A stretch of 64,000 bases of DNA from an uncultured Bryobacterales bacterium (GTDB taxonomy: Bacteria > Acidobacteriota > Terriglobia > Bryobacterales > UBA6623): positions 5,840,062-5,904,061 of the forward strand of contig OX638379.1 in NCBI GenBank assembly GCA_951813605.1, read 5' to 3'. This document shows, piece by piece, positions 1 to 64,000 of the stretch; position 1 is the stretch's first letter, and each line of letters opens with the position of its first letter. Under the pieces are notes generated by a model, which saw only the letters and a program-made list of their open reading frames with translations, was not told the DNA's origin and searched no databases. The translations under genes were made by a program, and so were the position numbers.

Positions 1-186
1 AGAATCAGCCCGGCGGACCGGCAATACCTGATGCGGACGCTCGCTCAGCACCTGCACACCTCCTACTTCGACTACGACGAAGGCTTGAAGATCCAGGCGA
101 CGTACGATCCAGTCGTTCTCCAAGCCCGCTCACTGCTGGAGCAGGCCGCGCACCTGATGAACGGCAAATCGAGCGCGGTCTCGTAG
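1..186 (+). CDS. C-terminal fragment of an unidentified protein
   Basis: An open frame enters from the left edge and stops at TAG 184-186, leaving the last 61 residues. The fragment is helical-looking, with a motif containing Ser-Tyr-Phe-Asp-Tyr-Asp and a tail rich in Gln, Leu and Ala. It has the wobble-G/C bias of the other genes here, so it is probably the true end of an upstream gene. I do not recognise the family. It converges with the metallo-hydrolase gene that ends at 205. Confidence 0.45.
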   Translation, partial: RISPADRQYLMRTLAQHLHTSYFDYDEGLKIQATYDPVVLQARSLLEQAAHLMNGKSSAVS

Positions 187-204
187 GAGACACGGAGCGC
201 ATCC

Positions 205-1221
205 TCAGCGCGGGGTGTAATCCTTGCTGAACCCGAGCCGCGAATTGGTGACCGTGAAGCGGCCATCCGGCTCGACCGTTGCCCGGATCCAATGCGCGTC
301 ACAGCCCTCGGTCTCCCCGAGGTTCGCGATAAACTCTGCGCTGGGATTGTGCTCGGGACCGCTTTGGACAGCTCGATGGACCTGCCACAAGTCCTGCAGG
401 GACGCACTGTTAGCAAGCGCTTGGTAGGTAGCAGGGCTGCCGCCCTTCCGCGGACCGTTGTTCATCACGGCGACAAGGGGCCGAATGCTCTCGATATGCG
501 CAGGAGCACCCGAGGTGTGCATCCCGTGATGCGTTACCTGATACAGGTCGATCTCTCCAAACAGATTGGCAGGGCAGGCGGTTTCGATCTCGTAGTTCCA
601 ACTAAGATCCCCAAGATCCAGGAATTCGAACTGCCCCACTCGGATCAGGAATCCGACGCTCTTGCCGTTCTCGCCCTTGTCCTCCGGCCTTGAAACGGCG
701 TCGCGGCAGGCAGGGTTCGGCCCCTGTTCGACTAGCGGGCTATCCAGGAAGCGACTTCGCGCCGCGACGAACAGGAAGTCCGTGTTCTTGAGAGGGAGTC
801 GATCACCCGGCCTTACTTGCATGCGACGATCCCCGGCCGCTTCTACGTAGCTCGCCCAGAGTGCGTCGGCGCGTTCGTTCCAGCCCACTTCCACGCTGTC
901 TCCGTGATCTACGAACCTGTGAATCGGGATCATCGACGCCAAGGCAGCAACCCCTCCGACATGGTCCCTGTGAAAGTGGGAGACGATGAAATAGTCCAAT
1001 TCGGTCTTTCCGATCTCTTGCTCGAGGACCCGCACGATCCGCAAGGGATCGCGGTCGTCAAGACCAGGCCAGCCTGCATCCATCAGCACGGTCTCCCCGT
1101 CTGGGGTGACGATCAGCGTCGCCGCTCCGCCCTCCACGTCGATCCAATAAATCTCAAGCGCCTCGCCAAACAGCAAAGGGCAAGCGAGCAAGACCAAGAG
1201 AACCGCGGGCAGGCGAAGCAT
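205..1221 (-). CDS. Exported metallo-beta-lactamase-fold hydrolase (ComEC/Rec2-like)
   Basis: The protein has a hydrophobic signal peptide (Leu-rich, ending near Phe-Gly-Glu-Ala) followed by a metallo-beta-lactamase fold. The metal motif Ser-His-Phe-His-Arg-Asp-His (HxHxDH) is intact, and later metal-ligand candidates are Asp-Leu-Gly-Asp and Thr-His-His-Gly. This arrangement matches the stand-alone relatives of the ComEC nuclease domain, which are periplasmic or secreted hydrolases, but the substrate cannot be told from sequence. Several Met codons are in frame from 1260 down. I chose the one at 1221 because GGGAG lies five bases upstream and translation then begins directly with the signal peptide. 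The gene is monocistronic. Family is confident; function is not. Confidence 0.8.
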   Translation of the reverse strand: MLRLPAVLLVLLACPLLFGEALEIYWIDVEGGAATLIVTPDGETVLMDAGWPGLDDRDPLRIVRVLEQEIGKTELDYFIVSHFHRDHVGGVAALASMIPIHRFVDHGDSVEVGWNERADALWASYVEAAGDRRMQVRPGDRLPLKNTDFLFVAARSRFLDSPLVEQGPNPACRDAVSRPEDKGENGKSVGFLIRVGQFEFLDLGDLSWNYEIETACPANLFGEIDLYQVTHHGMHTSGAPAHIESIRPLVAVMNNGPRKGGSPATYQALANSASLQDLWQVHRAVQSGPEHNPSAEFIANLGETEGCDAHWIRATVEPDGRFTVTNSRLGFSKDYTPR

Positions 1222-1260
1222 CATGACTCCCATATCATAGACAGCGGCCAGATGGTTCAA

Positions 1261-1938
1261 TCTCCGCTAGCCAGTTAGAAAGTGCTCCAAGAATCCAGCG
1301 CTAGACCCCCGCAAGCCAGATAGCGGGCCGCAAGGGCGGGATCGGCGAGCGCGCCCTCCTGGCTCGGGCACCGTCGGCTCTTGGCCGCTGGATCTACGCG
1401 AGAACTGAATCCAGCAAGGAAGGATCCCCGAACTGAGCCAAGGCCCAGACCGCCCCGTGGCCTTCTGGAGACGGCCAACGTGCTAGCTGCGGCCCACGGA
1501 TTCGGCCGTATCCGAGACACCTAGGCCCGACGCGTCTTCACCGCATGCGCATCCGGCAGTCTCGGCCCCGCCAAGAACCCCCTGCCACGTTGTGCAGGCT
1601 CTCGGACGCCCTGCGTAAGAGCCGCGGCACAGCATCCCGCGATCTCGGACGGCTTCCCACCGAACCGGGTTCGAAAGGCCGGATCGCAGCGGTGCGCTTC
1701 AAGATCGGGACAACCCAGGTCTTTTTCGTTGCCCAAAGAGCAGTCTGCTGCCTTCTTGTTCCAGCGCTTCGGATGCTTGCCGTTCAAATTCGGCGATTAT
1801 TGAGCCCGCGAGGGCACGGACGCGGGTGCCGATGAATGCGTCGCTGGAGAAATTGACGCCCGTCAAGCACACTCTATGGGCCAAGTGATACAGGCATTCG
1901 AAATGCGGTAAGCTAAGAATCGAAGTAGGGGGACTTGC
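1261..1938. other. Gene-poor stretch, no recognised gene
   Basis: About 680 bases between the metallo-hydrolase start and the cytochrome c start. Short open frames on both strands have no recognisable domain, ribosome site or consistent codon bias, and I treat them as spurious. Just before the cytochrome gene (about 1895-1907) there is a short palindrome, GCATT-CGA-AATGC, which could be a weak operator or chance. Nothing else is visible. Confidence 0.4.
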
Positions 1939-2268
1939 ATGTTTCGGACACGTGTCGCGCAATCTGCCATCGCCGCTTGCCTGGTGGCAGCAGCGTACGC
2001 TGAAGACCACGACAAGGGCGACGCCGACAAAGGCAAGGCCGCGTTCCAGCAGCGCTGCATGGTCTGCCATTTCGATGACAGCGCTGACAAGAAGATCGGG
2101 CCGGGATTGGCGGGGATAAAGGACGGTCCGTTGCCCAGCGGCAAGGAAGCCACCCGCGAGAATGTGCTCGACAACTTGAACAAGGGCGGTAACGGGATGC
2201 CCGCGTTCGAAAAGATGCTCAGCGAGGAAGAGAAGATCGACATCGTCGCCTACGTGCTGGGCCTATAG
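1939..2268 (+). CDS. Small exported class I cytochrome c
   Basis: 109 residues with a signal peptide ending near Ala-Tyr-Ala-Glu. A single heme c site is present: Cys40-Met-Val-Cys43-His44. Met87 in Gly-Asn-Gly-Met-Pro-Ala-Phe is the likely sixth ligand, as in monoheme class I cytochromes. The protein should sit in the periplasm and carry electrons between a membrane oxidoreductase and an oxidase or peroxidase. The start is well supported by a purine-rich GGGGGAC ribosome site just upstream. A di-heme peroxidase gene lies at 41 kb, but no direct link is visible. Spacing to acpP is about 100 bases, so it is probably transcribed alone. Confidence 0.88.
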
Positions 2269-2365
2269 CGCCGGCACCGCCATTGGGAGCACAGCAGCGA
2301 GGTCTAGCAGTCCTCTTCCGGGCGCCCAAGTGCGGACTAGGGATCGAGCTTCAACAGGAGCGAGT

Positions 2366-2599
2366 ATGGATATTGAGAAGAAAGTCACAGAAATCATCTG
2401 CGAACAGCTCAGCGTTGAGGAGTCTCAAGTGACCCCTGACGCTTCCTTCCAGGAGTCCCTGAACGCCGACTCCCTCGACATCGTCGAACTGATCATGGCA
2501 TTCGAGGAAGGTTTCGACATCGAGATCCCCGACGACGATGCCGAGAGAATCCGCACAGTCGGTGACGCTGTCGAGTACATCGCGAAGCAGCTGGGCTAA
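2366..2599 (+). CDS. acpP: Acyl carrier protein
   Basis: A 77-residue acidic, four-helix protein. Ser36 in Asn-Ala-Asp-Ser-Leu-Asp is the 4'-phosphopantetheine attachment site, and the motif and length match bacterial AcpP exactly. It carries growing acyl chains as thioesters in type II fatty acid synthesis in the cytoplasm. The start at 2366 is chosen over an upstream in-frame Met (2330) because AGGAG lies at 2356-2360 and the protein then begins at the normal position. The ketosynthase gene fabF follows after 14 bases, the common acpP-fabF pairing, so the two are almost certainly cotranscribed. Confidence 0.97.
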
Positions 2600-2613
2600 T
2601 AGCAGGGAAACTG

Positions 2614-3858
2614 TTGCCGAGAAGAGTTGCTGTCACGGGCGTAGGCCTAGTCTCCGCAGTCGGCGTGGGCACGGAGGAATGCTGGGCTGCGCTTCGGCAA
2701 GGACGGAGTGGAATCGGGCCCATCACGCGCTTTGACGCAAGCGGCTTCACCTGCCGGATCGCAGGGGAAGTTTCGAACTTCGACCCACTGGATTTCGTGT
2801 CGTCGAAGGATGCGCGCAAAATGGGGCGATTCATCTTTTTCGCGCTCGCCGCCAGCGAGTTCGCGATGAGCATGTCCGGTCTGAAGGTGACACCCGAGAC
2901 TTCCGCGCGAGTAGGCGTTTACGTAGGTAGTGGTATCGGTGGTTTCGACATCATCGAGAGAGAACACGCGAAGCTGCTGAAATCGGGGCCACGACGGGTA
3001 ACGCCGTTCTTCATTCCGGCGACGATCGTGAACCTAGCGTCAGGACAGGTCTCGATTCGTTGGAACGCGAAGGGCCCAAACTCAGCCACTGCCACGGCCT
3101 GCACCAGCGGCGCCCACGCCGTCGGGGACTCGTTCCGCCTTATCCAAAACGGATATGCGGACGCGATGATCTGCGGAGGCGCCGAAGCGGCCATCACGCC
3201 GATGAGCATCGCGGGATTCGCGGCCATGAAGGCTCTTTCGAAACGCAACGAAAACCCCGAGATCGCCAGCCGTCCCTGGGACGCGGACAGGGACGGTTTC
3301 GTGGTCGGCGAAGGGGCCGGGATCATGGTTCTCGAAGCGCTCGACACGGCGGTCCGACGCGACGCGCCAATCCTCGCCGAGATGGTGGGCTACGGCATGA
3401 GCGGAGACGCGTTCCACATCACTTCGCCCGCCGAAGACGGAGACGGTGCCATGCGGGTGATGCGCAACGCGATCGACGACGCCGGCGTTTCCCTCTCGGA
3501 CGTGGATTACATTAATTCTCATGGCACGTCGACGCCGGTCGGCGACCTCATCGAATCGCGCGCCATGGAACGCTTATTTGGGCGCCACGCTAAGTATCTG
3601 GCGGTGAGCTCAACCAAGTCGATGACCGGGCACCTGCTCGGCGGAGCAGGCGGGCTCGAGGCGGGTATAGCTGCACTCGCGGTTCGAGACCAAGTCGCAC
3701 CGCCGACCATCAACCTCGACCGACCCGGACGTGGCTGCAACCTCGACTATGTCGCGAACAAGGCGAGAAGCATGGAAATCGAGTACTCCCTCAGCAACTC
3801 ATTCGGCTTCGGCGGCACGAACGGGGCGCTCCTTTTCCGCCGTTTCAGTGGGCGCTGA
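2614..3858 (+). CDS. fabF: 3-oxoacyl-ACP synthase II
   Basis: 414 residues, the normal KAS II length. The decarboxylating Cys-His-His triad is visible: Cys163 in Thr-Ala-Cys-Thr-Ser-Gly, His303 in Asn-Ser-His-Gly-Thr-Ser-Thr, and His340 in Ser-Met-Thr-Gly-His-Leu. A Gly-rich C-terminal Phe-Gly-Phe-Gly-Gly-Thr-Asn loop is also present. It condenses malonyl-ACP with acyl-ACP to elongate fatty acids. The start is TTG at 2614, with AGGGA at 2603-2607; no ATG fits, since the next Met would remove the first beta strand. Cys163 sits in an ACTSG context where KAS II usually has ACATG, a small substitution next to the nucleophile. Confidence 0.96.
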   Translation: MPRRVAVTGVGLVSAVGVGTEECWAALRQGRSGIGPITRFDASGFTCRIAGEVSNFDPLDFVSSKDARKMGRFIFFALAASEFAMSMSGLKVTPETSARVGVYVGSGIGGFDIIEREHAKLLKSGPRRVTPFFIPATIVNLASGQVSIRWNAKGPNSATATACTSGAHAVGDSFRLIQNGYADAMICGGAEAAITPMSIAGFAAMKALSKRNENPEIASRPWDADRDGFVVGEGAGIMVLEALDTAVRRDAPILAEMVGYGMSGDAFHITSPAEDGDGAMRVMRNAIDDAGVSLSDVDYINSHGTSTPVGDLIESRAMERLFGRHAKYLAVSSTKSMTGHLLGGAGGLEAGIAALAVRDQVAPPTINLDRPGRGCNLDYVANKARSMEIEYSLSNSFGFGGTNGALLFRRFSGR

Positions 3859-3908
3859 TAAAATACCCGCTTGGCACGGCCAGTCGCCCGAGCCATTTCT
3901 CCGACAAC

Positions 3909-4679
3909 ATGAATATATTTGTCTGCGTTAAGCAGGTCATTGCGCGGGATTCCCTCATCCGCCTGAACGCTGCTGGCAAGTGGATTCGAGACGACGGCTT
4001 GACGTTCGAAATGAACGAGCCCGATAGCTTTGCGCTCGAGGAAGCGCTCCGCCTGAAAGAAAAGCACGGAGGAGATGTGGCGGCGATCACCGCCGGTCCG
4101 GCAAGGGCGGCCTCCACGATACGGGAGGCCCTTGCCAAGGGTGCAGACCGCGGAATCCATGTCGAAGACGACCGCTACATCGAAGCGGACACTCACGCTA
4201 CCGCGCAGGCACTTGCGGCGGCGATTGCGCTCGAGCCGCACGACCTGATCTTGACCGGCCTGCAATCGGACGATGCTGGGTTCGGGCAGACCGGCGTGAT
4301 CTTGGCCGAACTGCTAGGCCTGCCCCACGCCACCATCATCATGGAGATCGACGCTTCGGGTGACCGACTCCGGTGCAAGCGGGAACTCGAGGCGGGCTGG
4401 TTCCAAACCGTCACATTGCCCCAGCCGGCGCTGCTGACGATCCAGAGCGGCATCAACAAGGTGCGCTACGCGACGCTGATGGGAATCAAGCGTGCACGTC
4501 GCAAGCCGTTCCGTCGGTATTCGCCGGAGGATCTCGGAATCGGCGTTCCCGCGCGACAGAACGTAAGGCGGCTCTACCAGCCACAACAGGCAAAGCAGAC
4601 GGAATTCCTCCGTGGCAGTGGTCGAGAGTTGGCCGAGAGCTTGCTTGCCAAGCTGCGGTTCGAGGCGCGAGTGCTATGA
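3909..4679 (+). CDS. etfB: Electron transfer flavoprotein, beta subunit
   Basis: 256 residues with the EtfB fold. It begins with Met-Asn-Ile-Phe-Val-Cys-Val-Lys-Gln, contains the Met-Asn-Glu-Pro-Asp segment near residue 35, an AMP-binding-like region near residues 115-140, and the Gly-Ile-Lys-Arg-Ala-Arg segment near residue 190. With EtfA it forms the soluble heterodimer that takes electrons from acyl-CoA and other dehydrogenases and passes them to ETF-quinone oxidoreductase. The stop overlaps the etfA start by four bases (ATGA at 4676-4679), showing translational coupling. The pair follows acpP-fabF by about 50 bases, so fatty acid synthesis and oxidation-linked electron transfer may share a transcript. 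Confidence 0.94.
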   Translation: MNIFVCVKQVIARDSLIRLNAAGKWIRDDGLTFEMNEPDSFALEEALRLKEKHGGDVAAITAGPARAASTIREALAKGADRGIHVEDDRYIEADTHATAQALAAAIALEPHDLILTGLQSDDAGFGQTGVILAELLGLPHATIIMEIDASGDRLRCKRELEAGWFQTVTLPQPALLTIQSGINKVRYATLMGIKRARRKPFRRYSPEDLGIGVPARQNVRRLYQPQQAKQTEFLRGSGRELAESLLAKLRFEARVL

Positions 4680-5656
4680 GCGTTCTCGTCGTTACGGAAC
4701 AGCAGAGCGGCCGCTGGCACCGCATGTCGTTCGAAGTCCTGGCAGCCGGGCAGCAGGCGAGCCAGGCCATGGGCAGCCCGCTGATTGCGGCTGTCGTGGG
4801 AGCGGGCATCGAGAGCCTGGCCGCCGAGATCGCCTCCAAGCAACTCTCGGAAGTCGTTGCTCTGGACCATCCCGCCCTAGCCTCCTACACGCCCGACGGG
4901 TTCGCAGAGGCCCTGCGACAAGCAATCGCCCACTTGCAGCCTGAACTAGTCCTGTTCCCGCACACGTACCAAGTCCGCGATCTCGCTCCCAAGCTCGCCG
5001 CATCGCTGGACAAGCCATTCGTTAGCGACGCGGTGGGAATACGATTCGACGACGGCAAGCCGGTATTCGTTAGGCAGCTCTTCCAAGGCAAGCTCCACGC
5101 CGATGTCACAGTCGAAGGTGGCGAGCCCCGTTTCGCTTCGGTGCAGTCTGGGGCGTACCGAGCGGATTCCGTTGTGACAAGCGACACTCCGGCGACTATC
5201 CGCACGCTGGCAGTCGAGCTCGACCCGTCGAGGATTCGTACCCAGACCGAGGCACCCTACCAAGAGGCGAAAGATTCCGTGGATCTCAGCTCGGCCGAGA
5301 TTATTGTGTCGGTCGGACGGGGCATACAAGATCCCGGCAACATCCCCCAGGCCGAGGAGCTGGCCAAAGCGCTCGGCGCGGAGCTGGCAGCCTCGAGGCC
5401 GATCTGCGACAACGGATGGTTGCCTCTTGATCGGCAGATCGGGAGCTCGGGCCAGACGGTCTCGCCAAACCTCTATTTGGCACTCGGAATCTCCGGCGCG
5501 ATCCAGCACGTGGTGGGGATGAAGGGTGCCAAGACCATCGTGGCTGTTAACAAGGACGAGGGAGCACCAATCTTCGAGATCGCGGACTACGGGATCGTCG
5601 GCGACCTGTTCGATGTCGTTCCCGCGCTGATCGAAGCCCTCGAGGCCGAGCAGTAG
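4676..5656 (+). CDS. etfA: Electron transfer flavoprotein, alpha subunit
   Basis: 326 residues. The C-terminal FAD domain is clear: Ser-Val-Gly-Arg-Gly-Ile-Gln near residue 210, Ser-Arg-Pro-Ile-Cys-Asp-Asn-Gly, Ile-Gly-Ser-Ser-Gly-Gln-Thr-Val, and Leu-Gly-Ile-Ser-Gly-Ala-Ile-Gln-His near residue 275. Gly-Ile-Val-Gly-Asp-Leu-Phe near the end matches the family terminus. It binds the electron-carrying FAD and partners EtfB. The frame is open much further upstream, but the true start is the ATG at 4676, overlapping the etfB stop by four bases and giving the standard Met-Ser-Val-Leu-Val N-terminus. Confidence 0.95.
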
Positions 5657-5728
5657 CTTGCTCTCCGAGCAAGTCTGAATCCTTAGCGGTTGCCTGCCCC
5701 GACCGGACAGTGGGAAGATGGGCTCGCA

Positions 5729-7219
5729 ATGGCTCGCATGCTGCTTTCCACACTGGTCGTCGCCTTGGCGGCAGGCTCAATAGCTTGCCCGGCCCGGCCT
5801 GGCAAGGTCCGCGAGGCGGGCGACCGCCCGAATTTTGTCCTTGTCTTCATCGATGACATGGGCTACGGGGATATCGGTGCCTTCGGGTCCACCGACAACC
5901 GCACACCCCAGATCGACGCGATGGCCGACGACGGCATGAAGCTCACGAGCTTCTACGCGCACCCTGTCTGCACGCCATCGCGGGCCGCCCTCATGACGGG
6001 CTGCTACCCCGTGCGAAACGGCCTGCAAACAGGCCTCTGGCACCCGGTGCTGATGCCGGGGGATCCCCAAGGCATCCATCCGAACGAGATCACCGTCGCC
6101 GAGGTCCTGCGGCAACAGGGCTACGCGACCGGCATCATCGGCAAGTGGCATCTTGGCGACCAGCCCGAGTTTCTACCAACCAATCACGGATTCGACTATT
6201 ACTTCGGCGTGCCGTATTCCAACGACATGAGCCCTTACATGCCCCTGAACCCGCGAAACCACCCGCCCCTCCCGCTGTTGCGCAACCTTGAGGTGATCCG
6301 CGAAGTCCCGGAGGACCAGTCCTTCCTCACAGGAGACTATACGGCCGAGGCCCTAGCCTTTATCGACCGCCACAAGGACCAACCCTTCTTTCTCTATATC
6401 CCGCATTCGATGGTCCACGTGCCTCTCTGGGCCGGCGAAGAATTCAAGGGCGTGTCCACCAACGGCGTTCTCGGCGATTGCATCGAGGAACTCGACTGGA
6501 GCGTCGGAGAAATCCGTCGCAAGCTGGACGAGCACGGGATTGCGAAGAACACGCTGGTTTTCTTCACGTCGGACAACGGACCTGCCCGTGGCAGCGCCGG
6601 TCCGCTGAGGGGCCGCAAGGGCTCCACGTTTGAAGGCGGCGTGCGTGTGCCGACTGTTGCGTACTGGCCCGGAACGATTCCGCCAAGGTCGTCCTACGGC
6701 GCCACCGCCACTACGATGGACATCTTGCCGACATTCGCGGCACTCGCCGGTGCGGACAGCCAAACCGAACGAATCGACGGGCACGACATTTCGGCGATCC
6801 TCAAAGGCAATACTGCAAAAGCGTCTCCGTACAGTGCGTTCTACTATTACCGAGGATTCGAATTGCGAGCGGTGCGCACCGGAAAGTGGAAGCTGCACAC
6901 AGACGGGACGCTATACAACTTGGAAGCCGACGTTGCCGAGAGCCAGGACGAGGCAAACACCAACCCAGAAGTCAAGGCACGGTTGGCCTTGCTGTTGGAG
7001 CAGGGCCGCGAAACCATCGGGGACGGCCCCGTTTGGCCCATTGACCCGGGGATCTCCCTGCCCCCGACCGTGCGGCCGGTGGGAAGGATCGAGCGCGAGC
7101 CACGCCTGCTGATTCCGCGGCACGGAGCGAAGGGACAGGCGGCCCACGAGCCGCCTGTCCGAACGAAGACCGTGGATGTCAAGCGTCCGCCGGGCTACGA
7201 GCGCCCCGAGAACTGGTAG
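5729..7219 (+). CDS. Exported arylsulfatase-type sulfatase
   Basis: An alkaline-phosphatase-superfamily sulfatase. The metal-binding Asp-Asp-Met-Gly-Tyr-Gly-Asp lies near residue 42. The FGly motif Cys81-Thr-Pro-Ser-Arg, followed by Ala-Ala-Leu-Met-Thr-Gly, is the site where a formylglycine-generating enzyme converts Cys. Gly-Lys-Trp-His-Leu-Gly and Ser-Asp-Asn-Gly-Pro are further active-site segments. A hydrophobic N-terminus with Cys20 in a weak lipobox-like context suggests export, possibly as a lipoprotein. It probably removes sulfate esters from environmental polysaccharides. The start at 5729 gives a clean signal peptide; 5738 and 5690 are alternatives. It converges with the PBP gene. 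Confidence 0.9.
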   Translation: MARMLLSTLVVALAAGSIACPARPGKVREAGDRPNFVLVFIDDMGYGDIGAFGSTDNRTPQIDAMADDGMKLTSFYAHPVCTPSRAALMTGCYPVRNGLQTGLWHPVLMPGDPQGIHPNEITVAEVLRQQGYATGIIGKWHLGDQPEFLPTNHGFDYYFGVPYSNDMSPYMPLNPRNHPPLPLLRNLEVIREVPEDQSFLTGDYTAEALAFIDRHKDQPFFLYIPHSMVHVPLWAGEEFKGVSTNGVLGDCIEELDWSVGEIRRKLDEHGIAKNTLVFFTSDNGPARGSAGPLRGRKGSTFEGGVRVPTVAYWPGTIPPRSSYGATATTMDILPTFAALAGADSQTERIDGHDISAILKGNTAKASPYSAFYYYRGFELRAVRTGKWKLHTDGTLYNLEADVAESQDEANTNPEVKARLALLLEQGRETIGDGPVWPIDPGISLPPTVRPVGRIEREPRLLIPRHGAKGQAAHEPPVRTKTVDVKRPPGYERPENW

Positions 7220-7249
7220 CGACCGCCGCGACGCCGCGCGCGTTTCCGG

Positions 7250-9808
7250 CTACTCGGGGGCTGCGGGGGCTTGCCGCTTGCTTTCGTTGAAGATGCCGAA
7301 CACACGCCCCAAGAACCCGCGCCTCGACCGTGCGACTCGTTCCGCCTCGGCGGCCTCGGCCTCGCGTTTCCTCGCGCTGGCGTAACTAGCCATGTCGACG
7401 CTGGTGGGCTGGGTGCCCGCTATGTAGACTTCTTCCGTGCAGCCCTTGCAGAAGTTCTCGGCGAGCACGCGCTGGGTGGGGATCACTGGCAAGCGAACCA
7501 CGCCTTGCGGCTGCTCGAACGGCCCCGGGTTGGCGTAGATTGCCAGCTCGTGTGCCTTCTTCATGAACATCGCCCAGATGGGGAGTGCCGAGTGCGCCCC
7601 CTCCAAGCCTAGGTCGCTGTTGTCGTCGAAGCCGACCCAAACCGCGCAGGCAAGGTTATTGGTGAAGCCCGCGAACCAGCCGTCGTCGTCCGTTCCCGTC
7701 TTGCCCGCCGCGTCGGTGATTCCGTACGTGTAGCGAGCCCGCACGCCCGACCCGTGTCGGATCACGTCTCGCAGCATGTGAGTCAGGATGTAGGCGACGC
7801 GAGTGTCCATCACCTCGCGCTTCTCCGGCTCGGACTGGAACAGCGTGTCGCCTTCGTCGTTGCGAACGTACCGGACAAATCGCGGCTCCACGCGGACGCC
7901 CTTGTTAACGAACACCGAGTACGCTGCCGCCACGTCGAGCGGGGTCACTTCATAGGCGCCGAGCAACAGCGAAGGGAACGGATCGACGTTCTCGCCCATG
8001 CCGACCCGTTCAGCCAGATCGGCAACCCGCTGGTAACTAGCCATCTGCCCTGCCTTGACGGTCGCCACATTGATCGAGCGCATCAAGGCGTAACGAAAAC
8101 TGATTTGCCCGAAGAACTTGTCCTCGTGGTTCGAGGGCTCGTAAGGGGGTTGCAGATCGTCGAATTCGAATGCCGTCGGCACGTCGTTCACGATGGTGCT
8201 GGCCGTCAGGACTGCCGGCGGCGGCGGGTAGGCGATCTTGGCGTAGTCCGGCAGGGATGCGCCGTACCCTCGCTCGATCATCGTCGCCCTCTCGCGATCC
8301 AACGCGGTGTCGATCGCCGCGGCGAAGACGAACGGCTTGAAGGTTGAACCGGGCTGGCGATTGGCCAGCGCCCGGTTCAGCTGGCTTCCGCCGTAATCGC
8401 GCCCCCCAACTACGGCCTTGACCTCGCCGGTGCGCGGGTCCATTGCCACCAAGGCCGCTTGGGGCCGGGGAGGCGTCTTGCCGCGGAATCGCTTCTGTAA
8501 GGCGATTTGCTCGTCGACCAGCTCAATGCCTTCGCGAACCGCCTCGACTGCAAATTCCTGCAGCTGCTTGTCGAGGGAGGTATAGACCCAGTAGTTCCCG
8601 GTAACGAGCTCCTCGGTTTCGAAGTGGTCCGCCAGGTCCTTTCTCACCAGGTCAATAAAGAACGGAGCGTCTCGCGAATCCATGTGGCCCTGCGACAGGA
8701 CGATGCCTTCTTGAGCGGTCTCGTCGTGCGTGGCTTGGTCAATGAAGCCCTGGCGGAGCATGGCCGCCAGCACCTGACTGCGACGATGCTTGGCGCGATC
8801 GGGATAGCGATACGGGTTGAGATAGCTCGGTCCCTGCGGCAAGCCGGCGAGCAGGGCCGCCTCGGCCAGCGTCACGTCGCGTATGTCCTTGTCAAAGAAG
8901 CCGCGCGCGGCTTCCCCGAGGCCATGGACGTTGAAGCTGCCCAAGCGCCCCATGAATATCTGATTCGCATAATTCTCGAAGATCTGCTCCTTGGAGAGGC
9001 GCCCCTCCAATTGAAGCGCGATCATCGCTTCGGAGAACTTTCGGCTGAGCGTAACCTCGCGCGTCAAGAAGAAATTGCGAGCGAGCTGCTGGGTCAGGGT
9101 CGATGTGCCTCGCGGCCTCTCCCATTGCCGGAGTCCTTCGAATGCGGCCCGAGCGGTGCGGATGAAATCGATGCCCCAGTGCGAGAAAAAGCGGTGATCC
9201 TCGATTGCGATTACGGCGTTTACGAGATGCTGCGGGTAGTCTTCGAACTTGAACAACCGACGCTTGGAACGCTCTTGGTCGAAGAGGTTGGTGACCAATT
9301 CCGGTTCGAGCGAGTAGGCGCTGAGCGGGCCTCCAGTTTCGGTGAGGACGATCCGCGCCACCCGACCGTCCTCAATTTCAATGCGCGCCGGGTCGGGCTC
9401 GAAATGAGAAAGCGGGCCCGGGTGAATCTCGATCCCGCTACCTGCCAGTTCGTACCAGCCGACGTCGCTTTTGCGATGCTGCGAATACCCCGCCGCGCGG
9501 AGATTCTTGGCGATCGCCTCGATCGACGCGGGGTCGCCCACCGAGATTGTCCTGGGAGTCGCCAGAAAGCGAGCAGTGCGGTCGAACGCGCCCCCTTCCA
9601 GTCGAGAATCAACGATCTTGCGGAACTCCCAGTAGTAGTGGTTGTAGACAACGGTTCCTACGGCCGAGAGAACCAAGACCAAGCCGAACAGGACTGCACC
9701 TACCGGCGTCGTCAAGAACCGCCAAACTCGGCCAAGAACCCCTAATTGCAAGCGAACGCGACGGTTGGTCCTGGGCCCAGCGCCCTTGGATTGCTCTTGC
9801 CTGGCCAT
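7250..9808 (-). CDS. mrcB: Bifunctional class A penicillin-binding protein (PBP1B-like)
   Basis: 852 residues: basic cytoplasmic tail, one membrane helix near residues 35-60, a small UB2H-like region (about 75-145), the GT51 glycosyltransferase (Glu-Asp-His-Arg-Phe-Phe and Ser-Thr-Leu-Thr-Gln-Gln-Leu-Ala-Arg) and a transpeptidase. The transpeptidase motifs are Ser-Thr-Phe-Lys (SxxK), Ser-Ile-Asn (SxN) and Lys-Thr-Gly-Thr. It polymerises and crosslinks peptidoglycan at the inner membrane. The UB2H-like region points to the PBP1B rather than PBP1A branch; in enterobacteria that domain binds an outer-membrane lipoprotein activator, which I do not see nearby. It follows proS by 61 bases. Start 9808 is preferred to 9847 for its Met-Ala-Arg-Gln beginning. 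Confidence 0.92.
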   Translation of the reverse strand: MARQEQSKGAGPRTNRRVRLQLGVLGRVWRFLTTPVGAVLFGLVLVLSAVGTVVYNHYYWEFRKIVDSRLEGGAFDRTARFLATPRTISVGDPASIEAIAKNLRAAGYSQHRKSDVGWYELAGSGIEIHPGPLSHFEPDPARIEIEDGRVARIVLTETGGPLSAYSLEPELVTNLFDQERSKRRLFKFEDYPQHLVNAVIAIEDHRFFSHWGIDFIRTARAAFEGLRQWERPRGTSTLTQQLARNFFLTREVTLSRKFSEAMIALQLEGRLSKEQIFENYANQIFMGRLGSFNVHGLGEAARGFFDKDIRDVTLAEAALLAGLPQGPSYLNPYRYPDRAKHRRSQVLAAMLRQGFIDQATHDETAQEGIVLSQGHMDSRDAPFFIDLVRKDLADHFETEELVTGNYWVYTSLDKQLQEFAVEAVREGIELVDEQIALQKRFRGKTPPRPQAALVAMDPRTGEVKAVVGGRDYGGSQLNRALANRQPGSTFKPFVFAAAIDTALDRERATMIERGYGASLPDYAKIAYPPPPAVLTASTIVNDVPTAFEFDDLQPPYEPSNHEDKFFGQISFRYALMRSINVATVKAGQMASYQRVADLAERVGMGENVDPFPSLLLGAYEVTPLDVAAAYSVFVNKGVRVEPRFVRYVRNDEGDTLFQSEPEKREVMDTRVAYILTHMLRDVIRHGSGVRARYTYGITDAAGKTGTDDDGWFAGFTNNLACAVWVGFDDNSDLGLEGAHSALPIWAMFMKKAHELAIYANPGPFEQPQGVVRLPVIPTQRVLAENFCKGCTEEVYIAGTQPTSVDMASYASARKREAEAAEAERVARSRRGFLGRVFGIFNESKRQAPAAPE

Positions 9809-9869
9809 GCGCCCCTTCTCGGTGCCGGGAAACGTTCCCGGCGACAAGCGATTCCGACGCCAGAACCGC

Positions 9870-11600
9870 CTAGTTTCGCGATTCGGCCACGGGCATGACC
9901 TCGCCGATGCGCTGGGTGAGCAGCTTCGCTATCTCGCCGACCGCGGCATCTCGAGATTCGCGAGTCCTGCGTTCAGTCAATTCGACGAGCCCGTCGCCTA
10001 TCTTCCTCCCCACAGTAACCCGGAATGGAATTCCAATCAAGTCCGCGTCCTTGAACTTCACTCCGGCCCGTTCGGCGCGGTCGTCGAGCAGCACGTCGAC
10101 GCCTGCTGTCTCCAGCTGCCGGTATAGCCGCTCGGCAGCCTCGCGCTGCGCGCTGTTCTTGAGGTTTACCGGAGTGACCACCGCTTCGAACGGAGCGATC
10201 GAAACCGGCAGAGACATGCCGACGCTGTCGGCGTTCTGCTCGATCGCTCCTGTCAATACCCGCTCGACCCCGATGCCGTACGACCCCATGATGGGGTTCA
10301 CACCCTTGCCGTTTTCGTCCAGCACCTTGAGACCCATGGATGCAGAGTACTTGTAGCCGAGCTTGAAAATATGTCCCACCTCAATTGCCTTGAGCCGACG
10401 GACAGGCTCGCCGGAAGCGATGTCGAAATCACCGTCCTCGGCCTCTCTCAGGTCAGCGAAGCGCGCTTGGAAGTCCCGGCCCGGCGTCACGTTCCTCAGG
10501 TGGTATCCGTCTCTGTTCGCTCCCGTGATTAGGTTGCGCCGCCCCTCAAGGGCGGAGTCGGCAAGCAGAGTGAGATCGCCCGCGCCGACCGGCCCTACAT
10601 AACCGGCGCCCGCACCCAGCCACTGGTCGATCTCCTCGGCGTGCGCCGACCGGATCCTAGTCGCACCGGTCTCCACTGCTAGCTTGGTTTCGCTGAGCTG
10701 GTGGTCCCCTCGCAACAGCGCCATCAGCGGCTTCCCATCCGCCGCCATCACCATGGCCTTGATATGGGACGACGGCGGGCAGCCGTCGAATTCAGACACC
10801 TCTTCGATCGTCTTCTTTCCGGGCGTTTGGAACTCCTCGAGACCGGCGTCGCCGGCAGGGTCCGGAACGGCGGGAGGCTTGGCCGTGGTGACCGCCTTCT
10901 CGAGATTCGCCCGGTAACCGGATGCCGGGCATTCAACAATCCAGTCTTCGCCTGCCGGTGACGGCACCATGAATTCGCACGATTCGCTGCCTCCCATCGC
11001 ACCGGAGTGGGCATCCACGGCAAGGTAGTCCAGCCCGCAGCGATCGAAGATCCGGCAGTACGCCCGGTAGTGCTTCTTGTACGCTGCGTCGAGGCCCGCA
11101 GCGTCCATGTCGAAGGTGTAAGAATCCTTCATCGTGAAGCGCCGCACGCGCATCAAGCCGGATTTCGGTCGAGGCTCGTCGCGGAACTTCGCCTGAATCT
11201 GGTACCAGATCTGTGGCAGCTGCTTGTAGCTGCGCAACTCGCCGCGGGCGATGAAAGTGACCACCTCCTCCTCGGTCATTCCCAGGCAGTGTTCCCTGCC
11301 CCATCGGTCCTTAAGACGGAACATGTCTCCGCCAATGGCCTGCCAGCGTCCGCTCTCCTTCCAGACATCCGCCGGATGCAGTTCGGGCGTGTAAATCTCC
11401 TGCGCTCCGATCGCGTCCATCTCCTGCCGGATGATGCGCTCGATCTTGTTCAGGGAACGCTTAGCCAAGTACAGATAGCAGTACAGACCCGCGGACAGCT
11501 GCCGTATATAGCCCGCCCGGAGGAGCAGCTTGTGGCTAACGACTTCCGCTTCGGCTGGATCGTCCCGCAAAGTCGGAACGTGCAGTTGGCTCCAGCGCAT
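9870..11600 (-). CDS. proS: Prolyl-tRNA synthetase, bacterial type with editing insert
   Basis: 576 residues in the long bacterial architecture. The class II catalytic core has Thr-Glu-Glu and Phe-Arg-Asp-Glu (motif 2) before residue 160. A YbaK-like INS editing domain occupies roughly residues 225-380, with Gly-Asp-His-Gln-Leu as a core segment. Motif 3 (Gly-Ile-Gly-Val-Glu-Arg) is near residue 445, and the anticodon-binding domain ends the protein. It charges tRNA-Pro and can clear mischarged Ala-tRNA-Pro. The next gene on the strand is the PBP after 61 bases; the GGT-like gene lies 143 bases upstream. Confidence 0.96.
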   Translation of the reverse strand: MRWSQLHVPTLRDDPAEAEVVSHKLLLRAGYIRQLSAGLYCYLYLAKRSLNKIERIIRQEMDAIGAQEIYTPELHPADVWKESGRWQAIGGDMFRLKDRWGREHCLGMTEEEVVTFIARGELRSYKQLPQIWYQIQAKFRDEPRPKSGLMRVRRFTMKDSYTFDMDAAGLDAAYKKHYRAYCRIFDRCGLDYLAVDAHSGAMGGSESCEFMVPSPAGEDWIVECPASGYRANLEKAVTTAKPPAVPDPAGDAGLEEFQTPGKKTIEEVSEFDGCPPSSHIKAMVMAADGKPLMALLRGDHQLSETKLAVETGATRIRSAHAEEIDQWLGAGAGYVGPVGAGDLTLLADSALEGRRNLITGANRDGYHLRNVTPGRDFQARFADLREAEDGDFDIASGEPVRRLKAIEVGHIFKLGYKYSASMGLKVLDENGKGVNPIMGSYGIGVERVLTGAIEQNADSVGMSLPVSIAPFEAVVTPVNLKNSAQREAAERLYRQLETAGVDVLLDDRAERAGVKFKDADLIGIPFRVTVGRKIGDGLVELTERRTRESRDAAVGEIAKLLTQRIGEVMPVAESRN

Positions 11601-11743
11601 CGGAAGGTCTCGAGAGGTCCAAGCGAAGAGCCCGCGAGCCCCTAAACCGTAATCGTATCATCACGGTTGCGGACCTCGCCGCGGCGGCTCGCGCCCCAGA
11701 ATCGCAGCCGGTGGCGTTTGAGGCCCACCGGCTCGCGCAAAGA

Positions 11744-13570
11744 TCACCAAGCGAGAGCGTACGACTTGTCGCGCCTCGGCCCTGCAGCACCGAATAGTAC
11801 GCCACGCTCGCCGTCGATCAGCAGGGCAGTCGCGTCCCCGATCGACCACTCCCCGGCAGACCGGACGTGGTGACCCATCGCCTCCAAGCCATCGATTGTC
11901 GCCTGCGGCATGCGCGATTCGACGCGCATCACTCCGGGATGGATCTCGCGCGGGAAAAATGAAGGGGGGAAGTCCAGAATCTGCATCAGAGGCGCGTCCA
12001 GCGCCGACTGGATATCCATTCCAAACTCCATGACATTGAGAAAGAACTGCAGGTTGACCTGATCCTGCGCGTCGCCGCCCGGCGTTCCCCAAGCCATGAA
12101 GGGCTTGCCATCCTTTAGTGCCAGAGTAGGCGTGAGTGTCGTGCGGGGCCGCTTTCCGGGCTCCAATCGATTGGAACGGTGCCCGTCGAGGAAGAAGCTC
12201 TGGCACCGCGTCCCCAGCACAAAGCCTAGGCCTTCGACGATAGGAGATGCTGTGAACCACCCTCCGCTGGGAGTAGCGGAGAAGACGTTTCCGTCCGAGT
12301 CCGCCACGCGAGTACCTGTCGTGCCCGGAGCATCGGGGCGGAACGGCACCGTGTCAGGAATCGCGGCGTGCGCCATCGATTCGCCGTGGAACGGATACGG
12401 GTTGCCTGGGCGCAGCTTCAGGGAAGGCGCCCTTAGATCGATCAACTTGCGTCTCTCGGCGGCGTAGTCCTTCGACAGCAATCCCCTTTCGGGAACACCG
12501 ACGAAGTCCGGGTCGGCGTAGTACCACTCGCGATCGGCGAAAGCCAGCTTCATCGCTTCCGCCAGGAGATGCAGGTAGGGCGCGCTGTTGTGCCCCAGTG
12601 ACTCGACGTCGTAGGCTTCCAGCAGGTTCAGCGACTGCAAGAGCACCGGGCCTTGGGACCAAAAGCCGATCTTGTACACATCCACTCCCCGGTAGGAAGT
12701 GTGGACGGGCACCTCGATCACCGCCCGGAAAGCAGCGAAATCATCGGTCTCGAGCAAGCCGCCCGAAGTGAAGCCGTTCGCGTCCGTACATTGGAAGGAC
12801 TTCTGGAAACTGACGATCTCGGCAGCGATCTCACCCTTGTAAAAGAGATCGTAGGCTGCCTGCAACCCGGCAGCGCGGCCGTCTGCCGCGGCCGCTTCCT
12901 CGGCTTCCAGGAGTCGTTGAAGCATTTGGGCAAGATCCTTCTGGACGAGCAGGTCTCCTACCTGCGGGAACGTGCCGCCGGGCAGTAGGATTTGAGCGGA
13001 AGACGGCCACTCCGTCCGGATGCGACGCTCGACCCTTCGGAGATTCTGCAGGTACGTCGGAAACAACGCGAACCCTTCGCGGGCGAGCCGGATCGCCGGG
13101 GCCAGCACCTCGCCGAGCGTCATCGTGCCGTACTCTTGCAAAGCGAGGATGAGCGAGCCAACAACCGCTGGGACTGGAGCTGCCAAGAAGCAGTCTCCAG
13201 GGATGGAGTGAAGCCCGTTGCTCCGGAACCACTCGAGAGTCGCCCTGCGCGGAGCTTGTCCCTGACCGTTGACAGCAATCACACGGCCTTCCTTCGCGCT
13301 ATGTATCAGGATGGGCACCTCGCCGCCGATGCCGAAGCGGTCGAATTCCGTGACAGCTTGGGCGAACACAGTGGCGACGCCGGCGTCTATGGCGTTGCCT
13401 CCGGCTTTGAGCATGTCGAGGCCGGCATCGCTTGCCTGATGATGTCCCGAGACAACGACACCCCGAGTGCCCATCACGTATGGACGGGTGCCTGCCACAA
13501 GCGTCATCGTCCCAAGCAATGCCGCGAGGCCAAGCCTCAATGGGATTCGGAAGGCAGTTCGACGACGCAT
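11744..13570 (-). CDS. Gamma-glutamyltransferase-family Ntn hydrolase, exported
   Basis: About 608 residues with a signal peptide and the GGT layout: an N-terminal Gly-Gly-Asn-Ala-Ile-Asp-Ala segment, a middle region, then the predicted autocleavage site Gly-Thr-Thr-Gly-Thr near residue 430, followed by Asp-Ser-Asp-Gly-Asn. The nucleophile Thr is retained, but the His after the Thr-Thr of typical GGT (TTH) is Gly, and the next segment reads Ser-Ala-Thr-Pro-Ser-Gly-Gly. So this may be a divergent member using an acyl-glutamyl or cephalosporin-like substrate rather than glutathione. The Met at 13570 is chosen because the upstream extension (to 13687) has no signal and lacks a ribosome site. Confidence 0.85.
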   Translation of the reverse strand: MRRRTAFRIPLRLGLAALLGTMTLVAGTRPYVMGTRGVVVSGHHQASDAGLDMLKAGGNAIDAGVATVFAQAVTEFDRFGIGGEVPILIHSAKEGRVIAVNGQGQAPRRATLEWFRSNGLHSIPGDCFLAAPVPAVVGSLILALQEYGTMTLGEVLAPAIRLAREGFALFPTYLQNLRRVERRIRTEWPSSAQILLPGGTFPQVGDLLVQKDLAQMLQRLLEAEEAAAADGRAAGLQAAYDLFYKGEIAAEIVSFQKSFQCTDANGFTSGGLLETDDFAAFRAVIEVPVHTSYRGVDVYKIGFWSQGPVLLQSLNLLEAYDVESLGHNSAPYLHLLAEAMKLAFADREWYYADPDFVGVPERGLLSKDYAAERRKLIDLRAPSLKLRPGNPYPFHGESMAHAAIPDTVPFRPDAPGTTGTRVADSDGNVFSATPSGGWFTASPIVEGLGFVLGTRCQSFFLDGHRSNRLEPGKRPRTTLTPTLALKDGKPFMAWGTPGGDAQDQVNLQFFLNVMEFGMDIQSALDAPLMQILDFPPSFFPREIHPGVMRVESRMPQATIDGLEAMGHHVRSAGEWSIGDATALLIDGERGVLFGAAGPRRDKSYALAW

Positions 13571-14062
13571 GACTAAACCGAAGCGTATTGTAGCGACTGC
13601 CGGATTCGCGGGAAGATCGCGCAAGGCAAAGGCAGGGCTTGAGCGCTTCACCGGACTTCCAGGACGGTCTCCCGCTACGACTGTCATACGATTCCCTCGT
13701 CTAGGAACGGTTCTTCTGAGTAGCCGGGCACGGGCGGCTAGAAAACAAGCATGCGGGCTCGTTGGCGATCAATGGTTTGCGCGGAGGGAGCATCGGTCGG
13801 AACAGTCGCCAACGAACCTGGCTCGGCTTGGTGGAGCGCTTAATGGATGGCAAGTCCGCGAGCTGCTCGGGAAGGTCTGGCCAGCTTCCGGCTCCATATG
13901 CTGATCGTCGGCCTGGCAACCCGGGAGCCCGCGAGTGAGGAATGGCTGGCTCGAAAAAGCTCGGATCGCTGGTCCCAGGGGGTTCCTTGACAAACTCCTT
14001 GGCCGCCTTCACGAATTCGCACGTCCTGTCCGAAATAGCCGTGTTGCGCGCGGTGCAAGAAG
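13571..14062. other. Gene-poor stretch between GGT-like gene and adenylate kinase
   Basis: About 490 bases. A minus-strand frame over 13701-14012 could encode about 100 residues including a Lys-Ala-Ala-Lys-Glu-Phe-Val-Lys segment, but it lacks a ribosome site and any recognised domain. I see no terminator or RNA gene. Confidence 0.35.
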
Positions 14063-14671
14063 CTAGCCGGGAACGCTAGGAAACTGCGTTGCCGACTGAG
14101 CGTTCAAGCCCAGCCCATTGATGATCGCTTGGTAGACCTCCTCAATCGTCCCGCCCGCATCAACCCGCAGAAGCATATCCCGCCGGTCGAACATAGAGAG
14201 AAGGGGGCGGGTCTTCTCGTGGTAGTCCGCGAGGCGACGCCGTAGCGCATGGGGGTTGTCGTCCGCCCGCTTGGTAAACCCGCTGCCCTCGCCCGCCTTG
14301 GCCCGAGACATCACGCGCTGGCGTACTGTCTTGTCGTCAAGGTCCAGATAAATCGCTCGGTCAAGATTCCAGTTTTCGAACAGGTATGCTGCTTGGGTTG
14401 GTGTGCGCGGAAAACCGTCCAGAACGAAGCCGTAGCGCCAGTCATGCATCTGCAGTCTTTCCCTCAAGACCTTCTCCACCACCTCGTCGGACACCAGCCG
14501 GCCCTCTTCGGTGATCCGCGTGACCCGCGACCCGAGCTTTGTGTGATGGCTCACATGCCACCGGAAGATCGCCCCGATCGAGATGTGGACGAAACCAAAT
14601 TCCTCCGCCAGCAGCTTGGACTGAGTGCCCTTGCCGGAGCCCTGCGGGCCGATCATGATGTACTTGTTCAT
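14063..14671 (-). CDS. Adenylate kinase-family nucleoside monophosphate kinase, short form
   Basis: 202 residues with a P-loop (Gly-Pro-Gln-Gly-Ser-Gly-Lys-Gly-Thr-Gln) and the lid and NMP segments Asp-Gly-Phe-Pro-Arg-Thr and Arg-Ala-Asp-Asp-Asn. It transfers phosphate from ATP to AMP or a related nucleotide. Two points are unusual. The NMP-binding stretch reads Ile-Gly-Ala-Ile-Phe-Arg where Adk normally has Thr-Gly-Asp-(Leu/Met)-(Leu/Phe)-Arg. The lid is the short form with no zinc-binding Cys. It may therefore be a second, specialised kinase paralogue rather than the essential Adk. The gene stands alone, divergent from the SDR gene. Confidence 0.85.
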   Translation of the reverse strand: MNKYIMIGPQGSGKGTQSKLLAEEFGFVHISIGAIFRWHVSHHTKLGSRVTRITEEGRLVSDEVVEKVLRERLQMHDWRYGFVLDGFPRTPTQAAYLFENWNLDRAIYLDLDDKTVRQRVMSRAKAGEGSGFTKRADDNPHALRRRLADYHEKTRPLLSMFDRRDMLLRVDAGGTIEEVYQAIINGLGLNAQSATQFPSVPG

Positions 14672-14778
14672 GAAAGCGTTAGACGCGCAGGCGGGCCGCG
14701 GCCGAGCGCCAATACCAACTTAACGCTATCGTAATACGGCATGCCGAAAGCAAGCGACCGGCTTTCCGAGGCGGTTCG

Positions 14779-15498
14779 ATGAACTCTCTGCATGGCAAGG
14801 TCATCGCCGTCACAGGAGCCGCAAAGAGGATCGGTCGGTCGATCGCGATTGAACTGGCACGTCGCGGCGCTAGGATAGCGGTCCACTACCATCATTCACG
14901 CGCCGAGGCTGTCGCGACCGCCATGGAGTGCGGCGGGCGAACCTTTCGCGCCGACCTCTCCCGTGTTGATCAGATTTGCGGTCTATTCGCAGAAATCGAG
15001 CGTCGCTACGGACGCTTGGACGGGCTTGTGAACAACGCCGCGGTGTTCCGCGCGATGGACCCGTTGGAGGCAACTGAGGAAGACTGGGACTCTATCCACG
15101 CCGTCAACCTCAAAGGAACGTTCTTTTGCTGCCAGCAGGCCGCGAGGCTGATGCGCCGAACGGGCGGAGGGCAAATCGTCAACATCAGTTCGCTCGGGGG
15201 CCTGCGACCATGGGCCAAACACGTGCCCTACTGCGTTTCGAAAGCCGGCGTAGTCATGCTGACGAAGGGACTGGCGAAAGCTTTGGCCCCCGACATTGCG
15301 GTCAACAGCATCGCTCCGGGGGTGATCCACTTCGGGAACGAAATGCCCGAGGACATCGCGCATCTCGTGCGGGTCACGCCCATGCGCCGCCACGGCACAG
15401 GGCAGGAGGTCGCGGAGGCCGTTCGGCTGCTCTTCGAGGGTCCGTCATTCATGACCGGCCAGATCGTAGCGCTTGACGGAGGCTTGTCACTGAAGTGA
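14779..15498 (+). CDS. Short-chain dehydrogenase/reductase, pteridine-reductase-like
   Basis: 239 residues, the classic SDR length. The cofactor motif is Thr-Gly-Ala-Ala-Lys-Arg-Ile-Gly; the Arg after Lys and the following Tyr-His-His-Ser-Arg favour NADPH. Asn-Asn-Ala-Ala-Val-Phe is the structural motif, and Ser with Tyr-Cys-Val-Ser-Lys forms the Ser-Tyr-Lys catalytic site. The Ala-Ala-Lys-Arg-Ile-Gly signature is shared with FolM-type pteridine reductases, so dihydropterin reduction is one possibility. The context (adenylate kinase, kdsA) gives no decision. It converges with kdsA ten bases downstream. Confidence 0.85.
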   Translation: MNSLHGKVIAVTGAAKRIGRSIAIELARRGARIAVHYHHSRAEAVATAMECGGRTFRADLSRVDQICGLFAEIERRYGRLDGLVNNAAVFRAMDPLEATEEDWDSIHAVNLKGTFFCCQQAARLMRRTGGGQIVNISSLGGLRPWAKHVPYCVSKAGVVMLTKGLAKALAPDIAVNSIAPGVIHFGNEMPEDIAHLVRVTPMRRHGTGQEVAEAVRLLFEGPSFMTGQIVALDGGLSLK

Positions 15499-15507
15499 GC
15501 GTGGACG

Positions 15508-16335
15508 TCACGAAACGGCAGCATCCCACGATGCGACCAGATGCCGGATCGACGCCACTTGGACGAGCAGCTCGGGCAGCAGCTCCAGCGGCAGGGCGTT
15601 CGCCCCGTCGGACAAGGCAAGGCGCGGCTCATTGTGAACCTCGAAGAAAAGCCCGTCGACCCCGCATGCCGCGCCGGCCCGCGCCAATAGAGCGATGTGC
15701 TCCGGCTGGCCACCGCTGGACCCGCCCGCAGCCCCCGGCAGCTGCAGGCTGTGGGTCACATCGAGCACGACCGGATAACCGAATTCGCGCATCCGAGCGA
15801 TGCCGCGGAAATCAACCACGAGATTGCGATACCCAAAGCTCGTGCCACGCTCGGTGAGCACGATCCGGTCGTTGCCCGACGCTGCGACCTTGTCAGCGGC
15901 GTGGCGCATGTCGTCTGGGGCGAGGAACTGACCTTTCTTGATATTCACAACGCGACCCGTGCGCCCCGCCGCGATCAAAAGGTCCGTTTGACGGCACAGA
16001 AACGCGGGGACCTGCAGCACGTCGCAGACCTCCGCCACGGCCTCGGCCTGATCCGGTTGATGAATATCAGTGAGCACCGGCAGGCCGGTTTCGCGACGCA
16101 CCTCAGCCAAGGTCTCCAAGCCGCGCTCCATGCCGGGTCCGCGATACGAAGCCACGCTTGTGCGGTTGGCCTTGTCGAACGAAGCCTTGAACACAACGCT
16201 TAGCTGCGCCCGTTCCGCCGCCGCTGCCACAGCCCGTCCCATCTTGAGGGCGTGCTCACGCGATTCGATCACGCAGGGGCCGCAGATCGCGAAAGGGCGG
16301 CTCGCCGAGAAAAGCCGCGAGGCTCGATCATCCAT
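15508..16335 (-). CDS. kdsA: 3-deoxy-8-phosphooctulonate (KDO-8-P) synthase
   Basis: 275 residues of DAHP/KDO8P synthase TIM-barrel type. Gly-Pro-Cys-Val-Ile-Glu-Ser lies near residue 19, Lys-Ala-Ser-Phe-Asp-Lys-Ala-Asn-Arg near residue 50, and Lys-Lys-Gly-Gln-Phe near residue 133. It condenses phosphoenolpyruvate with arabinose-5-phosphate, the first committed step of KDO for the LPS inner core. The Cys in Gly-Pro-Cys is the metal ligand position of class II enzymes, so a metal-dependent form is possible. Its presence shows the organism makes LPS. The gene is monocistronic. Confidence 0.95.
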   Translation of the reverse strand: MDDRASRLFSASRPFAICGPCVIESREHALKMGRAVAAAAERAQLSVVFKASFDKANRTSVASYRGPGMERGLETLAEVRRETGLPVLTDIHQPDQAEAVAEVCDVLQVPAFLCRQTDLLIAAGRTGRVVNIKKGQFLAPDDMRHAADKVAASGNDRIVLTERGTSFGYRNLVVDFRGIARMREFGYPVVLDVTHSLQLPGAAGGSSGGQPEHIALLARAGAACGVDGLFFEVHNEPRLALSDGANALPLELLPELLVQVASIRHLVASWDAAVS

Positions 16336-16628
16336 GCCGACTTGTCATCCGTTTACAAGCGTAGCTACACACTTCCGTCTGCTGCCGGGACGCGGCGGCC
16401 GGCGAGGGCGCAGCCGTAACGATTCCGCCTGGCCGCGACTCAGGATAGAGCAGATCCCGGCTTGAGATTGGGCTGGATCGTTCTCTTGATTCATGTCGAC
16501 GGCGGACTGCGGCGGGTCGCATCGCCCAGGTGGCAACCACCTCTTCGGGCCGGCAGACCCCGGTCCGGGGCAGGTCACGATTGCGCGGCGCACAGATGGG
16601 AGCTGCACCCGTCTGAGAGAATAGGCGA

Positions 16629-17816
16629 ATGGGGCTATTCGGCGACGAACCGTTCCACAGAATCGGCAAACTCCCTAAATATGTATTCGCGGAAATAAAC
16701 ACCATGCGCGCCAAGGCGCGCCGTGCCGGGTTCGACGTTGTAGACCTCGGCATGGGCAACCCCGACGGTGCAACGCCTCGGGTCGTCGTTGACAAGCTAA
16801 CCGAGGCCGCTCAGGACAAGCGCAACCACCGATACTCCCTCTCGAAGGGAATCCCTCGCCTGCGGGAAGAGATCTGCAAGCGCTATCGGACTAACTACGG
16901 CGTCAGCCTCGACCCGGAGACCGAAGCGATCGCCACCATGGGATCTAAGGATGCCTTGGCGCACCTGACCTTCGCGACGATCGGCCCCGGTGACGGGGTC
17001 GTGATGCCCGATCCCTCGTATCCGATTCATCAGTGGGGCGTCGTGATGGCAGATGGCAAGCAGATTCCAATCCCGATGCCTTCTCCGAGCGAGTTCTTGG
17101 AGCGTGTCGAGGACCTTTACAAGAAGCCCGGACGCAAGCCGACGATGATCCTGACTTCGTTCCCGCACAACCCGACGACGCAGTGCATCGACTTGGAGTT
17201 CTTCGGCCCGCTGGTCGAACTAGCCCACCGGCACGGCACGATGCTAGTGCATGACTTCGCCTACGCGGATATCGTTTTCGACGGGTACCGCGCCCCTTCC
17301 ATGCTCCAGGCGCCGGGAGCCAAGGAGGTTGGCGTGGAGATTTTCTCGATGTCCAAGAGCTACAGCATGCCCGGCTGGCGGGTCGGATTCTGCCTTGGAA
17401 ACGCCAAGATGATCCACGCCCTTGGCCGAATCAAGAGCTACTTGGATTACGGAATGTTCCAACCAATCCAGATTGCCGCAATCATCGCTTTGCGTCAGTG
17501 CGAGGCGTTCACGAGCGAAACTGCCGCGGTCTACAAGAGCCGCCGTGACACCTTGATCGACGGGCTGCGCCTCGGCGAGTGGAACGTCGAGCCGCCTCGG
17601 GCGACGATGTTCGTCTGGGCAGAGATTCCGAGGCGCTATGCATGGGCCGGATCGCTGGACTTCTCCAAACTCATGCTGGAGAAAGCGCTTGTCGCGGTCT
17701 CGCCCGGCATCGGGTTCGGACCGCACGGCGACCAGTATGTTCGTTTCGCCCTTGTCGAGAACGAGCAGCGCATCAGACAAGCCACGCGCGGCATCCGCAG
17801 GCTGCTCAGGGTATGA
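16629..17816 (+). CDS. PLP-dependent aminotransferase, AlaC/AlaA type
   Basis: 395 residues, fold-type I class I/II aminotransferase. The PLP lysine is in Ser-Met-Ser-Lys-Ser-Tyr near residue 240. Upstream are Asp-Leu-Gly-Met-Gly-Asn-Pro-Asp, the substrate-loop segment Tyr-Ser-Leu-Ser-Lys-Gly and Phe-Pro-His-Asn-Pro-Thr. The pattern matches the alanine-forming transaminases (AlaC-like), which interconvert pyruvate and alanine using glutamate. The downstream inverted repeat at 17842-17879 ends its transcript. The exact amino acid specificity is inferred from family resemblance. Confidence 0.88.
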   Translation: MGLFGDEPFHRIGKLPKYVFAEINTMRAKARRAGFDVVDLGMGNPDGATPRVVVDKLTEAAQDKRNHRYSLSKGIPRLREEICKRYRTNYGVSLDPETEAIATMGSKDALAHLTFATIGPGDGVVMPDPSYPIHQWGVVMADGKQIPIPMPSPSEFLERVEDLYKKPGRKPTMILTSFPHNPTTQCIDLEFFGPLVELAHRHGTMLVHDFAYADIVFDGYRAPSMLQAPGAKEVGVEIFSMSKSYSMPGWRVGFCLGNAKMIHALGRIKSYLDYGMFQPIQIAAIIALRQCEAFTSETAAVYKSRRDTLIDGLRLGEWNVEPPRATMFVWAEIPRRYAWAGSLDFSKLMLEKALVAVSPGIGFGPHGDQYVRFALVENEQRIRQATRGIRRLLRV

Positions 17817-17841
17817 ACCGGAGCCAAGCCCTATACTGAGG

Positions 17842-17879
17842 CAAGGGGACCCGGTTCTAGACAGCGACCGGGCCCCTTG
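17842..17879 (+). terminator. Strong stem-loop between aminotransferase and lolA
   Basis: CAAGGGG-A-CCCGGT pairs with ACCGGGCCCCTTG across a short loop, about 13 base pairs with a single A bulge. It starts 25 bases after the aminotransferase stop. No good T-run follows, so it is a terminator-like hairpin, possibly Rho-assisted or protecting the 3' end. lolA starts only 31 bases later, so either lolA has a promoter overlapping the hairpin or some read-through occurs. Confidence 0.65.
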
Positions 17880-17909
17880 TCTTGTACCGGCCGCCTGGCG
17901 CCCGCCACC

Positions 17910-18596
17910 ATGAATCGATTCGTAACTCCGTTGTGCCTTCTTGCTGCCTTGGCGGCGGCGTCGGGAGATCCCCTGCCTGCTCAATCCCTCAATAAGGCGA
18001 TCGAGGGGATCGAGCGTCACTACAACCGCCTGAGCGGGCTGCAGATGGAATTCGAGCAATCGATGGAGTATGCGGGGCGCAAGCGGATGGCCGAGGAGGG
18101 AACGCTGTACCTCATGCGTCCGGGCAAGATGCGCTGGGACTACTCGCGACCCGAAGGAAAGATCGCGGTCAGCGACGGGACGATTTTCCGGATGTACAGC
18201 CCTAATTCCAACCAAGTGCGGCAGGTGCGGCTCGATGAGATGACCGACCTGCGCGCTCCGCTATCTTTCCTGCTGGGCAGGATGCGCCTGAGAAGGATGT
18301 TCAGAAACCTGCGCCTTGGCGAAAGCGACGGCATGCCGGTGCTCACCGGCGACGGCCGCAGCGGCCAGGACTTCTTTTCGCGTGTCGAATTCTCATTCGA
18401 CCCGAGCGACTTCCGCATAAGCGGCATCCGGATTTTCGGACGCGACGAGTCGGTGAATGTCTACAGTTTCTCGGACGAGCGTGCGAACCCGCGTCTCGCA
18501 GCCGACATGTTCGAGTTCGAATTCCCCGAGGGCGCAGAGGTGGTGCCCCTAACCCGTAACTTCAATGACCTGCCGCTCCGAGCGGACGAGCCGTAG
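17910..18596 (+). CDS. lolA: Outer-membrane lipoprotein carrier protein LolA
   Basis: 228 residues with a signal peptide (Leu- and Ala-rich, cleaved after about residue 25). The LolA fold follows: Gln-Met-Glu-Phe-Glu-Gln near residue 50, Gly-Thr-Leu-Tyr-Leu-Met-Arg-Pro-Gly-Lys-Met-Arg-Trp, and Ser-Asp-Gly near residue 92. It shuttles lipoproteins such as Pal across the periplasm from LolCDE to the outer membrane. The start at 17910 is chosen so the signal peptide begins at once; the frame extends upstream into the terminator. It ends 31 bases from the convergent cyclophilin gene. Confidence 0.88.
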   Translation: MNRFVTPLCLLAALAAASGDPLPAQSLNKAIEGIERHYNRLSGLQMEFEQSMEYAGRKRMAEEGTLYLMRPGKMRWDYSRPEGKIAVSDGTIFRMYSPNSNQVRQVRLDEMTDLRAPLSFLLGRMRLRRMFRNLRLGESDGMPVLTGDGRSGQDFFSRVEFSFDPSDFRISGIRIFGRDESVNVYSFSDERANPRLAADMFEFEFPEGAEVVPLTRNFNDLPLRADEP

Positions 18597-18627
18597 TTGC
18601 GGTGCCGACAGGTGGAGCCCGCAGCCT

Positions 18628-19200
18628 CTACCTCCCGAGGCGAGCCGATTCCAAGAATACCGGCAGGATGGGGACATCCTCCATAGGGCCCCTACGGCTG
18701 GTCTGGACCCGCGAAATCCGATCCAATACGTCCATTCCTTCGACCACTCGCCCAAACACTGTGTAGCCGAACCGGCGAGCGCCGCGATCAAGATTAGAGT
18801 TGTCCTGGAGGTTGAAGAAGAATTGGGACGTCGCGGTGTCCTTGCCCCAGCTGCGCGCCATCGCCACGGTTCCGCGCTCGTTCTGCATGCCGTTCTTGGT
18901 CTCGATGCGAACCGGCTTGCCGGCGGGCTTGATTGCCATTTCGGGCGTGAAGCCGCCGCCCTGCACCACAAAGTTCTCGATCACCCGGTGGAATACCGTG
19001 TCGTCGTAAAAGCCGGATTCCACGTATCCGAGAAAGTTCGCGACGGTCTTGGGTGCGATTTCGGGGTGCAGCTCGATCCGCACAATGCCGTGCGAGGTCC
19101 TGATCGTGACCACAGGCCCAGGTGACTCCGGAAAGGCGGTGATCGCGCTCGCCCCGAGAGCCGCGGAAAGGAACGAGCGTCGCCGATGCGTAGCGCGCAT
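18628..19200 (-). CDS. Exported peptidyl-prolyl isomerase, cyclophilin family
   Basis: 190 residues. A twin-arginine-like signal (His-Arg-Arg-Arg-Ser-Phe-Leu) precedes a small hydrophobic stretch and a bacterial cyclophilin domain. The domain contains Phe-His-Arg-Val (catalytic Arg), Val-Val-Gln-Gly-Gly-Gly-Phe, Met-Ala-Arg, Ser-Gln-Phe-Phe-Phe-Asn and Phe-Gly-Arg-Val. It accelerates proline isomerisation in envelope proteins. The Phe-Phe-Phe-Asn is a one-residue variant of the usual Phe-Phe-Ile-Asn. Start 19200 is chosen because it begins with the signal. It lies just downstream of the tRNA-Met gene on the same strand, 74 bases away. Confidence 0.9.
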   Translation of the reverse strand: MRATHRRRSFLSAALGASAITAFPESPGPVVTIRTSHGIVRIELHPEIAPKTVANFLGYVESGFYDDTVFHRVIENFVVQGGGFTPEMAIKPAGKPVRIETKNGMQNERGTVAMARSWGKDTATSQFFFNLQDNSNLDRGARRFGYTVFGRVVEGMDVLDRISRVQTSRRGPMEDVPILPVFLESARLGR

Positions 19201-19274
19201 GCGCACGAGGATACAGGGTCCTCCTAGCCTGTGGCACGCACGCAGCGTCCGAGCCACGTTGGCGCGCCCGGGAT

Positions 19275-19351
19275 TGGTGCCGGGGGGCGGACTTGAACCG
19301 CCGACCTACGGGTTATGAGTCCGTCGCTCTGACCGACTGAGCTACCCCGGC
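19275..19351 (-). tRNA. tRNA-Met (anticodon CAU), CCA encoded
   Basis: Reading the minus strand, the acceptor pairs GCCGGGG (19351 down) with CCCCGGC (19285-19279), followed by discriminator A and an encoded CCA (19277-19275). The D-arm is GCTC...GAGC, the anticodon loop is CTCATAA with CAU at its centre, and the T-arm carries GTTCAAG. Length is 77 nt including CCA. CAU could also mark tRNA-Ile2 (lysidine), but the loop context and ...TCATAACCC pattern fit elongator tRNA-Met best. It is not initiator: the acceptor starts with a G-C pair. Confidence 0.93.
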
Positions 19352-19438
19352 GTCCAAAACCTCATAGTAGCGGGTGCAATCGCGAATCTCAAAGCGACCC
19401 GCCAGCCGAGCGGCGCGCCCTAGAAAGACAGCGGCAGC

Positions 19439-21001
19439 TCAGAGTACCGGGCCGATGCGCCACGTCATCATCTCGCGGTGACCTAGCTTCTCGCTGCAGG
19501 TCTTGCGCCCGGACGCAACCTCAACCAGTGTGTCGTACATTCTGCATCCAAGCGAGGCGATGTCCTCCTCGCCGTCCGCGACGGTCCCGGCGTTAATGTC
19601 CATGTCCTCGTCCATGTACTGCGCCGTGGCCGAATTCGACGCAACCTTAATCACGGGCGCAGTCGCGAATCCGAAGCAGCTGCCGCGCCCGGTAGTGAAC
19701 AGGCAGATATTGCAGCCTCCCGCGACCATGCCCGTGACCGACGCTGGATCGTAACCGGGGCTATTCATGAAGACGAACCCCTTTTCACTGATGCGCTCGG
19801 CGTAGTCGTAGACGGCGCTAAGTGTCGAGCGCCCGCCTTTGGCAACGGCGCCGAGCGACTTCTCCACGATGTTAGTGATGCCGCCAGCCATGTTCCCGGG
19901 CGAGGGATTGCTGTTGAACGTGACCGAATCCTTGAATCGCGCCACGTAGTCGAAGTACCAGTCCAGCATGTCCAAGAGCCTCTTCCCGACAGCTGGATTC
20001 GCGGCACGCCTTGTGAGGAGGTGCTCGGCACCCCATATCTCGGTGGTCTCGCCGAGGCAGGCTGTGCCGCCCTGCTTGACCACCATGTCCGCGCAGTAGC
20101 CGACGCCTGGATTCGCAGTGATCCCGGAGAACGCGTCCGAGCCGCCGCACTCGAGCGAGATCGTGAGTTGCGAGACGGGGCATGGCTGCCGTTCAAGCCT
20201 TCCCGTCCGCTCGATCAGCTCGCGGACCGCCCTGACGCCGTCCTCGACGACCCGTCGCGTGCCGCCGCTCTCCTGCAGCGTCAGGCCCTTGCGGGGCGCC
20301 TTCCCTCCGTTCGCGCCGTCAGGCCGGACGTAATAGCCCACTTGGTTCACTTCGCAGCCCAGGCCAACGACCAAGGCGGCCCCGACGTTTGGATGGTCGG
20401 CCAATCCCTCCAACGTTTGACGAAGCAGTTTCGAGTCCTCTTTTTCCGACTGGCCGCAGCCGTCGCTGTGCGGCAGGGGCACCACGCCGTCCACGCCTGT
20501 GCCTTCGAAGCTCTCGTCGCGAAATGCGGCCGCGATCCGTTCTGTAGCGTAGGCCGCGCAGTGACTCGCGCCGACGATCGCGACGTAGTTGCGCGTACCC
20601 GCCCGTCCATCGGCGCGCGGGTACCCGAGAAAGGTTGCCGTCGCGGGCGGAGCAAGGTCGCTCAGGTCCGCGCGCGCAGTGCCGAATTCGTATTCCCTGT
20701 CGTTGATGTCAAAACGCAGGTTGTGAGTATGCACCCAAGCTCCCGGGGCGAGCGGCTGGCCGGCACGACCGATCTCCTCGCCGTACTTGTAGACGATCTC
20801 TCCCTCCCGAATTGCCTCCACCGCCATCTTGTGCCCCGGCGAGATCGTTTGGGAAGTGCGGATCGTTCCGCCCTCGAAGTCCAATTCCGTGCCTGCCGGA
20901 ATCTGGACCCGCGCCACGACGACATTGTCGCTGGGGTGCAGACGGATCCAAGGGGTAGACGGGAGAAGGGCTGGGTCGAGATTGACGAGTTGCATCGGCA
21001 T
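19439..21001 (-). CDS. uxaA: UxaA/GarD-family sugar-acid dehydratase (altronate dehydratase)
   Basis: 520 residues combining an N-terminal SAF-like domain (about 1-90, with His-Thr-His-Asn-Leu near residue 75) and a UxaA catalytic domain. That domain has Gly-Arg-Ala-Gly-Thr-Arg-Asn-Tyr, Cys-Gly-Gln-Ser, Leu-Gly-Cys-Glu-Val-Asn-Gln, Leu-Glu-Cys-Gly-Gly-Ser-Asp and Gly-Gly-Cys-Asn. Family members dehydrate altronate, galactarate or related acids using Fe2+. Altronate would enter from pectin breakdown. The GAF gene ends six bases upstream and cysQ precedes that, so these three form a coupled unit. No uxaB/uxaC or KDG kinase is adjacent, so the substrate remains open. Starts at 21001 and 20995 are equally possible. 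Confidence 0.85.
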   Translation of the reverse strand: MPMQLVNLDPALLPSTPWIRLHPSDNVVVARVQIPAGTELDFEGGTIRTSQTISPGHKMAVEAIREGEIVYKYGEEIGRAGQPLAPGAWVHTHNLRFDINDREYEFGTARADLSDLAPPATATFLGYPRADGRAGTRNYVAIVGASHCAAYATERIAAAFRDESFEGTGVDGVVPLPHSDGCGQSEKEDSKLLRQTLEGLADHPNVGAALVVGLGCEVNQVGYYVRPDGANGGKAPRKGLTLQESGGTRRVVEDGVRAVRELIERTGRLERQPCPVSQLTISLECGGSDAFSGITANPGVGYCADMVVKQGGTACLGETTEIWGAEHLLTRRAANPAVGKRLLDMLDWYFDYVARFKDSVTFNSNPSPGNMAGGITNIVEKSLGAVAKGGRSTLSAVYDYAERISEKGFVFMNSPGYDPASVTGMVAGGCNICLFTTGRGSCFGFATAPVIKVASNSATAQYMDEDMDINAGTVADGEEDIASLGCRMYDTLVEVASGRKTCSEKLGHREMMTWRIGPVL

Positions 21002-21006
21002 GACAG

Positions 21007-21456
21007 TTACCTGAAGTCGGAGGCTAGCACCGCACCGACTTGCACAAGCCACGCGGTCTCAGCCGCGCTGAACTCCCGCTCGCGCGCAACCGCCACGCCG
21101 AGCACGCCGACTAGCCGTCCGTCGTGATTCATGGGAACACAAATGGACCCTCGCATGCCCGTCGATCGAGCTCCCGGCCGCACGTCGCCGCTGGAATCCA
21201 TCTGTAGATTGCAAGTCTGAACGGGTTCTCCCCGTTGGGCCGCCAGTCCCGCCATGCCCTTGCCCACCGGGATGCGCTGGATCACGGGAAGCAAATGGTC
21301 CGGGATGCCGCCCGAGTACGCCTCAAGATGAAGCAAGCCGTCGGCGCGCAGTCGGTGGACTGTGCCTGTATCGGCATTCATGCCGCCGAGAATCCGCGCC
21401 AAAGCATCTTCCAGCTCCAACTTGCCGAGTTCCCGCAACAGAGGGATTTCAGTCAC
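21007..21456 (-). CDS. Single GAF-domain protein
   Basis: 149 residues that are almost entirely a GAF fold: the Gly-Leu-Ala-Ala-Gln-Arg-Gly-Glu-Pro segment, then Ser-Ile-Cys-Val-Pro-Met and Leu-Val-Gly-Val-Leu-Gly-Val. There is no output domain or kinase. It starts with GTG, sharing one base with the cysQ stop (TAGTG at 21458-21454), so translation is coupled. It could be a small-molecule sensor acting on a partner. It lacks the paired Cys layout of free-methionine-sulfoxide reductase, a GAF enzyme, so I do not assign that function. Confidence 0.75.
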   Translation of the reverse strand: MTEIPLLRELGKLELEDALARILGGMNADTGTVHRLRADGLLHLEAYSGGIPDHLLPVIQRIPVGKGMAGLAAQRGEPVQTCNLQMDSSGDVRPGARSTGMRGSICVPMNHDGRLVGVLGVAVAREREFSAAETAWLVQVGAVLASDFR

Positions 21457-22310
21457 TAGCTATTGCATCCTCGCCTCAAGGCCTTGTCTACGGGGGAAGT
21501 CATTCCGTCACGAGCCGCCTCGGCGATGAACCAGCCATTCCGCAAGTCCTCTTTGTTGTAGCGCAACTCCTCGTCGGTGCCGTACGCCAAGAGCCTTCCA
21601 CCAGCGGCATTCAAGATGGCGTGCGCCGCAGCCGTGTCCCACTCCATGGTCGGTGCCAATCGCGGATAGAGATCGGCAGCGCCCTCTGCGACTAGGCAGA
21701 TCTTCAACGAGCTGCCCATCGCGAGAAACGAAATCTCGCTGTAACGCGTCCGCAGGGCCTTCACGTAGGCGCGGGTCTCAGGGGAAAGGTGGGAACTGCT
21801 GCCCACGACCCTCAGGCGGCCCGACTCGGGCAGCTGACCGGACCGGATCGCTTCGCTTCGGCCGTTACCGGAAGCCTTGTACGCGCCTGCCTCGGCCGCG
21901 CCCCAGTACATCCAATCCCTGGCGGGCGCGTACACCACCCCCGCGGCCGGGCACCCCGCCTCCACCAAGGCGATATTGACGGTGAACTGGCCGTTGCGCT
22001 TGATGAACTCCTTCGTTCCGTCGAGCGGGTCGACAAGCCAGTAGCGATCCCAATCCCGCCTCGATTCGTACGGCGCGACCTCCGCGCTTTCCTCCGACAG
22101 AACAGGAATTCCCGGGTACTCCGACCGAAGGCGGCTTGAGATGACCCGATGGGAGGCGGTGTCGGCCTCGGTGAGCGGCGAGTCGTCAGCCTTGCGCCGG
22201 ACGCGAAATCCGCGCGAGTAGACGCGCATTACGGCGGCGCCTGCCTGCCTAGCGATCGAGAGCGCAGGTTCGATTCGCATGCGCGAGGACGACATAGCCG
22301 ATCCCGGCAC
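21456..22310 (-). CDS. cysQ: 3'(2'),5'-bisphosphate nucleotidase (CysQ, inositol monophosphatase family)
   Basis: 284 residues of Li+-sensitive phosphatase fold. Metal-binding motif I is Trp-Leu-Val-Asp-Pro-Leu-Asp-Gly-Thr-Lys-Glu-Phe; motif II is Glu-Trp-Asp-Thr-Ala-Ala. The Thr-Lys-Glu-Phe ending distinguishes the CysQ branch from inositol phosphatases. It converts 3'-phosphoadenosine 5'-phosphate to AMP, removing the by-product of sulfate assimilation and sulfotransfer. Starts at 22310, 22295 and 22280 are all in frame. Its stop overlaps the GAF gene start by one base. Confidence 0.88.
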   Translation of the reverse strand: MPGSAMSSSRMRIEPALSIARQAGAAVMRVYSRGFRVRRKADDSPLTEADTASHRVISSRLRSEYPGIPVLSEESAEVAPYESRRDWDRYWLVDPLDGTKEFIKRNGQFTVNIALVEAGCPAAGVVYAPARDWMYWGAAEAGAYKASGNGRSEAIRSGQLPESGRLRVVGSSSHLSPETRAYVKALRTRYSEISFLAMGSSLKICLVAEGAADLYPRLAPTMEWDTAAAHAILNAAGGRLLAYGTDEELRYNKEDLRNGWFIAEAARDGMTSPVDKALRRGCNS

Positions 22311-22481
22311 AAGCCGGCTGCCAACTGTCCCCTCCCATTGTGCGCTAGTGGCGGCCCAATAACGCCAAGGACGCGCTGCCAGCTCGCAGCGAGCTCATTC
22401 GTCCGTTAGAATCTTGCCATCCCGGTCGTCCACGGGCTGTAATGTAGCCATTTCGGACTTAAGTCCGCGAAAACTCCGTCT

Positions 22482-25157
22482 ATGCCGTTCAGAACTTGCA
22501 TTTCATGGCCACCAGTCTCCGCTCCGCCCGGCTCGGCGCGTTGGCATCCTCGCGCGATCCGGGCCATTGTGGTCCGGATCGCCTGGCTGGCACTGTTGGC
22601 AGCAGCCGCGGCGCTTGGCCAGCCGAACGACGCCCAGCCAGGCCGGCTGCGTCCAGACGCCCCGGCGCAGCACGAAGCCGCCCGCAAGAACATCCCGCAT
22701 CTAGGCTCGTCCGAGGCCTTCATGACACCCCGGGACCCGGAGCCGGAGCCTGCGCTCGATCCGCGAATAGTCGACGCGATGAGAATGACCGAGGACACGC
22801 GCTCGGACGATTTTCCGGACATCGCCACGAACCCGAGCGATCGCTCCGAGGTCTGGATGACTTGGGCAAGTTTCGACGGCTACCTCGACGAGGTGCGCCT
22901 TGCGCGGTACGACAACGACAAGAAGCGGTGGGGAACTTGGACGCAGGTACCCGGGGTCAGCGGGGACGTTTGGAAACCACGCCTGGCGTTTGACGCGAAG
23001 GGCCGAATCTGGATTGTGTGGTCGCAGCAGGTTGACGGCAACTTCGACCTGTACGCCCGATGGTACGACGGCGCGATCTTTGGCCGCCTGCACCGCCTGA
23101 CGAGTGAACCGCAATCGGACTTCGACCACGATGTCGCGTTTCGCGACGGCAAGATACACGTCGTCTGGCAGGCGTTCCGAGGGAAGCAATCCGACATCTA
23201 CCACATGGCCTACTCGAACGCGGAGTGGGGTGGAGCGACCCTTGTTAGCAGCAGCCCCCACAACGACTGGGAGCCAGCAGTCGCGGTCGACTCGCAAGGA
23301 ACCGCGATCGTGGCGTGGGACACGTATGACAGAGGGCGCTACGACGTGCTAATGCGGCGGATCGAGGACGGTCACCCGGGGCCGACGATCGACGTGGCCG
23401 CCACCGAGCGGCTAGAGGCGCGGCCCGACCTCGCAGTAGACAGCGGCGACAGGGTGTGGGTGAGCTACGAGGCGGGCCGCGTCAACTGGGCCAAGGACCA
23501 GGGCCGGCTGGACCCTGTGGGCACGGCTCCAGGCTACCCGATATACGATCTGCGCGCGGTCGAGGTCGTCGCATACGACGGCGATCGGAGGGTGGGCATG
23601 ACGGTCCCGTTCGAGATCGCGAGGGGGCGGAAAGTCTACACGCCCGACGACGGCCAGTTGCACCACTATGGGCGCTTGGCGATCGACGATCAAGGCCGGT
23701 TGCACTTGCTGGTCCGCAATCGCCAAGGACGTCGGCTGGCGGATTACTGGCGGTTCTTCGTCACCACCCTGACTGGGGACGGATGGACGGACCCGGCCGT
23801 GCTGCCGTACAGTCGCGGTCGGTCCAGCATGTTCGCCGCAGCCACGCCGGCCAATGACGGCCTGTGGATCGCCTGGCCACGCGATGGCCATCCGACCTTC
23901 TCCGTGATGGTCAACCTGCCGGAAGAGACGGTGATCGAGAACGTCTACGTCGCGCGCTACGAGCCCAGTGTGCCTGCTTCGGGGCCCGAATTGAGCGATC
24001 GCGTCGCCAACGTTCCGGCGCGTCCGGCAGGCCACCCGAACGAGGCGAGGGACGTGCGCCGCATTCGCGACTACAGGGTGCGCGTCGGTGGCAAGCAGTT
24101 GCGCATCTTGCGCGGCGACACCCATCGCCATACGGAACTGTCGATGGACCTCAGGGGATCGCCGGACGGATCGATTCTCGACTTCTACCGCTATATGCTG
24201 GACGCGGCGGCAATGGACTGGGGATTCATTTCCGATCACCAATACGGAGGAGATCGCACCTATTGGTGGTGGCTGACCGAGAAGGTCGCTGACGTGTTCC
24301 ATAGCGATGGCTTCGCCTCCCTGTTCGGTTACGAGCGCTCCGTCAGATACCCCAACGGCCACCGGAACATCTTCCATACCAAGCGCGGCTTTCAAAACGT
24401 CCCGTTCTTCGTCAGGCCGGAAGAGTACATGCAGCGTCACAACGGCATCGGGGCTGTCATCGAGGGCGATACCAAGATGCTGTACGAGGAGATCCGGCGC
24501 ACCGGCGGGCTCGCGATATCGCACACGTCGGCGACCAACATGGGCACCGACTGGAGGGACAACGACCCCGATCTAGAGCCTGTGGTCGAGATCTTTCAAG
24601 GCGACCGGTACAACTACGAGTGTGTCGGCTGCCCGTTCACCGACAAGGGCGACAACTACCCTTCCGCGGGGTCGGCAATGCTCGAGACGATCCGTCCCGA
24701 CGGAATGGTTGCGGCGGCGTGGAGCAAGGGATACCGGCTGGGCGTCATCGCGAGCTCGGATCACCTCTCGACCCACATGTCGTACGCCATGGTCTACGCG
24801 GAAGAAGCGACCCGCGACGGTGTGTTCGACGCGATCAAGCAACGCCACACCTACGCGGCCACCGACAACATCATCGTGGACTTCCGGATCGGCGAAGCTC
24901 TGATGGGGGACGAGATACGAGTCGGCGACGAGGTCCCCACGGTGCGAGCCAAGATCCTCGGCACGGACTTGGTCAAGGACGTGGCGCTAATCCGCAACAA
25001 CGAGGTAATCTACACCGCAAATGCGGGGAGCGAGAAAGTCGAATTCGAGTACAAGGACCGGGAGGCCGTGGACCGCGAGAACTTCTATTACGTGCGAGCC
25101 GTCCAGGTAAACGACGAGATCGCGTGGTCGTCACCGATCTGGGTCGTCCGGCAGTAG
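22482..25157 (+). CDS. Exported DUF3604 (PHP-like) metal-dependent protein with beta-propeller N-terminus
   Basis: About 890 residues. An N-terminal region (about 100-520) carries repeated Trp/Asp-rich blades such as Trp-Gln-Ala-Phe-Arg and Trp-Asp-Thr-Tyr-Asp, consistent with a beta-propeller. It is followed by DUF3604, whose hallmark Gly-Asp-Thr-His-Arg-His begins near residue 545. Ser-Asp-His-Gln-Tyr and Ser-Ser-Asp-His are further metal ligands. DUF3604 proteins are PHP-fold hydrolases of unknown substrate, common in Acidobacteriota and Planctomycetota. A signal peptide appears only from an in-frame GTG at 22569, which may be the true start, since the first 29 residues look unlike a leader. 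Confidence 0.8.
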   Translation: MPFRTCISWPPVSAPPGSARWHPRAIRAIVVRIAWLALLAAAAALGQPNDAQPGRLRPDAPAQHEAARKNIPHLGSSEAFMTPRDPEPEPALDPRIVDAMRMTEDTRSDDFPDIATNPSDRSEVWMTWASFDGYLDEVRLARYDNDKKRWGTWTQVPGVSGDVWKPRLAFDAKGRIWIVWSQQVDGNFDLYARWYDGAIFGRLHRLTSEPQSDFDHDVAFRDGKIHVVWQAFRGKQSDIYHMAYSNAEWGGATLVSSSPHNDWEPAVAVDSQGTAIVAWDTYDRGRYDVLMRRIEDGHPGPTIDVAATERLEARPDLAVDSGDRVWVSYEAGRVNWAKDQGRLDPVGTAPGYPIYDLRAVEVVAYDGDRRVGMTVPFEIARGRKVYTPDDGQLHHYGRLAIDDQGRLHLLVRNRQGRRLADYWRFFVTTLTGDGWTDPAVLPYSRGRSSMFAAATPANDGLWIAWPRDGHPTFSVMVNLPEETVIENVYVARYEPSVPASGPELSDRVANVPARPAGHPNEARDVRRIRDYRVRVGGKQLRILRGDTHRHTELSMDLRGSPDGSILDFYRYMLDAAAMDWGFISDHQYGGDRTYWWWLTEKVADVFHSDGFASLFGYERSVRYPNGHRNIFHTKRGFQNVPFFVRPEEYMQRHNGIGAVIEGDTKMLYEEIRRTGGLAISHTSATNMGTDWRDNDPDLEPVVEIFQGDRYNYECVGCPFTDKGDNYPSAGSAMLETIRPDGMVAAAWSKGYRLGVIASSDHLSTHMSYAMVYAEEATRDGVFDAIKQRHTYAATDNIIVDFRIGEALMGDEIRVGDEVPTVRAKILGTDLVKDVALIRNNEVIYTANAGSEKVEFEYKDREAVDRENFYYVRAVQVNDEIAWSSPIWVVRQ

Positions 25158-25195
25158 CGCCCGCCGGAACGCGCCAACCGGGACGCGGAGCACCT

Positions 25196-26869
25196 CTAGC
25201 TGTCTCGCATGAGCTGCCTGGCGTTCTCCAGCGCAGCGGCGGTCACTTCGGCTCCTGAGAGCATCCGTGCCAGCTCCTCCTCGCGTTCGGTCACCGCCAG
25301 CTCCATGACCTCCGCGGTAGTGCTGTCGCCGGTCTCGGTCTTCGAGACGTGGAAGTGCGCGTCCGCGAGACAGGCGATCTGCGGCAAGTGGGTGACGCAG
25401 AGAACTTGGTCGCCGGCGGAGAGCCGCTGCAGCCGCCTTCCGATCGCTTCGGCGACGCTTCCGCCTACGCCGGTATCTATTTCGTCGAAGACCAATGCGC
25501 GACGGTACGCGCCCGCGTCTACGGTCTGGCCCAAGCAGGTCTTCAGCGCGAGGGCAACGCGCGACAGCTCGCCGCCAGACGCCACCTGTCCGAGGGGCCG
25601 CAACGGCTGGCCTGGATTGGCCGAGAAGAGCAGAGCCGCCCGGTCGAAACCGTTCGCCCCCGGCGAAACCGTCCTCTCCAAGCCGATGACAAAGCGAGAT
25701 CTCGCCAAGGCAAGATCGCACAGTTCCCTCTCCGTGCAGGCGGCCAGCTCCTCGGCCGCGAGGGCCCGCTTGCGCGAAAGGTCGCTGGAACGCCTTGCAT
25801 ATTCCGCGGCCGCGACCGTGACAGCGGCTTCCAAGCGCTCGATTTCAGCGTCGCTGCGGTCGAGAATCGCCAGTTCCTCCGCCGAGCGCTCCGCGAATTC
25901 AAGAACGTCCTGGAGGGAGGGCCCGTACTTCCGCTTCAGCTTGTCCAATGTGGACAGCCGATCCTCCACGGCTTCGAGTCTTTCGGGGTCAGCCTCGAGG
26001 TTTTCCAAATAGGCCCTCAACTCGAACGCGACATCGTCGATCGTGCTGCGGGCGTCTTCCAAGCTCTCCGCGAATCGATCGAATCGTTCGTCGACCGATC
26101 CGATCGACGCAAGTGAGTCGGACGCTAGCTTGACCAAGGACGAGGCGGACGAGGCGGAATCGTACAAGGCTCCGTAGGCTTCGAAACCGCTCTGCCTTAG
26201 GGTCTCCACATTCGCTAGGCGGTCTCGCTCGCTCGCCAGCCCTTCGTCTTCTTCAACCTGGGGAGCAGCGTCGCGGACCTCCGTAACTTGGTAGCGCAAC
26301 AAATCGATCCGCCTTAGGCGTTCTTGCTCGCTGCCCCTGAGGCGTTCCAAAGCTTCTTCGCTCGCTCGCCACCGGCGATAGACGGCGCGGAGGGCGTCGA
26401 CGTCGGGATCGCATCCGGCGTGAGAGTCCAGCAGCCGCAACTGCAGCGCGGGCGAGACCAAGGTCTGCTGCTGATGCTGCCCGTGGATGTCCGCAAGATG
26501 AGGCGCAAGATCGCGCAGCAGTCGCACAGTAACGGGCGAGCCGTTCAGGTAGGCACGGCTGTTTCCAGACGCGAGCACCTGGCGTTCCACGATCAACTCG
26601 TCCCCGTCGCAGTCGATGCCTGACGACGAGAGCCTCGCGACCGCAGCCTGGTCCCGAGGGGGATCGAACCTTCCGGAGACCCGCGCCTTGCGGGCCCCGG
26701 CGCGGACGACATCCGCGCTTGCCCGCGCACCTAGCAATAGCGCGAGCGCGTCGACCACGATCGACTTGCCGCTGCCGGTCTCTCCGGTGAGAACATTGAG
26801 TCCGGCATGGAACGGCACCCGGAGCCGCTCCACAACGGCGTAGCTCTCGATGTCGAGCTCGTGGAGCAT
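25196..26869 (-). CDS. recN: DNA repair ATPase RecN
   Basis: 557 residues, the standard RecN length. Walker A is Gly-Glu-Thr-Gly-Ser-Gly-Lys-Ser near residue 30; a charged coiled-coil region occupies about 170-350; the ABC signature is Ala-Ser-Gly-Gly-Glu-Leu-Ser-Arg; Walker B is Val-Phe-Asp-Glu-Ile-Asp-Thr-Gly. It is an SMC-like ATPase that acts early in double-strand-break repair. No SOS-box pattern is evident just upstream. It lies convergent with the DUF3604 gene. Confidence 0.96.
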   Translation of the reverse strand: MLHELDIESYAVVERLRVPFHAGLNVLTGETGSGKSIVVDALALLLGARASADVVRAGARKARVSGRFDPPRDQAAVARLSSSGIDCDGDELIVERQVLASGNSRAYLNGSPVTVRLLRDLAPHLADIHGQHQQQTLVSPALQLRLLDSHAGCDPDVDALRAVYRRWRASEEALERLRGSEQERLRRIDLLRYQVTEVRDAAPQVEEDEGLASERDRLANVETLRQSGFEAYGALYDSASSASSLVKLASDSLASIGSVDERFDRFAESLEDARSTIDDVAFELRAYLENLEADPERLEAVEDRLSTLDKLKRKYGPSLQDVLEFAERSAEELAILDRSDAEIERLEAAVTVAAAEYARRSSDLSRKRALAAEELAACTERELCDLALARSRFVIGLERTVSPGANGFDRAALLFSANPGQPLRPLGQVASGGELSRVALALKTCLGQTVDAGAYRRALVFDEIDTGVGGSVAEAIGRRLQRLSAGDQVLCVTHLPQIACLADAHFHVSKTETGDSTTAEVMELAVTEREEELARMLSGAEVTAAALENARQLMRDS

Positions 26870-27227
26870 GCCTATGCCTTCGAGGACGGGCCCGCCGGAT
26901 CAGTCCGGGAGGGGCTGGCGAGAACGAGCACAGACCCTGCGGGCCGGAACCGCAAGCCATAGGATAGCCGCCTAGCGCGAGGAACGGGACTTTCCGGGAT
27001 GCAGAAACCAAGACCGTCTGGAGCCAGTCTAAGCGGACAGCGCTGTCTCGCACCGGCTCCAGACCCGCCGCAGGTTCGAGGCAGGGTTGAGATTGGATGG
27101 TCAACCGGTCCGCATCGTTCTGCGGCATCGGACCCGGCCGATACAATGTATAGTATGGATGTAGTAGGCTTGCGGTCAGCGAGCCACTCAGACCCGAGAT
27201 TGAATCCCGCGTTCCCGAGGTCAGACC
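26870..27227. promoter_or_regulatory. Divergent recN / tol intergenic region
   Basis: About 360 bases between the recN start and tolQ. Near 27140-27155 the run TACAATGTATAGT supplies two overlapping -10-like hexamers (TACAAT and TATAGT) for the rightward tol operon. I see no matching -35 at good spacing. No small gene or RNA is evident. Confidence 0.35.
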
Positions 27228-27998
27228 TTGCCCCTCGCGCTACCGTTCGCACTGCTACTTCAGGCCGCCGCTGAAGTCGACCCGACCGTCGCGGAGGAAA
27301 TCTCGGCCGCTTCGGAGCAATCCACCCTGTTTGGCCTGCTGCTGGAAGCAGGCCCGGTCGGATTCGTAGTCTTCGGGATTCTCGCCGTCATGTCCGTGCT
27401 CTCTTGGGCTGTGGCGTATTCGAAGCACAGAACGCTTTCTCGAGCCGCCAAGATCAGCCTGTCCTTCCACAGGGCCTTCCGCCGTGTTGGCAAGCTGGCC
27501 GAGATCTACGCCGCGAGCGAGCAGTACCGCCCGTCGCCGCTGGTGACAGTTTTCTCCTACGGCTACGAGGAGGTGGCACGGCAAGTCAACACCCACGGCG
27601 CGATTACCAACCCGGCCTCGGTCGAGCGAAGCCTCGCGATTGCCGTGAGCAGGGAGGCCACGCGCCTGCAAGGCAACCTCGGCCTGCTGGCAACGACCGC
27701 CTCGTCGGCACCCTTTATCGGCCTCTTCGGCACAGTCTGGGGCGTCTTGGAGGCGTTCCGGGGCCTGGGGCAGTCCAGCGGCGCCACGCTTAGGGCCGTA
27801 GCGCCCGGCATCGCAGAAGCACTGCTGGCAACCGCACTCGGGCTCTTCGCGGCAATTCCCGCCCTCATCTTCTACAACCATTACGCGGCAAGGCTGCGCG
27901 AGATCCGCACCAACATGCAGGACTTCGGGCTAGAGTTCTTCAATCTGGCGGAGAAAGACTATGGAGCACAAAATGGCGCTGCGAACAAGCACTCCTGA
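27228..27998 (+). CDS. tolQ: TolQ/ExbB-type proton channel protein
   Basis: 256 residues. A first membrane helix is near residues 35-60, with two further helices near 145-200 and the conserved Gly-Leu-Phe-Gly-Thr-Val-Trp-Gly, matching TolQ/ExbB/MotA. Its position at the head of tolR-tolA-tolB-pal-cpoB identifies it as TolQ. It forms the pentameric inner-membrane proton channel that energises Tol-Pal. The start is a TTG at 27228, with only CGAGG as a weak ribosome site. The coding end overlaps tolR by 38 bases. Confidence 0.9.
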   Translation: MPLALPFALLLQAAAEVDPTVAEEISAASEQSTLFGLLLEAGPVGFVVFGILAVMSVLSWAVAYSKHRTLSRAAKISLSFHRAFRRVGKLAEIYAASEQYRPSPLVTVFSYGYEEVARQVNTHGAITNPASVERSLAIAVSREATRLQGNLGLLATTASSAPFIGLFGTVWGVLEAFRGLGQSSGATLRAVAPGIAEALLATALGLFAAIPALIFYNHYAARLREIRTNMQDFGLEFFNLAEKDYGAQNGAANKHS

Positions 27999-28398
27999 TT
28001 CGTCGCAGGACCGAATCGCAGAGATCAACGTCACACCCTTCGTCGACGTCGTGCTTGTCCTGCTAATCATATTCATGATCACCGCGGGAGTGGTGGAATT
28101 CGGTCTCGAAATCGACGTGCCGCGCACTCGCGAGGTCGCCACCACCGACAAGGACTTCACGTACGTCAACATTACCTCCAAGGGCGAGCTTTTCTTTGGA
28201 AACGAGCCGGTCAACATCTACGAAATCGCAGATTTGGCCAAGGAGAAAGATCCGGAGCAGCCCGGGATTTACCTGCGCGCCCACCGCACAACGCCATGGG
28301 AGGTCGTCGCCCCCGTGATCGCGGAGTGCGGAGTGAACAAGGTCCATGTCAATGTGGTCACGAAACCCCTATCACGCGACCCGAGGGTGCGCCGCTGA
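27961..28398 (+). CDS. tolR: TolR/ExbD-type proton-channel partner
   Basis: 145 residues. A short cytoplasmic leader ends in Ile-Asn-Val-Thr-Pro-Phe-Val-Asp-Val, the conserved segment in which the Asp is the proton-carrying residue, followed by a single membrane helix (Leu-Val-Leu-Leu-Ile-Ile-Phe) and a periplasmic domain. It works with TolQ and TolA in outer-membrane constriction during division. It starts inside tolQ, with GGAGA at about 27951, indicating translational coupling. Confidence 0.92.
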   Translation: MEHKMALRTSTPDSSQDRIAEINVTPFVDVVLVLLIIFMITAGVVEFGLEIDVPRTREVATTDKDFTYVNITSKGELFFGNEPVNIYEIADLAKEKDPEQPGIYLRAHRTTPWEVVAPVIAECGVNKVHVNVVTKPLSRDPRVRR

Positions 28399-28413
28399 GA
28401 ATTGGGCAGTCCG

Positions 28414-29199
28414 ATGAGGGTGGAAAGCCAAGGCGAGGAGCAACACGAGCGGCTGCGGGGCCCGCTGATGGCCTCGGTGTCTTGCCACGGCGTGCTGCTT
28501 GCGGGGTCCTTGGCTTGGGGTGTGTTGAACCCCTCTATCAACCTAGGTTCGCAAGACGCCGGCGGCGGCGGCATAGTCGCAGTAAGCAGCGTTCCGCTCA
28601 ACGTGCCGCGCAGCGACGAGGCAAATCCCGTCGCAAACCCGAGCCAGCACAACGTGCCAGCACCCCCGCAGTTCAGGCGCTCGACCGAGTTGCAGGCACC
28701 CGATCCCGAAGACGCGCCCGCTGCGCCGGTCCCCGGCGCGGTCCGTAAGAAAGCGGACCAGCAGCAAGAGCGCGCCGTCGGCCAGCGTAGCGCCGGCGAA
28801 GCCAACACCAACGAATTGCGATCGTCGAGAGGAGCGGCACTCGAAAGCGAGCTCTATCGGGCAACGCCAGGGAGCGCGCTGGGCTTCGGAGGCCAGAAGG
28901 GCGGGCCGTTCGGAACTAGGTTCGGCTGGTACGCGCAGATCCTGCAGCGCGCCATCGGCGAACAGTGGAGAAGGACCCTCGGCCAAGTCAGGGGCGGATC
29001 CTCCAAGCCGGTCGTGACCTCCTTCGTCATCCATCGCAGCGGGCGAATCGACCAAGTATCGATCGTGCAGTCGAGCGGAAACCGCTCGCTTGACTACTCC
29101 GCCAGGCGCGCGATCAACAATGCCAGCCCGGTACGGCCATTGCCGGCCGGACTCGGCAAGCGTGCCATTGTCATCGAGATGCATTTCCGCCTTGACTGA
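28414..29199 (+). CDS. TolA/TonB-like energy transducer
   Basis: 261 residues. One membrane helix near residues 20-40 is followed by a periplasmic linker rich in Pro, Ala and Gln (about 65-140), and a C-terminal TonB-type domain (about 175-260) with Ser-Phe-Val-Ile-His-Arg-Ser-Gly and Ser-Ser-Gly-Asn-Arg-Ser-Leu-Asp. Its position between tolR and tolB marks it as the functional TolA. It should span the periplasm from TolQR to Pal/TolB. The domain is of TonB type rather than the classic TolA fold, common outside Proteobacteria. ATG 28414 is chosen; a TTG at 28402 is also possible. Confidence 0.82.
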   Translation: MRVESQGEEQHERLRGPLMASVSCHGVLLAGSLAWGVLNPSINLGSQDAGGGGIVAVSSVPLNVPRSDEANPVANPSQHNVPAPPQFRRSTELQAPDPEDAPAAPVPGAVRKKADQQQERAVGQRSAGEANTNELRSSRGAALESELYRATPGSALGFGGQKGGPFGTRFGWYAQILQRAIGEQWRRTLGQVRGGSSKPVVTSFVIHRSGRIDQVSIVQSSGNRSLDYSARRAINNASPVRPLPAGLGKRAIVIEMHFRLD

Positions 29200-29233
29200 A
29201 TTCGGCCTTGACACAAACCAGAGGGGACCCAGC

Positions 29234-30613
29234 ATGAACCAGAATTCGATCGTCGGCGCGAGCTTAATTCTAGCCGCGCTTCTCCCCTTAGCGGCCCAGC
29301 GACGGCCGGACGCAATCATCACGCTCACTGACGAGCAACGCGATCCCCGAATCGCGATCTCGAGAATCCGGGGGCCGATTCCCGCTGCCGAATCCGTGGA
29401 CAGGTTCAACGACGAGCTCTGGAAAGCCCTCGATTCCTCGGGGCGCCTGGATGTCGTGCCCCGCAGCTTCTATCCGCGCAGTTCGCCGCGACAGCCTGAG
29501 GACATCCAATACGACGAGAAAACGGTGCCGCAGGAACCGGCCGCGCGCGGTCTCTGGGCTCAGGGTTGGCGTGACGTCCCGGTGCAATCGCGCTACCTGG
29601 TCTACGGGCGGGTGGACGAAACTGACGGCCGCCTCATGCTTTCCGGCTTCCTCAATGACGTGACCCAGGAGTCGGCCGAGGCCGCCTACATTTTTGGCAA
29701 GCGTTATTTCAGCGAGGCCACCGCGGCCGGGGCTCGCGGGATGGCCTTCGAGTTCGCGCGCGACATTCTGGTGAACCTAGGCTTGGGCGAGGGCTTGGCC
29801 GGTACACGGATTTATTACGTGCATAGGGACGAAGGGGATGACCGCAAGGAGATCTGGGTAATGGACTACGACGGTCGGAACAAGAAGCGCATTACCAATT
29901 ACCGCAACCTGTGCCTGACCCCGGCTATCTCACCGGACGGCAAGCTGATCGCATTCACTACATTTGTCGAGGGCATCCCGAAGATCTATGTGCATTCCTT
30001 GGAAACGGGCCGCCGCCTGCAGTTCTACAACCAAGACGCATCGCTGAACACGACCCCGAGCTTCGCCCCGGACAACAGCGGCATCTTTTTCGCGTCGTCG
30101 CCGACCGGGCGCAGCCAGATCTACCTAGCCGACCTCGATGGGGGGAACCTGCGCAGGGTCTCGTATTCTCGTTCGCTCGATGTGCATCCCATGGTCAATC
30201 CGAAGACTGGCCGGGAAATCGCATTCGTATCGGACACGTCGGGAGAGCCCCAGGTCTATGTCATGGATGTCGACGGCACCAACCGACGGAGACTTTCCGC
30301 GGGAGGCGGAGACGCCGTGCAACCGGCTTGGGACCCCACCGGGGAGCGCCTTACATTCGCGTGGACCAGAGGCTACGAGATCGGAAACTACAATATCTTC
30401 CTCGTGGATGTGGCCAGCAGGGGCTACACGCAGCTCACACACAGCAGGGGTCGCAACGAGCATCCCACCTTTTCCCCAAGCGGCACCCACATCGCTTTCT
30501 CGTCCAACCGGATGGGGGGAACGCAAATCTGGTCGATGCGCGCCGATGGCACGCAAATCAAGCAATTGACCAGCAAGGGTGTCAACGAATCCCCGGTCTG
30601 GGCAGTTAGGTAG
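29234..30613 (+). CDS. tolB: Tol-Pal system periplasmic protein TolB
   Basis: About 459 residues: a short signal peptide (Leu-Ala-Ala-Leu-Leu-Pro), an N-terminal alpha/beta domain (about 30-190), then a six-bladed WD40-like PD40 propeller. The propeller repeats contain Ser-Pro-Asp-Gly-Lys, Ala-Pro-Asp-Asn-Ser-Gly, Asp-Pro-Thr-Gly-Glu and Ser-Pro-Ser-Gly-Thr. It binds Pal and TolA. The start at 29234 has GAGGGG nine bases upstream; an open extension to 29090 overlaps the preceding gene and is rejected. Confidence 0.93.
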   Translation: MNQNSIVGASLILAALLPLAAQRRPDAIITLTDEQRDPRIAISRIRGPIPAAESVDRFNDELWKALDSSGRLDVVPRSFYPRSSPRQPEDIQYDEKTVPQEPAARGLWAQGWRDVPVQSRYLVYGRVDETDGRLMLSGFLNDVTQESAEAAYIFGKRYFSEATAAGARGMAFEFARDILVNLGLGEGLAGTRIYYVHRDEGDDRKEIWVMDYDGRNKKRITNYRNLCLTPAISPDGKLIAFTTFVEGIPKIYVHSLETGRRLQFYNQDASLNTTPSFAPDNSGIFFASSPTGRSQIYLADLDGGNLRRVSYSRSLDVHPMVNPKTGREIAFVSDTSGEPQVYVMDVDGTNRRRLSAGGGDAVQPAWDPTGERLTFAWTRGYEIGNYNIFLVDVASRGYTQLTHSRGRNEHPTFSPSGTHIAFSSNRMGGTQIWSMRADGTQIKQLTSKGVNESPVWAVR

Positions 30614-30731
30614 ACGCCATTGCATCTGAAGCTGTACGAAGCTAACGAACCTGCGGTATGCTATTTGCGTTAACCTATATGTCACAGTCCCGCGGTCCTG
30701 CGGTGACGTAGATGGAGGAAAAGCAGTTCAC

Positions 30732-31496
30732 ATGCGATCGAAGCACAGAATCATTCTGATCGCGGCCGGCATCTTCCTAACGCTGTTTGCGTTCGGCTGC
30801 AAGAAGGAAGCCCCGCCGCCCCCGCCGCCCCCGCCGCCCCCGCCACCCCCGGAGGCTCCTGCGCCCAGCGTCAGCATCACAGCGGAGCCGAGTTCCATCG
30901 AGCGCGGCAAGTCAGCGACCTTGAAGTGGAGCTCGTCCAACGCGGCGAGCGCGGAGCTGAATCAAGGAATCGGAGCCGTGGCAACCAGCGGAAGCAGGGA
31001 GATCTTCCCGACGAGATCGACCGAGTACACCATCACGGTGAAGAACGCGGACGGCAAGACGGCTGCATCGTCGGCGATGGTGACGGTGCGCGCCCCGCCC
31101 CCGCCGCCCCCGCCCCCGCCGCCCAAGCCGGACTTGTCGGAGGCGTTCAGCTCGAGCAATATCCGCGATGCGCTCTTCGACTACGACAAGAGCGACATTC
31201 GGCCCGACGCGGCAGACGCGCTACGTGGCAATGCGGCAGCGATCAAGACGCTGGTGGAGGAGTATCCTGCAGCAGCGTTCCTCGTCGAGGGACACTGCGA
31301 CGAACGCGGCACGACCGAGTACAACCTAGCCTTGGGAGACCGCCGGTCGACCGCCGCGATGGACTTTCTCGTCAATCTTGGCGTGCCCGCAAGCAAGCTG
31401 TCGAAGGTAAGCCTTGGCGAGGAGCGCCCGGTCTGCTCCGAAGAGAGCGAGGCCTGCTACCAGCGTAATCGTCGCGCTCGCATCGCACTCCGCTAG
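30732..31496 (+). CDS. pal: Peptidoglycan-associated lipoprotein Pal with polyproline and Ig-like inserts
   Basis: 254 residues. A lipoprotein signal ends at Cys23 (Phe-Ala-Phe-Gly-Cys, an unusual Ala at -3). It is followed by a run of about 14 prolines, an Ig-like domain (about 45-115), a second run of about 10 prolines, and an OmpA_C domain. The OmpA_C peptidoglycan residues are Asp-Lys-Ser-Asp-Ile-Arg and Gly-His-Cys-Asp-Glu-Arg-Gly-Thr. Canonical Pal has only a short linker, so this version is extended by two stiff spacers and an extra domain. It anchors the outer membrane to peptidoglycan. GGAGGA precedes the start. Synthesis of the proline tracts should need EF-P. Confidence 0.9.
   Translation: MRSKHRIILIAAGIFLTLFAFGCKKEAPPPPPPPPPPPPPEAPAPSVSITAEPSSIERGKSATLKWSSSNAASAELNQGIGAVATSGSREIFPTRSTEYTITVKNADGKTAASSAMVTVRAPPPPPPPPPPKPDLSEAFSSSNIRDALFDYDKSDIRPDAADALRGNAAAIKTLVEEYPAAAFLVEGHCDERGTTEYNLALGDRRSTAAMDFLVNLGVPASKLSKVSLGEERPVCSEESEACYQRNRRARIALR
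30811..30851 (+). repeat. First polyproline-coding GC tandem tract in pal
   Basis: About 40 bases of (CCGCCCCCG)-like units coding an unbroken proline run after the lipid-anchored cysteine. Such tracts slip readily, so proline number may vary between strains. Codons alternate CCG and CCC, so it is not a single homopolymer. Confidence 0.85.
31093..31124 (+). repeat. Second polyproline-coding GC tandem tract in pal
   Basis: About 30 bases of repeated CCGCCCCCG-type units coding about ten prolines. The tract joins the Ig-like insert to the OmpA_C domain and mirrors the tract at 30811. Confidence 0.85.
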
Positions 31497-31539
31497 TAAC
31501 CGCCAGCCGCGTTCCGCATGGGCACTGCCGACTCGAGTT

Positions 31540-31572
31540 CCGCCCGCCGGACGGTCCCGGCTCGGCGGGCGG
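31540..31572 (+). terminator. Stem-loop downstream of pal
   Basis: CCGCCCGCCG (31540-31549) pairs perfectly with CGGCGGGCGG (31563-31572) over a 13-base loop. Some 13 bases further on, TCTTTTAGGTTTT supplies T-rich sequence. This probably ends or attenuates the tol-pal transcript before cpoB. Confidence 0.6.
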
Positions 31573-31615
31573 CCTCGCAGAGTCTTTTAGGTTTTGAGAC
31601 GGCGATTCCTGCTCG

Positions 31616-31632
31616 GAACGCCCAGGGCGTTC
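31616..31632 (+). promoter_or_regulatory. Perfect 7-bp inverted repeat upstream of cpoB
   Basis: GAACGCC-CAG-GGCGTTC, 58 bases before the cpoB start. It could be an operator or a second terminator stem; its position just before a TATACA-like -10 hexamer favours a regulatory site. Inference only. Confidence 0.35.
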
Positions 31633-31690
31633 GGTTCGTCTATACAGCTAATGCGGGAGGCCTCTGTGGGCGCCCGATTGGAGGTACACC

Positions 31691-32548
31691 GTGTCTTTGA
31701 AACAGCTTGCTGCAGCCGTCCTTTCCGTTGGTGTCCTGGTTCCGGCCGCACTCGGACAGAAACAGCAGTACATCCAGCTCCAGCGAGATGTCGCCCTGCT
31801 GCACGAGCAGTTGCGCCAGACGCAGGAGAAGCACTCCGAACGACTAGCGGGCCTGGAAGCGCTGCTCCGGCAAAACACCGAAAAGCAGGACAGGCTGCTC
31901 GCCGGTCAGGCGGTGATCGAGCGGGGCATCGATGCGTTGGACGACGCGCTGACTGAACCCTTGCGAGTCACTTCGGCCAAGGTCGACTCGCTGACTGAGC
32001 AGTTCTCTTCCCTTCGCGCTTCGATCGAAGAGGTCGGCACCTTGGTCGAGCGTCTGAGCTTGGACGTGCAAGACATCAAGACACATTTGACCACGCTGCC
32101 AGTTCCCATGGAAGGAGTGCCGGGTGCCGTCGGCGAAGAGGGCGGAGTGAACACGAGCGAAGCGATCTTCGAAGGGGGCCTAAGCGACTACCTGAGAGGC
32201 AACATTGAAAATGCCCGCGGGCAATTCCTCGACTACTTGGCCCTGTACCCGACACACTCCAAGGCCGACCAAGCACAGTTCTACCTGGCCGAGACCTATT
32301 ACTCGTCTGCCGACTACGAAGAGGCCATCCGGCAATTCGACCAAGTCTATAAGCGGCATCCCCTTAGCAATCTCGCTCCGGACTCGATCTACAAGCAGGG
32401 CATGTCGCATGTCAAGCTGCGCAATCGCGACGACGCAATAAAGTCGTATCAATTGGTCCTAGATCGCTTTCCGGATTCGAATGCGGCGCCGCTGGCTCGC
32501 TCGGAGCTGAACAGCTTGAAGAGCAGCAAGCCGTCTCCCGGTCGCTGA
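31691..32548 (+). CDS. cpoB: Cell division coordinator CpoB (YbgF)
   Basis: 285 residues: signal peptide, a heptad-rich coiled coil (about 25-115), a linker, and a C-terminal TPR domain (about 150-280) with Tyr-Leu-Ala-Leu-Tyr-Pro and Ala-Gln-Phe-Tyr-Leu-Ala-Glu. This is the CpoB/YbgF layout; in E. coli the protein links PBP1B activity to Tol-Pal. The start is GTG at 31691 with an excellent GGAGGT at 31680-31685. It completes the tol-pal cluster, although a stem-loop separates it from pal. Confidence 0.9.
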   Translation: MSLKQLAAAVLSVGVLVPAALGQKQQYIQLQRDVALLHEQLRQTQEKHSERLAGLEALLRQNTEKQDRLLAGQAVIERGIDALDDALTEPLRVTSAKVDSLTEQFSSLRASIEEVGTLVERLSLDVQDIKTHLTTLPVPMEGVPGAVGEEGGVNTSEAIFEGGLSDYLRGNIENARGQFLDYLALYPTHSKADQAQFYLAETYYSSADYEEAIRQFDQVYKRHPLSNLAPDSIYKQGMSHVKLRNRDDAIKSYQLVLDRFPDSNAAPLARSELNSLKSSKPSPGR

Positions 32549-32566
32549 CTTGGCTTTCCCGGGTCA

Positions 32567-33013
32567 TTGAAGGAGCAGGGCAAGCCGAAGGTTCTGTTCC
32601 TGTGCACCGGCAATTCGTGCCGCAGCCAGATGGCGGAAGGGCTGCTGCGCTCCCTCGCGGGCGACCGCTTCGAAGCCCACTCGGCCGGGACGCTGCCGCT
32701 CGAGGTCAATCCGGGTGCCGTAGCCGCAATGGCGGAACTCGGCATCGACATCAGCGGCCACAAGTCCGAGCATGTCGACTCGTATCTAGGAACGGGCGTG
32801 GACACGGTGATCTCAGTCTGCGACCGGGCCGCCTCGAATTGTCCGACGTTTCCCGAGCGGACGCGCAAGTTGCACTGGAGCTTCGACGACCCTGCGGCAG
32901 CCGGGGGCACCGAAGAACAGCGCATGGCCGTCTTCCGGCGCGTGCGTGACGAGATCGCAGCGTCGTTGCAAACTTGGCTGGCCAGATCCGCGGATCCGGC
33001 AACAGACAGCTAA
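32567..33013 (+). CDS. arsC: Thioredoxin-dependent arsenate reductase (LMW-PTP type)
   Basis: 148 residues. The phosphatase loop is Cys13-Thr-Gly-Asn-Ser-Cys-Arg19. Cys85 and Cys92 (Val-Cys-Asp-Arg and Asn-Cys-Pro) stand at the spacing of the Cys10/Cys82/Cys89 redox triad of the thioredoxin-linked ArsC family, which reduces arsenate to arsenite. The start is TTG at 32567, 18 bases after cpoB. No arsR, arsB or acr3 is adjacent, so arsenite export would have to be encoded elsewhere. A plain protein-tyrosine phosphatase lacks the Cys pair, so arsenate reduction is favoured. Confidence 0.88.
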   Translation: MKEQGKPKVLFLCTGNSCRSQMAEGLLRSLAGDRFEAHSAGTLPLEVNPGAVAAMAELGIDISGHKSEHVDSYLGTGVDTVISVCDRAASNCPTFPERTRKLHWSFDDPAAAGGTEEQRMAVFRRVRDEIAASLQTWLARSADPATDS

Positions 33014-33020
33014 GATGGTC

Positions 33021-35432
33021 TCAGATCTCCAGCAGGTTCGCGTAGCCCGCTACGAGCTTCTTCAGGCCGTGATTCTTGAAATAGACGGAGAGCTTCGCGG
33101 TCGGCCCCTCGCCTTCGCGGCGCTTCACGACGCCAACTCCGAACTTCTCGTGCCTCACTCGCGTGCCGCTCGCGAACGGGCCCCGTCCGCGCAAGGTCTT
33201 TAGCGCCTGACCGAGCTTGGGCTCGCTCCTTCGCGCCCGGCCCCGAAGCGGCGGCTTGATGCCGGCCGGCCGCTTGCCCGCCGGCGAGGCAGGCTGCATT
33301 GGGATGTCGGCCTTGATACCGCGCTGCTTGAAAAAGTCCGCAACGGCCGAGACGGAATCATGCGTGGCGATTTCGGTTGCTCCGTTTTCGGGGGGCATGG
33401 AACGAGTTGCAGCGATACCAGGCGTCGACGCGCGCTCAGCAACCCCGGCGAAGGCCCGATGGTAATCTCTGGCTCCAACCCGCAGTGCGGGCGAGCGGTC
33501 GTCAAGCAATGCCCGAGGGATCTCGGCCAAGAACCGTGACGGCTCCATTCGCTCGGGAACCCCCGCTCCGTAGAGGCTCCGCATCTCGGCGCAAGTCAGC
33601 AAGAGGAACTGACGTGCCCGTGTCATGCCCACGTAGCAAAGCCTGCGCTCTTCCTCAAGTGCATCGTCCTTGCTGTCCAGACTGCGCCTATGCGGGAGGA
33701 GTGACTCTTCCATGCCCACTATTGCTACCGCCGGAAATTCGAGCCCCTTGGCCGTATGGAGGGTCATGAGCAGGACCCGCGCCGCGTGATCGATGCCGTC
33801 CGAATCGGAGACGAGCGCTACGTGGTCGAGGAAGTCATGCAGCGAATCGCCGCTGCGGGATGCTTCGCCCGCCGCCACCGCGAGTTCCTTGATGTTCTCG
33901 ATCCGGGCATCGGACTCAGCCGAAGAATTGGATTCGAGCATGTCCCGATACCCGCTCCCGTTGTAAATCCATGCCAGCAGGGACTCAAGGTCGTCGGTCC
34001 CTAGCCTCGCCCGGAGATCGATCATCAAGTGGCGAAACGCATGCAGAGCAGTCCTTGCGCGTGCAGGGAGCAGTCGGCGATTGACGGTCTCTTCGATTGC
34101 GCGCCAGAGGGAGACACCTTCCCTTGAAGCGTAGTCTCGTAGGCGCTGTAGCGTAGACTTGCCTATGCCACGCGCCGGAACGTTGATAATGCGAAGCAGA
34201 CTCACCGCGTCGTTCGGCGACAGGGCAGCCTTGAGGTAAGCGAGAAGGTCCTTGATCTCGGCGCGCTGGTAGAAGGCAACCCCTCCAACCACGATGTAAT
34301 CCCGCCCTTCCCGCCTGAAGGCCTCTTCGATCAAGCGAGACTGGGCGTTCGTGCGGTATAGGACGCCGACACGCATTTCCGGGTCCCGGTCAAGGATCTG
34401 ACCCGTCGCCCGCGCCACATAGCGAGCCTCCGCGTGGGCATCTCGAGCGCAATACAGGACGGGCAAGTCGCCGGCCGGACCGGCGGACCAAAGCCGCTTA
34501 CCCTTCCGATGGACATTGTGTTCAACCACAGCGGAGGCCGCGTCCAGAATGCTGCGCGTCGATCGGTAGTTCTGCTCCAGCCGAACGACCTTTGTTGCAG
34601 GGAAGTCTAATTCGAAACCGAGAATGTTGCCTATGTCCGCGCCGCGCCAAGAATAAATCGCTTGGTCTTCGTCACCGACTGCACATACGTTTCGACGCGG
34701 TTCCGCCAGGAGCCGCATGAGCTCGTATTGAGGGCGATTTGTATCTTGATACTCGTCGACCAAGAGATACCGGTGCCGTTCACGGACAGATTTCCTGATA
34801 TCCGCGGACGATTTGAGCAGCTCGACGGCCTCGAGCAGCAGGTCGTCAAAATCCAAGGCGTTGGCCTCTAGCAGTGCGGCTTGGTACGACTCGTAGACGC
34901 GGTTTAGCACGCGTTCCTGCGGATCGTCCGAGTTGCGAGAGCCAATTCGATTCCGTCCGGCGTTCTTGGCTCTGCTTATCGCCCTGAGTGCGAGCGTCGG
35001 CTTGACCGTCTTGTCGCTAAGCCCAAGGCTTCGGCAGGACGCCTTGACGACCGCAAGCTGGTCCTGGGCATCGAATATCAGGAACCGAGGGGTGAAACCC
35101 TTGCGGATTTCGGCTAGCGGTGCCCCGTGACGGCGCAGCAGGCGAACACAGAAGGAGTGAAACGTCGAGACTAACAGCTTGCGGGAGTCCTCCAGGCCGT
35201 GCGCTTCGAGCAGTCGCACCACTCGTTCGCGCATCTCGTCAGCGGCCTTATTCGTGAACGTGACAGCGAGAATCGACTCCGGCGCGATCGCCCGCTTAAG
35301 GATCAGGTAGGCGATGCGGGTCACCACGACCCGTGTCTTCCCGCTGCCTGCCCCTGCGATAACCAGCAGCGGTCCTTCAGTATGCAGGACCGCCTCTCGC
35401 TGGCGTGAATTCAATGAAGCAAGCAAAGACAT
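33021..35432 (-). CDS. pcrA: UvrD/PcrA-family DNA helicase
   Basis: 803 residues, superfamily 1A. Motifs: Walker A (Gly-Ala-Gly-Ser-Gly-Lys-Thr near residue 32), motif II (Val-Asp-Glu-Tyr-Gln-Asp-Thr), motif III (Gly-Asp-Glu-Asp-Gln-Ala-Ile-Tyr-Ser-Trp-Arg-Gly), motif IV (Gln-Asn-Tyr-Arg-Ser), motif V (Thr-Leu-His-Thr-Ala-Lys-Gly-Leu-Glu) and motif VI (Gly-Met-Thr-Arg-Ala-Arg). The last about 50 residues form the Tudor-like domain typical of PcrA (Val-Arg-His-Glu-Lys-Phe-Gly-Val-Gly). It unwinds DNA 3'-5' in repair and replication-fork clearance. It is convergent with arsC, with stops eight bases apart. Confidence 0.95.
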   Translation of the reverse strand: MSLLASLNSRQREAVLHTEGPLLVIAGAGSGKTRVVVTRIAYLILKRAIAPESILAVTFTNKAADEMRERVVRLLEAHGLEDSRKLLVSTFHSFCVRLLRRHGAPLAEIRKGFTPRFLIFDAQDQLAVVKASCRSLGLSDKTVKPTLALRAISRAKNAGRNRIGSRNSDDPQERVLNRVYESYQAALLEANALDFDDLLLEAVELLKSSADIRKSVRERHRYLLVDEYQDTNRPQYELMRLLAEPRRNVCAVGDEDQAIYSWRGADIGNILGFELDFPATKVVRLEQNYRSTRSILDAASAVVEHNVHRKGKRLWSAGPAGDLPVLYCARDAHAEARYVARATGQILDRDPEMRVGVLYRTNAQSRLIEEAFRREGRDYIVVGGVAFYQRAEIKDLLAYLKAALSPNDAVSLLRIINVPARGIGKSTLQRLRDYASREGVSLWRAIEETVNRRLLPARARTALHAFRHLMIDLRARLGTDDLESLLAWIYNGSGYRDMLESNSSAESDARIENIKELAVAAGEASRSGDSLHDFLDHVALVSDSDGIDHAARVLLMTLHTAKGLEFPAVAIVGMEESLLPHRRSLDSKDDALEEERRLCYVGMTRARQFLLLTCAEMRSLYGAGVPERMEPSRFLAEIPRALLDDRSPALRVGARDYHRAFAGVAERASTPGIAATRSMPPENGATEIATHDSVSAVADFFKQRGIKADIPMQPASPAGKRPAGIKPPLRGRARRSEPKLGQALKTLRGRGPFASGTRVRHEKFGVGVVKRREGEGPTAKLSVYFKNHGLKKLVAGYANLLEI

Positions 35433-35524
35433 CCAACTTTCTTCATTCTACTGGTGAGAACTCGGACATTTGTCGACCGGTGAGGCGTTAAGCGGGTCTG
35501 TACAATGGGGCTGGTCGAATAGTG
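35433..35524. promoter_or_regulatory. Divergent promoter region of helicase and DUF1501 gene
   Basis: 92 bases. A TACAAT at 35501-35506 is a good -10 for the rightward DUF1501 gene, but no -35 of standard spacing is clear. Confidence 0.35.
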
Positions 35525-36961
35525 ATGCCAAGGCATGTCCGATGGACTCGCACACGTCGAGAGTTGCTGCGCGACTCCTGCTGCGGCATGGGTTCGCTAG
35601 CCGCCCACGCACTGGCCGGGGAAGAAGCCCTTCGGGCAGGTTCGCCTACGGACCCGCTCGCTCCGAAGCCGCCGCACCGGCCGGATGCGAAGGCCAAGGC
35701 GGTGATCTTCCTCTTCATGGCGGGGGGACCTAGCCACATCGAGACGTTCGACCCGAAGCCCCTGCTCAACGAACTGGACGGGCAGCCGCGGCCAGCGGAT
35801 TTCGGCGAAGCCAAATACCAGTTCGTCAAATCCGACGCCAAGCTCCTGGGTTCGAAGAGGACGTTCAAAAGGTATGGCCGGTCAGGTATCGAGGTGTCGG
35901 ACTTGTTGCCGCATACCGGTAGCTGCATTGACGACATCGCAGTCCTGCGCTCCTGTCACGGCGACATGGTGGTGCATTCAGCCGCCCAGTACGAATTGAT
36001 GACTGGCCGGATTGTCCCGGGCTTCCCATCCATGGGATCGTGGATCGTCTACGGCCTAGGGGCAGAGGCCAAGTCCCTACCGTCATACGTCGTGATGCCG
36101 GATCCGGACGGCGCGCTGGAAGCCGGCCAGCCGATGTACATGCACGGCTTCCTTCCTGCCGTTTACCAACCGACCACCTTTCGGCCCGGGGACCGGCCTG
36201 TGCTGAATCTCGACCTTCCCGAGGGCGTAAGCATCGAGCAACGCCGCCGAACCGTGGATCTGATCCAAGCACTCAACAGGGCCGCACTAGAGCACAGCGA
36301 CGACGAGTTCGACGCCCGCATCAGAACCTACGATCTGGCGTTCAAGATGCAGACCGAAGCTCCGGCAATTTTCGACCTTTCGAACGAAACCGCGGCTACG
36401 CTAGAGATGTACGGCGTCGGACGGGAGCCGACTCACGACTACGGACGGCGCTGCCTGCTTGCCCGGCGCTTGGTCGAGCAGGGCGTACGCTTCGTGACCG
36501 TCGTGTCGGGAGGCGGGCCCGGCCGCCTGCAGTGGGACGCCCATCAAGACATCGAGGAAAACCACATCCGGATGGCCGCCCAGACCGACGAGCCGATCGC
36601 CGCATTGCTCAAGGACCTCAAGCAGCGCGGAATGCTCGACGAGACGCTCGTGCTATGGGGAGGCGAGTTCGGGCGTTCGCCGGAAGCGGAAACTCGCAAG
36701 GACGGCAGCGCCGGCCGCGACCATCACAACCTAGGTTTCACGATGTGGATGGCCGGCGGAGGCATCCAGGGCGGGCAGGTGGTCGGAGCGACTGACGCGA
36801 TCGGCCTGCGCGCCATCGAGAAACCCTATCACTTCCGGGATATCCACACGACGATCCTCCACCAGCTAGGACTGGAACAGTACAAGCTCACCTATCCGCA
36901 CCTTGGCCGCGAGGAGCGCCTGACTCAGGTTCACGGCCATGTCATCGAAGAGATCGTCTGA
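35525..36961 (+). CDS. DUF1501 protein, Tat-type leader
   Basis: 478 residues. The leader carries Arg-Arg-Glu-Leu-Leu, a twin-arginine-like motif, and the body has Phe-Leu-Phe-Met-Ala-Gly-Gly-Pro-Ser-His, Gly-Gly-Glu-Phe-Gly-Arg-Ser-Pro and Asp-His-His-Asn. These are the hallmark blocks of DUF1501, an alkaline-phosphatase-superfamily group of unknown substrate. DUF1501 genes usually pair with a DUF1549/DUF1553 gene, as the second copy at 62.4 kb does, but no partner lies here; aroE follows after 32 bases. An in-frame GTG at 35522 is the alternative start. Confidence 0.82.
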   Translation: MPRHVRWTRTRRELLRDSCCGMGSLAAHALAGEEALRAGSPTDPLAPKPPHRPDAKAKAVIFLFMAGGPSHIETFDPKPLLNELDGQPRPADFGEAKYQFVKSDAKLLGSKRTFKRYGRSGIEVSDLLPHTGSCIDDIAVLRSCHGDMVVHSAAQYELMTGRIVPGFPSMGSWIVYGLGAEAKSLPSYVVMPDPDGALEAGQPMYMHGFLPAVYQPTTFRPGDRPVLNLDLPEGVSIEQRRRTVDLIQALNRAALEHSDDEFDARIRTYDLAFKMQTEAPAIFDLSNETAATLEMYGVGREPTHDYGRRCLLARRLVEQGVRFVTVVSGGGPGRLQWDAHQDIEENHIRMAAQTDEPIAALLKDLKQRGMLDETLVLWGGEFGRSPEAETRKDGSAGRDHHNLGFTMWMAGGGIQGGQVVGATDAIGLRAIEKPYHFRDIHTTILHQLGLEQYKLTYPHLGREERLTQVHGHVIEEIV

Positions 36962-36993
36962 GCGTCACCCGATCACGCGATAGACTGAGCTGG

Positions 36994-37854
36994 ATGCCAG
37001 CCAACTATCAAGCCGAAATCGTCGGAGTCTTCGGCCAGCCGGTCGCAGAGAATCCGACCGGGATAATGCAGGAAGCCGGGTTCGTTGCAGCGGGTCTGAA
37101 CTGGCGCTATCTGAATTTCGAAGTCCCGCCTGAGAACCTGGGAGCCGCGATGCGAGCGATGGACGCGCTGGGAATGCGCGGCGTCAACCTGACGATTCCT
37201 CACAAGGTCGCGGTCATCAGCCACCTGGACGATCTGTCGCCCGAAGCGCGCGCCATCGGCGCGGTGAACACGGTGCGCGTGATTGACGGGAAGAAGATTG
37301 GAGAGAACACGGACGGGAAGGGATTCCTCCGGGGCGTGCGAATTGACGCGGGTGTTAATCCGGCCGGCAAGAGAGTCGTCCTCCTCGGCGCGGGCGGCGC
37401 GGCGCGGGCGATCGGAACCGAGCTTGTGCTAGCCGGGGCCGCCGACCTCCTGGTAGTCAACCGTTCCCTTGTTCGCGGACGGGTAATGGTGGCCGACCTG
37501 CGAACCGCGACTGGCGGTCCTGTTCGCTTCGCGCCTTGGAGGGGCACCTACGCCGTCCCGGAATGGTGCGATGTCTTCGTAAACGCGACCTCAATCGGCC
37601 TGTTTCCAGATGTCGAGGCGATGCCCGATGTTAACTTCGCAGCTGCGTCGAACAAAATGCTGGTGGCGGATGCGGTCTTCAACCCGCCCGAGACGAGACT
37701 CTTGGCAACTGCCAAGGCGCGAGGGCTCGCAACACTTGATGGGCTTTCCATGCTTGTGTATCAAGGCGTGATCGCGTTCGAGATGTGGACTGGTAAATCC
37801 CCCGACGAAAGGGCAATGAAATCCGCGCTTCGCGAAGCACTCGGCGTCGCGTGA
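36994..37854 (+). CDS. aroE: Shikimate dehydrogenase
   Basis: 286 residues. Substrate motifs are Asn-Leu-Thr-Ile-Pro-His-Lys (catalytic Lys, near residue 67) and Gly-Ala-Val-Asn-Thr near 86; the dinucleotide loop is Gly-Ala-Gly-Gly-Ala-Ala-Arg near 130. It reduces 3-dehydroshikimate to shikimate with NADPH. Asn-Arg-Ser following the nucleotide loop matches the NADP-binding basic patch position (Asn-Arg-(Ser/Thr)) of the family. The N-terminal Val-Phe-Gly-Gln-Pro-Val differs from the common Val-(Ile/Phe)-Gly-(Asn/His)-Pro-Ile, but the fold is clear. It is probably cotranscribed with DUF1501, with a terminator-like hairpin after it. Confidence 0.93.
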   Translation: MPANYQAEIVGVFGQPVAENPTGIMQEAGFVAAGLNWRYLNFEVPPENLGAAMRAMDALGMRGVNLTIPHKVAVISHLDDLSPEARAIGAVNTVRVIDGKKIGENTDGKGFLRGVRIDAGVNPAGKRVVLLGAGGAARAIGTELVLAGAADLLVVNRSLVRGRVMVADLRTATGGPVRFAPWRGTYAVPEWCDVFVNATSIGLFPDVEAMPDVNFAAASNKMLVADAVFNPPETRLLATAKARGLATLDGLSMLVYQGVIAFEMWTGKSPDERAMKSALREALGVA

Positions 37855-37878
37855 GATCAAGATCGGAGAGCTAGGTAA

Positions 37879-37903
37879 GGGGCGGCGCCGAAGGTGCCGC
37901 CCC
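37879..37903 (+). terminator. Stem-loop downstream of aroE
   Basis: GGGGCGGC pairs with GCCGCCCC across a small loop, 24 bases after the aroE stop. No T-run follows, so it is only a terminator-like hairpin. Confidence 0.55.
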
Positions 37904-37974
37904 GCGCTGCTTGGATGGAGGCTCTGTCCTGCTCGCTTCCCTGCAGCATGGGAAGCGGGGACCTCTTTGGCGGC

Positions 37975-38254
37975 TCAGAAGCGGCCTCCGCCGCGCCGGC
38001 CGCGATACGTGTTGAACTTGGGGGGCCTCCATCCAAGACCCCGTCGGCGGTGGAACCGGTTCGAGCCCCGGCGAATGCCGTGCCAAATCCGGCAAAACAG
38101 GACCACGCGACCGTTCGGGACGAAGGCCATCGCCGCCGATTCTAGGACCCGTGACGCTGCGGAACCTTGCTTCGCTCGACGCCTGATCGACGTGGGCTCG
38201 TCTGGCAGCGAACCGGCCTAGGAGCTCTTTCCGGTCCTGGTCCGTGATCGGCAT
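37975..38254 (-). pseudogene. Possible small gene, apparently frameshifted
   Basis: On the minus strand a frame opens at 38254 with Met-Pro-Ile-Thr-Asp-Gln-Asp-Arg-Lys and looks coding for about 40 residues. From about 38130 a different frame (Met at 38130) looks coding for 51 residues, ending in Arg-Gly-Arg-Arg-Gly-Gly-Gly-Arg-Phe. Wobble G/C bias switches between the frames near 38130-38145. This is either one gene with a frameshift or two unrelated short frames. No ribosome site is clear and the family is unknown. The RGG-type end resembles the tail of the next gene, at 38581. Confidence 0.25.
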
Positions 38255-38466
38255 GCCAAATGCAAGTGATGGCAGATATGCTCCCTGCTATCGGATCTGC
38301 GGCCATTCGATGCCCGTCCGGGTACCCATATTGAATAGACGGATCAAGCGCTGCGACTTGACAGCTGCTGTGTAAGAGTCTCGCCAAGCCGCGCGGAATA
38401 AGCGAGCAGGATAGCGAAGAAGTTCTTGGGCAATGACCGCCACGATACTGGGCGGTGCAACGCAAA
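38255..38466. other. Gene-poor stretch with one possible C-terminal fragment
   Basis: A minus-strand frame ending at about 38288 gives a plausible helical 50-residue peptide from a GTG near 38440 (contains Phe-Arg-Ala-Ala-Trp-Arg-Asp-Ser-Tyr and ends Glu-Trp-Pro-Gln-Ile-Arg). It has no ribosome site and follows a terminator hairpin, so it is uncertain. Confidence 0.25.
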
Positions 38467-38490
38467 GGGCGGCCCCGGTCGGGGCCGCCC
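38467..38490 (-). terminator. Perfect 11-bp stem-loop downstream of the RGG-rich gene
   Basis: GGGCGGCCCCG-GT-CGGGGCCGCCC is a perfect, extremely stable hairpin 91 bases past the stop of the minus-strand gene at 38581. On that strand it is followed by TTTGCG, a weak T-run. It probably terminates that transcript. Confidence 0.65.
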
Positions 38491-38580
38491 AGTGCTGCAC
38501 GGCAGGAGTGTCAGTCTACCCGCCTCCCCTTGCAGCACGAGGAGACGGGAACTTTCGCGCGGGTGTTAGCCGCGCGTGGT

Positions 38581-39159
38581 TCAGCGCCCGTCCCGGCCAC
38601 CGCGGTCGGGCCCGCCACGCCGACCGCGGGCCGGCCCGGCCTGTCTGCCCCACGGGGCCCGGCCACCGGCTCGGAAGCCGGGACCGGGCCGAGAGCGATT
38701 CCCTCTTCGAAAGGCGGCGGCACCGCGGAATCTGCCCGCCCCGCGAAAGGCCCTGCCGCCCCTAGAACCTCTCGCTCGGGCGCCTCGGGCCCCTAGATTA
38801 GGACGGGGAGCGTCGGTCAGGCCCAAGACCGCGGCTCCCGCGAACGCCCGCATCGTCGCCACAGCCGCTTTGGCTTCTTCGACTTTAGCTCTTTGCTCGT
38901 CAGTGAGGATCGCTTGCACCTTTGCAGTCTGCTCTTGGCGCCAGGATTGGAGCTGTTCCCGGTCTTGATCCCGGGGCGGTCTCTCTCGGCGGATCTCCCG
39001 GATCTGGTCGACCTGCTCTGTGGTCAGGCCGAATGCCTCAACGGCGGCTTCGATTGGATTGCCTCGGCCTCGATCCCGGGAACCTTCCTGCCCGAAGGCA
39101 GTGATGGACGCCCCCAAAACGGCGATGCCGACGACGATGGCTTGCTTGTTTTGAATCAT
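38581..39159 (-). CDS. Exported Spy/CpxP-like protein with long RG/RGG-rich tail
   Basis: 192 residues. A signal peptide (Met-Ile-Gln-Asn-Lys then hydrophobic, cleaved after Ala-Phe-Gly-Gln) is followed by a helical segment (about 35-110) with Leu-Thr-Thr-Glu-Gln-Val-Asp-Gln-Ile and Leu-Thr-Asp-Glu-Gln-Arg. This is the repeated LTxEQ pattern of Spy/CpxP-type periplasmic chaperones and zinc resistance proteins. The last about 75 residues are almost wholly Gly, Arg, Ala and Pro, with many RG and RGG units and Phe-Arg-Gly. Such a tail is strongly basic and disordered. In an exported protein it may bind anionic polymers such as LPS, nucleic acid or teichoic-like chains. Function is inferred. Confidence 0.8.
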   Translation of the reverse strand: MIQNKQAIVVGIAVLGASITAFGQEGSRDRGRGNPIEAAVEAFGLTTEQVDQIREIRRERPPRDQDREQLQSWRQEQTAKVQAILTDEQRAKVEEAKAAVATMRAFAGAAVLGLTDAPRPNLGARGARARGSRGGRAFRGAGRFRGAAAFRRGNRSRPGPGFRAGGRAPWGRQAGPARGRRGGPDRGGRDGR

Positions 39160-39341
39160 GGTGTAGTCCTCGCTTTCGGTTTGTCGGTACGACTCGGGGT
39201 GTCGTCGCTGATCAGCGCCGCCGAGCGTGTGTATTGGAATAGACGGATGTTACGCGCCGGTGTGTCGCTTCAGCTGTAAAGCTCTAGTCAAAAGACGCGA
39301 CGAGCTGCGGTGCACCGTGGCAGCGCGCCGGCATCCCGAAA

Positions 39342-40313
39342 TCAGCGTCGGCCGCGCGCGTGCGCGATGATTTCCTTCGCCCCGAAGATAGGCCTCCCCT
39401 GGCTCTCGAAATAAGTTCGCATCAGCACTTCGCCGATCAGGCCCGTGCAGAGGAACTGCAGTCCGGTAAGCGCAAGCACGGATCCGGCAATCAGCAACGG
39501 TCCGTGCTCCGCCATGACGTGAATGCCCTGAAGTTTCCTGACGACGAGGTACGAGAGCGCAACGACGCCCGCACCTCCGCAAAGGATTCCCAAGGAGCCG
39601 AAGAAATGCATGGGGCGTGTTAGGTAGCGCGACAGGAAGGCGACGGTCAGCAAGTCGAACAACACCCGGATTGTGCGACCCAATCCGTAGTGCGAGCGCC
39701 CTGCAGCACGCTCGAAGTTCCCGATCGGCACTTCCGCGATGCGCGCACCGTGTAGAGCCGCCAAGACAGGAATAAAGCGGTGCAAATCACCGTACAGGCG
39801 AAGTTGGTCTAGCAGCTCAGCGCGATAAGCCTTGAACGTGCCGCCGAAATCCCGCAGTTCTACTCCCGACAGCTTGCGGATCATCCAGTTGGCGACCCTA
39901 GACGGCAAGCGTCGAGTCAGAAGCCGGTCAGTCCGGTTCGCGCGCCACCCGTTCGCTAGGTCGAATCCCTCGTCGATTTTCCCCAGCAGAGCCGGGATGT
40001 CTTCGGGTGCATGCTGCAAGTCACCGTCCATAGCCACCACGATCTCTCCGGTGGCGGTCTCGAAACCGGCCGCGAGCGCGGCCGTCTGGCCGGAGTTGCG
40101 ACGCAAGCAGACCGCAGTCAGGCGGGACTCGTTCCGGGCTAGGTTCGTTAGGAGGCGCACGCTGCCATCGGTGGAAGCGTCGTCCACGATGACAATCTCG
40201 AACGTTCGGCCGACCTCTTCGAGCGTCGAGAGGAGGCGGTCGAACAGCGGGAGAAGATTCTGCTCCTCGTTGTGGGCCGGTATGACAACCGAGATCGCGG
40301 GACGATCATCCAT
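39342..40313 (-). CDS. Polyprenyl-phosphate glycosyltransferase, GT2 with two C-terminal membrane helices
   Basis: 323 residues. The N-terminal GT-A domain has Val-Val-Ile-Pro-Ala-His-Asn-Glu, Asp-Asp-Ala-Ser-Thr-Asp-Gly-Ser, and Met-Asp-Gly-Asp-Leu-Gln (DxD). Two hydrophobic helices follow at about 235-260 and 275-300. The layout is that of DPM/ArnC-type enzymes that move a sugar from a nucleotide donor onto undecaprenyl phosphate for envelope glycan decoration. The start is six bases after the maf stop, so it shares that operon. The donor sugar cannot be told. Confidence 0.88.
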   Translation of the reverse strand: MDDRPAISVVIPAHNEEQNLLPLFDRLLSTLEEVGRTFEIVIVDDASTDGSVRLLTNLARNESRLTAVCLRRNSGQTAALAAGFETATGEIVVAMDGDLQHAPEDIPALLGKIDEGFDLANGWRANRTDRLLTRRLPSRVANWMIRKLSGVELRDFGGTFKAYRAELLDQLRLYGDLHRFIPVLAALHGARIAEVPIGNFERAAGRSHYGLGRTIRVLFDLLTVAFLSRYLTRPMHFFGSLGILCGGAGVVALSYLVVRKLQGIHVMAEHGPLLIAGSVLALTGLQFLCTGLIGEVLMRTYFESQGRPIFGAKEIIAHARGRR

Positions 40314-40319
40314 CGGGCC

Positions 40320-40886
40320 TCAGCGTAGCACTGCCTCGACCGCTTCGAGAGGCAGTCCGACGACATTGCTATAGGAGCCACTCACGCTTTCGACAAACTT
40401 GGCCGCACCGCCTTGGATCGCGTACGCGCCAGCCTTGTCGAGGGGTTCGCCGCTTGCGACGTATTCCTCGATCTCACGCTCCACCAGGGAGCGGAACCGG
40501 ACTTGCGTCCTTTCGCAGAGCGTGAAACAGCTGTGCCCGTCAAATACCGCGACGCCCGTGAGCACGGCATGGGACCGTCGCGACAGCCGCTGCAGCATGC
40601 GTCGGGCCTGCAACGGATCCCGCGGCTTGCCGAGCACCTCGGACCCGAGCACCACGACCGTGTCCGCGCCCAAGGTCCGAGTGCCCTTTCGCCAGACGGC
40701 ACGCGCCTTTGTCTCCGCCAAGCGCAGCACGTACGGGGTGGCGGCTTCGTTGGGAAGTCTGGACTCGTCGATGTCCGCTGGGCACTGCTCGAACTCGAAT
40801 CCGGCCGCACGCAGCAGATCGACCCTGCGCGGAGAAGCCGACGCCAGAATCAGGCGAAGCGAGTCCCGAATCGGTCTTGCCGGCAT
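40320..40886 (-). CDS. maf: Maf-family nucleoside triphosphate pyrophosphatase
   Basis: 188 residues. The N-terminal signature is Leu-Ala-Ser-Ala-Ser-Pro-Arg-Arg near residue 14; Gly-Ala-Asp-Thr-Val-Val and Gly-Lys-Pro are also present, with Lys-Ala-Gly-Ala-Tyr-Ala-Ile-Gln-Gly near residue 150. Maf proteins hydrolyse non-canonical or modified nucleoside triphosphates. The Arg-Arg after Pro and Gly-Ala-Tyr-Ala-Ile-Gln-Gly-Gly are close to the dTTP/UTP-type (YhdE) subfamily. It starts 17 bases after the peroxidase gene and is followed after six bases by the GT2 gene. Confidence 0.92.
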   Translation of the reverse strand: MPARPIRDSLRLILASASPRRVDLLRAAGFEFEQCPADIDESRLPNEAATPYVLRLAETKARAVWRKGTRTLGADTVVVLGSEVLGKPRDPLQARRMLQRLSRRSHAVLTGVAVFDGHSCFTLCERTQVRFRSLVEREIEEYVASGEPLDKAGAYAIQGGAAKFVESVSGSYSNVVGLPLEAVEAVLR

Positions 40887-40903
40887 GCGTCGGGATTTAG
40901 GAG

Positions 40904-41971
40904 CTAGCGGTTCAAGTAGCTCGGATCGTCCACCGCTGCCCCGGACTCTCCCGAGTCCGCGCTTGAGGGGGCGGAAGATTCGGGAGCCGCTTCGGGCAAG
41001 GTCTCCTCCAATTCGGGGAAGCCGCCCGTCAACCGGTGGACGCGGCCATTGAGCGAGCGCAGGAACGCCACCAAGTCGTCCTTCTCATTCTCCGCGAGTC
41101 CGAGAGGACGAATCTCGGCTTCGAGGCCGTCTGGCGCGGAGCCGCCGCGGTTATAGTGCTCGAGGACCTGCCTGATGTTCATCATGCGACCGTTGTGCAT
41201 GTACGAATACCGTCGGAGGCTGTCGCGGAGACTTTGCGTCTTGTACTTGGTGCCTCTCTTTTCGTGACCGTCACGTTCGGCAACACCGGTGAAGTGAAAG
41301 TCGTGATCTGTGAAGAGCGGGCCGTTATGGCATCTGATGCATTCCGCCTTGGTCTGGAACAATTCCATTCCCCGCTTGGCACTAGGGGTCATCGCAGCCT
41401 CTTCGCCAAGCATGTAGCGATCGAAATCGCTGTCGTACGAGACCAAAGTGCGCTCGAAGCTCGCAATAGCCTTCGCCACCAGCCCGAAAGTGATCTCCTC
41501 GCCCGGGAAAGCGTTGGCAAAGAGGCGGACATAGAAGGGATCCGAGCGAATTCGAGCCACGGCCTCGTCCGGGTCTAGGGCCATCTCGCGGTGATTCTCT
41601 AACGGCTTCGAAACCTGCTCCTCCAGTGTCTTGACGCGGCCATCGAAGAACATGCTGCGCTGCCAGCCGACGTTTAGAAGGCCGGGGGTCTTGCGCGACA
41701 GTTCGCTCTCGTCCAGCCCCCAGCCGCGGGACAAGCCGTCCATGAAATGCAGTTCGCGCTTGTGACACGTGCTGCAGCTGCGGCGTTGGTTGCCAGACAG
41801 GATGGAATCGAAGAACAGCTCCTCACCGAGACGTATCTTGGACTCGGTCGGAGGGTTGCCTGGGGGATAAGGGGGAGCACCAGAGAGCGGTTCTAGCTTC
41901 GGCGAGGAGGACGCGATGCCCATGGCCACAAGTCCCAAGGCAAGAGCGAACGCGACATTACGGCAGCACAT
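40904..41971 (-). CDS. Di-heme cytochrome c peroxidase / MauG family protein
   Basis: 355 residues with a signal peptide and two heme c sites: Cys66-Ser-Thr-Cys69-His70 and Cys211-Ile-Arg-Cys214-His215. The N-terminal Leu-Gly-Glu-Glu-Leu-Phe-Phe-Asp and Phe-Asp-Gly-Arg blocks are typical of bacterial di-heme peroxidases. It should reduce hydrogen peroxide in the periplasm using electrons from a small cytochrome c, possibly the one at 1939, or act as a MauG-like oxidase. The C-terminal 30 residues are Ser/Ala/Glu-rich and unstructured. It heads a three-gene operon with maf and a GT2. Confidence 0.9.
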   Translation of the reverse strand: MCCRNVAFALALGLVAMGIASSSPKLEPLSGAPPYPPGNPPTESKIRLGEELFFDSILSGNQRRSCSTCHKRELHFMDGLSRGWGLDESELSRKTPGLLNVGWQRSMFFDGRVKTLEEQVSKPLENHREMALDPDEAVARIRSDPFYVRLFANAFPGEEITFGLVAKAIASFERTLVSYDSDFDRYMLGEEAAMTPSAKRGMELFQTKAECIRCHNGPLFTDHDFHFTGVAERDGHEKRGTKYKTQSLRDSLRRYSYMHNGRMMNIRQVLEHYNRGGSAPDGLEAEIRPLGLAENEKDDLVAFLRSLNGRVHRLTGGFPELEETLPEAAPESSAPSSADSGESGAAVDDPSYLNR

Positions 41972-42275
41972 CTCGCTGTAATTCTAGCGAGAACGCAGCC
42001 GCCGTCTCGACTCGTACGGTTCGCCGTCCTCGAAATTGCGTAGGAAACGCCCGAGAAATGTAAGGATTGAGCACTCGGAAGGCCCGGAAGGGCCGGCATA
42101 ACCTAACCGCCCCGGCGCGACCTACGCGGACGAGTCTCCGATGCGTAGGACTCATGCGGCTATCGGAACAAGGACCCGGGGCCCAAGAACTCACTAGGGG
42201 TCAATGCGCTCGATCAGGTCACAAGCAGGGCGGAAAGCCGGCGGCCTTGACGTTTAGGGGATTCGCTGGAGCCTG
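41972..42275. other. Gene-poor stretch between peroxidase and nuoB
   Basis: About 300 bases with no recognised gene. A small hairpin GGCCC-GGAA-GGGCC sits near 42081-42094; its GGAA loop superficially recalls SRP RNA, but the conserved flanking bases are absent. Confidence 0.35.
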
Positions 42276-42839
42276 CTAGACAGGCTGCTGGGTCTGGGCC
42301 ACCATGACCCGCCTCTCGAAGTCACCGAGCATGGCCTCGTCGAGGCGAACCAGCGTCGGACGCCGTTCCAGTGTGGTCATGCGATCAATCTTGTCCTGCA
42401 GCTTCAACAGTGCGTAGAAGAGGTTCTCTGGGCGCGGCGGGCATCCCGTCACGTATACATCTACGGGAACGATCTTGTCCACGCCTTGCAGGACACCGTA
42501 CGTGTTGAACGGACCGCCGACCGATGAGCAGGCACCCATCGAGATGCACCACTTAGGCTCGGGCATCTGGTCCCAGATACGCTTCAGGACAGGCGCCATC
42601 TTCAGCGTCACTGTGCCGGCGACGATCATAAGATCCGATTGGCGCGGGCTGGGACGGAAGACTTCCGCCCCGAATCTTGCGATGTCGAATCGCGAGGTGG
42701 AGGAAGCGATCATTTCGATCGCGCAACAGGCCAGTCCGAAGGTGAGCGGCCAGATGGCCGATTTCCGTGCCCAGTTGAACACGTAGTCCACTGAGGTCGT
42801 CATGAAATTGCGTTCGAACTGGTTCTGGAGATAGGGCAT
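42276..42839 (-). CDS. nuoB: NADH-quinone oxidoreductase subunit B, encoded alone
   Basis: 187 residues. The N2 iron-sulfur ligands are all present: Cys38-Cys39 in Gly-Leu-Ala-Cys-Cys-Ala, Cys104 in Met-Gly-Ala-Cys-Ser, and Cys133 in Val-Thr-Gly-Cys-Pro-Pro-Arg-Pro. It forms the end of the electron wire next to quinone in complex I. The start at 42839 (Met-Pro-Tyr-Leu) is preferred to 42896, since the extra 19 residues are unlike NuoB. No nuoA, nuoC or nuoD is next to it, unusual because these genes almost always form one operon; presumably it is split here, or this is an extra copy. Confidence 0.93.
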
Positions 42840-43309
42840 TCGGGCTCCGTGACTACCTATTATACCGACGGGGGCGTTCCGTGGAGATCGGGTCAAACGG
42901 CGCGGCCGACGGCCAGAGGCTGCGGTTCCGACCGCAACATACGAATGCTCTGGCCCGAGCTGCCGGTGGATGCGAGACCCCGAGGCTGGTGGAGGCTAGC
43001 TGTCGAGCGGAACGTTCCGTCAAGCCAACGCTTGATCGCGTCGCGCCCTTGGCTCGGGATTCAGAGGATAACACGTAACTGCTTGATCAAAAATCTCTTA
43101 TGTTAGTTCTTTCGGCATATCGACTCCGTGGAATTCGAGCCTAGGCGGGTTCCGGAATATGGAGCTGCAAACCCAGCCCGCACTTCTTCACGAGAACCCC
43201 GATGTCGCTTCAATGCGGGACGAGGTCTTCCCAAGCATGCGTCACGCTCGGTTCTCCGGGCATTGGACGGGAAGCGAGCCGCAGCGAGTGACAATTCTTA
43301 ATTGGGGGA
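42840..43309. other. Gene-poor stretch before IS3 remnant
   Basis: About 470 bases. Short frames have no recognised domain or ribosome site, including the first 50 codons of the frame that later becomes the IS3 remnant. Confidence 0.35.
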
Positions 43310-43440
43310 TCATATACGACAGTGCCGAAACGCTGGAACGGTTGGACTGGTCCAACATGCGGCGGCTCCTGGGGCCGATTGGCGACGTGCCGCCGGCAGA
43401 GTTCGAAGCACAGTACTATCACTAGGCCGCGGTGGCCTGG
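43310..43440 (+). pseudogene. Remnant of IS3-family transposase (OrfB C-terminus)
   Basis: A frame reads Asp-Ser-Ala-Glu-Thr-Leu-Glu-Arg-Leu-Asp-Trp, then Arg-Arg-Leu-Leu-Gly-Pro-Ile-Gly-Asp-Val-Pro-Pro-Ala-Glu and Gln-Tyr-Tyr before a stop at 43425. This is the conserved end of IS3 OrfB integrases (WxNxxRLxxxIGxxPPAExE). The catalytic core and OrfA are missing and no inverted repeat is visible. It is a degraded footprint marking past transposition at the left edge of the 44-57 kb accessory block. Confidence 0.7.
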
Positions 43441-43535
43441 TTCAACGAATACGGTCCCGACGCTCCCGGCACGGTTCACGCAAGTGCCCTACCTAGTGCA
43501 GGAGGGCATCGCCAATGTTCCGGTGCGAACGGGAG

Positions 43536-43571
43536 ACTCGAACCCTATGGCCTTACGGTTAAAGGGTTCGA
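43536..43571 (-). repeat. Perfect 10-bp inverted repeat after cspA, with tRNA-like T-arm sequence
   Basis: CTCGAACCCT (43536-43545) and AGGGTTCGAG (43562-43571) are exact reverse complements over a 16-base loop. It lies 12 bases beyond the cspA stop on that strand, so it may act as its terminator stem. Each arm also looks like a tRNA T-loop (GGTTCGA), but no complete cloverleaf can be folded. Confidence 0.5.
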
Positions 43572-43583
43572 GCGCCGAGCCGG

Positions 43584-43787
43584 CTAGGCGAGTGAGACGT
43601 CCTCGGCGCGGGGGCCCTTCGGGCCCTGGCCGAGAGTAAACGTCACGTGATCTCCTTCGCGCAGGGAGTCGAATGGCGTGCCCGTGCACGCAGACTGGTG
43701 GAAGAAGTATTCGATGCCGTCGGGCGCGGCGATGAAGCCGAAGCCCCTGTCCGTGATGCGCTTGATCTTGCCGGTAGTAGATGCCAT
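43584..43787 (-). CDS. cspA: Cold shock domain protein
   Basis: 67 residues, a single CSD. RNP1 is Gly-Phe-Gly-Phe-Ile and RNP2 is Tyr-Phe-Phe-His-Gln, a variant of the usual Val-Phe-Val-His. It binds single-stranded RNA and melts structure. The N-terminal Gly-Lys-Ile-Lys differs from the common Gly-Thr-Val-Lys, and there is a three-residue insertion-like Ser-Ala-Cys-Thr-Gly after the RNP2 His, marking a divergent family member. A long, structured leader lies upstream (see 43852). Confidence 0.93.
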   Translation of the reverse strand: MASTTGKIKRITDRGFGFIAAPDGIEYFFHQSACTGTPFDSLREGDHVTFTLGQGPKGPRAEDVSLA

Positions 43788-44139
43788 GGTGAGTCCTTCG
43801 AGTGTAGTCGACCAAAATAGGCCGTGAACGCGCCGAGGGGTTCTTGTCGAGGCACTGTCAAGTTGACGACGACAGTGCGCTCTGTCTCCTCATGAGGCGG
43901 CGCACCCTATTGTAGCTCGTTTGATGAGGATTGGAGCTTCAGGCTCGGCAGAACGCCTAGAGAGTCGGAGGCAAGTCTCAAGAGAATAGTGTTCTAGGCT
44001 TGGCACCTTCCCAATACGTTGGAACTAGACGTGCGGACCAATGAAGGACCGGGACTCCGGGACTTCCTGCGGTGGGGAATTCCGCGAATTGAGCACAGTT
44101 TGCGGCAAGCGGAGCCACGGCGCTTCGGTCCGGCGGTGC
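43788..44139. promoter_or_regulatory. cspA leader and upstream region
   Basis: About 350 bases. On the minus strand, GCACTGTC (43852-43859) and GACAGTGC (43871-43878) form a perfect 8-bp hairpin about 65 bases before the cspA start, as may be expected in a cold-shock 5' leader. A TACAAT -10 candidate occurs near 43913. No gene is evident. Confidence 0.4.
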
Positions 44140-45510
44140 TTATGTCAGATAGCTCAGCGAAGCGCAGTGAGCGCTCCGGTAGGCGTCCACCAGCTTTTCT
44201 GCCAGCTCGCGGCGTTTGACCAGCGGATTGGCGGCCAGGGCATCAATGGCCAGCGATCGTGAGCCTTGTAGCGCGGCGCTCACGGTGATGCGCTCGAATT
44301 CCTTGACTTGCAGCAGCAGGTCTCGAATCTGCCCGGGTAGACGGCCGGCCGCCATCGGCCGCGCACCGTTGGAGTCGATCGCGCAAGGCACCTCCACTGC
44401 CGTTTCGCAGTCGAGATCCTGAATCGCTCCCTGATTGGCCACATCGACCGGCATGACCCGGAGTTCGTCGTTATGGATCGCGCTCATCACGTCGAGGGCG
44501 ATCCGCTCGTAGCCCGCTGCACCTTGGTACAGATTTTGTGGTGCCACTTCAACTTCACCCATCTCGAACGTCCCTCCCGTTTCGATCGCCATGTAGGAGG
44601 CGTTGCGACTTGCGAGGTAGAGGTCGTAGGCCTCCAGGATCTTCGCCTCGTCGGGGCCGGACTCGGCCACCGATTGCATGAGGCGGTTCCCGAGTTCCTG
44701 GATCAGTCCGCCGCGGGTGTTTCCCGAGGCTGCTGTCCTGAGGTAGGCCTCATGAGTCGAGTAGTAGTAGAACAGGTACTCAGTGGGCAGCAGGCCCAGC
44801 GACCTGAGGAACGATTTCGAAAACAATCGGGCGGGATACGCCCGCTCTAGGGCTTCGTCCAACAACAGCAGGTCAGGCAGGACGTCGTGCCCGTCTACGA
44901 GGACGGATCGGATCCAGCCCAGGTGGTTGAGGCCAAGGTAGTCAAAGGACGCCGTCGCAAGCGGAATCCCCAGTGCCTCGGTGACATGCAGGAATTGCTC
45001 CCGAGGCGTGTCGCAGACACCGATGCACCTGTCGCTGACTCCTTCCCGGATGAAGGCCTCGGCCATGATGCCGACGGGATTCGTAAAGTTGATCATCCAA
45101 GCTTTGGGAGCTAGCTCCGCGACTTTGCGGGCGTATTCCACCAGGATAGGAATTGTGCGAAGAGCGAGGGCAAACCCACCGGGCCCGACTGTCTCCTGAC
45201 CGGGCAGCCCATGCTCGAGCGCAATCCTTTCATCTTGAACCCGGCCCCCGATCCCGCCCACTCGAATGCTCGAGAGGACGAACGAAGCCCCTTCCAGAGC
45301 CTCTTCAAGCGTTGGAGGCAGCGAGACCCGCAGCCTTCCGCCGGACCTTCTCGCCATGGCCTCTGCGATGCGCGCGATGGTTCTCGCGCGTTCCTGGTCG
45401 GTGTCGAACAGGGACAACTCGTCGACACTTACCGTTGTCTCGGTCCGAAACAAACCGCTGGTGACCAGGGGCACCCGGATTCCCGCGCCCCCGATAATCG
45501 TCAGCTTCAT
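44140..45510 (-). CDS. Glycoside hydrolase family 4 (NAD-dependent phospho- or alpha/beta-glycosidase)
   Basis: 456 residues. The Rossmann loop Ile-Ile-Gly-Gly-Ala-Gly begins the protein, Asn141 and Asn144 lie in Ile-Asn-Phe-Thr-Asn-Pro-Val-Gly, the metal ligand Cys166 is in Gly-Val-Cys-Asp-Thr-Pro and His196 is in Leu-Asn-His-Leu-Gly-Trp. These are the GH4 hallmarks. GH4 uses NAD+ and Mn2+ to cleave glycosides by oxidation-elimination; many members act on 6-phospho-sugars. The true start is the ATG at 45510, which overlaps the PfkB stop by four bases, so a sugar kinase and glycosidase are coupled. The first half of the longer open frame is rejected. Confidence 0.9.
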   Translation of the reverse strand: MKLTIIGGAGIRVPLVTSGLFRTETTVSVDELSLFDTDQERARTIARIAEAMARRSGGRLRVSLPPTLEEALEGASFVLSSIRVGGIGGRVQDERIALEHGLPGQETVGPGGFALALRTIPILVEYARKVAELAPKAWMINFTNPVGIMAEAFIREGVSDRCIGVCDTPREQFLHVTEALGIPLATASFDYLGLNHLGWIRSVLVDGHDVLPDLLLLDEALERAYPARLFSKSFLRSLGLLPTEYLFYYYSTHEAYLRTAASGNTRGGLIQELGNRLMQSVAESGPDEAKILEAYDLYLASRNASYMAIETGGTFEMGEVEVAPQNLYQGAAGYERIALDVMSAIHNDELRVMPVDVANQGAIQDLDCETAVEVPCAIDSNGARPMAAGRLPGQIRDLLLQVKEFERITVSAALQGSRSLAIDALAANPLVKRRELAEKLVDAYRSAHCASLSYLT

Positions 45511-46481
45511 CCGAGCGGCCCCCCTACAATGGCCTTGCCAGCCAGCCGGGCAAGTCGCTGATCGAATTCCACTCGGTTTGGCAAGGACTCGATCCCTCCT
45601 GGCGAACGGGTTGACAGGCCGCCGCAAATATTGCCCCAAACGAGCGCTTCTTCCAGCTCCCGCCCTGCCATCCAAGCATGCAAGAACCCCCCGTCAAACG
45701 CGTCCCCAGCTCCAGTGCTCTCGAGCGCCTCGACGTCAATTCCGTCCACTCGAACCGGGGCAGCTGCGTTGCGCGAGGCGATCGCGCCAGCCGCACCCTG
45801 CTTGATAACCACAGTGTTGCGCGAATGGCAGAAATACGCCAATGCCTCTTGAGCCGACGAGACCCCAGCGTACTTCCGCGCTTCCATCTCATTGAGAAAG
45901 ACTACATCGAGGACCAGGCACAAGTCGCGGAAGCCCTGGGACCTGCCAACTTGGGGATCCCAACCCAAGTCCCAGGACACGGTCACTCCATGCTTTCTGA
46001 TCTGGTTGACTGTGTCACGAAATGCATCCCACCGGCTAGGGGTCAGAGCGAAATGGACATGACCTGCGAGGCTGACGCACTCGAGAGTCTCCGCGCGGAG
46101 CAAGTGCTCCTCCACGTCACGGTTGGCACCGGGGTGCGTCAGGAAGTATCGATCGTCTCGCGTGGAGACCGCCACTGAGACGCCCGACATCTCGTTCGGT
46201 GTGACTTGGGACCAGGACCAAGAGACGCCAGCCTCATCCAGTCGTCTGCGAGCCTCGGTGTCCAGCGACGACTCTGCCCAAACCGTGACCAATTCGGTTG
46301 CGCGCCCTAGCAGGGCGGCAGCTGTGGCGGTGATTGCGGCGCCGCCGCCCAGCGAGAGTGCAAAGTTGTCAGTCTTGGTTTCCTGGCCCAGGCGCGGCAG
46401 CTGGTCCAGATCGAAGAAGATGAAATCAGTGAAGAACTCGCCTGCGCAGACCAGCACGTCTGGGCTAGGGGAGTTCGTCAT
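45507..46481 (-). CDS. PfkB-family carbohydrate kinase
   Basis: 324 residues of ribokinase fold. PfkB signature 1 corresponds to Gly-Gly-Gly-Ala-Ala-Ile-Thr-Ala near residue 45; signature 2 and the catalytic base are in Ser-Thr-Gly-Ala-Gly-Asp-Ala-Phe-Asp-Gly-Gly near residue 255. It phosphorylates a sugar or nucleoside with ATP; the specific substrate is unknown. It overlaps the TPR gene upstream by 17 bases and the GH4 gene by four bases, so the three are translationally coupled. Pairing with GH4 suggests it prepares or consumes a phospho-sugar linked to that enzyme. Confidence 0.9.
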   Translation of the reverse strand: MTNSPSPDVLVCAGEFFTDFIFFDLDQLPRLGQETKTDNFALSLGGGAAITATAAALLGRATELVTVWAESSLDTEARRRLDEAGVSWSWSQVTPNEMSGVSVAVSTRDDRYFLTHPGANRDVEEHLLRAETLECVSLAGHVHFALTPSRWDAFRDTVNQIRKHGVTVSWDLGWDPQVGRSQGFRDLCLVLDVVFLNEMEARKYAGVSSAQEALAYFCHSRNTVVIKQGAAGAIASRNAAAPVRVDGIDVEALESTGAGDAFDGGFLHAWMAGRELEEALVWGNICGGLSTRSPGGIESLPNRVEFDQRLARLAGKAIVGGPLG

Positions 46482-48249
46482 CTCGCTTCAGTTCCACGAT
46501 AAACCGGGTCGTTGCCGCGACTCTATCTCCGACCGCTTGATCTTCCTGGGCCTTCAGCGCTTTGTATCGCCGGAGGACTTGTCGCGCCTCCTCTGACTGG
46601 CCCGATCTCTGGAGCGCAAGTCCCAGCCGGTAGTGGGCCGCCGCGTGGTTTGGATCGAGCTGGACCGCTTGCTGGAGCGCCTCCACCGCCTCGGCCCAGT
46701 TCTGGAGTTCGAATTGGATCTCACTCAGCAGCAGCAGCGCTTCGAGAAAACCGGAGTCCTGACGCGTGAGCTCCACCAACGCTTCGACCCTGGCCGCCAC
46801 TTGGCTTGAGTCTGCTGACCGGGATCCCTCTCGGAACGTGGCCAATGCTTCGAAGTAGCGAGCCCACGGATTCGCCGAGTCGCGGTCGAGCAGCGCCCGG
46901 AAGGATCGTACGGCGTCATCAAAAGCCGTTTCTGATCTATCGAACGCTTGTGCGAGCAATCGAAAGCCCATCAATTCCCCGGGCTTCAACTCAACGGCCT
47001 TCAAAAAGGCCTGTGTAGCCTCCTCGTACTTTGTCAGGCCGAGTGCGGCAGTGCCCGAGCCGACCCAGAGGTGCCACGAGTCCGGTTCACGCTCGAGACC
47101 AGCCGAGAATACTTGGGCCGCGGCTTCCCAGTTCCAGTGGATCAGGAACTCGTAGCCCAACGCAAAATAGTTGGCCGGCGTGGGGTCGAGCACCACGGCC
47201 TGCTGATAATGAGGGACCGCCTCAACGGGTTTGCCCTGGGCCTCCATGAGGTCCGCCAGCAGCAGATGAATCTCCGCAGTTTCCTGTAGGCCGAGAGCTG
47301 TGCTTGCCGTCTTGGTGGCTTCGGGCAGCTGGGCCAGCCTCTTTTGGGCTAGCGCCAGGTTGAGATGGGCTGGATAGGATTCAGGCAGCTGCCGTGTCAC
47401 CAGCCGGAGCAGTTTCTCGGAGGGTTCGACCAGATCCTGGCTCAGGAGCAGCATTGCGACCTGAAACTGCAGCTGCGGCTGACCGGTCAAGAGCGGCCGG
47501 ATTTCTTGCAGGACTGCTTGGGTTCTGTCGGCACGTCCCAACGCTCGCTCGGCGAGCGCTTTCAGGAACCGCACCTCCACTCGAGATGTCACGGTGTCGC
47601 CCAGCTTCTCCACAACCGCCGCGGCCTCCTCGTACATTCCCAGCAAGAATTGGCAATACGCGAGCTGGTAGGCGTTCTGATAGACGTCCGACTGAATTGA
47701 GAAAGCCCTTTCTAGCCAAGGCAGGGCCTGCTCGGGATTGCCCTGCTGCAAGAGTATGGTGCCCAGATTGAAGCTCGCCGTCGGATGATTCGGTTCCAGT
47801 TCAAGAGCCATGCGAAACTGTCCCGCGGCCTCTGAAGCGTGCCCGAGGCGCATCAGGCTAGCACCGAAGTTCGTCCGGAGCACAACCGATGTCGGCAATA
47901 GTTCGACGGCCCGCCGGAAGTGCTGGTTGGCATCTTCCGGTCGGCGATTGAGATCGAGAATGATCGCCAGCAGGTGTTGAATCTCGGCGACTTCCGGGTG
48001 CCGGCTTCCAAGTGGTTCGATTACGCGCAGGGCTTCCCCGTAGCTTCCGGTCCGAAAGTGATCCAGAGCGCGGTTGAATTCGCCCACGGCGTCGGCCGGC
48101 ACCTGAGGGTCGGGCGCTCCGGCCAGCGGCTGGAGGATTGCGATCAAGAGGATCCAGATCGAGCAAGCCCTGACAACGCAACCGATACGGGACTTGCAGC
48201 CGAGTCTGCGAAACACCTTGTTGGGGCGGCTATCCCCAGGATTAGCCAT
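46465..48249 (-). CDS. Large TPR protein with N-terminal membrane anchor or signal
   Basis: 594 residues. A hydrophobic segment near residues 30-45 (Ile-Trp-Ile-Leu-Leu-Ile-Ala-Ile-Leu) is a signal or anchor, and almost all the rest is tetratricopeptide repeats, recognisable from Ala-Leu-Glu-Leu-Glu-Pro-Asn, Ala-Val-Glu-Leu-Lys-Pro and Ala-Val-Gln-Leu-Asp-Pro-Asn. There is no catalytic domain. It probably scaffolds partners in the periplasm or at the outer membrane. The gene is divergent from the FG-GAP gene (550-base gap). TPR plus FG-GAP/UnbV proteins are frequent neighbours in Acidobacteriota. Confidence 0.85.
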   Translation of the reverse strand: MANPGDSRPNKVFRRLGCKSRIGCVVRACSIWILLIAILQPLAGAPDPQVPADAVGEFNRALDHFRTGSYGEALRVIEPLGSRHPEVAEIQHLLAIILDLNRRPEDANQHFRRAVELLPTSVVLRTNFGASLMRLGHASEAAGQFRMALELEPNHPTASFNLGTILLQQGNPEQALPWLERAFSIQSDVYQNAYQLAYCQFLLGMYEEAAAVVEKLGDTVTSRVEVRFLKALAERALGRADRTQAVLQEIRPLLTGQPQLQFQVAMLLLSQDLVEPSEKLLRLVTRQLPESYPAHLNLALAQKRLAQLPEATKTASTALGLQETAEIHLLLADLMEAQGKPVEAVPHYQQAVVLDPTPANYFALGYEFLIHWNWEAAAQVFSAGLEREPDSWHLWVGSGTAALGLTKYEEATQAFLKAVELKPGELMGFRLLAQAFDRSETAFDDAVRSFRALLDRDSANPWARYFEALATFREGSRSADSSQVAARVEALVELTRQDSGFLEALLLLSEIQFELQNWAEAVEALQQAVQLDPNHAAAHYRLGLALQRSGQSEEARQVLRRYKALKAQEDQAVGDRVAATTRFIVELKRDDELP

Positions 48250-48799
48250 ACGGGGACCAGTCTACGACATCGTTCAGATCGGAATCTCGATTGCGAGAGT
48301 GTGGAACAACCGCAGCCAGACCCCTCGCCGCAGCCGTCAGAGCGCGCGACCTGGACCCGACTGCGTCGCAGTAGGGCTCGCTTCGTGCGGGCGAGGGGTA
48401 TTGTCTTGCGCGATTCCCAGATCGGGAACTACGAGGCGTCAAACAAAATCCCGGACAGTTCCCTGGATAACGGAACGGGCACTGCCTCGTGCGAGCTAGG
48501 GGCTACTTTGAAGGGAAGAACTCACCTTGGCTGCACTCTATTCGACGGGACACGGTCTGCTGTGATCATGCTTGCCACCCCATACTCGCCGCCGACGGGG
48601 CGTCACTCCACTTTGGTCCGGCCGCCGAACCAGTTGCTCTGCGGTGTCCCTATACTGAACGGGACCGCACCCACGGGGGAGCATTGGCGTTGTCTCGGGA
48701 AGTTGTCGAGGAGTTGATTGAGAATCGGACCCTCCAGTCGGTGCCAGGATTCGGCCGCTTCCCTGTGAACAGCGGGCCGAGCGACTGAGCCGAAGGCGG
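48250..48799. promoter_or_regulatory. Divergent promoter region, TPR and FG-GAP genes
   Basis: About 550 bases. No convincing gene; several open frames lack ribosome sites or bias. It should hold the promoters of both flanking units, but I could not identify clear hexamer pairs. Confidence 0.35.
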
Positions 48800-50569
48800 A
48801 TGGACATTCTCGTGAAGATACGCTCACAGGGGCTCGTTCTCCTTGCCTTTGTCGGTTTGGCAGTGCATTTCATGCCTTCGTCGCTCGACCGGGCTTGGTC
48901 TCAGCCCCGGTTCTTCGAATCAGCGGAAGCAGCCGGGCTGAGCGGCTTCCAATTGACGAGCGGCGATCACCGAAAGAGCTACATCGTCGAGGCGATTCCA
49001 GCTGGAGTCTGTGTTATCGACTTCGATTCGGACGGTTCGCCGGATCTCCTGTTCGTCAACGGAGGGAGCCTGGAGGATTTCCAGAAGAGCGAACCCTCGG
49101 CATTGAAACACGCACTGTTCCGCAACCAAGGCGGTCGGCGCTTCGCCGAGGTCACCCGCGAGGCACGTGCCGGCGGAAACGGCTACTGGGGCATGGGCTG
49201 CTCGGTCACGGACTATGACGCCGACGGCCTACCCGATCTCTACATCACTGCGTACGGTCCCAACCAGCTCCTGCGCAATCAAGGGGATGGAACCTTCGAG
49301 GACGTCACCGAGCAGGCGGGCGTCAACGATTCCCGCTGGTCGACTGGTTCGGCTTGGTCCGATGTCGATCTCGATGGCGACCTCGATCTGTTTGTCGCCA
49401 ACTACATCGAGCTGGACCGAAGCAACCTACCAGAGCCCGGAAGTCCCGCGTACGGTTCCATGGGAAGGTCCGGTCTGGGTTGCAAGTATTTGGGGCTCTC
49501 CGTCATGTGTGGCCCGCAGGGGCTGAAGGGCGCCGGCGATTCGTTCTTCATGAACAGGGGAGACGGCACTTTCGAGGAGAGGACCAGCACGAGCGGCCTG
49601 GGTGACCCCCAGGCTCTCTTCGGGCTCGGGGCGCTCTTCGCTAATCTGGACGACGACGGTCTGCCCGACCTCTTCGTAGCCAACGATTCTACGCCCAACC
49701 TCCTCTATCGGAACATGGGCAACGCGGAATTCGAAGAGGTCGGACTGGTGTCGGGCGTGGCCTTCAATGCGCACGGCGTCGAGCAGGCGGGGATGGGAGT
49801 TGCGTCAGGCGATTTTCTCAATCATGGCCGTCTCGGGCTGTATGTCACGCACTTTTCTGAGGACTACAACACCCTCTACCGCAACGAGGGCGACCTGAAC
49901 TTCTCCGATGTCACGACTCGGTCCGGCTTGGACCGTCCCACGCTCCCGTTCGTAGGCTGGGGAACCCTGTTGCTGGATGCCGATAACGACGGATGGCTGG
50001 ACATTTTCGTGGCCAACGGCCACGTCTTTCCCAGCGTCGATGAACTCGAACAGCCATCCGTCGGGCCGTACCGCCAGCAGAGCCTTGTCTTTCGGAACCT
50101 GGGCAACGGTCGCTTCCAGGAACAGCCCGGTCTGCTGAATCTCGAGCAGGAGCAGTCCAGCCGGGGAGCGGCCACCGCTGACTTCGACGGCGATGGGAGA
50201 TTGGACCTGGTCCTCAGCAATCTCGACTCCAGTCCCGCGCTCTTCTGGAATCGGAGCAGCAACGGCAATCAGTACTTTAGAGTCCGCCTCGTCGGCACGG
50301 GCGGGAATCGTCTCGCCGTGGGGGCGCAAGTCAGGGTGCGGGCCGGAGACCTGCTGCAGTTGCGGGAGGTTCAGAGCGGTGGGAGCTATCTTTCCCAGAG
50401 CGAGTTGGTGCTCCATTTCGGACTAGGCAACCATGCCCGAGCTGACTCGGTAGAGGTTCGCTGGCCTACAGGCTCGACGTCGATCTTGAATGGTGTCGAG
50501 GCGGGACAGGAGATCACGATTCGCCCACCGGCTGGCCAAACGGCCACTCGGCGGCAACACGGGCTCTGA
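48800..50569 (+). CDS. Exported FG-GAP repeat protein with ASPIC/UnbV C-terminus (CRTAC family)
   Basis: 589 residues: signal peptide, then at least five calcium-binding FG-GAP/VCBS-type repeats (Asp-Tyr-Asp-Ala-Asp-Gly, Asp-Val-Asp-Leu-Asp-Gly, Leu-Asp-Asp-Asp-Gly, Asp-Ala-Asp-Asn-Asp-Gly, Asp-Phe-Asp-Gly-Asp-Gly), then the ASPIC/UnbV domain near 490-570 (Val-Gly-Ala-Gln-Val, Ser-Gly-Gly-Ser-Tyr, Val-Arg-Trp-Pro). These proteins are secreted or outer-membrane beta-propellers of unclear function. Its last 56 bases overlap the convergent APC permease gene. Confidence 0.88.
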   Translation: MDILVKIRSQGLVLLAFVGLAVHFMPSSLDRAWSQPRFFESAEAAGLSGFQLTSGDHRKSYIVEAIPAGVCVIDFDSDGSPDLLFVNGGSLEDFQKSEPSALKHALFRNQGGRRFAEVTREARAGGNGYWGMGCSVTDYDADGLPDLYITAYGPNQLLRNQGDGTFEDVTEQAGVNDSRWSTGSAWSDVDLDGDLDLFVANYIELDRSNLPEPGSPAYGSMGRSGLGCKYLGLSVMCGPQGLKGAGDSFFMNRGDGTFEERTSTSGLGDPQALFGLGALFANLDDDGLPDLFVANDSTPNLLYRNMGNAEFEEVGLVSGVAFNAHGVEQAGMGVASGDFLNHGRLGLYVTHFSEDYNTLYRNEGDLNFSDVTTRSGLDRPTLPFVGWGTLLLDADNDGWLDIFVANGHVFPSVDELEQPSVGPYRQQSLVFRNLGNGRFQEQPGLLNLEQEQSSRGAATADFDGDGRLDLVLSNLDSSPALFWNRSSNGNQYFRVRLVGTGGNRLAVGAQVRVRAGDLLQLREVQSGGSYLSQSELVLHFGLGNHARADSVEVRWPTGSTSILNGVEAGQEITIRPPAGQTATRRQHGL

Positions 50570-51893
50570 GCATATAGAGACCGATTCCAAACGCCAGTAC
50601 CAGCAGCCCCAAACTCACGATGGTAGCTCCTGTCGAGACCAGCACAAGGAGCCAGAGGACCAGGGCGACAAGACTGGGAACGGGGTAGCCCCACATCTGG
50701 AAGGGCCTGCGGATGTCGGGGCGGTACTTGCGAATCAGGGTGACGGCAACGATCTGACCCAGCACCTGGATGATGATCTGAATCACGATCAGCGCCTGAA
50801 TGATGTTCCCTAATTCGAAGAAGCAAAAGGCAGTTGAGCCCAGCCCTAGGGTCAATAGGGAGACGTTGGGGAATCGCTTGGTCGGATGCAGCTTGGCGAA
50901 GACCGAGAAGAACCTGCCGTCCTTGGCTGCCGCATAGGGGATTCTGGAATAGCCGAGAAGCAGGGCGAACACCGAGGCGGCAGAGGCGCCCAGGACCAGA
51001 TAGGTCAGGACCTGGGCCGCCCAGGATCCATAGATGATCTCCATGAAATCGGATACCACATGTTGCGAGGCCATCACGTCCTGCCAGGGCACTACACCGA
51101 GAATCGTGGTGTTCAAGAAGACATAGAGGAGCGCCACGATGGCGATCGAGGCGATGACAGCGAAGGGGATGTTGCGGCTTGGATTCCTAACTTCGCCGCC
51201 CAGGAAGCAGATATTGTTGTAGCCGCCGTATCCGTAGATGCCGATCAGCGCGGCGCCCCCGAGACCTGAAACGAATTCCCAGGACCAGGAGAAGGCCTCC
51301 TCCGGCACGTCAAAGAGCAAGTCGGCCCGGATGTTGGGGAGCCCCGAGGCAATCACCCAGAGAATGGTTCCCACCGCGAGAAGCATCAGGATGAATGAGA
51401 GCCTGCCGATGGCGTGGATCCCACGGTAGAGCGCGAAGGTGATGACCAGGCAGAGACCTACCGCGATGAACTGCGTGGTCAACGGAGAGATGTCAGGGCC
51501 CAGGTACTGGGCGTATTGGGCAAACCCAACGGCCCCGGTCGCCACTGAAAGCGGAGCGGTGAAGAAGATCATCCAGACGAACAGGAAAGACATCAAGCGG
51601 CCCATCTTCTTAGGTCCGTAGGCTTCCCTGAGATAGACGTAGGAGCCGCCCGCTCCCGGCATCGCGGCACCCAGTTCGGCCCACACCAACCCGTCGCAGA
51701 TGGCTAGCGCCGCCCCCAGGAACCACCCCAGCATGGCGTGGGGCCCGCCCATCGTCTCGATCAGGATTGGGATCGTGATGAAGGGGCCGATCCCCAGCAT
51801 CTCGACTACGTTTGCCGAGACAGATTCCTTCAGGCCCAGACCGCGGATCAGGCCGCCCCGGGAATCGCCGCCGGGTGTTTGTTCGTTCGGCAT
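50514..51893 (-). CDS. APC-family amino acid permease
   Basis: About 459 residues with about 12 predicted membrane helices. The helix 1 segment Met-Leu-Gly-Ile-Gly-Pro-Phe-Ile and Gly-Ala-Ala-Met-Pro-Gly-Ala-Gly-Gly-Ser-Tyr are typical of the APC superfamily. Substrates are amino acids or polyamines; the exact one is unknown. The start 51893 is preferred to 51917 (Met-Pro-Asn-Glu). Its 3' end overlaps the FG-GAP gene convergently by 56 bases. A G+C-rich stem-loop separates it from the upstream TonB receptor gene. Confidence 0.87.
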   Translation of the reverse strand: MPNEQTPGGDSRGGLIRGLGLKESVSANVVEMLGIGPFITIPILIETMGGPHAMLGWFLGAALAICDGLVWAELGAAMPGAGGSYVYLREAYGPKKMGRLMSFLFVWMIFFTAPLSVATGAVGFAQYAQYLGPDISPLTTQFIAVGLCLVITFALYRGIHAIGRLSFILMLLAVGTILWVIASGLPNIRADLLFDVPEEAFSWSWEFVSGLGGAALIGIYGYGGYNNICFLGGEVRNPSRNIPFAVIASIAIVALLYVFLNTTILGVVPWQDVMASQHVVSDFMEIIYGSWAAQVLTYLVLGASAASVFALLLGYSRIPYAAAKDGRFFSVFAKLHPTKRFPNVSLLTLGLGSTAFCFFELGNIIQALIVIQIIIQVLGQIVAVTLIRKYRPDIRRPFQMWGYPVPSLVALVLWLLVLVSTGATIVSLGLLVLAFGIGLYMLRARVAAEWPFGQPVGES

Positions 51894-51966
51894 TTTGAAC
51901 GGCCCGCGAGTATGCACAACCTCCGGGCGCGCCGTGCGCTTCGGGGGGTGCTGGCGGGCTTGGCGA

Positions 51967-51992
51967 CGGGCGGGCCTGCGCGGACCCGCCCG
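51967..51992 (-). terminator. Stem-loop between TonB receptor and permease genes
   Basis: CGGGCGGG (51967-51974) pairs with CCCGCCCG (51985-51992). It sits 14 bases beyond the TonB receptor stop. There is no T-run, so it could end most transcripts or cut expression of the downstream permease. Confidence 0.55.
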
Positions 51993-52005
51993 GCTGGATT
52001 GTCGT

Positions 52006-55000
52006 CTAGAAAATGAACTTAAGCCCGATTTGGATCACGCGGCCTTCCCTCAGCGGATCCAAGACACGGGTCGTGCGACCGAACCGACCGCTGGTCACGC
52101 TCCGATTCGGACTGCCGAATTGGGGCGTGTTGAAGGCGTTGAAAAACTCCCACCGGACCTGCAGCTTGGCGCCTTCGTCAGAGCCCAGGGCAAAGTTCTT
52201 GAACAGGGAAAGGTCGAAGTTGTGATGCGGCCAGCCGCTCAAGCTGGCAACCCCGCAGTTGCCGAATGTCCCGAACTGGGCCGGCGCGAAAGCGTTCGTG
52301 TTGAAGAATTGCTCGACGGTCCTGGGTCCCGCCGGGTCGCCGATACAGTCCGCACGAGAGTTCTGGCTATCCGTTCCGCTACGGTCGGGGCCGCTAATCC
52401 CGATCGGGGTTCCGGAAGTGGAGCTTAAGATGCCGTTGAACTGCCAGCCGCCCAAGACGTGGCGCGCGGACCCGTTGCTCGCGAACGGGATTTCCCACGT
52501 CCAGTTCATGACGAACCGATGGTTCTGGTCAAAGACCAATCGTCCATAGTCGGCTTTCAGGTCATAGGCGTTCTGCGGCCGGACCAGGTTGGCTGACGCT
52601 CCGCCCGAGAGATTGTCCTGCGTGTCTCCCAGCGCTTTGCTCCAGGTGTAGTTCATGTTGAAGGCCAAGCCTCCGCTCATTGCGCGTCGCAGGCTCACCT
52701 GCAGGGCGTTGTAGTTGGCGTTGCCGTTGCTGGCCAAGTGGTCGCTCAGCCGCGGCCAGTCCGGGAAGGGGCGCGACACCTCCCCGTCCGGATGAAGGTA
52801 ACCCTGGTTCAGCGGCTGGAGCTTGCGGATCTGGTTGGAGTCTCCACCCACGTACGAGATATCCATCAGATGGTTCTCCTGAAGTCGGAATTGGAACCCG
52901 AAGCTGTACTGCTGGGACCAGGGAGACGCGCCTGCGAAGCTGCGGCTTCGGAGATCGATCGTCTGGGGATTGAAGATGCTGGTTCCCGCAGGGAAAGGAT
53001 CGCGCAACAATGCCGATGACGGCCTGGAGGATGAGGCTCTGAAGCCTCGGAATTCAATCAACTGTGGGGGGTTCAGCGACAGCGCTGCGGAACTCCCGAT
53101 CCGATCGATCGCCTGGTAGAAGATCGCGTAGCCGCCCCTGATTACGGTGCTGTCCGAGACGCGATAGGCCGCTCCGAACCGGGGAGCCAAGTTATTGCGA
53201 TCGGGATTGACCAGAGCCCTGCTGAAAATACCGTCTCCCCCAGCGGGCTGCACGCATTCGAAGTCGCAGGGGACTTGACCGAGATTCGTATTGGCCGTGA
53301 TCAACGCCCCCCTGCCTCCATTCGCATCGGGATCGAAATTGGACATCAGGTTATTCTTTTCCAGAATCGGAGTGAAATACTCGTATCTGACCCCGTAGTT
53401 GAGCGTCAGTTTGGAACTGGCCTTGACCTTGTCCTGGACGTAGAACATCACACCGTCGGTGTAGGTCTCCGGCACAAGCGCTGTGGTGGACCGGATTTCG
53501 CGAATCGTGCCCAGCAGCAGGTTGGCGACTCCGTCACCGATAAACCAATTGGGAACGCGGAGGGCACCATTGGGCGCTCGAACGTCCAGATAGTCGTTCT
53601 GGGCGCGTTTGTACTCGAATCCGAACTTGAGCGAGTGATTCCCTCGAATCCAGCTCAGGTTGTCCAGAAGCTGAAAGACCTTGGACACCTGGAACTGGGG
53701 TCTCCACTCGGAGGTCCCGAGGATGGTGTAGCCGTCAACGCGGATCGGAGGGAGACCGTATGCGAACGTGCCGGGGAGCCCGTTCAATCCGTATTCCGGT
53801 CCGACGTCACCTTCGGGGGCGACCGGATCCGACGTCGAATAGATTCGATTGTATCCGAATCTAAGGCTGTTGAAGACGGCCGGGCCGAAGATCTTATTCC
53901 AGGTGAGCGCAAGGAGCTGTCCGCGGACATAGCTATTGGCGGTGAAGCCACCGGTCGCCAGCGGATTGGGGAATGGGCCCTGCTCGACTATGGTGTCGGT
54001 CTGAAGGAAGCTGTAGGACGCGTACAGTACGTCCCTGTCCGTCAGATTGTGGTCAAGCCTGACATCGAAGGAGTTCTGCTCCAAGGGCACATCGAGAGCG
54101 GACTGGTAGCCGAACTTCCCCGAGTTGGCTTCCGGATACAGCTCCACCAGAGCCATGCCGACAGGGTCTGCGCAAGGCCGTCCGTCGGTTCGGTTCGCCC
54201 CAAGATTTAGCACATCGTTGACTTCGTCCACGCAGGGCACGATCTCCGGATAGTAGGGCTGACCGCTCGAATCCCGGGTGATTGCCAGGTCGCGGTCCCC
54301 GGTGAAAATGCCTCGCTTCATCTGGGCCGTTGGAACCGTGCCGTTTGCACCGCCGGCCTTGGTGGCGTCCGTGCGCTGATAATCGGCAAAGAAAAAGGTC
54401 CGATTCCGCGCGACCGGCCCGCCCACGGTGAATCCGTATTGATGGCGATTCTCGACGCCGCGGTCCACGCCAGCCGCGTTGTTGAAGAAGTTGTTGGCGT
54501 TCAGCTTGTCGTTGCGATGAAACCACCAGCCGGAACCGTGGATGTCGTTCGCGCCCGACTTGATCTCGGCATTGATGACCGCACCCTGGCTCCATCCAAA
54601 CTCGGCGTCATAGGTTCGCGTCTGGACCTTGAAGGATTGGAGCGCGTCAGGAGGTGGAGAGACTGCTTGAGGACTCCGTTCCTGGGCATTGGTCGTAAAC
54701 GTGTTGTTGTCGACTCCATTGAGCGCGAAGTAGTTTTGGAGAGAGAAATTTCCATCGACGTTGATCCTGGCTTCGCGCGGATTGGATCCCGCACCGGGTG
54801 CTGGAACTGCGCCCGGGCTCAGTAGAATCAGATCCGAGTAGCGGCGCCCATCGAGTGGGAGATCCGCAATCGCACTGGATTCGACGACGGTCCCCAGCTG
54901 GCCACTGTCTGTCTCCACGTCTACGGCGGTAGAGACAACCTGGACTTCTTCCGTAACGCTACCGACTTCTAGCGTGAAATCGATCTCAAGGCGCTGCTGG

Positions 55001-55296
55001 ATGGCGAGTTGGATCCCGGATCTGACCGCGGCCTTGAAGCCTGCCGTCTCGGCTCGAGCCTCGTAGACGCCCGGTCGCAGCCCCGGGGCTTGGAAAACCC
55101 CGGCTTCGTTGGTGCTGAGATCGACTGAGACGCCTAGGTCGGTAAGGGTGACCGTTACATCGGCACCTGGAATCACCGCTCCCTGGGCATCCCGGACCGT
55201 TCCCAGGATTGTCCCCGTATTGATCTGTGCCATTGAAGGGATCGCCAACACCAACAGCAACAGTGGAATGGATGTGATTACAACCCTTGATCGCAT
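52006..55296 (-). CDS. TonB-dependent outer-membrane receptor with carboxypeptidase-regulatory-like domain
   Basis: 1,096 residues. A signal peptide (about 1-23) precedes a carboxypeptidase-regulatory-like domain (about 25-115) beginning Gly-Thr-Ile-Leu-Gly-Thr-Val. A plug (about 120-250) contains Pro-Leu-Asp-Gly-Arg, and a large beta-barrel ends with Phe-Ile-Phe, the terminal Phe being the BAM signal. This size and layout is the Oar-like receptor class so abundant in Acidobacteriota. It imports an oligomer or nutrient using TonB. The neighbours (GH4, kinase, permease) suggest a saccharide or glycopeptide. Strong promoter and ribosome site are visible upstream. Confidence 0.93.
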   Translation of the reverse strand: MRSRVVITSIPLLLLVLAIPSMAQINTGTILGTVRDAQGAVIPGADVTVTLTDLGVSVDLSTNEAGVFQAPGLRPGVYEARAETAGFKAAVRSGIQLAIQQRLEIDFTLEVGSVTEEVQVVSTAVDVETDSGQLGTVVESSAIADLPLDGRRYSDLILLSPGAVPAPGAGSNPREARINVDGNFSLQNYFALNGVDNNTFTTNAQERSPQAVSPPPDALQSFKVQTRTYDAEFGWSQGAVINAEIKSGANDIHGSGWWFHRNDKLNANNFFNNAAGVDRGVENRHQYGFTVGGPVARNRTFFFADYQRTDATKAGGANGTVPTAQMKRGIFTGDRDLAITRDSSGQPYYPEIVPCVDEVNDVLNLGANRTDGRPCADPVGMALVELYPEANSGKFGYQSALDVPLEQNSFDVRLDHNLTDRDVLYASYSFLQTDTIVEQGPFPNPLATGGFTANSYVRGQLLALTWNKIFGPAVFNSLRFGYNRIYSTSDPVAPEGDVGPEYGLNGLPGTFAYGLPPIRVDGYTILGTSEWRPQFQVSKVFQLLDNLSWIRGNHSLKFGFEYKRAQNDYLDVRAPNGALRVPNWFIGDGVANLLLGTIREIRSTTALVPETYTDGVMFYVQDKVKASSKLTLNYGVRYEYFTPILEKNNLMSNFDPDANGGRGALITANTNLGQVPCDFECVQPAGGDGIFSRALVNPDRNNLAPRFGAAYRVSDSTVIRGGYAIFYQAIDRIGSSAALSLNPPQLIEFRGFRASSSRPSSALLRDPFPAGTSIFNPQTIDLRSRSFAGASPWSQQYSFGFQFRLQENHLMDISYVGGDSNQIRKLQPLNQGYLHPDGEVSRPFPDWPRLSDHLASNGNANYNALQVSLRRAMSGGLAFNMNYTWSKALGDTQDNLSGGASANLVRPQNAYDLKADYGRLVFDQNHRFVMNWTWEIPFASNGSARHVLGGWQFNGILSSTSGTPIGISGPDRSGTDSQNSRADCIGDPAGPRTVEQFFNTNAFAPAQFGTFGNCGVASLSGWPHHNFDLSLFKNFALGSDEGAKLQVRWEFFNAFNTPQFGSPNRSVTSGRFGRTTRVLDPLREGRVIQIGLKFIF

Positions 55297-55322
55297 GAGA
55301 GACCTCCTAGTATCCGAGTCCT

Positions 55323-55351
55323 TGTATACTCCCAGTCCTGCCTCTTGTCAA
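55323..55351 (-). promoter_or_regulatory. Near-consensus sigma-70 promoter of the TonB receptor
   Basis: On the minus strand TTGACA (55351-55346) and TATACA (55328-55323) are separated by exactly 17 bases. The -35 is consensus and the -10 has four of six matches to TATAAT. An AGGAGG ribosome site follows near 55303-55308, about seven bases before the start codon. This predicts high expression. Confidence 0.75.
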
Positions 55352-55918
55352 TCCTTTTTCCAGAATTTGTCCGCAGAAGTCGATCATCTGCCCGCAAATG
55401 CGAGCAAAACCGGAAAAACACCTGCTGCGGGGGCGAACAGTGCGTTCCGCGGCTCGCCGAAACTGTCTGAGCCTCTGGATATTGACGAAAGTCCCCCGGG
55501 GGACGAGATCAGTCGGGAACCGGCGGGGCGATCGACCGCCGTGAATCTCCGCAGGCAGGCGGGAGGATTGGCCAACTTTGTCACGGGAGCGAATCTCAAG
55601 ACATTGCCGGTGCCCGAATCGAATCCATAGAGCGCGGGCGATTCGCGAGGGCCGCTTTCCTCCCGCGGATCCCGGGCTTTCCACGAGGCGGTCGAACGGA
55701 ATCAGGGTACAGTTGCCGCCTCGCGCTCCGTCGCGCAGTGCGGCAACCAAGCCTTGACCGCGCAGTCTGGCGTCTCTCTTCGATCTTCCTGATCCGTTTA
55801 CTACTTCCCTCGGTGTCGAGTGGAGCTAGAGTGAGGATTCGGATGTTCCCGCAGGCGTTTGGTGTTCGCGCAGCAATGACCGCTGAGGTTGACTCCAGCT
55901 ATAGCTGAAACGACCTCC
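55352..55918. other. Gene-poor stretch upstream of the TonB receptor
   Basis: About 570 bases without a recognised gene; no regulator sits beside the TonB receptor. Confidence 0.35.
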
Positions 55919-56537
55919 GTGCCACAAGACACTACTCCCCAGATCGATTCGGATGCATCCATCGCAGAACTGGAGCGCCAAGTCGCCACTTTGATCGAGA
56001 AGATTAACGCGATGCGAAGGACCGAGTCCGGTAGGAAGTCCCTGACTATGCCCTGCAGACCTTAGACGGCGAGACGCATCTGAGCGACCTGTTTGCCGGG
56101 CGAGACAAGCTGCTTGCGATCCACAACATAGGCCAAAGGTGTCGCTACTGCACGCTGCGGGCTAATGGAATCAATGGGTTCGTGCATCATTTGGAATCGG
56201 CAATGGCCATCGTGCTCCCATCCAAGGACGCGCCCGAGACTCAGCGCCGATTCGCTAATTCCCGAGGCTGGCGATTCCGGCTCGCCTCCCATCAGGGTGG
56301 TGGCTGCATCCGCGAGCAGTCCACGATTCCCGGCAACGACGACATGCCCGGCGCAGTCCTCTACCAAATGAAGGATGCTGTGATCCGGCGGAAGAATGCG
56401 GTTGTCTTCGGCCCCGGAGACATCTCTTGCTCGGCTTGGCACTGGCTGGCCATGGCGAGCACGACTGCACTCCGCAGTACAGCTACTGGAAGCGGCCTGT
56501 GACCCTCGACGATCGCGGGCAGAACTTGCTCGACTAG
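55919..56537 (+). pseudogene. Frameshifted DUF899 thioredoxin-fold protein
   Basis: Three frames must be joined. From a GTG at 55919 the first frame gives a coiled helix (Ile-Ala-Glu-Leu-Glu-Arg-Gln-Val). Near 56033 the frame changes to give Val-Pro-Asp-Tyr-Ala-Leu-Gln-Thr-Leu, Ile-His-Asn-Ile-Gly, Cys-Arg-Tyr-Cys, Arg-Gly-Trp-Arg-Phe, Ser-His-Gln-Gly-Gly and Phe-Gly-Pro-Gly-Asp. Near 56450 it changes again to Gln-Tyr-Ser-Tyr-Trp-Lys-Arg-Pro and a stop at 56537. All three pieces are conserved DUF899 blocks in order. Two indels in one gene point to decay, unless the assembly has errors. DUF899 proteins are thioredoxin-like with unknown substrate. Confidence 0.75.
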
Positions 56538-56853
56538 TCGCGGTCTCGGTTTTGGCGAGCCAAGGAGTCGGTTGCCGTTCCGCAATACGAAAAGGATACA
56601 GGGAGCGGGGACCGCTGTGACGCTGTGCTCAGCGTCGTATATTGAATGCGACTGCGTGGAGCAGGATGCGGAAGTGCCGGGATCTCGATTTCGGCACTTT
56701 GGCCCATCATTCCCCTGAATTGGGACCATCGCGCGAAGGTACCGCCGGCCGAGGGCCCGCATTGAGAGAGCTCCATGACAGCGACTGGGAAATCGCCCTC
56801 AAAGGAAAGAATAGTCTATGCGGCTCGCTACAGGATCGGCTGGTTGGACAAGC
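56538..56853. other. Gene-poor stretch between DUF899 remnant and msrB
   Basis: About 315 bases with no recognised gene. Confidence 0.3.
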
Positions 56854-57408
56854 ATGATCCGCGCGTGCTTAGCAACAATCTCGCTGAGCTGCGCGACTTG
56901 CAATATTCCAACGTTCAAGTTGCGTGTCGAACCGCTGTTCGAGAGCTATGGTGCGCCCGTGGTCATCGCGGAGTGCGACAGCAACGGGCGGGTCACGGGC
57001 ACTCGCACCGTACCTCGGACGGTGCGCAACGATACGGGGTGGAGACAGGTACTTTCGCCCCCGAACTTTCAAACGGCGCGCCGTGGTGTCACCGAAGTCG
57101 CCTATAGCGGGAGGTACGACGACTTCTACGTACCGGGCATCTATCGGTGCGTCGCATGCGGCACGGCACTGTTCTCGTCCAGAGACAAGTACGACTCTGA
57201 GACAGGCTGGCCCAGTTTCCGGCGGCTGGTTGCGGCAACCAACGCCAACGTCACTTGGGACTACACCTGGGGACTCCGGCGCCGGGCGGTGAGCTGCGCG
57301 CGGTGCGGGTCCCACCTCGGCCATGTCTTTAATGACGGCCCTCCCCCAACTCGTCGACGCTATTGCATTAATTCGGCGTCTCTTGCCTTCTCGTCTGTTG
57401 GCGGATGA
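56854..57408 (+). CDS. msrB: Peptide-methionine (R)-S-oxide reductase MsrB
   Basis: About 184 residues. The MsrB domain is at about 58-178. Zinc-binding Cys pairs are Cys99-x-x-Cys102 (Arg-Cys-Val-Ala-Cys) and Cys148-x-x-Cys151 (Ser-Cys-Ala-Arg-Cys); Gly-Trp-Pro-Ser-Phe and Cys171 in Arg-Tyr-Cys-Ile-Asn-Ser-Ala-Ser-Leu (catalytic) complete the site. It repairs R-methionine sulfoxide with thioredoxin. About 55 residues precede the domain, of which the first 18 may be a leader with two Cys, so export is possible. An upstream in-frame Met at 56818 is an alternative. The C-terminus is short. Confidence 0.85.
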   Translation: MIRACLATISLSCATCNIPTFKLRVEPLFESYGAPVVIAECDSNGRVTGTRTVPRTVRNDTGWRQVLSPPNFQTARRGVTEVAYSGRYDDFYVPGIYRCVACGTALFSSRDKYDSETGWPSFRRLVAATNANVTWDYTWGLRRRAVSCARCGSHLGHVFNDGPPPTRRRYCINSASLAFSSVGG

Positions 57409-57698
57409 CCCGGATTCGGAGCTCTTCGGATTGCTGCCGCAAGGGAATGCGGCCGCTCAGGCCGGCGCGAAAAGACTAAGGCATAGCATTGCAAGGCGCT
57501 ATTGCGATGACCTAGCAGAATCGTCCGACTAGGTTGACCGACCACGGCCTGATGGGTGAACCGCTCGGCGACGGTGAAGTCAACCTAACCCGCCGGCGAA
57601 GCTCATTCTATCGCATCAGCCGCATTAGCGCGGCCCAATCGGGCGGACAGCGGATATGAACGTCCCACACAGTTGCCTCCGAGAGGCTGGCGGCCTAA
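57409..57698. other. Left flank of first IS1380 element
   Basis: About 290 bases without a recognised gene. AGGTTGAC (57531-57538) and GTCAACCT (57579-57586) form an 8-bp inverted repeat of unknown meaning. The last four bases (CTAA, 57695-57698) are the IS target duplication. Confidence 0.4.
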
Positions 57699-57724
57699 CC
57701 CGGATTTCTCACGAGGGGTAGGGT

Positions 57725-57795
57725 ATAAGGCCGTGTCTTGTGGTATAATTGGTTTATTATGAACAACTTACCACGTAACAGGACGACGGCCTTAT
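57725..57795 (+). repeat. Inverted repeat spanning the IS copy 1 leader and transposase start codon
   Basis: ATAAGGCCGT (57725-57734) is the reverse complement of ACGGCCTTAT (57786-57795), which includes the first two bases of the transposase ATG (57794). An inner pair, GTGGTA (57740-57745) and TACCAC (57769-57774), extends the stem. A TATAAT -10 (57744-57749) lies between the arms, so the transposase's own transcript would lack the left arm, whereas transcripts entering from outside would fold and hide the start. Confidence 0.8.
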
Positions 57796-59197
57796 GACGA
57801 CAGAGTGTAGCACAGCACGCTTGGAGTTCGCAGGCTTGCGAAGGCAGCGTGTAGTCGGGCGGTTTGACGGCGGGGAACTGGGGTCGGATGGCGGCGGGCT
57901 GCTGCTGCGCGAGCTGGCCCTGCGGACGGGGCTGTTCCGGCGGTTGAGTGCGTGTTTCCGGGATCACCGCGACCCGCGGCGGACGCAGCATGCGGTGGAA
58001 GTGCTGCTGGCAGCGCGCGTGCTGGGGCTGGCGCTGGGCTATGAGGACCTGAACGATCACGACACGTTGCGCCAGAGCAGGCTGTGGTCGCTGCTGTGCG
58101 GGGCGGCGGGCCGCGGGCGGCGCGGGGCGAGCTGGGAGGGCTGGCCGCCGGGCAAGAGCACGCTGAATCGCCTGGAGCTGACGGGGGCGGCGCTGGGTCC
58201 CGGGGAACGCTGCAAGAAGATCGTGGCCGACACCGCGCGGCTGGACGCCCTGCTGGCGGACCTGTTCCTGGACTGGCACGGCGCGCAGCCGGAGCGCATC
58301 GTGCTGGACGTGGACGCGACGGATGACCCGCTGCATGGCCGGCAGGAAGGCCGCTTCTTCCATGGGTACTGCCGCAGCTACTGTTACTTGCCGCTGTACA
58401 TCTTCTGCGGCCAGCAGCTGCTGGGGGCGCGCCTGCGGACGGCGGACCGCGACGCGGCGGAGGGCACGGTGCAGGAGCTGGAACGCATCGTGGGGCGCAT
58501 CCGGAAGCGCTGGCCGGGGGTGGAGATCCGGCTGCGCGGGGACAGCGGGTTCTGCCGCGAGGAATTGCTGGCCTGGTGCGAGGCGCAGGGAGTGGAGCAT
58601 GTGCTGGGAATCGCGCAGAATGCGCGCTTGAAGCGGAGCCTGGCCCCGGCGATGGAGCGCGCCCGGCAGGCATGCGAGCGGACGGGGCAGGCGGCGCGGG
58701 TGTTCCAGGACTTCCGCTACCGGACGCTGGACAGCTGGAGCCGCGAGCGGCGCCTGATCGGCAAGGCAGAGCATTTGCCGCGGGGGGCCAGCCCGCGTTT
58801 CGTGGTGACGTCGCTGGGGGCCGGGCGGATGGCGGCGCGCACGCTGTACGAGCAGGTGTACTGCGCGCGGGGCGACATGGAGAACCGCATCAAGGAACAG
58901 CAGCTGGCGCTGTTCGCGGATCGCACCTCGGCGCACACCATGCGGGCCAACCAGCTGCGCCTGTATTTCGCCTCGTTCGCTTATGCGCTGCTGGAGTTGC
59001 TGCGGCGCCGGGGCCTGCGGGGCACGCGGCTGGCGCGGGCGCAATGCGGCACGATCCGCCTGAAGCTGCTCAAGATCGGCGTGCGGATCCGGGTCAGCGT
59101 GCGGGCCGTGCGGCTGTCGTTCGACGAGGGCTTCCCGGAAGCGGGCCTCTTCGGGCAGGTGCTGGCCCGTCTCCAGAGCCTGCCCCTGCGCTGCTAG
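57794..59197 (+). CDS. IS1380-family DDE transposase, copy 1
   Basis: 467 residues, RNase-H-like fold. Catalytic acids: Asp in Val-Asp-Ala-Thr-Asp-Asp-Pro near residue 175, Asp in Arg-Gly-Asp-Ser-Gly-Phe near 250, and Glu in Gly-Asp-Met-Glu-Asn-Arg-Ile-Lys-Glu near 365. Intact and probably active. GC content is clearly higher than its flanks. It differs from copy 2 at about ten residues, for example Cys/Tyr at the Gly-Glu-Arg-(Cys/Tyr) site. Confidence 0.95.
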   Translation: MTTECSTARLEFAGLRRQRVVGRFDGGELGSDGGGLLLRELALRTGLFRRLSACFRDHRDPRRTQHAVEVLLAARVLGLALGYEDLNDHDTLRQSRLWSLLCGAAGRGRRGASWEGWPPGKSTLNRLELTGAALGPGERCKKIVADTARLDALLADLFLDWHGAQPERIVLDVDATDDPLHGRQEGRFFHGYCRSYCYLPLYIFCGQQLLGARLRTADRDAAEGTVQELERIVGRIRKRWPGVEIRLRGDSGFCREELLAWCEAQGVEHVLGIAQNARLKRSLAPAMERARQACERTGQAARVFQDFRYRTLDSWSRERRLIGKAEHLPRGASPRFVVTSLGAGRMAARTLYEQVYCARGDMENRIKEQQLALFADRTSAHTMRANQLRLYFASFAYALLELLRRRGLRGTRLARAQCGTIRLKLLKIGVRIRVSVRAVRLSFDEGFPEAGLFGQVLARLQSLPLRC

Positions 59198-59418
59198 CCG
59201 CGGCACTCCAGCCATCGTCTCGAGCCCCGTCGGAGGTCAGCGGGACCACTGCGTCGCCAGGGCGGGAGGCAAGACAAAACGGACCCCGGCAACCGCGGAT
59301 CTGGCGACCCTTGCCCGGCCTCTGCCCGGATCCAGCACCCCACGCAACATTGCCAGGCTATCCAACCACCCCAAATGGACAAAACGCCTCCAAATCCAAA
59401 ACTCTTGAGAAGGTCGGG

Positions 59419-59742
59419 CTAATCAGGCACCGCCCCGATACTTGGGAACAGTCATCGCCAAGCGCTTGGATCTTGCAGGGACCGGAATTGCATTCCTTCA
59501 AGCATGAGATTTGCTTTCACGCCCATTTCCGATAACTCCTGACAGAAACCACAAAGACGGCGCGAAACAAACCCATTGTCAGCAAGCAGACGCTCGGCAA
59601 CTGCAAGATCCTCGTAGCGGGCCGAGGCCAGCTCGGTGCTTCGGCTGCCAGTTCAGGGTCGCTCATGTGGGAGCCGCCGACGGCGAACGGCCGACCGGAC
59701 GACGCATACGACAATCTTGGGGCGGCGTTCGATCTCGCTTAG
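59419..59742. other. 324-bp spacer between the two IS1380 copies
   Basis: No recognised gene; short frames on either strand are not similar to anything I know. It begins with the CTAA duplication of copy 1 and ends with the TTAG of copy 2. It is probably old chromosomal sequence that was intergenic before the insertions. Confidence 0.5.
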
Positions 59743-59768
59743 CCCGGATTTCTCACGAGGAGTAGGGT

Positions 59769-59839
59769 ATAAGGCCGTGTCATGTGGTATAATCGGTTTA
59801 TTATGAACAACTTACCACGTAGCAGGACGACGGCCTTAT
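59769..59839 (+). repeat. Inverted repeat spanning the IS copy 2 leader and transposase start codon
   Basis: Same arms as in copy 1: 59769-59778 with 59830-59839, and inner pair 59784-59789 with 59813-59818. Substitutions between the copies in this region fall outside the outer arms and inner pair, so the pairing is kept. Confidence 0.8.
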
Positions 59840-61241
59840 GACGACAGAGTGTAGCACAGGACGCTTGGAGTTCGCAGGCTTGCGAAGGCAGCGTGTAGTC
59901 GGTCGGTTTGACGGCGGGGAACTGGGGTCGGATGGCGGCGGGCTGCTGCTGCGCGAGCTGGCGCTGCGGACGGGGCTGTTCCGGCGGTTGAGTGCGTGTT
60001 TCCGGGATCACCGCGACCCGCGGCGGACGCAGCATGCGCTGGAAGTGCTGCTGGCAGCGCGCGTGCTGGGGCTGGCGCTGGGCTATGAGGACCTGAACGA
60101 TCACGACACGTTGCGCCAGAGCAGGCTGTGGTCATTGCTGTGCGGGGCAGCGGGCCGCGGGCGGCACCGGGCGAGCTGGGAGGGCTGGCCGCCGGGCAAG
60201 AGCACGCTGAACCGCCTGGAGCTGACGGGGGCGGCGCTGGGCCCCGGGGAACGCTACAAGAAGATCGTGGCCGACACCGCGCGGCTGGACGCCCTGCTGG
60301 TGGACCTGTTCCTGGACTGGCACGGCGCGCAGCCGGAGCGCATCGTGCTGGACGTGGACGCGACGGATGACCCGCTGCATGGCCGGCAGGAAGGCCGCTT
60401 CTTCCATGGGTACTACCGCAGCTACTGTTACTTGCCGCTGTACATCTTCTGCGGCCAGCAGCTGCTGGGGGCGCGCCTGCGGACGGCGGACCGCGACGCG
60501 GCGGAGGGCACGGTGCAGGAGCTGGAACGCATCGTGGGGCGCATCCGGAAGCGCTGGCCGGGGGTGGAGATCTGGCTGCGCGGGGACAGCGGGTTCTGCC
60601 GCGAGGAATTGCTGGCCTGGTGCGAGGCGCAGGGAGTGGAGTATGTGCTGGGAATCGCGCAGAATGCGCGCTTGAAGCGGAGCCTGGCCCCGGCGATGGA
60701 GCGCGCCCGGCAGGCATGCGAGCGGACGGGGCAGGCGGCGCGGGTGTTCCAGGACTTCCGCTACCGGACGCTGGACAGCTGGAGCCGCGAGCGGCGCCTG
60801 ATCGGCAAGGCAGAGCATTTGCCGCGGGGGGCCAACCCGCGTTTCGTGGTGACGTCGCTGGGGGCCGGGCGGATGGCGGCGCGCACGCTGTACGAGCAGG
60901 TGTACTGCGCGCGGGGCGACATGGAGAACCGCATCAAGGAACAGCAGCTGGCGCTGTTCGCGGATCGCACCTCGGCGCACACCATGCGGGCCAACCAGCT
61001 GCGCCTGTATTTCGCCTCGTTCGCTTATGCGCTGCTGGAGTTGCTGCGACGCCGGGGCCTGCGGGGCACGCGGCTGGCGCGGGCGCAATGCGGCACGATC
61101 CGCCTGAAGCTGCTCAAGATCGGCGTGCGGATCCGGGTCAGCGTGCGGGCCGTGCGGCTGTCGTTCGACGAGGGCTTCCCGGAAGCGGGCCTCTTCGGGC
61201 AGGTGCTGGCCCGTCTCCAGAGCCTGCCCCTGCGCTGCTAG
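59838..61241 (+). CDS. IS1380-family DDE transposase, copy 2
   Basis: 467 residues, full length, with the same three catalytic acids as copy 1. Substitutions relative to copy 1 include Val/Leu in Gln-His-Ala-(Val/Leu)-Glu, Ala/Val, Cys/Tyr (two places), Arg/Trp and His/Tyr. Both copies keep an open frame, so both could be active. Confidence 0.95.
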   Translation: MTTECSTGRLEFAGLRRQRVVGRFDGGELGSDGGGLLLRELALRTGLFRRLSACFRDHRDPRRTQHALEVLLAARVLGLALGYEDLNDHDTLRQSRLWSLLCGAAGRGRHRASWEGWPPGKSTLNRLELTGAALGPGERYKKIVADTARLDALLVDLFLDWHGAQPERIVLDVDATDDPLHGRQEGRFFHGYYRSYCYLPLYIFCGQQLLGARLRTADRDAAEGTVQELERIVGRIRKRWPGVEIWLRGDSGFCREELLAWCEAQGVEYVLGIAQNARLKRSLAPAMERARQACERTGQAARVFQDFRYRTLDSWSRERRLIGKAEHLPRGANPRFVVTSLGAGRMAARTLYEQVYCARGDMENRIKEQQLALFADRTSAHTMRANQLRLYFASFAYALLELLRRRGLRGTRLARAQCGTIRLKLLKIGVRIRVSVRAVRLSFDEGFPEAGLFGQVLARLQSLPLRC

Positions 61242-61462
61242 CCGCGGCACTCCAGCCATCGTCTCGAGCCCCGTCGGAGGTCAGCGGGACCACTGCGTCG
61301 GCAGGCCGGGAGGCAAGACAAAACGGACCCCGGCAACCGCGGATCTGGCGACCCTTGCCCGGCCTCTGCCCGGATCCAGCACCCCACGCAACATTGCCAG
61401 GCTATCCAACCACCCCAAATGGACAAAACGCCTCCAAATCCAAAACTCTTGAGAAGGTCGGG

Positions 61463-62367
61463 TTAGGGTCTTTCGAGCGATTTCCCTTCGGATCGAAAGA
61501 TCGCGGAAATCGTGATACATCGCGAAAGACGCACGCCGCTTGTCGTGCATCTTGGAACGGTCGGAGCTGACAGCGAGCACGTGGGTATCGCTGCGTTCTG
61601 GCTCGGTGGCCCGAGCCAGAACCCGAAGAGCAGAATTCTCAGGGGTCAAGTTGCCCGTCGATGATCTTCGCAGCAGATGCAACACGCGATTCGAATGACG
61701 ACACCAAAGCCTCGCTCCGAAACGCAGAGTGGGACACGGTCTGCAAGATTCACCCAATTTGCGTTCTTCTGTGCGCCTTGCCCTCTTTCGCCAGCAACGA
61801 AATCGCATCGCGACGGCCACTCGAGGATGCCCTCTAGCGGTTGCTGGGATCGTAGAGAGGGGAATGGGACAGAGCCGCGCCAATGTCGCCTGTTCGGCGG
61901 CAAGGCGGCAGTTTACGCGTTCTTTGGCCGGCAGCGTCTGTGCTCGTCACGCAGGGCAGCTGGCCGAGCGCCGCTGTCAGAGGCCCAAGCCTATGCTGCA
62001 AGGCAATCACGGCTCCAAGAGCAACGGTCGATACCGGCTGTAACACTCTCGGTCACCCTGCGCCCTCGCAGACCATTGCATTCTCGACGGTTGACGCATG
62101 GGAGTCCCGCCCCGGAAGCCTCCCATAGCGGAGCCCGCAATGCGAAATATTGCATTACCTGTCTCTACTCGCAGCGCTCAACCGATGAATGACCAAGGCT
62201 CCGGCAGTCAACTTCCGCGCTGGCACCGGAGCCCGCGCCCCCAGGCGGTTTTTCGGGTTCACGGAAGCTCTTTCCTTGGCCGGAATCCGTGGGCAATGCC
62301 GTCTCGGGCCGACCGCCTCCCTGCAAGCAGGGCCCGTCAACGATGCCGCTAGCGAGGCCCAGGGGGG
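61463..62367. other. Gene-poor stretch right of IS copy 2
   Basis: About 900 bases, the longest such stretch here. Both strands have open frames, the longest on the plus strand at 61677-62192, but none has a known domain, ribosome site or consistent codon bias. A minus-strand frame around 61463-61690 looks weakly coding and may be a decayed gene cut by the IS. No tRNA or repeat is evident. Confidence 0.4.
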
Positions 62368-63792
62368 CTAGGCGAGGATCTCGCGCACAACGCGTCCGTA
62401 GACATCCGTTAATCGGAAGTCGCGCCCGCTATACCGATAGGTCAGCCGCTCGTGATCCAAGCCCAGCAAATGCAGGATCGTGGCGTGCAGGTCGTGAATG
62501 TGAACCTGGTCGTCGACCGCCCGGTACCCGAAATCGTCCAGCTCTCCGAATGTCATGCCGCCACGCACCCCGCCGCCAGCCAGCCACGCGCAGAAGCCGT
62601 ACGGATTATGCCCTCTGCCCCACGAGTCGCGGCTGCCCGCTCCGTCCTGCAAGTCCTGGTAATGCGGCGTCCGCCCAAACTCTCCCGACCACACGAGCAG
62701 GGTTTCGTCAAAAAGTCCGCGCTGCTTCAGATCCTCGATCAAGGCAGAAATCGGCTGGTCGACCTCGCGGCAGCGCTCGGGATGGGCCGTGCGGATGTTC
62801 GCGTGGCTGTCCCAGCTCCTCGAGGTGATCTGAATGAAGCGGACGCCCGCCTCGGCGAAGCGCCTGGCCAGCAAACACTGCCGACCGAAGTCATCGGTCG
62901 GCTTCGCGCCCACGCCGTAGAGGTCGAGGGTCCCCTGAGACTCGCCGTCTATATCGAGCAGTTCCGGCACCTCCGCCTGCATGCGGAAGGCGAGCTCGAA
63001 CGACTCGATCGCGCCTTCCAAACGCCTGTCGGTGCGATGCCTGTCCAGATGGGCGCGATTCATGTCTTGGATCAAGTCCAATTGCCGCCGTTGGGTTTCC
63101 GGCTGGATCGAGGGATCGTGCAGGTAGCCGATCGTGGCCTGCCTCGCACCGGCGGCCGCATTGCCGAGCGGGGTCCCCTGGTATACGGCAGGCAGGAACG
63201 CGTTGCTGTACAGCTGCACGCTGCCGCCATCGCCGGTGATTTGTGGAGCGATCGTGATGAATGCGGGCAGATTGCCGTTCTCGGTGCCCAAGCCGTACGC
63301 TACCCACGAACCGATCGACGGCCGCACCAGCTGCGTCGCTCCCGTATGGAGCTGCCGTACCGCAGGTGCGTGCGCCTCGCTGTCGGCCTCCATTGCCTTG
63401 AGCACGCACAAGTCGTCTGCGTGACGGCTCAGATTGGGAAGCAGGTCAGAGACCTGCATTCCGGACTCGCCTACCGGAGCGAACTTCGCGATCGGCCCCA
63501 TCAGTTTCGTGTAAGCCACCCCCGGCATTGCGCGGTTGGAAGGCATTTCGTAGGGCAGCGCCTCGCCATCGCGCCGAGCCAGCTGCGGCTTGTAATCGAA
63601 CAGGTCGACCTGGGAGGGGCCACCCTGCATCCACAAGAAGATCACGCGCTTCGCGCGCGGCTGGTGGTGGGGCAGCTTGGGCGCAAGCGGGTCCGTTTTC
63701 GCGCTGGCCTGGCCAGCCAGCAGCGCCTTGAGCGCCAGCATGCCGAAACCACATCCCCAGGTGCTGAGCAATTCGCGCCGATTCATCGCCAT
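62368..63792 (-). CDS. DUF1501 protein, Tat-type leader (copy 2)
   Basis: 474 residues. The leader has Asn-Arg-Arg-Glu-Leu-Leu, then Phe-Leu-Trp-Met-Gln-Gly-Gly-Pro-Ser-Gln, Trp-Ser-Gly-Glu-Phe-Gly-Arg-Thr-Pro and Gly-His-Asn-Pro-Tyr-Gly near the end, all hallmark DUF1501 blocks. It starts 13 bases after the stop of the DUF1553 gene, the standard two-gene unit found in Planctomycetota and Acidobacteriota. It is a paralogue of the 35.5-kb gene but only moderately similar. Confidence 0.88.
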   Translation of the reverse strand: MAMNRRELLSTWGCGFGMLALKALLAGQASAKTDPLAPKLPHHQPRAKRVIFLWMQGGPSQVDLFDYKPQLARRDGEALPYEMPSNRAMPGVAYTKLMGPIAKFAPVGESGMQVSDLLPNLSRHADDLCVLKAMEADSEAHAPAVRQLHTGATQLVRPSIGSWVAYGLGTENGNLPAFITIAPQITGDGGSVQLYSNAFLPAVYQGTPLGNAAAGARQATIGYLHDPSIQPETQRRQLDLIQDMNRAHLDRHRTDRRLEGAIESFELAFRMQAEVPELLDIDGESQGTLDLYGVGAKPTDDFGRQCLLARRFAEAGVRFIQITSRSWDSHANIRTAHPERCREVDQPISALIEDLKQRGLFDETLLVWSGEFGRTPHYQDLQDGAGSRDSWGRGHNPYGFCAWLAGGGVRGGMTFGELDDFGYRAVDDQVHIHDLHATILHLLGLDHERLTYRYSGRDFRLTDVYGRVVREILA

Positions 63793-63805
63793 CCCTCTCT
63801 TTTAT

Positions 63806-64000
63806 CTAACCCCGGAACAAGAACTCGTTAGAAGCGAACACAGCGTGACAGTACCGCGCCCATGCTTCGTCGCGCCCCAGGTCTTCTCCAATGTCGCGCA
63901 AGAACTCCGTCGCGCGCTCAATATCCTCGACCGAAGCAGGCCGTCCGAGAGCTCGCAATAAGAATTCCCGCACCCTTTCGTCGTCCGACCAGCCGTCCTT
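63806..64000 (-). CDS. C-terminal end of a DUF1553 (PSD1-type) protein
   Basis: Runs off the right edge, leaving 64 residues and the stop at 63806-63808. The end reads Ala-Trp-Ala-Arg-Tyr-Cys-His-Ala-Val-Phe-Ala-Ser-Asn-Glu-Phe-Leu-Phe, the conserved terminus of DUF1553 proteins (usually W..L..A...SNEFLF). It heads a two-gene unit with DUF1501. These large proteins often carry a cytochrome-c-like PSCyt1 domain and DUF1549 upstream, beyond this window. Confidence 0.85.
   Translation of the reverse strand, partial: KDGWSDDERVREFLLRALGRPASVEDIERATEFLRDIGEDLGRDEAWARYCHAVFASNEFLFRG

Follow-up and report, generated by a model that had tools for sequence, protein, structure and literature searches.

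A Spy/CpxP-like, probable envelope protein with a conserved RG/RGG tail, predicted to be exported, in a genus of Bryobacterales

Spy, a periplasmic chaperone of E. coli (3o39, 3oeo), is a small helical protein that is exported and carries two LTxEQ motifs. It acts as an ATP-independent holdase and forms a dimeric cradle, and the fold that it shares with CpxP has four helices. Passages of PMC8144458 describe its concave surface as mostly positive and assign to long-range electrostatics the finding of clients and the speed of their capture, while passages of PMC8546600 propose that the basic tips of Skp contact the negatively charged outer membrane and suggest the same for Spy. For RG and RGG repeats, passages of PMC11132505 tie bacterial RG/GR low-complexity regions to RNA metabolism and to the activity of RNA helicases, in line with the premise of an earlier note on the DNA analysed here that RGG tails are mostly found on RNA-binding proteins. 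Among the matches listed in our literature search, none dealt with RGG proteins exported by bacteria or with RGG-tailed relatives of Spy and CpxP, and four bacterial or secretion terms looked for in PMC9957100 did not occur there.

Here we describe a gene for a Spy/CpxP-like protein ending in an RG/RGG tail, located in a window of 64,000 nucleotides (the whole stretch of DNA analysed) from the 6.19-Mb, single-contig genome of an uncultured Bryobacterales bacterium. The coding sequence (192 aa) occupies 38581..39159 on the minus strand. A frame check of the window places its ATG at 39159 and its stop at 38581, GAGG is located 12-9 nt 5' of the ATG, and orthologues are present in 10/10 other sampled genomes of the same genus. 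A spurious frame is ruled out by the orthologues, the gene order, the ribosome-binding site and selection. The protein resembles Spy in being small, apparently exported and, by prediction, helical, with two LTxEQ motifs, but differs from it in the net acidic core, in the RG tail (58-82 residues among the tailed proteins) and in scoring below the Pfam and NCBIfam cut-offs. Most likely it is a divergent envelope protein of the Spy/CpxP type whose client- or membrane-seeking charge has moved to a disordered tail. New here, at the level of sequence, are the division between tailless proteins with basic cores and tailed proteins with acidic ones, a promoter-like element present in 11/11 genomes and a second RG-tailed gene in six genomes.

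The protein begins with a putative Sec-type signal sequence (residues 1-23; 39091..39159, minus strand), recognised by eye as a hydrophobic stretch followed by a probable cleavage point between TAFG and QE. A pattern search found an A/G-Q boundary in 12/12 tailed proteins, whose signal regions look typical by eye, and the signal sequence backs the earlier proposal that the protein is exported. Next come the mature core (residues 24-116; 38812..39090, minus strand), described by AlphaFold2, VIA-align and charge computation and carrying a net charge of -2, and the RG/RGG tail (residues 117-192; 38584..38811, minus strand), characterised by composition, selection and pLDDT and predicted to be disordered. 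Two LTxxQ-type motifs, read from the sequence and alignment A1, lie in the core: LTTEQ at residues 45-49 (39013..39027, minus strand) and LTDEQ at residues 85-89 (38893..38907, minus strand). Q49, L85 and Q89 are invariant in 19/19 aligned members, and the other rows differ at the first two motif letters (e.g. FT, LD, LS, LE, LN). The distance between the two motifs appears shorter than in Spy, which counts against a Spy-type reading.

Against PF07813 the protein scores 15.0 bits (16.5 for residues 1-120), under the Pfam gathering cut-off of 24.3, and we therefore call it Spy/CpxP-like rather than filing it as a PF07813 member. Nine of the 19 family members matched PF07813 at E values up to 1, and sub-threshold NCBIfam matches were obtained with the CpxP model for 13/19 and with the Spy model for 7/19. 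When the whole genome was scanned with PF07813, the tailed locus reached E 1.55 and nothing matched at E 0.001. At that level PF07813 proteins were found in 236/297 sampled Acidobacteriota genomes, and since the source genome is not among them the tailed core must be highly divergent. When PDB sequences were searched with the core profile, the best match (E 0.02) was an unrelated 31-residue stretch.

AlphaFold2, run on 19 rows, predicts the tail to be disordered and the core to be helical, with helices at residues 35-43, 47-58, 67-84 and 87-111. Mean pLDDT is 60.7 for the model as a whole. Block means of pLDDT are 76-91 over residues 41-110, and values fall below 50 at residues 1-32, 121-159 and 161-192. 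In VIA-align the top seven rows have Z scores of 6.5-7.9 and the next row 4.5. Six of the seven have CpxP or Spy in their titles; the remaining one, 6bie, we take to be a Spy entry, although its title does not say so. The best row is CpxP (3qzc; 74 residues, 3.0 A, Z 7.9); Spy is aligned with the predicted core over 61 residues at 1.8 A and 28% identity (3o39) and over 58 residues at 2.0 A and 29% identity (3oeo). The CpxP and Spy rows span 58-74 residues with Z scores under the level that the tool trusts for helical models, for which it warns that a common arrangement alone can give Z 13. In Foldseek the first rank went to a syntaxin domain and the second to Spy (E 4.7), with no match below 0.001. 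We take the VIA-align ranking as support for, and not as proof of, a resemblance to CpxP and Spy. With the two LTxEQ motifs and this ranking, the description of the protein as Spy/CpxP-like in the earlier note stands, at family scores below threshold.

The tail comprises the 76 residues after a conserved LGLTD. It contains 29% R and 28% G, no K and two acidic residues, and its net charge is +20. Its 9 RG, 3 RGG and 7 GR form clustered repeats within a predicted disordered region, as in the definition of RGG/RG proteins. R+G amounts to 57% in the tail frame versus 24-39% in the five other frames of the tail DNA, and this level was reached by 0/2000 base shuffles and by 0/2000 GC-matched random sequences. 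Across the genus, the R+G content of each of the 12 tailed genes was reached by 0-3/2000 base shuffles, and the RG/GR count by none of 2000 shuffles in ten genes, by 2 in one and by 33 in the second copy of genome G004. The RG/RGG tail that had been noticed from the sequence alone is thus real and beyond chance. Within a list of 188 ORFs (the longest non-overlapping ones of at least 150 aa from the window and ten orthologous regions), at least eight RG/GR pairs in the last 60 residues were found in 12, namely the window gene, seven orthologues and four copies of a partner gene described below; three orthologues (G002, G004, G009) and two partners (G003, G005) fall outside this list where longer overlapping frames take their place, a displacement that was seen for the G004 and G009 orthologues and is presumed for G002. 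One further ORF in the list passes only 40% R+G. In a similarity search of the source genome with the tail, the next match after the tail itself had E 0.04 and contained an internal stop.

Such a tail might have no specific function and be a relaxed C-terminal extension, rich in GC, whose sequence drifts, and a GC-rich tail without conservation was the outcome named beforehand in the earlier note as speaking against its reading. Tail identity of only 0.36-0.65 between distant congeners is what this compositional explanation would lead one to see, and milder G/R/M/P-rich tails do occur on other acidobacterial LTXXQ proteins. However, GC3 is not raised in the tail: it equals that of the core in the window gene (0.67 versus 0.66) and is lower than that of the core in the other 11 of the 12 tailed genes. 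From GC3 and the shuffles, the GC-richness of the tail results from its amino acids, not the reverse. Furthermore, an RG-rich tail of 58-82 residues is retained in 11/11 genomes of the genus despite synonymous divergence mostly >1 between distant ones. Tail dN/dS is 0.13-0.44 in 15/16 close pairs, each with a bootstrap upper limit <1, in a set (15 pairs within a six-genome clade plus G008-G002) whose members share history and are not independent, and by a counting method that ignores codon bias. The sixteenth pair, G001-G006, has 8 changes only (tail dN/dS 0.68, limits 0.10-3.4). The GC3 values, the shuffles and dN/dS rule out that the tail arose by GC drift, and we consider a purely compositional tail improbable. 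Judged from these comparisons, the tail is under purifying selection, and between distant congeners its composition and length are kept rather than its sequence.

The pairing of an LTXXQ-type core with such a tail, put forward in the earlier note as unusual, turned out to be less rare than that note suggests. We collected 90 acidobacterial PF07813 loci from the best matches and counted the tail from the end of the Pfam match. At least 30 residues follow the match in 34/90, five of which have at least 50% R+G in that stretch, and at least eight RG/GR pairs are found in 2/90. Two acidobacterial LTXXQ proteins (L200 and L210) end in tails of the FGRGPG or GRGM type; like the window protein they join an LTXXQ domain to a C-terminal Gly/Arg-rich extension, and unlike the window tail theirs also hold FGRGPG-type or Met-rich stretches. 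G/R-rich ends therefore already occur in the acidobacterial LTXXQ family and, on sequence, the tailed protein is an extreme, conserved variant and not a new kind.

In composition and in its RG/RGG repeats the tail matches the RGG/RG regions of RNA-binding proteins, from which the protein differs by its signal sequence for export and by having no RNA-binding domain in Pfam. It might then act as a nucleic-acid binder outside the cytoplasm, the tail holding DNA or RNA present outside the cell so as to anchor biofilms, take the nucleic acid up or protect it. According to passages of PMC6821194, the binding of RNA by RG/RGG regions has degenerate specificity, and those rich in arginine bind DNA as well, and each tail has 6-11 RG with which it could do so. 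Against this, the signal sequence would remove the protein from cellular RNA, no nucleic-acid domain was detected with Pfam and none of the five mapped neighbours is one for DNA uptake, and we regard this function as rather improbable.

A protein search of 61 genomes gave matches in 13: the source genome, each of its 10 congeners and, weakly, two of the order. With the core profile, 63/257 genomes of the order matched at E 0.001, the best outside the genus at 6.8e-9. By their titles, 17/20 matching records are Bryobacterales or Terriglobia MAGs, and three weak ones come from elsewhere. By the names of the MAGs, the bacterium and its relatives probably come from sponges. A second, tandem copy of the tailed gene is present in G004. 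In a comparison of gene order that covered six genes only, the recurrent arrangement was DUF1501, AroE, the tailed gene, a family 2 glycosyltransferase, Maf and a cytochrome-c-peroxidase-like gene. All five neighbours are present in 8/10 other genomes, and the contig of G002 ends before the last one. AroE (shikimate dehydrogenase; 36994..37854, plus strand), which is convergent with the tailed gene, lies on the same side of it in 10/10 other genomes, with the partner gene in between in six genomes and the second tailed copy in G004. The upstream glycosyltransferase (39342..40313, minus strand) adjoins the tailed gene in 9/10 other genomes. Its closest NCBIfam model is undecaprenyl-phosphate 4-deoxy-4-formamido-L-arabinose transferase, at 198 bits versus a cut-off of 529.

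Seven of the 10 congeners (G003, G005-G010) also carry tailless relatives of 121-124 residues, which end right after the LGL segment. No match to a tailless relative was found in G001, G002, G004 or the source genome, some of these assemblies being incomplete. In an unrooted tree of the core, one branch with support 100/99 splits tailed from tailless rows. Over aligned residues 35-114 the net charge of the core is -2 to -6 in 12/12 tailed proteins and +2 to +7 in 7/7 tailless ones, a contrast that lies between two clades and hence represents about one evolutionary event. The tails themselves carry +9 to +22 across the tailed proteins, and +15 to +22 in first copies. As far as sequence can tell, the core contrast runs in the direction that a transfer of positive charge to the tail would produce. 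In G007 a tailless paralogue (L038, G007:C118) is next to the glycosyltransferase, a place taken in other genomes by the tailed gene, and the tailed gene of G007 lies beside AroE on another contig; the two may once have formed a tandem pair.

Given the acidic core and, in first copies, a tail of +15 to +22, it is simplest to suppose that a Spy-like attraction comes from the tail. Tentatively, and with confidence slightly short of even, we propose that the protein is of the Spy/CpxP type and works in the envelope, probably as a holdase-like chaperone or a factor in envelope stress. The basic charge that Spy has on its concave client surface would sit instead on the long, disordered C-terminal RG tail. 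After Sec export, the core would bind partly unfolded envelope proteins and the tail would serve as a flexible electrostatic antenna or tether toward anionic partners, candidates for which are acidic unfolded clients, outer-membrane phosphates and surface polysaccharide. A dedicated activator that acts on the conserved box described below may control expression. From the charge pattern and the Spy literature, we infer that a client or envelope role is likelier than nucleic-acid binding. If our proposal is correct, a small periplasmic chaperone can pass positive charge from its folded part to a disordered RG tail, and genomes that have both kinds of paralogue, tailless/basic and tailed/acidic, would provide a natural test of the Spy electrostatic model. 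RGG-type regions would then extend to exported bacterial proteins, with envelope or extracellular polyanions as partners.

The second RG-tailed gene, which we call the partner, is located between the tailed gene and AroE in 6/11 genomes (G001, G003, G005, G006, G009 and G010); no partner match was obtained in the other five, the source genome included. It is found at L026:9861-10439 (plus strand) and at corresponding places in L027-L031. Its product has a signal-like start, an acidic head and an RG-rich end with RGRGGRGGNRF, and no Pfam family was found for it. In the two proteins measured the head carries -6 and the tail +9 and +10. By eye, LRALLGSSMLALSQ of the partner resembles LRALPGALMLGLVD of a tailed protein, and given this likeness the partner may be a decayed copy of the tailed gene.

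A protein with opposite charges in its core and tail could also be a self-associating block polyampholyte, in which acidic cores and RG tails attract between molecules and, with the partner where present, assemble into periplasmic or extracellular oligomers or condensates. The acidic core in all 12 tailed proteins and their positive tails are in keeping with this, as are the charges of the partner, its placement behind the same promoter-like element in six genomes (see below) and the 2-7 aromatic residues in 11/12 tails. Yet these aromatic residues are few for a driver of phase separation, the core charge is modest and a partner match is absent from five genomes including the source genome; we think self-association unlikely to be the explanation. 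One can also conceive of an exported module, made up of the tailed Spy-like protein and, in some genomes, the acidic-head/RG-end protein, behind a dedicated promoter element common to the two. With the chaperone core as scaffold, this module would form assemblies or condensates that are driven by RG and bind polyanions, in the envelope or at the cell surface of Bryobacterales associated with sponges, so that RGG chemistry would take place outside the cytoplasm. We offer this as speculation with a distinctly low chance of being right.

Upstream of the tailed gene lies a box, TTGAC-N6-TTTACA (39275..39291, minus strand), with an 11-bp direct-repeat spacing, conserved as TTnAC-N6-TTTACA in 11/11 first copies. 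CGTCTA, a candidate -10 element, follows 29 nt after TTTACA (39240..39245, minus strand). CGTCT is present in 11/11 at a spacing of 29-31, and the distance from CGTCT to the ATG is 63-82 nt in 11/11 tailed first copies. The second copy of G004 has TTTACA-N29-CGTC only, and TTTACA-N30-CGTCTA is located upstream of the partner gene in all six genomes, four of which have the full TTnAC box there. We take the box to be a response-regulator-type repeat and CGTCTA to be an ECF-like -10; an 11-bp direct-repeat spacing is known for OmpR-type response regulators. No sigma-70-type promoter was found in 37800-39700, nor, by eye, a consistent -35 partner 16-17 nt before CGTCTA.

The pattern TTTACA-N26-30-CGTCTA occurs in 17 places in the 11 genomes, 15 of them at the tailed locus (nine at tailed and six at partner genes) and 2 elsewhere, and its reversed control in 7 places. 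The elements of G002 and G008, with a spacing of 31, escape this pattern. In the source genome the box by itself is not enriched (2 places versus 6 for the reversed control), and since it is not rare the evidence lies in its conservation at the tailed locus. At its other occurrence there (L102), no obvious relative of the tailed gene was seen among ORFs of at least 80 aa. Using a relaxed pattern, a similar first box was found upstream of 4/7 tailless genes.

A box of this kind on tailed and some tailless copies, together with CpxP as the top VIA-align row, raises the possibility of a CpxP-like sensor or regulator that reports the state of the envelope to a sensor kinase, with the tail titrating an anionic signal. 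However, the protein differs from CpxP by its RG tail and by an identity of 16% only, and the five mapped neighbours of the tailed gene include no CpxA/CpxR-like gene or any other kinase or regulator. A search of the 11 genomes for a regulon of the promoter-like element yielded the 2 places outside the locus and no regulon, and the box is no commoner than its reversed control. We give such a sensor little credence, and retain the envelope protein with its positive charge on the tail as the preferred reading.

At the other end of the gene, a terminator scan detected a terminator-like hairpin of 10 G-C pairs followed by TTTGCGTT (38467..38490, minus strand). As the scan returned 4 sites versus a mean of 1.6 in shuffles, only the strength and position of the hairpin speak for a terminator. 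Similar hairpins are seen by eye 3' of the stop in most other orthologues. In a different part of the window (28402-32548, plus strand), we noted by eye a Tol-Pal-like block with a TonB/TolA-like C-terminus and TolB-like, Pal-like and coiled-coil/TPR members.
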